Below, in pieces: positions 1-11,860 of a stretch of 11,860 bases of DNA; positions within the stretch are counted from its first letter, which is position 1, and each line of letters starts with the position of its first letter. The stretch lies in assembly GCA_020429485.1 (NCBI GenBank), contig JAGQLK010000020.1:1-11860 (forward strand). Direction: 5' to 3'. The DNA comes from Candidatus Dojkabacteria bacterium (lineage in GTDB: Bacteria; Patescibacteriota; Dojkabacteria; B142; OLB20). Position numbers and translations under genes: made by a program. The notes under the pieces are model-generated. The model searched no databases and had not been told where the DNA came from. It was given only the letters and a program-made list of their open reading frames with translations.

Positions 1-101
1 TGATGCTTTCCTCCAAGAGTTAAAAAGCCATCACCAAAGCCGTCTCTAATAGAAACAAGTTCAATATTTGTTAAGTCTTTTACATTAACTCTTTGTATCA
101 T
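1..101 (-). CDS. Transketolase C-terminal subunit, 5' end only (partial)
   Basis: This is the first 33 codons of a gene that leaves the window. From ATG at 101 the protein starts MIQRVNVKDLTNIELVSIRD and continues with GFGDGFLTLGGKH. The stretch S-I-R-D-G-F-G-D-G-F-L-T-L-G fits the opening of split-type transketolase C-terminal subunits (S/T-R-D-G-F/Y-G-x-x-L-x-x-L-G), which carry the pyrimidine-binding and C-terminal domains and pair with the N-terminal subunit to form the two-carbon transferase. The start lies inside the 3' end of the preceding transketolase N-terminal gene (17-bp overlap, different frame), which implies translational coupling and an equimolar complex. No Shine-Dalgarno sequence precedes the ATG. 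The call rests on a short stretch plus strong context. Confidence 0.85.
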   Translation of the reverse strand, partial: MIQRVNVKDLTNIELVSIRDGFGDGFLTLGGKH

Positions 102-918
102 AGCTATTTAATTCATTTAATGCTTGAGTTAATTCATCATTAGAAGGAACCTTGCCATGCCATTCCCATTTATTTTCCATAAAACTTACTCCTTTACCAG
201 GAATTGTATTGGCAATAATAATTGTAGGCTTCTTCTTAGTTTCTTTTGCATTAATAAATGCAGAAGTAATTTCATTAAAGTTATGTCCATCTATTTCAAT
301 AGCGTTCCAATTGAATGCATTCCATTTATCTGCTATTGGATCTATGGGTAACACATCATTACTATCACCTGATAGTTGAATATTATTTCTATCTAATATA
401 AAAACTAAATTATCAAGTTGAAGTTTACTAGCTACTAGAGCTGCTTCCCAAACTGATCCTTCATTGGATTCGCCGTCACCTAATACACAATATGTCCTCC
501 AATCTCTAGCATCTATTTTGGCTGCAAGTGCCATACCTAGAGCAATTGAAGTTCCCTGTCCCAAGGATCCACCAGTTGTTTCAACACCAATTTCCAGATT
601 TCTAACTGTGTGTCCTTCCATTCTAGATCCGAACTTTCGAAGTGTTAACAACTCATCCTTTTGAAAAAAACCTGCTTCAGCTAAAGTGGCATATAAAACA
701 GGCACCATATGAGCAGCTGATAGAACAAATCTATCCCTATCAACCATTTTGGGATCTTGTGGATTAACTCTCATTTCTTTGAAATATAGAGCAGTCATGA
801 CATCTGCTATTCCCATTGCACCGCCAGTATGCCCTGAACCAGCAGCATTTAGCATTGTTACAATGCTTTTGCGAATATTATTAGCTTTCTGTTGTAAATC
901 TTGGACGTCGACTTCCAT
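85..918 (-). CDS. Transketolase N-terminal subunit (thiamine diphosphate-binding)
   Basis: A 277-aa cytoplasmic subunit of split transketolase, the usual length for this half enzyme. It would bind thiamine diphosphate and Mg2+ and, with the downstream C-terminal subunit, move two-carbon units between sugar phosphates in the non-oxidative pentose phosphate pathway. Visible motifs are GSGHTGG (27-33, His30), SAAH (67-70, in place of the commoner S-K/N-G-H), EGH (101-103), GVETTGGSLGQG (111-122) and the cofactor motif GDGE (147-150) followed 30 residues later by DRNN (176-179). Asp148, Asn178 and Ile180 correspond to the metal ligands known in E. coli transketolase. PGKGVSFMENKWEWHGK (240-256) is the usual C-terminal signature. 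It starts at ATG 918, has no Shine-Dalgarno sequence, has a good promoter just upstream, and overlaps the next gene by 17 bp. Confidence 0.95.
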   Translation of the reverse strand: MEVDVQDLQQKANNIRKSIVTMLNAAGSGHTGGAMGIADVMTALYFKEMRVNPQDPKMVDRDRFVLSAAHMVPVLYATLAEAGFFQKDELLTLRKFGSRMEGHTVRNLEIGVETTGGSLGQGTSIALGMALAAKIDARDWRTYCVLGDGESNEGSVWEAALVASKLQLDNLVFILDRNNIQLSGDSNDVLPIDPIADKWNAFNWNAIEIDGHNFNEITSAFINAKETKKKPTIIIANTIPGKGVSFMENKWEWHGKVPSNDELTQALNELNSYDTKS

Positions 919-938
919 TATGAGCAGGTTATGATTTC

Positions 939-966
939 ATTATAAGAGAATTTAAGAGAGAAACAA
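939..966 (-). promoter_or_regulatory. Putative sigma-70-type promoter for the transketolase genes
   Basis: In the 50-bp gap after the FG-GAP gene, the minus strand carries a perfect TATAAT at 944-939. A TTGTTT (3 of 6 matches to TTGACA) lies at 966-961 with a 16-bp spacer. Transcription would start near 932, leaving a leader of about 14 nt before the ATG at 918. This suggests the transketolase pair can be expressed independently of the upstream surface-protein genes. It is inferred from the consensus match only. Confidence 0.5.
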
Positions 967-968
967 AT

Positions 969-3575
969 CTATTTCTTTTCCTTCTTCTTTTTCTTCTTAT
1001 AGTAGGCAGCAAATAAGAATATAAGCACTATTACTAATATGACCAGACAGCAGCAAATAAAAAAGAAGTTTGAGCTTTCATTTGTTTGTTCAACAGTTAC
1101 CTCATCACCTGTCTCTGGCAAATCCATTAATTCAGGTTGGTTTTCTACCTGATCAATTATCATATCCTCTATTTCTTCTTGCATTTCATTCTGTACAGCA
1201 AGGTCTAGATCGTCCTCATCTGTACCACTAAGCAAACTTTTCAGTTCATCTGGGAAGTTTTCAATCCCAATTATGAAGAAAAGATTTCTAGTACCGGACA
1301 TATTACCTGCTTGATCTACAATATAATATTCAATCTCGTTGTAGGTCCTAGGTAGGCCTGGGTTTTCTATGACTACACTAAATATTCCCTCGCTATTAAC
1401 TTGGGATGAATACGTATTGCCCTGCCACATGAAATAAATTGTGCTATTAGGCTCTGCGTAGCCCTTGATGACAGGTGTCTCAGAGGTGAAATAATAAAAT
1501 AGTGAAGATTGGTTTGGCACATTTGTAATCATACCGATATCAGTGATTACTGGTTCTTCAGCTGTACGATCAATTTTTATAGCTACTTTTTTATAATGCT
1601 CTTGATAAGTGTATTTTATATCCGTATCAACTGCTCGAATATAAATATTGTAATTACCATCAGCAAGTCCTGAGATGTCACAGTCATAATCTTCGTTATT
1701 AGAATCAAATGTTCCATCTGTAGGAGAGCAAGCTTGCCAACTTCCTTGTGGATTATTGCTAGTACTCCATTGAACTAAATCAATGTCAGTAACAGATTCA
1801 GGAGCAGAGATATTTCCTGTGATATTAGTTTCATTATATTCATCTACAGCATCCGCGGTTATTGAATGTGGAAAATTATAAATAATCCAAAGCCTACCAT
1901 TATTGCTTCTCGAAAGTGAATCAGACTCATCCGCCCCAACAATGATATCTGCTCTGCCATCCTCATTTATGTCGGCTGTATCAAGAGTACTTACACCAAA
2001 GAATCTGAGTGACAAACTGCTGTTATTTCCGTCATAGCGATGTAAAATAGTAGATGGATTATTCAACCTATACCATAATCCTTTTTGAGAATAATCTCCT
2101 AGAATAGCCCCATCGACTATATACATAGTTCCACTATTATTGCCATATAAGTCTGTATGACCACCCACTATGTAATCATTATTTCCATCTCCATTCCAAT
2201 CTGCTGATCGTGCTCCTTGATAAATACCTAAGAGATCTCCTTGCGACTCTCCAACAAGCCTGACATTGAGATGATCTTGGAGATCACATGCCTTAGCTGG
2301 ACAAGCTCCACTATTTAGTAGATTTAGTACATTTTTCCCATAGATAATAAACATATTACCTACCTCAGGAACTGTTGGTGTATCTGACCTAAAAGAGCCA
2401 GTAGAGATGTCTAATATATTATCACCATCAATATCTAATATTGTAAAAGCGCTAAATCCAAGCCAAACTTCGCTTGTAGCATCTACTCCTGCGCCTTCAT
2501 TTTCAGGAGCATCTAAACGTAAATCATAGTTATTGTCGTCTGCAAGAGGATGGTGATTGCCAGTTCCAGTGTATCCAGAGAGCTGGTCATTTAATAAGAT
2601 ATAATGAGAGCCACTATCGGGTCTTGAGTTATAGTCTGTGCCAAAGCTTGTACTTATAAAGTCATCTTTTCCATCGGCATTGATATCATACGCAGCCATA
2701 CCAAAGGCACCATAGATATCAGAAGCATTAGCACCATCTATACGAACAGTATAGTTATTTGTATCACTAATCAAGAAGTCATTAGAACCAGGTCCAGCAG
2801 CTGCCATAGTAGCCATAAGGTCATCGTATAGTACAAATGTAGATCCTGAATCTATTATCGCAGCAGAGAATTGATCCTCACCATCATTGAATCTAGAACC
2901 GATGAATAGCTCATCAGAACCATTGTTGTTCATATCTCCAACAGCCAATCCTTGTCTTGCAAGTCGATCATTTGTATTTCCATAGATCATAAACGAATAG
3001 TTATTGCTGTCCGCAAGATCAAGATCATTACCTGTACCTGTCCAAGATGTTAATAGGTCATCATATATCACATATACTGCCCCAGAATTTCCTCCATTTG
3101 CATCAGATAACTGATCACCTATAACCAAATCTTTCTTGTTGTCTCCGTCAAAATCCCCCTGGAATTGCATCATGCCTTGACTACCGATTTCATCACCACT
3201 AAATTCACCCTCGAACTTTAAGTTATAGTGTGCAGGATTAGAAAGATCTAAGTCTGCTAGAGCTAGGTCTTCAAGTAATTCATTATAGATAATGTAAATG
3301 GCTCCATTGTTATTTCTGCTATGACTGTCATTGCGGTAAACAGAGATTATTAGATCAGCTTTGCCATCACTATTCATATCTTCAGTATCGAATGAAAAAC
3401 CAGACCATCCAATACCATCTCCAGATGCAGCTCCATGTATACGAATATTAGAGTTTGCATCGTCTTCGATAAGATATGAACTTATTAATGCATCTACAGC
3501 CGTGGAAAAAATGAAGGTAAGAATACCTGCTATGAATAATGTAGATAAATTAAAGAGGCTTACTCTAAATTTCAT
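969..3575 (-). CDS. Exported seven-repeat FG-GAP (integrin-like) protein with Ig-like domains and LPXTG-type tail
   Basis: An 868-aa exported protein. Residues 1-30 are a signal peptide or N-terminal anchor (basic start, hydrophobic core, V-D-A near 27-29). Seven Asp-rich calcium-loop motifs of the D-x-N/D-x-D/N-G/N type begin at residues 66, 141, 214, 297, 381, 459 and 535, spaced 73-84 apart, as in the FG-GAP repeats that build a seven-bladed propeller (integrin alpha family). Two Ig-like segments follow (about 578-670 and 672-768; D-G-N-Y-N-I-Y-I-R-A-V-D and D-Q-A-G-N-M-S are typical). An acidic stretch, LPETG (819-823), a hydrophobic helix (837-859, with CCC at 841-843) and a lysine tail (860-868) complete it. 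It is probably a cell-surface adhesin or receptor; the ligand is unknown. It lies 18 bp after the permease gene and is the only gene here with a clear AAGGAG site. Confidence 0.88.
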   Translation of the reverse strand: MKFRVSLFNLSTLFIAGILTFIFSTAVDALISSYLIEDDANSNIRIHGAASGDGIGWSGFSFDTEDMNSDGKADLIISVYRNDSHSRNNNGAIYIIYNELLEDLALADLDLSNPAHYNLKFEGEFSGDEIGSQGMMQFQGDFDGDNKKDLVIGDQLSDANGGNSGAVYVIYDDLLTSWTGTGNDLDLADSNNYSFMIYGNTNDRLARQGLAVGDMNNNGSDELFIGSRFNDGEDQFSAAIIDSGSTFVLYDDLMATMAAAGPGSNDFLISDTNNYTVRIDGANASDIYGAFGMAAYDINADGKDDFISTSFGTDYNSRPDSGSHYILLNDQLSGYTGTGNHHPLADDNNYDLRLDAPENEGAGVDATSEVWLGFSAFTILDIDGDNILDISTGSFRSDTPTVPEVGNMFIIYGKNVLNLLNSGACPAKACDLQDHLNVRLVGESQGDLLGIYQGARSADWNGDGNNDYIVGGHTDLYGNNSGTMYIVDGAILGDYSQKGLWYRLNNPSTILHRYDGNNSSLSLRFFGVSTLDTADINEDGRADIIVGADESDSLSRSNNGRLWIIYNFPHSITADAVDEYNETNITGNISAPESVTDIDLVQWSTSNNPQGSWQACSPTDGTFDSNNEDYDCDISGLADGNYNIYIRAVDTDIKYTYQEHYKKVAIKIDRTAEEPVITDIGMITNVPNQSSLFYYFTSETPVIKGYAEPNSTIYFMWQGNTYSSQVNSEGIFSVVIENPGLPRTYNEIEYYIVDQAGNMSGTRNLFFIIGIENFPDELKSLLSGTDEDDLDLAVQNEMQEEIEDMIIDQVENQPELMDLPETGDEVTVEQTNESSNFFFICCCLVILVIVLIFLFAAYYKKKKKKEKK
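1107..1121 (-). other. Candidate sortase recognition motif LPETG
   Basis: These codons encode residues 819-823 of the FG-GAP protein. LPETG followed by a hydrophobic helix and a lysine-rich end is the order of a Gram-positive-type cell-wall sorting signal. The gap between the motif and the helix is 13 polar residues, longer than usual, so processing by a sortase is plausible but unproven. No sortase gene is in the window. Confidence 0.5.
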
Positions 3576-3578
3576 AAA

Positions 3579-3584
3579 CTCCTT
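3579..3584 (-). promoter_or_regulatory. Strong Shine-Dalgarno site for the FG-GAP gene
   Basis: The minus strand reads AAGGAG followed by TTT and the ATG at 3575. The spacing of 3 nt is short, but the match to the anti-Shine-Dalgarno sequence is strong. The other ten starts in this window have no comparable site, so this gene may be singled out for efficient initiation. Confidence 0.65.
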
Positions 3585-3593
3585 ATGTCGAGA

Positions 3594-4880
3594 TTAATCA
3601 AATCTTAATGCTTTGACTGGATCTAATCTTGCAGCCTTAAGTGCAGGATATAGACCTGCGATAATTCCCACAACAATACTTGCGAGAATAATTATCATTG
3701 CAGTAGACCAGTCAAAATGGAAAAAGCTATCAGTAGTGAATCCAATGTTCTCTAATTCTTTTACTATGAATCCATCTGAAAGAGTCATTCCACCAAATAT
3801 AATTATCAGCCCTAAGAAACTTCCAATAAAACCGATAGCCCCAGATTGAATCAGATAGATTAGCATAATCTGGAAATTTGATGCACCTATTGCCTTGTTA
3901 AGTCCGATCTCCTTAGTCTGCTCGTAAATACTCATCACCATAGTGTTGATAATACCTATTGAGGCAACAACAGAAGAAACTACGCCAAATAAGACTAGTA
4001 CAACTGTAATACCTACTGTAATAATATCTAGGAATTCTAAGAAATCGTCTGCTGTGAACGGAGTCAGGTTATAATCTTCTTCAAGAACCGTTTTGAATTC
4101 ATCTACTTTTCCTTCTTTTACGATAATTGAAACTTGATCATATCCAACTGTATTTAGATATTCTTCGCCATCAATAAAACCACCTGCATCAACTAAGACA
4201 TCTAATGCATCATCAACATTTAATACAACATCAATCCTATCAGTACCTGGATCAATGAGGCTGACAATTTCAAATTGGTATTGCTTATCAACCGTATTCT
4301 TGCTTTTTGACGCAAAAATTGTTGCTGTAGATGGCTCAAGTGTTATGAATGTACCTTCTACATCAGCGAAAGTTAAACCAAAAGAGTCTAGAACATTTTT
4401 ACTGATAAATGCTTCACCTGTATCTTTATCGATACTACCCTCATACCCACCAGGAAAATAACTATCGTCTGCATTAACATCAATTCCCCCTACAAAAGCA
4501 GGTGAGAAAGGAATTTCTTCACCCTCAATATATATATCCATTCCTGTGATAATTATTTGTGGATCTACCGATTCAACATCATTCTCTCTTACTAAGTCAT
4601 CTATTAATTCTTGACTGATTATCGTCTGCTCTTTAACTTCTTCAGTTTCATCGGTTTGAGATCCTGAACCAGATAGAAAACCTATATCAAATTTAGTAAC
4701 AAGGACTTCATTAGGATCGAACCTACTAGTAAATTCGTCTACAAGAAGTGACCTTAAATCTTGCATACCAAAAATAATAAAGCTTAATAGAACCACAGAA
4801 ATTGTGATACCAAGACTTGTTAAGAAAGTTCTTAACTTATGTCGAAATATTATACTTAGTGCGAATCTGAATAATGCCAT
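3594..4880 (-). CDS. FtsX/MacB-type ABC transporter permease
   Basis: A 428-aa membrane subunit of a type VII (MacB/LolE/FtsX-like) ABC system. Members of this superfamily work by mechanotransmission, moving substrates or signals outside the membrane rather than through a channel. TM1 is at about 20-40 after a basic start (F-R-H-K-L-R). A large extracytoplasmic periplasmic-core-type domain spans about 41-285. Three helices follow near 286-312, 336-368 and 394-415. The coupling segment EIGLNKAIGAS (324-334) and the ending YPALKAARLDPVKALR (411-426) are family hallmarks. There are no cysteines. The gene starts 2 bp after the ATPase stop codon, so the two are translationally coupled. The FG-GAP gene 18 bp downstream may encode a client or partner, but the substrate cannot be read from sequence. 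Confidence 0.92.
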   Translation of the reverse strand: MALFRFALSIIFRHKLRTFLTSLGITISVVLLSFIIFGMQDLRSLLVDEFTSRFDPNEVLVTKFDIGFLSGSGSQTDETEEVKEQTIISQELIDDLVRENDVESVDPQIIITGMDIYIEGEEIPFSPAFVGGIDVNADDSYFPGGYEGSIDKDTGEAFISKNVLDSFGLTFADVEGTFITLEPSTATIFASKSKNTVDKQYQFEIVSLIDPGTDRIDVVLNVDDALDVLVDAGGFIDGEEYLNTVGYDQVSIIVKEGKVDEFKTVLEEDYNLTPFTADDFLEFLDIITVGITVVLVLFGVVSSVVASIGIINTMVMSIYEQTKEIGLNKAIGASNFQIMLIYLIQSGAIGFIGSFLGLIIIFGGMTLSDGFIVKELENIGFTTDSFFHFDWSTAMIIILASIVVGIIAGLYPALKAARLDPVKALRFD

Positions 4881-4882
4881 TA

Positions 4883-5551
4883 TTATTTCTTATTAATAAA
4901 TTTACCGTCTTTCAAGAATAACTTATCTGGTACTTTATCGATCAACTCTAAATCATGTGTGACAATAACCATAGTTGTCTGTTCCTGTTCATTGAGTTTG
5001 AATAGTAACTCAACAATTTCATTCCCAGTTTTACTGTCTAGATTACCTGTTGGCTCATCTGCTAGAACTATTCTAGGACTAGAAATTAGTGCCCTGGCAA
5101 TAGCTACTCTTTGTGCCTGTCCTCCAGAAAGCTCCTTAGGTCTATGTTCTCTTCTATCATTCAAACCTACTTTATCCAATAAGTACTCTAATCTTTCATG
5201 AGTATCCTTATTACTGTGCTTGCCAGAAAAAATAGTAGGTAAGAGAATGTTTTCAGCTACAGTTAATGAAGGATTTAGATAAAACTGTTGGAAGATAGTC
5301 CCAACAATGTATCTCCTATAAAAATTCGATTCGTATTCTCTAATATCTTTGTTATCCACAATTACTTCTCCCTCGAAATCTCTATCTAAACCACCTAGAA
5401 TACTTAACATTGTAGATTTACCAGAACCAGATGGACCAACTAGAGCAACAATATCTCCTTCGCCCATTTCAAAGCTAACGCCAGCAAGAGCTGTGACAAT
5501 ATTCGACTTACCTAGCTTATATTCTTTTTTGAGTTTTTCTATTTTTAACAT
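4883..5551 (-). CDS. LolD/MacB-type ABC transporter ATPase
   Basis: A 222-aa nucleotide-binding subunit, full length for the LolD/MacB/FtsE-like family. Walker A is GPSGSGKST (39-47), the Q-loop lies at IFQQ (86-89), the signature is LSGGQAQR (141-148), Walker B is IVLADEP (161-167) with catalytic Glu166, the D-loop is GNLD (169-172), and the switch histidine is His199 in VTHD. The protein is cytoplasmic and would power the permease encoded immediately downstream. Its start at ATG 5551 lies beyond a strong intrinsic terminator, so it is the first gene of a new unit (ATPase, permease, FG-GAP protein). A weak GAG about 10 nt upstream of the ATG is the only ribosome-binding candidate. Confidence 0.95.
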   Translation of the reverse strand: MLKIEKLKKEYKLGKSNIVTALAGVSFEMGEGDIVALVGPSGSGKSTMLSILGGLDRDFEGEVIVDNKDIREYESNFYRRYIVGTIFQQFYLNPSLTVAENILLPTIFSGKHSNKDTHERLEYLLDKVGLNDRREHRPKELSGGQAQRVAIARALISSPRIVLADEPTGNLDSKTGNEIVELLFKLNEQEQTTMVIVTHDLELIDKVPDKLFLKDGKFINKK

Positions 5552-5578
5552 TGTTTGCTCAATTAACAGTAATAGAAT

Positions 5579-5584
5579 ATCATA
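5579..5584 (-). promoter_or_regulatory. Putative -10 element for the ABC/FG-GAP unit
   Basis: The minus strand reads TATGAT at 5584-5579, 27 nt upstream of the ATPase start codon and just beyond the terminator. No convincing -35 is present; the matching region is the terminator T-tract. Because the upstream unit appears to terminate, a promoter is expected here, and this is the best match. Confidence 0.35.
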
Positions 5585-5601
5585 TTAAAAATCTTTTGCA
5601 C

Positions 5602-5634
5602 AAAAAAACGACGTACAATAATTATACGTCGTTT
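5602..5634 (-). terminator. Intrinsic terminator after the membrane-protein cluster
   Basis: A perfect 10-bp inverted repeat (AAACGACGTA at 5606-5615 and its complement at 5625-5634) encloses a 9-nt loop. On the minus strand the hairpin runs into seven consecutive T residues (5608-5602, three within the arm). This is a standard Rho-independent terminator, placed 17 nt after the stop codon of the 270-aa gene and before the ABC ATPase gene. Confidence 0.85.
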
Positions 5635-5650
5635 GTGTTTTAATCACTTA

Positions 5651-6463
5651 CTAATTCTTTTCTATGCTTAAATTAGCGATAAATGCATCGCAAAGCGACT
5701 CACCATCATCCCCTTTCGGGATACAAGCCATACTACCTGACACTAATGTTCCAGTACCACATGGAGGTTCTTCCTCCCCAAATACAGATTGACATTTATT
5801 ATTTGCCTGGTAGTCATCTGTATATATATAAGTACCATCAGTATTCATAACCCTATAGACTAGACCCAAATACTCTGTTGCAAGTTCCCTGGAATCCACA
5901 TAGCTAAAATGTTGAGCTTCAGTTGATGGGAAATACCTAACATCAAAACTCTCAGAATTAAAGAAAATATAATATTCTGGAAGATTACATGTTTCATCAT
6001 CTAAATCCTCAATGATAGTCCCTAACGGAACAAAGCCTCTTAAAGTAGCTGTCGAAGGATTAGATGGACACCAGCTAACTGTAGTTTCAAACTCTACCCA
6101 ATTGTTTGGTAATCCAACAACATCTTCGTCATCAGATACTAAGTCTTGATCAGTATTATTTACCTCAGCTATCTCCTCAACTTCGGTAGGTTGGATAGTC
6201 GTTTCTACCTCTGGATCATCTGTGTTCATCTCCTCTGGCTCATCTGAACTCAACAGTAAGTATCCAACAATTCCACCCAAAATCAACACTAATACAAGAA
6301 GAAATAATATTAGCATCATGCTCATATTACTTTTCTTTGCTGTTGATACATTTACGGGGTTAGGCATCGTACTTGATCCAAGGGGTGCCTGTACTGGAGT
6401 ATCCACTGTATTGGCTTCTTGAGCAAATGGAGCTCCTTGGTTTGTTGTGCTGTTATCTTGCAT
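5651..6463 (-). CDS. Single-pass membrane protein, 270 aa, cysteine-containing ectodomain (unknown function)
   Basis: I do not recognise a named family. Residues 1-42 are polar and Q/N/T/P-rich, probably disordered and cytoplasmic. KKSN (43-46) precedes one transmembrane helix (about 48-72), giving an N-in, C-out orientation. An acidic linker (73-118) contains ETTIQPT. The ectodomain (about 119-270) has six cysteines (132, 159, 224, 235, 247, 258) and no others exist in the protein. Its second half, with C-x10-C ... PPCGTGTL ... C-x10-C and a final D-A-F-I-A-N-L-S-I, aligns with the end of the 248-aa protein encoded at 9272-10018. Its anchor, by contrast, is nearly identical to that of the adjacent 197-aa protein, so the gene looks like a mosaic. 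No lipobox or catalytic motif is visible. It is the last gene before the terminator, 22 bp after its neighbour. Confidence 0.8.
   Translation of the reverse strand: MQDNSTTNQGAPFAQEANTVDTPVQAPLGSSTMPNPVNVSTAKKSNMSMMLILFLLVLVLILGGIVGYLLLSSDEPEEMNTDDPEVETTIQPTEVEEIAEVNNTDQDLVSDDEDVVGLPNNWVEFETTVSWCPSNPSTATLRGFVPLGTIIEDLDDETCNLPEYYIFFNSESFDVRYFPSTEAQHFSYVDSRELATEYLGLVYRVMNTDGTYIYTDDYQANNKCQSVFGEEEPPCGTGTLVSGSMACIPKGDDGESLCDAFIANLSIEKN
6231..6370 (-). repeat. Direct repeat copy A: shared anchor-coding segment
   Basis: This 140-bp segment of the 270-aa gene aligns without gaps to 6862-7001 in the 197-aa gene (offset 631) with 9 differences by my count, about 94% identity. It encodes the membrane-proximal KKSN, the helix and the start of the acidic linker. 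Similarity continues more weakly toward both gene starts and is lost in the ectodomain-coding parts. Confidence 0.9.
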
Positions 6464-6485
6464 ATAACCATGAATAATAAATAAA

Positions 6486-7079
6486 CTATAAAGCTAGCAA
6501 CTCAAAATCTCCTTCAATAATGCAGTAACTTGTTCCTGCAGCTACACCATCATCAGTACATTCGTTAAAGCTAAGATTATACATGCTTCCGAGTACGACC
6601 TTAGATAGAACATCATTGTCAATTGCATATATAGAACAACTAGCTAGTTCTTGATTGCATACCTTAAATCCCACATAGTTACTTGGATCTGGTTCATAAC
6701 TTACAGCTTGTACTTGGTAACTTTGATCATATGATATTTCCTCAACATCGTTAACTGGCTCATCTGAGCTTGATGGCTCAACTGTGACTTCAACTTGATC
6801 TACGACTTCTTCCACCGTAGGCTCAACAGTTGTTTCTATTTCCGGTTCATCATTATTTATTTCCTCTGGTTCATCTGAGCTCAACAGTAAGTATCCAACA
6901 ATTCCACCCAAAAGCAAAACTAATACAAGAAGAAATAATATTACCATCATACTCATATTACTTTTCTTTGCTGTTGATACATTTACAGCTTTAGGCATCG
7001 TGTTTGATTCAACCGGTGCCTGCACTTGAGTATTCATTATAGGCTCTCCTTGGGTTGGTGTGTTGTTATCTTGCATCAT
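6486..7079 (-). CDS. Single-pass membrane protein, 197 aa, small four-cysteine ectodomain (unknown function)
   Basis: Unrecognised protein. The polar N-terminus (1-37) is followed by KKSN (38-41), a transmembrane helix (about 42-67), an acidic linker (68-118) with ETTVEPT (82-88), and a short ectodomain (about 119-197) with four cysteines (141, 148, 174, 186). The ectodomain ends in beta-like strands (L-G-S-M-Y-N-L-S-F ... S-Y-C-I-I-E-G-D-F-E-L-L), which could form a small beta-barrel; that is a guess. It starts with two consecutive ATG codons. Alignment with the paralogue at 5651-6463, which begins M-Q-D-N, favours the second one (7076). The gene lies 19 bp after the 324-aa gene and 22 bp before the 270-aa gene. 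Membrane topology is the firm part of this call. Confidence 0.78.
   Translation of the reverse strand: MMQDNNTPTQGEPIMNTQVQAPVESNTMPKAVNVSTAKKSNMSMMVILFLLVLVLLLGGIVGYLLLSSDEPEEINNDEPEIETTVEPTVEEVVDQVEVTVEPSSSDEPVNDVEEISYDQSYQVQAVSYEPDPSNYVGFKVCNQELASCSIYAIDNDVLSKVVLGSMYNLSFNECTDDGVAAGTSYCIIEGDFELLAL
6862..7001 (-). repeat. Direct repeat copy B: shared anchor-coding segment
   Basis: Partner of the repeat at 6231-6370 (9 differences over 140 bp, no gaps). It encodes the anchor helix and flanks of the 197-aa protein. The close DNA identity, including synonymous positions, points to recent duplication or gene conversion. Confidence 0.9.
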
Positions 7080-7098
7080 AGTTATTTATTTAATAATT

Positions 7099-8073
7099 TT
7101 ATAGTGACTCTACAGAAGATATTATTTCAGATATCTTATGAAGCTGTTCAAGTGTTAACTTTCTTTCTATTACTAACTCTCCCTCAAAATCATCACAAGA
7201 ATCCTGGAATACACAGTATCCATTTTCTTCACAGAAAGCCTGATCATATGGGCCATTTTCTTGTGAGCTGCAGAATGTTGATTGAGTTGAAAGATCGTTA
7301 TAGATTTCAACTATTACTCCTCCAGCATTGTATTCTATGATATTTGAGAAATCACCAGCTCCAGCAAATCCATCACCATAGTAGTAGCTGGTACCTGGAT
7401 ACTCATTGCCAGCAAAAGTAATACTTTGTAAAAACTCTAAGTCACCTGTAAGGTCTGCTACTCCCCAACCTGCAGTTGCATAATCAATCTTTTCAGTTTT
7501 GAAGCAAAGAACAGTCTTCTCTATCGGATCCTCATTACCAACTTGATCCAACACTTGAGTCTTTAAACATGTTGAGTCAGAGTTATTATTATCTATAGTG
7601 AATTCATCAGAATAACTAAATCTAGTTCCAAAGTTATTATCAACGTATTCATTTAGAACTACAGTTGAAGTTGGTTCCACTGTTGGCTCGATATCAGGCG
7701 TCTCGGTGACTTCTATTGTCGGCTCCACCGTATCGTCTGTATCGCTTTCTTCCATTGGTCTTGTCAGCAACCAGACTGATACTGCACCAAGAATTAACGC
7801 AATCAGTAGTAGCACTAAAAGAATAATGATATTCTTATTAGACTTGTGTGGTTTTGGACTTTCTGTTGAAGTATTAGCTACAGGTGTTTCTTTTTGCATA
7901 GCTCCTTCAACTTGTTGCGTTTCAGGCGCAACTGCTGGCTGCACATCTGATTGCATCATATTATCAGTACTTTGTGCTGGCTGCATTGTTTCTGCAGGCA
8001 TCACGGTTGAATCATTGGATTGCATCATTTGATCTGGCATAGATTCAGGATTAGTTTGTGTATTTTCGTCCAT
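7099..8073 (-). CDS. Single-pass membrane protein, 324 aa, six-cysteine ectodomain (unknown function)
   Basis: I chose ATG 8073; a GTG two codons upstream (8079) would give 326 aa, the numbering used here. Residues 1-78 are a long Met/Gln/Pro-rich, probably disordered cytoplasmic tail with recurring M-M-Q-S. K-x-H-K-S-N-K precedes a helix at about 83-106. The acidic linker (107-141) repeats the E-P-T motif (VEPT at 118-121 and 134-137). The ectodomain (about 142-326) has six cysteines (171, 192, 270, 283, 289, 295). F-G-T-R-F-S-Y-S-D-E-F-T-I near its start and the final helix L-x-Q-L-H-K-I-S-E-I-I-S-S recall PsbP/MOG1-like extracytoplasmic domains, but this is only a resemblance. The plan matches the other three anchored proteins here, though the anchor sequence is divergent. 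It follows the rpe-like gene after a 66-bp gap. Confidence 0.8.
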   Translation of the reverse strand: MDENTQTNPESMPDQMMQSNDSTVMPAETMQPAQSTDNMMQSDVQPAVAPETQQVEGAMQKETPVANTSTESPKPHKSNKNIIILLVLLLIALILGAVSVWLLTRPMEESDTDDTVEPTIEVTETPDIEPTVEPTSTVVLNEYVDNNFGTRFSYSDEFTIDNNNSDSTCLKTQVLDQVGNEDPIEKTVLCFKTEKIDYATAGWGVADLTGDLEFLQSITFAGNEYPGTSYYYGDGFAGAGDFSNIIEYNAGGVIVEIYNDLSTQSTFCSSQENGPYDQAFCEENGYCVFQDSCDDFEGELVIERKLTLEQLHKISEIISSVESL

Positions 8074-8124
8074 ATTCACTTTTTATTAATTAGATTATTT
8101 TATTAAACACTTTTCTAGCCTAAA

Positions 8125-8141
8125 AGTCACATTTAGCGACT
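8125..8141 (-). terminator. Weak terminator-like hairpin after the rpe-like gene
   Basis: The minus strand forms AGTCGC / GTGACT (6 bp with one G-U pair) around a 5-nt loop, followed by only four T residues including the last of the arm. It includes part of the rpe-like stop codon. At best it would attenuate transcription into the 324-aa gene. Confidence 0.3.
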
Positions 8142-8772
8142 AATTAAGCATTTTAAGTAGTTTTTTGTAAACTAAATCGGGTCGTTCTGCTTTAGAAATA
8201 GCAGAACCAACACTTACGATATCAATAGGGTAATCCTCGATTTGTTTAATTGTATCCATATTTACACCACCATCAATCCCAACCAAACCCTCAAATCCCA
8301 TTCCTCTAACTTGGTGAACTACTTCCAGTTGCTTCTTATCAAACTTATTGCCTTGTCTACCAGGTTCTATGGTCATGATCTGTACCATATCCAGTGTCTT
8401 AAATAATGACTTATACTCTTGAGGATTGCTACCTGGATTGAAAGATATTCCAACTTTTTTATCATGATTATAAATGTACCTTACTGCATCTTTGAAATCA
8501 TCCTTTGACTCCACATTTACTATTATTCTATTTACTCGGTGATCTCCAACAAGCACATGAATAGAATCCATTGGGTGATCCATCATTAGATCAAAGTTGA
8601 GTTTTAGATTAGTTGTTGTGGAGATGACGTCATGGGCTGTTACTGTCTTACCTGGAGATCTTAGCCAGTCAATAACATCAATATCAATTTCATCAGTAAA
8701 CCTACAAGCTGCATCTGCTTGCTCTAAGAAATCATCAAGATGTTTTACTAAGATAGCTGGGTGAATTTTCAT
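8140..8772 (-). CDS. Ribulose-phosphate 3-epimerase-like protein with divergent metal site
   Basis: A 210-aa TIM-barrel protein of the ribulose-phosphate-binding superfamily, near the usual Rpe length of about 220. Canonical Rpe interconverts ribulose 5-phosphate and xylulose 5-phosphate with a metal held by two His and two Asp. Here the opening is IHPAIL rather than A-P-S-I-L. IDIDVID (29-35) replaces I-H-V-D-V-M-D, and LNFDLMM (58-64) replaces L-D-V-H-L-M. The metal-ligand positions are therefore Asp30, Asp32, Asp61 and Asp167 (in GIDGGV). The phosphate-binding features GIDGGV (165-170) and SVGSAI (187-192) remain, and MTIEPGRQGNKF (133-144) replaces M-x-V-N-P-G-F-G-G-Q-K-F. The neighbour rpiB supports a pentose phosphate role. 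Epimerase activity is likely but not certain; another ribulose-phosphate-barrel reaction is possible. Confidence 0.8.
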   Translation of the reverse strand: MKIHPAILVKHLDDFLEQADAACRFTDEIDIDVIDWLRSPGKTVTAHDVISTTTNLKLNFDLMMDHPMDSIHVLVGDHRVNRIIVNVESKDDFKDAVRYIYNHDKKVGISFNPGSNPQEYKSLFKTLDMVQIMTIEPGRQGNKFDKKQLEVVHQVRGMGFEGLVGIDGGVNMDTIKQIEDYPIDIVSVGSAISKAERPDLVYKKLLKMLN

Positions 8773-8782
8773 AGAAATACAA

Positions 8783-8799
8783 CTATACTCATAGTATAG
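8783..8799. repeat. Short inverted repeat in the rpiB-rpe gap
   Basis: Two perfect 7-bp arms (CTATACT and AGTATAG) flank a 3-bp centre in the 50-bp gap between rpiB and the rpe-like gene. On the minus strand it contains TATACT (8798-8793), a possible -10 element 20 nt before the rpe-like start codon, so it could be an operator over an internal promoter. The -35 region is weak. Confidence 0.3.
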
Positions 8800-8822
8800 A
8801 ATAAATTTGCAGGGAAAGAAAC

Positions 8823-9269
8823 CTAACGGTCTGCCTCGTATTCTCTGATTTTATTTATACGTCTTAGATGACGTTCTTCACCTGTAAAATCAGTATTAAG
8901 CCAAGCTTCTATTACGGCAAAGTCCTTGCTAGGGTCAAAAGTCATGTTATCCAGAACCAGTATGTTAGCATCATCGTCTTCTCTAGATTTCACTGCATGT
9001 TCAATAGATTCAACGTAAGCGGCTCTTATTCCTTTTACTTTATTTGCAGCTATTGTAATACCAATGCCTGAACCACAAATCAGAATACCCTTACCAGCAG
9101 CATCATCAGCTACCTTTTCGCCAACAGCAAATGCGTAGTCGGGATAATCATCTGTTTTAATATATTCATGTGGACCTAAATCTTCAACTTCGAAACCAGC
9201 AGATTCTAGAAAAGACACAATCTTACCTTTTGTTTCGTAACCTTGATGGTCAGAGCCAATATAAATCAT
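8823..9269 (-). CDS. rpiB: Ribose-5-phosphate isomerase B family protein
   Basis: A 148-aa member of the RpiB/LacAB family, full length (E. coli RpiB has 149). The family interconverts ribose 5-phosphate and ribulose 5-phosphate in the cytoplasm, usually as a dimer. GSDHQG (5-10) supplies the N-terminal histidine, His8. ILICGSGIGITIAANK (62-77) carries the catalytic cysteine Cys65 and the glycine-rich loop, and E-R-H-L-R-R (132-137) supplies likely phosphate-binding arginines. The segment SREDDDAN (95-102) corresponds to S-R-Q-H-N-D-T-N in E. coli, so the conserved ring-opening histidine (His99 in E. coli) is Asp98 here. The gene starts 2 bp after the stop codon of the 248-aa gene, showing tight coupling, and has no Shine-Dalgarno sequence. 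The family call is firm; efficiency or substrate may be altered. Confidence 0.93.
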   Translation of the reverse strand: MIYIGSDHQGYETKGKIVSFLESAGFEVEDLGPHEYIKTDDYPDYAFAVGEKVADDAAGKGILICGSGIGITIAANKVKGIRAAYVESIEHAVKSREDDDANILVLDNMTFDPSKDFAVIEAWLNTDFTGEERHLRRINKIREYEADR

Positions 9270-9271
9270 AG

Positions 9272-10018
9272 TTAGTTACTAATAATAGAAATATCCTTCA
9301 TTATTGTATCGCACTGAGCAATACCTTCTGCTGTCTCACTGCTACAATATACATTCAGAATCAAATTATACTGCTCTACGAAAAGCACATCGCTACCGCA
9401 AGGTGCTGGTGGATTACCATAAACCGGTGCATTACAGAAATCTTCTTCTTCAAAAAACTGATCTTTGTTTACATACTTATATCTACTTTCATTCGCTGTT
9501 CGTATTCTTAACATATCAATACTTGTGTCATCTATATCTACTCTTTCCTCGTATGGGCCTACATTACCTTCATAGAACATAGTAAATGCTAGTGAGTAAT
9601 CATCTCCTGTTAATGTCACAGTATTAATTTCTGTATCCTCTGTATTATCTAATTTTGTTCCTATTGGCATCATTCCAGTAACAGTAGCACTCTGACGATT
9701 AGCACCCGATCCAAAATATAACTCAAAGCTGAACTCCTTGTTATCACTTGCCTCTTGTGCAGGTTCTACTTCATCAGTAGTATCAGTGACTTCATTATTT
9801 ATTGTAGGTTCTACTATAGCATCATCTGGTACTGCTGGATCTACTATAACTTGATCATTTAAGAAAAAGACAGCAGCAACAAATATACCAAGACAACCAA
9901 AAACTACAAATAAAAGTAGAACAATAAACATATTATTTTTCTTCGAATGCACCTCTTCAGGTAAAAGATTCGATTCTGGTGTGGGAGTTACAGTATTGTT
10001 TTGCTGGGGAGTTTCCAT
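9272..10018 (-). CDS. Single-pass membrane protein, 248 aa, four-cysteine ectodomain (unknown function)
   Basis: Unrecognised protein with the same plan as the three anchored proteins at 5651-8073. It has a polar N-terminus (1-25), S-K-K-N-N (25-29), a transmembrane helix (about 30-53), an acidic linker with IVEPTINNEV (68-77), and an ectodomain (about 94-248) with cysteines at 195, 207, 225 and 236. SATVTGMMPIGTKL (110-123) aligns with TATLRGFVPLGTII of the 270-aa protein. C-x11-C ending PAPCGSDVL and the last C-x10-C followed by D-T-I-M-K-D-I-S-I-I also align with it, so the two ectodomains are homologous. The anchor is much less similar. There is no lipobox or enzyme motif. It sits between elp3 and rpiB, and rpiB follows after 2 bp, so the membrane protein and the isomerase are co-transcribed. 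Confidence 0.8.
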   Translation of the reverse strand: METPQQNNTVTPTPESNLLPEEVHSKKNNMFIVLLLFVVFGCLGIFVAAVFFLNDQVIVDPAVPDDAIVEPTINNEVTDTTDEVEPAQEASDNKEFSFELYFGSGANRQSATVTGMMPIGTKLDNTEDTEINTVTLTGDDYSLAFTMFYEGNVGPYEERVDIDDTSIDMLRIRTANESRYKYVNKDQFFEEEDFCNAPVYGNPPAPCGSDVLFVEQYNLILNVYCSSETAEGIAQCDTIMKDISIISN

Positions 10019-10025
10019 AAGAAAA

Positions 10026-10080
10026 TGATTAATATTTACACTACATACTATTAAAAAGTAGCATTAATGTAAATCAATCA
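10026..10080 (-). other. Imperfect hairpin after elp3 (weak terminator or leader structure)
   Basis: Paired arms are 10026-10030/10076-10080 (5 bp), 10035-10040/10068-10073 (6 bp) and 10041-10044/10058-10061 (4 bp), with internal bulges and a 13-nt loop. The structure begins directly after the elp3 stop codon and on the minus strand ends in TTTTC, seven bases before the next ATG at 10018. It is AT-rich and bulged, so termination would be inefficient. It may instead be a leader structure for the 248-aa gene. Confidence 0.4.
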
Positions 10081-11850
10081 TTACTTAACCATGTACAGAT
10101 GGTCTAATTTAAAGCCTAATTTTCGATAATAGTCGCGAGTACCAATAGCAGAAATAACTGCAATATGCTCATATCCAGATTCTTTTGCTATTTGTTCAGC
10201 TTCTTGTACAAGCTTAGTTCCTAGTCCTAAATGCTGTGATCTTCCCTGAGTTCTTTTACCTATCTGAACTACCTGTCCATACACATGAACTTCTCTGATT
10301 ATCGCTTTATCTTTAAGTTCTTCTATAAAATTATCTTTTGATAAATCTTTGTATGGTAATGATAATCTGCAAAATCCGACTATCTTATCATCCGATTTAG
10401 TTTTGTACGAAATAAATTTTTCTATTCCTCCTGAAGTTGCATATTCAATCACTTCTAGTTCCAATTCATCCTCGGTAACTTCTTGTCCTTTGATTTCTCT
10501 ACAGCGAATGCATTGGCAGTATCTACCTTCCTGCTTTAGCTTATTTTCTGCAATTTGCCTGAAGTTGGTTAGTTTATTTCCAGCAACGATATCTGTAGAA
10601 GGTATGTCTCTAATAACTCTAGTCAATCTGCAGTATCTTGGCGTTGTAGACATTGTATCTGTAAGTACTTTGAGAAGGTCATCATATGAATATGGTTCAT
10701 ACTCACCTTTTTGATACAAGTCATTCAACTTAGTATTTGCAATTATTGAAGTTGGATATATTTTAAGTTCATCAGGGATAAATTCTTCACCCCACAACCT
10801 CTTAAAGTCAGCAATATCACCTTTTACTGTTGCGCCATACTGATTAGGCATCCAATGAGCATGAATTTTAAAGCCTGCTAATCTTAGCAACTTAAACGCT
10901 TTAGCTGTTTCTTGCTTGCCATGTCCTCGCTTATTTAATTCTTGGATTTTATCATCCAAACTCTGTACTCCGATCTGTACTTTAGTTGCACCTAATCTCC
11001 TAATCTTAATGACTTCTTTTTCATCTATATAATCAGGTCTTGTTTCTATTACTAAGCCTACACATCTTGCTTTTGCCTTCTCATTTAATCTCTGCTGCTC
11101 TTCTAGCTCTTCCCAAGTTGAAAGCTCTGATTTTGTAAAAAACTCTTTACCTTTATCTCTCACCACAGAAGTAACTAGCTCGTTATATGATCGCTTTCGG
11201 CCTTCTTTAGTTTGATTGGGTACTTTATCAGCTTCCTCAAATAGATTTTGAGTAGCAATCACATCTCGTTGATCATTTTTACCAAAGTCGTTCATGGCTT
11301 CAAAGCACCTTTTCAAGAACCAGATTTGATATTCATCAGGATAAAATGACCATGTACCTCCTAGAATAATAAGCTCTACTTTATCAATATTATGACCATT
11401 GTTTTGAAATGCAAGAAGTCTATTGTATGTCTGTAGATACGGGTCAAAGTTATTTCTTTCTGCTCTTTGTGCGCCAGGTTCATCCTTTAAGTAGCTCTTT
11501 GGCATCCGAACATCGTTTGGACAGTAGATACATTTGCCAGGGCATGGAAATGGCTTCGTTAAAACTGTAACTGGTGTTACTCCTGAAATTGTTCTAACTG
11601 GTTTCATCTTAATCCTATCTAGTATATCTTGCCTGAATTCTTTTATGCCCTCTTTCACAAATAACTTATACCCCCTGACAACCTGATCTTTGCTAAATAT
11701 AGCATTGCCATCCTTAGGATATTTATACAGGATCTTCTGAAATCTTTTTTGACTCCATTTTTTTGCAGCCTCTACCTCATCGATAACTTTCAGTAGAGTT
11801 TCTCGATATGGTTCGGGGTCGAAATTATAATTTTTCTTAGGCTTCTGCAT
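10081..11850 (-). CDS. elp3: Elp3-family tRNA uridine(34) acetyltransferase (radical SAM plus GNAT)
   Basis: A 589-aa enzyme from ATG 11850. A TTG at 11856 is also open, and a TAA right before it shows the gene is complete. Elp3 uses a [4Fe-4S] cluster, S-adenosylmethionine and acetyl-CoA to begin cm5U-type modification of tRNA wobble uridine. The cluster motif is CPGKCIYC (103-110, C-x3-C-x2-C). GGTWS (165-169), CVGLVIETRPDY (263-274), KVQIGVQSLD (290-299) and RVIRDIPSTDIVAGNK (411-426) are family landmarks, and CQCIRC (446-451) is the cysteine-rich zinc-type segment. The C-terminal GNAT domain (about 460-589) shows QHLGLGTKL (539-547) and an AIGTRDYYRKLGF end. About 45 extra residues sit between GGTWS and ETRPDY compared with the family members I recall. 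Bacterial Elp3 is uncommon outside a few phyla, which supports the lineage call. Confidence 0.95.
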   Translation of the reverse strand: MQKPKKNYNFDPEPYRETLLKVIDEVEAAKKWSQKRFQKILYKYPKDGNAIFSKDQVVRGYKLFVKEGIKEFRQDILDRIKMKPVRTISGVTPVTVLTKPFPCPGKCIYCPNDVRMPKSYLKDEPGAQRAERNNFDPYLQTYNRLLAFQNNGHNIDKVELIILGGTWSFYPDEYQIWFLKRCFEAMNDFGKNDQRDVIATQNLFEEADKVPNQTKEGRKRSYNELVTSVVRDKGKEFFTKSELSTWEELEEQQRLNEKAKARCVGLVIETRPDYIDEKEVIKIRRLGATKVQIGVQSLDDKIQELNKRGHGKQETAKAFKLLRLAGFKIHAHWMPNQYGATVKGDIADFKRLWGEEFIPDELKIYPTSIIANTKLNDLYQKGEYEPYSYDDLLKVLTDTMSTTPRYCRLTRVIRDIPSTDIVAGNKLTNFRQIAENKLKQEGRYCQCIRCREIKGQEVTEDELELEVIEYATSGGIEKFISYKTKSDDKIVGFCRLSLPYKDLSKDNFIEELKDKAIIREVHVYGQVVQIGKRTQGRSQHLGLGTKLVQEAEQIAKESGYEHIAVISAIGTRDYYRKLGFKLDHLYMVK

Positions 11851-11860
11851 TTGCAATTAG

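What the first reader, a model, noticed from the sequence alone, without database searches (positions are those of the whole stretch)
5651..7079. Adjacent membrane proteins share one anchor but carry unrelated ectodomains
The 197- and 270-aa genes match at 131 of 140 bases across the anchor-coding segment (6231-6370 against 6862-7001), and their N-termini also align. Past the E-x-E/V-E-T-T-x-x-P-T linker the proteins show no similarity: a short four-cysteine domain in one, a longer six-cysteine domain in the other. High DNA identity confined to the 5' part suggests recombination, gene conversion or 3' cassette replacement that puts new surface domains on a fixed anchor. This could be a small diversification system for surface display.
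Basis: partly seen in the sequence, partly recalled or inferred. Interest (0 to 1): 0.75.

Follow-up and report, generated by a model that had tools for sequence, protein, structure and literature searches.

The report
Neighbouring membrane genes sharing an anchor
Two side-by-side genes of an uncultured dwarf bacterium carry nearly the same membrane anchor in front of unrelated outer domains, apparently because the anchor stretch was copied between them while the outer domains stayed put, so it looks like ordinary gene conversion and old domain shuffling, not an active surface-switching system.

Summary
The 140-bp anchor segments of the 270-aa (p270) and 197-aa (p197) genes match at 131 of 140 bases, and their ectodomains are unrelated. 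The class includes Candidatus Dojkabacteria.

One near relative of each gene was found: P0002 (88% to p270) and P0004 (89% to p197; last 145 residues identical). Each keeps the same ectodomain. Both ectodomain families occur in other genera; p270's also in window gene p248. The anchor is the part that moved: in the TM tract p270 resembles its neighbour more than its orthologue, outside it the reverse (29 sites; permutation p 7e-4). Synonymous differences are few in N-terminal and anchor codons, many in the linker (8/57 vs 7/11).

So: an old ectodomain replacement at the linker, then conversion of the anchor segment between neighbours. The 236-bp anchor has two copies, both here, in 85 class genomes (no other genome of this genus was held), and no reverse transcriptase was found. 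Another lineage's p197-domain quartet also shows anchor/ectodomain incongruence. DNA of P0002 and P0004 was not available.

The parts
5651..6463 (-). p270: predicted type II membrane protein; polar N-terminus, TM helix, E/T/P linker, six-Cys ectodomain (family shared with p248)
   Evidence: ORF; homologues; AF2 TM helix at residues 47-71, ectodomain low confidence
6486..7079 (-). p197: predicted type II membrane protein; same anchor, four-Cys small all-beta ectodomain
   Evidence: ORF; homologues; AF2 ectodomain blocks mostly above 80 pLDDT, seven strands, OB-like
6231..6370 (-). anchor-coding segment of p270 (the near-identical tract, mainly the TM)
   Evidence: 131/140 to 6862-7001; codon analysis
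6862..7001 (-). anchor-coding segment of p197
7099..8079 (-). p326: third member of the anchored array, a more diverged anchor and a different ectodomain
   Evidence: ORF; anchor 19/67 to p197 (z 6.6); anchor-profile hit (p326 is one of the profile's rows)
9272..10018 (-). p248: anchored protein between rpiB and Elp3, ectodomain related to p270's, a different anchor
5606..5634 (-). likely intrinsic terminator after p270 (13-bp stem, T-rich tail)
   Evidence: z -2.95; terminator-like sites in the scanned region are no more than chance (2 found, 1.9 expected)
5651..8079 (-). three-gene anchored array p326-p197-p270, absent between rpe and the ABC ATPase in two family relatives of one genus
   Evidence: L120 of G002, L121 of G005

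Best explanation
p197 and p270 are neighbouring genes for single-pass (signal-anchor, N-in) extracytoplasmic proteins. Their 5' halves (N-terminus, TM, start of linker) descend from a local duplication, and one copy long ago took on an ectodomain of another family by a join at the linker. Later, after the split from near relatives, the TM-coding tract (about 130 bp) was copied between the two neighbours by ordinary homologous recombination (gene conversion). The ectodomains were not exchanged. SHOWN: the tract and its limits; ectodomains unrelated by sequence; the ectodomain kept in the one near relative found of each gene; at protein level, grouping by neighbour, not by orthologue, inside the tract only; no multi-copy cassette in the genomes held. 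INFERRED: conversion as the process, its direction, membrane topology, and the order of events. Function (inferred): extracytoplasmic envelope domains held on a tether; the p197 domain predicts as a small OB-like barrel.
For: TM identity: p270 to p197 29/31, p270 to orthologue 22/31, while N-terminal identity is 22/35 against 38/41. Synonymous differences in conserved codons: 8/57 in N-terminus plus anchor, 7/11 in linker (Fisher p 0.001); third positions 36/41 anchor, 7/23 linker (p 5e-6). P0002 and P0004 keep full-length ectodomains (142/151 identical over p270 residues 120-270, and the last 145 residues of p197 identical). The three genes are an insertion between rpe and the ABC ATPase relative to G002 and G005, or were lost there. 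Separate quartet P0006-P0009: 11 of 11 anchor sites support one pairing, 4 of 5 linker+ectodomain sites another and 1 the third (Fisher p 7e-4).
Against: Only proteins, not DNA, were at hand for P0002 and P0004. TM residues L/V/I/F change back and forth easily, so the site patterns could partly be convergence. That P0002 and P0004 come from one lineage is unproven. P0004 rests on a 647-bp contig and could be an assembly chimera; P0006 and P0008 of the second quartet also lie on short contigs (1,262 and 964 bp). dS of N-terminus (0.37, bootstrap 0.14-0.76) and anchor (0.21, 0.04-0.52) are not distinguishable, so within the window alone one duplication of the whole 5' part would do. The strict four-way test has only 3 neighbour-type sites in the TM. 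For p197 the preference is weaker: in columns 43-79 it matches p270 at 4 and P0004 at 1 site.
Confidence: 0.65

Rival explanations
1. A recent tandem partial duplication of the 5' part alone: the whole N-terminus plus anchor was duplicated once, recently, and joined to another ectodomain; the N-terminus then diverged faster because it is disordered. No later conversion.
For: dS of N-terminus and anchor overlap; about 20 AT-rich bases upstream align loosely; N-terminal differences are mostly amino-acid changing (17 nt differences in changed codons, 3 in identical-aa codons).
Against: Orthologues P0002 and P0004 already have gene-specific N-termini and linkers, so the duplication predates that split, yet the TM tract is more alike between neighbours than between orthologues. 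Linker codons are far more diverged at silent sites while still alike in protein.
Confidence: 0.2
2. An active diversification system that puts new ectodomains on a fixed anchor.
For: Shared anchor with unrelated ectodomains; a further adjacent pair with shared anchor and dissimilar ectodomains in G078; a sharp break between P0003 and P0004 in the TM (16 differences in the first 52 aligned residues plus a 6-residue gap, 0 in the last 145).
Against: The ectodomains are kept in the one near relative of each; two anchor copies only in 85 class genomes, none other of this genus; no reverse transcriptase found; no inverted repeats of at least 25 bp in the window.
Confidence: 0.05
3. Constraint or convergence: the TM is conserved because it binds a partner or export machinery, without recombination.
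For: TM-tract dN is much lower than N-terminal dN (0.02 against 0.22).
Against: Orthologues differ at 9 of 31 TM residues, so this TM is not strongly constrained; third positions are also alike (36/41), which convergence at protein level does not give.
Confidence: 0.05

Closest known systems
Segmental gene conversion in bacterial antigen families (review PMC4534519; passages seen)
   Same: A short tract is copied between related genes and the rest stays distinct.
   Different: Here the homogenised part is the membrane anchor and the exposed domains are unrelated and kept; no donor pseudogenes or expression site seen in the window.
Mycoplasma Vpma/Vsp variable lipoproteins (PMC2268961; abstract and passages seen)
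   Same: 5' region and signal peptide conserved among neighbouring surface-protein genes, the rest in part unique.
   Different: Those are multigene loci switched by a site-specific recombinase (Xer1) through inversions; here two direct copies, no inverted repeats of 25 bp or more, and no recombinase among the 8 of 11 window genes scanned.
Hypervariable PTD-repeat protein of a Gracilibacterium, another CPR bacterium (PMC6851277; abstract and passages seen)
   Same: A predicted single N-terminal TM with the rest outside, in a CPR bacterium, and local DNA variation.
   Different: There a repeat inside one gene varies; here whole domains differ between neighbours and the anchor is alike.
Ordinary domain shuffling of type II (signal-anchor) proteins (general knowledge)
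   Same: The same ectodomain families occur behind other anchors in other genera.
   Different: Here the shuffled join is seen together with a near-identical neighbouring anchor.

Membership tests
Gene conversion between neighbouring paralogues | A tract more alike between paralogues than between orthologues, with flanks the other way round | tested here: met
   (protein level only, one orthologue)
Gene conversion between neighbouring paralogues | Silent sites in the tract less diverged than in flanking homologous sequence | tested here: inconclusive
   3' flank yes (8/57 against 7/11, p 0.001); 5' flank not distinguishable (dS 0.37 against 0.21, overlapping)
Diversity-generating retroelement | Reverse transcriptase in the genome | tested here: not met
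   PF00078: 0 matches in G000 (77% complete); the same search rang in 3 of 14 control genomes
Invertible (Vpma/shufflon-like) phase-variation locus | Inverted repeats at the switching genes | tested here: not met
   0 inverted pairs of at least 25 bp in the window; shorter ones not tested
Invertible (Vpma/shufflon-like) phase-variation locus | Site-specific recombinase gene beside the locus | tested here: inconclusive
   no recombinase among the 8 window proteins scanned with Pfam; 3 of the 11 main genes were not scanned, and the contig is only 11.9 kb
3' cassette replacement system | Several loci or strains with one anchor and different 3' ends | tested here: not met
   236-bp anchor: 2 places, both in the window, plus one 34-bp match in G028, in 85 genomes of which none other is of this genus; P0002 and P0004 keep their 3' ends
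OB-fold domain (p197 ectodomain) | Small beta-barrel fold | tested here: inconclusive

The most novel reading that the evidence does not exclude
In Dojkabacteria the membrane anchor, not the exposed domain, is the mobile module: recombination with breakpoints at or just past the TM repeatedly swaps or homogenises anchors under stable ectodomains, between neighbouring genes and between strains, so that a new ectodomain can pick up a locally working export anchor. Three signs point this way: the window pair, the P0003/P0004 break inside the TM, and the P0006-P0009 quartet.
Probability: 0.25. Interest if true: 0.6.

Novelty: new member of a known kind. Interest (0 to 1): 0.38.

Why it matters
It shows how envelope proteins of uncultured, reduced-genome bacteria may be put together: old ectodomain families on interchangeable tethers, with anchors traded by homologous recombination. 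It also warns that near-identical anchors beside unrelated domains need not mean a switching system. If anchor trading is general, signal anchors would mislead orthology calls in these genomes.

Tried and rejected
Diversity-generating retroelement: no reverse transcriptase found in G000. Invertible cassette: no inverted repeats of 25 bp or more. Viral relatives: scans of viral contigs with p197 and with p270 confirmed none. Named genomes: a scan with p197 confirmed none (records of this genome or very near ones may be left out there); a scan with profile A4 gave 3 loci. Pfam gives nothing above cut-off for p270, p197, p326 or p248; NCBIfam hits (FliL, EbpS and others) lie mostly on the anchor and linker and are below cut-off. 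The G011:C17 pair (L089) first looked like a second clean case, but both ectodomains start with a similar GW...ISF..P..W motif (E 0.15), so I do not count it as unrelated. The G002:C6 pair (L094) shares anchor and ectodomain: plain tandem duplicates. A search of 8 genomes of the G027 family with whole P0008, to look for a donor of its anchor type, found only the one orthologue in G027. The p270 ectodomain model is too weak to use (mean pLDDT 51.5), so no fold search was run with it. In VIA-align rows, families not listed are not excluded.

Literature: no paper in the held library has both 'Dojkabacteria' and 'gene conversion'. The listings (20 of 24 papers; 10 of 23; 6 of 6; 10 of 1,526) showed no title or abstract start on anchor exchange in these bacteria; this is not proof that none is in print.

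Full report
What is there. The window is contig C122 of a 1.29-Mb, 246-contig, 77%-complete genome. A same-class relative that also carries the p270-type ectodomain is recorded as Candidatus Dojkabacteria (L125), and two p197-ectodomain proteins that bear a name (P0005, P0009) are labelled Patescibacteria group bacterium. Four genes on the minus strand encode single-pass proteins with a polar N-terminus, one TM helix, an acidic or E/T/P-rich linker and a C-terminal domain: p326, p197 and p270 in a row, and p248 between rpiB and Elp3. The names Elp3 (radical SAM plus acetyltransferase), rpe and FtsX-type permease rest on Pfam domains; rpiB, Tkt and ABC ATPase are my reading of the sequences. 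Gaps of 19 and 22 bp separate p326, p197 and p270 (coordinates), and a likely terminator follows p270 (5606-5634), although terminator-like sites in that scan are no more frequent than in shuffles.

The observation. The anchor repeat is real: 131 of 140 bp, part of an 84% block of 236 bp. Ectodomains are unrelated by BLASTP and by profile comparison (0.3%). In predicted structure p197's is a small all-beta barrel with good confidence; p270's model is poor, so a structural comparison of the two is not decisive.

The ectodomains are old and kept. P0002 is 88% identical to p270 over its full length and P0004 is 89% identical to p197. Over residues 120-270, p270 and P0002 agree at 142 of 151. For p197 and P0004 the last 145 residues are identical, and all 16 substitutions lie among the first 52 aligned residues (Fisher 8e-11, which replaces a miscount). 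P0004 comes from a 647-bp contig, so an assembly chimera is possible. In a search of 85 class genomes with profile A2, matches reaching the p197 ectodomain came, besides the window, from G018 and G027 (both rows of the profile), G070 (E 4e-32) and a short one in G024:C42. With profile A3, matches reaching the p270 ectodomain came from 12 other genomes by my reading of the hit table (G001, G002, G005, G007, G015, G018, G024, G027, G045, G053, G057, G078), not counting partial ones in G010, G014 and G070; G018 and G024 are rows of the profile. Most remaining matches cover only the anchor. The anchors that I read (G002, G007, G018, G024, G027, G057, G078) differ from the window's, and the window's anchor DNA is in none of the others. 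p248 carries a relative of the p270 ectodomain in the same window (E 8e-6) on a different anchor.

The anchor is what moved. Seen from p197, columns 43-79 have 4 sites for the neighbour and 1 for P0004, columns 80-100 have 0 and 11, columns 2-42 have 5 and 7. In strict four-way terms the TM has 3 sites grouping p270+p197 against P0002+P0004 and none grouping by orthology. At DNA level third positions agree at 23/31, 36/41 and 7/23 in N-terminus, anchor and linker; anchor against linker p 5e-6, N-terminus against anchor p 0.22. So the 3' limit of the block, just past the TM, is clear, while the 5' limit rests on the orthologue comparison and not on silent sites.

Is it wider? In 21 stretches chosen because they held hits (window plus 20, so not an unbiased sample), 17 adjacent same-strand pairs of candidate type II proteins, picked by a crude hydrophobicity filter, were compared. 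Strongly similar anchors (z above 20) occurred in three: the window pair, G011:C17 (40/73 aa) and G078:C49 (27/56 aa). The G078 ectodomains show no similarity beyond chance (E 0.14); the G011 pair share a short motif (E 0.15) and may be related. A fourth pair, in G002:C6 (z 18.9), shares the ectodomain too. In both G pairs silent sites in the TM are more diverged than in the window. In P0006-P0009, a p197-ectodomain quartet from another lineage, 11 anchor sites support 6+7 against 8+9 and none another split, while in linker plus ectodomain 4 sites support 6+8 against 7+9, one the third split and none the first. That points to recombination with the break past the TM, between residues 27 and 53; P0006 and P0008 are on short contigs, so chimeras are not excluded.

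Locus history. In G002:C4 and G005:C81, two genomes of one genus in this family, the order is Elp3, rpe, ABC ATPase, FtsX permease, with no anchored gene between rpe and the ATPase (91 bp from the rpe stop to the ATPase start in G002 and 90 bp in G005; from the coordinates). In the window 2.4 kb with p326, p197 and p270 sits there. In G003:C25 rpiB and rpe follow Elp3, with a 311-aa protein in the slot of p248. So the array was gained here or lost in those relatives.

Against a system. The 236-bp anchor occurs twice in 85 genomes, both in the window; the only other match is 34 bp in G028. No other genome of this genus was among the 85. In the own genome an anchor profile gives 15 matches at E up to 1: its five rows (four window genes and one on C11) and ten weaker ones, four of these at E 0.001 or better. 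No reverse transcriptase was found, and no inverted repeats of 25 bp or more.

Verdict. A real mosaic with ordinary causes: old joining of different ectodomains to a duplicated 5' half, then conversion of the TM tract between neighbours. The bolder reading, that anchors are the exchanged module in this lineage, is open and testable.

Noticed in passing
P0006-P0009: Two anchor types cut across two ectodomain types in a p197-domain family of another lineage; anchor and ectodomain site patterns disagree.
   Followed up: partly
window 5651-8079: The three-gene anchored array lies between rpe and an ABC ATPase that are direct neighbours in G002 and G005.
   Followed up: yes
window 9272-10018: p248, between rpiB and Elp3, has a p270-type ectodomain on a different anchor; in G003 this slot holds a 311-aa protein with a hydrophobic N-terminus that tblastn did not match to p248.
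   Followed up: partly
window 969-3575: 868-aa FG-GAP repeat protein with a C-terminal TM and a lysine-rich tail, next to the FtsX-type permease.
   Followed up: no
L094 1-3733 (G002:C6): Two tandem genes of 544 aa (cut by the end of the stretch) and 693 aa with similar anchor and ectodomain (259/537 identical), plain tandem duplicates.
   Followed up: no
L091 7216-10842 and L095 4464-7054: Arrays of candidate type II proteins with different ectodomains in G024 and G018, partly in the same order.
   Followed up: no
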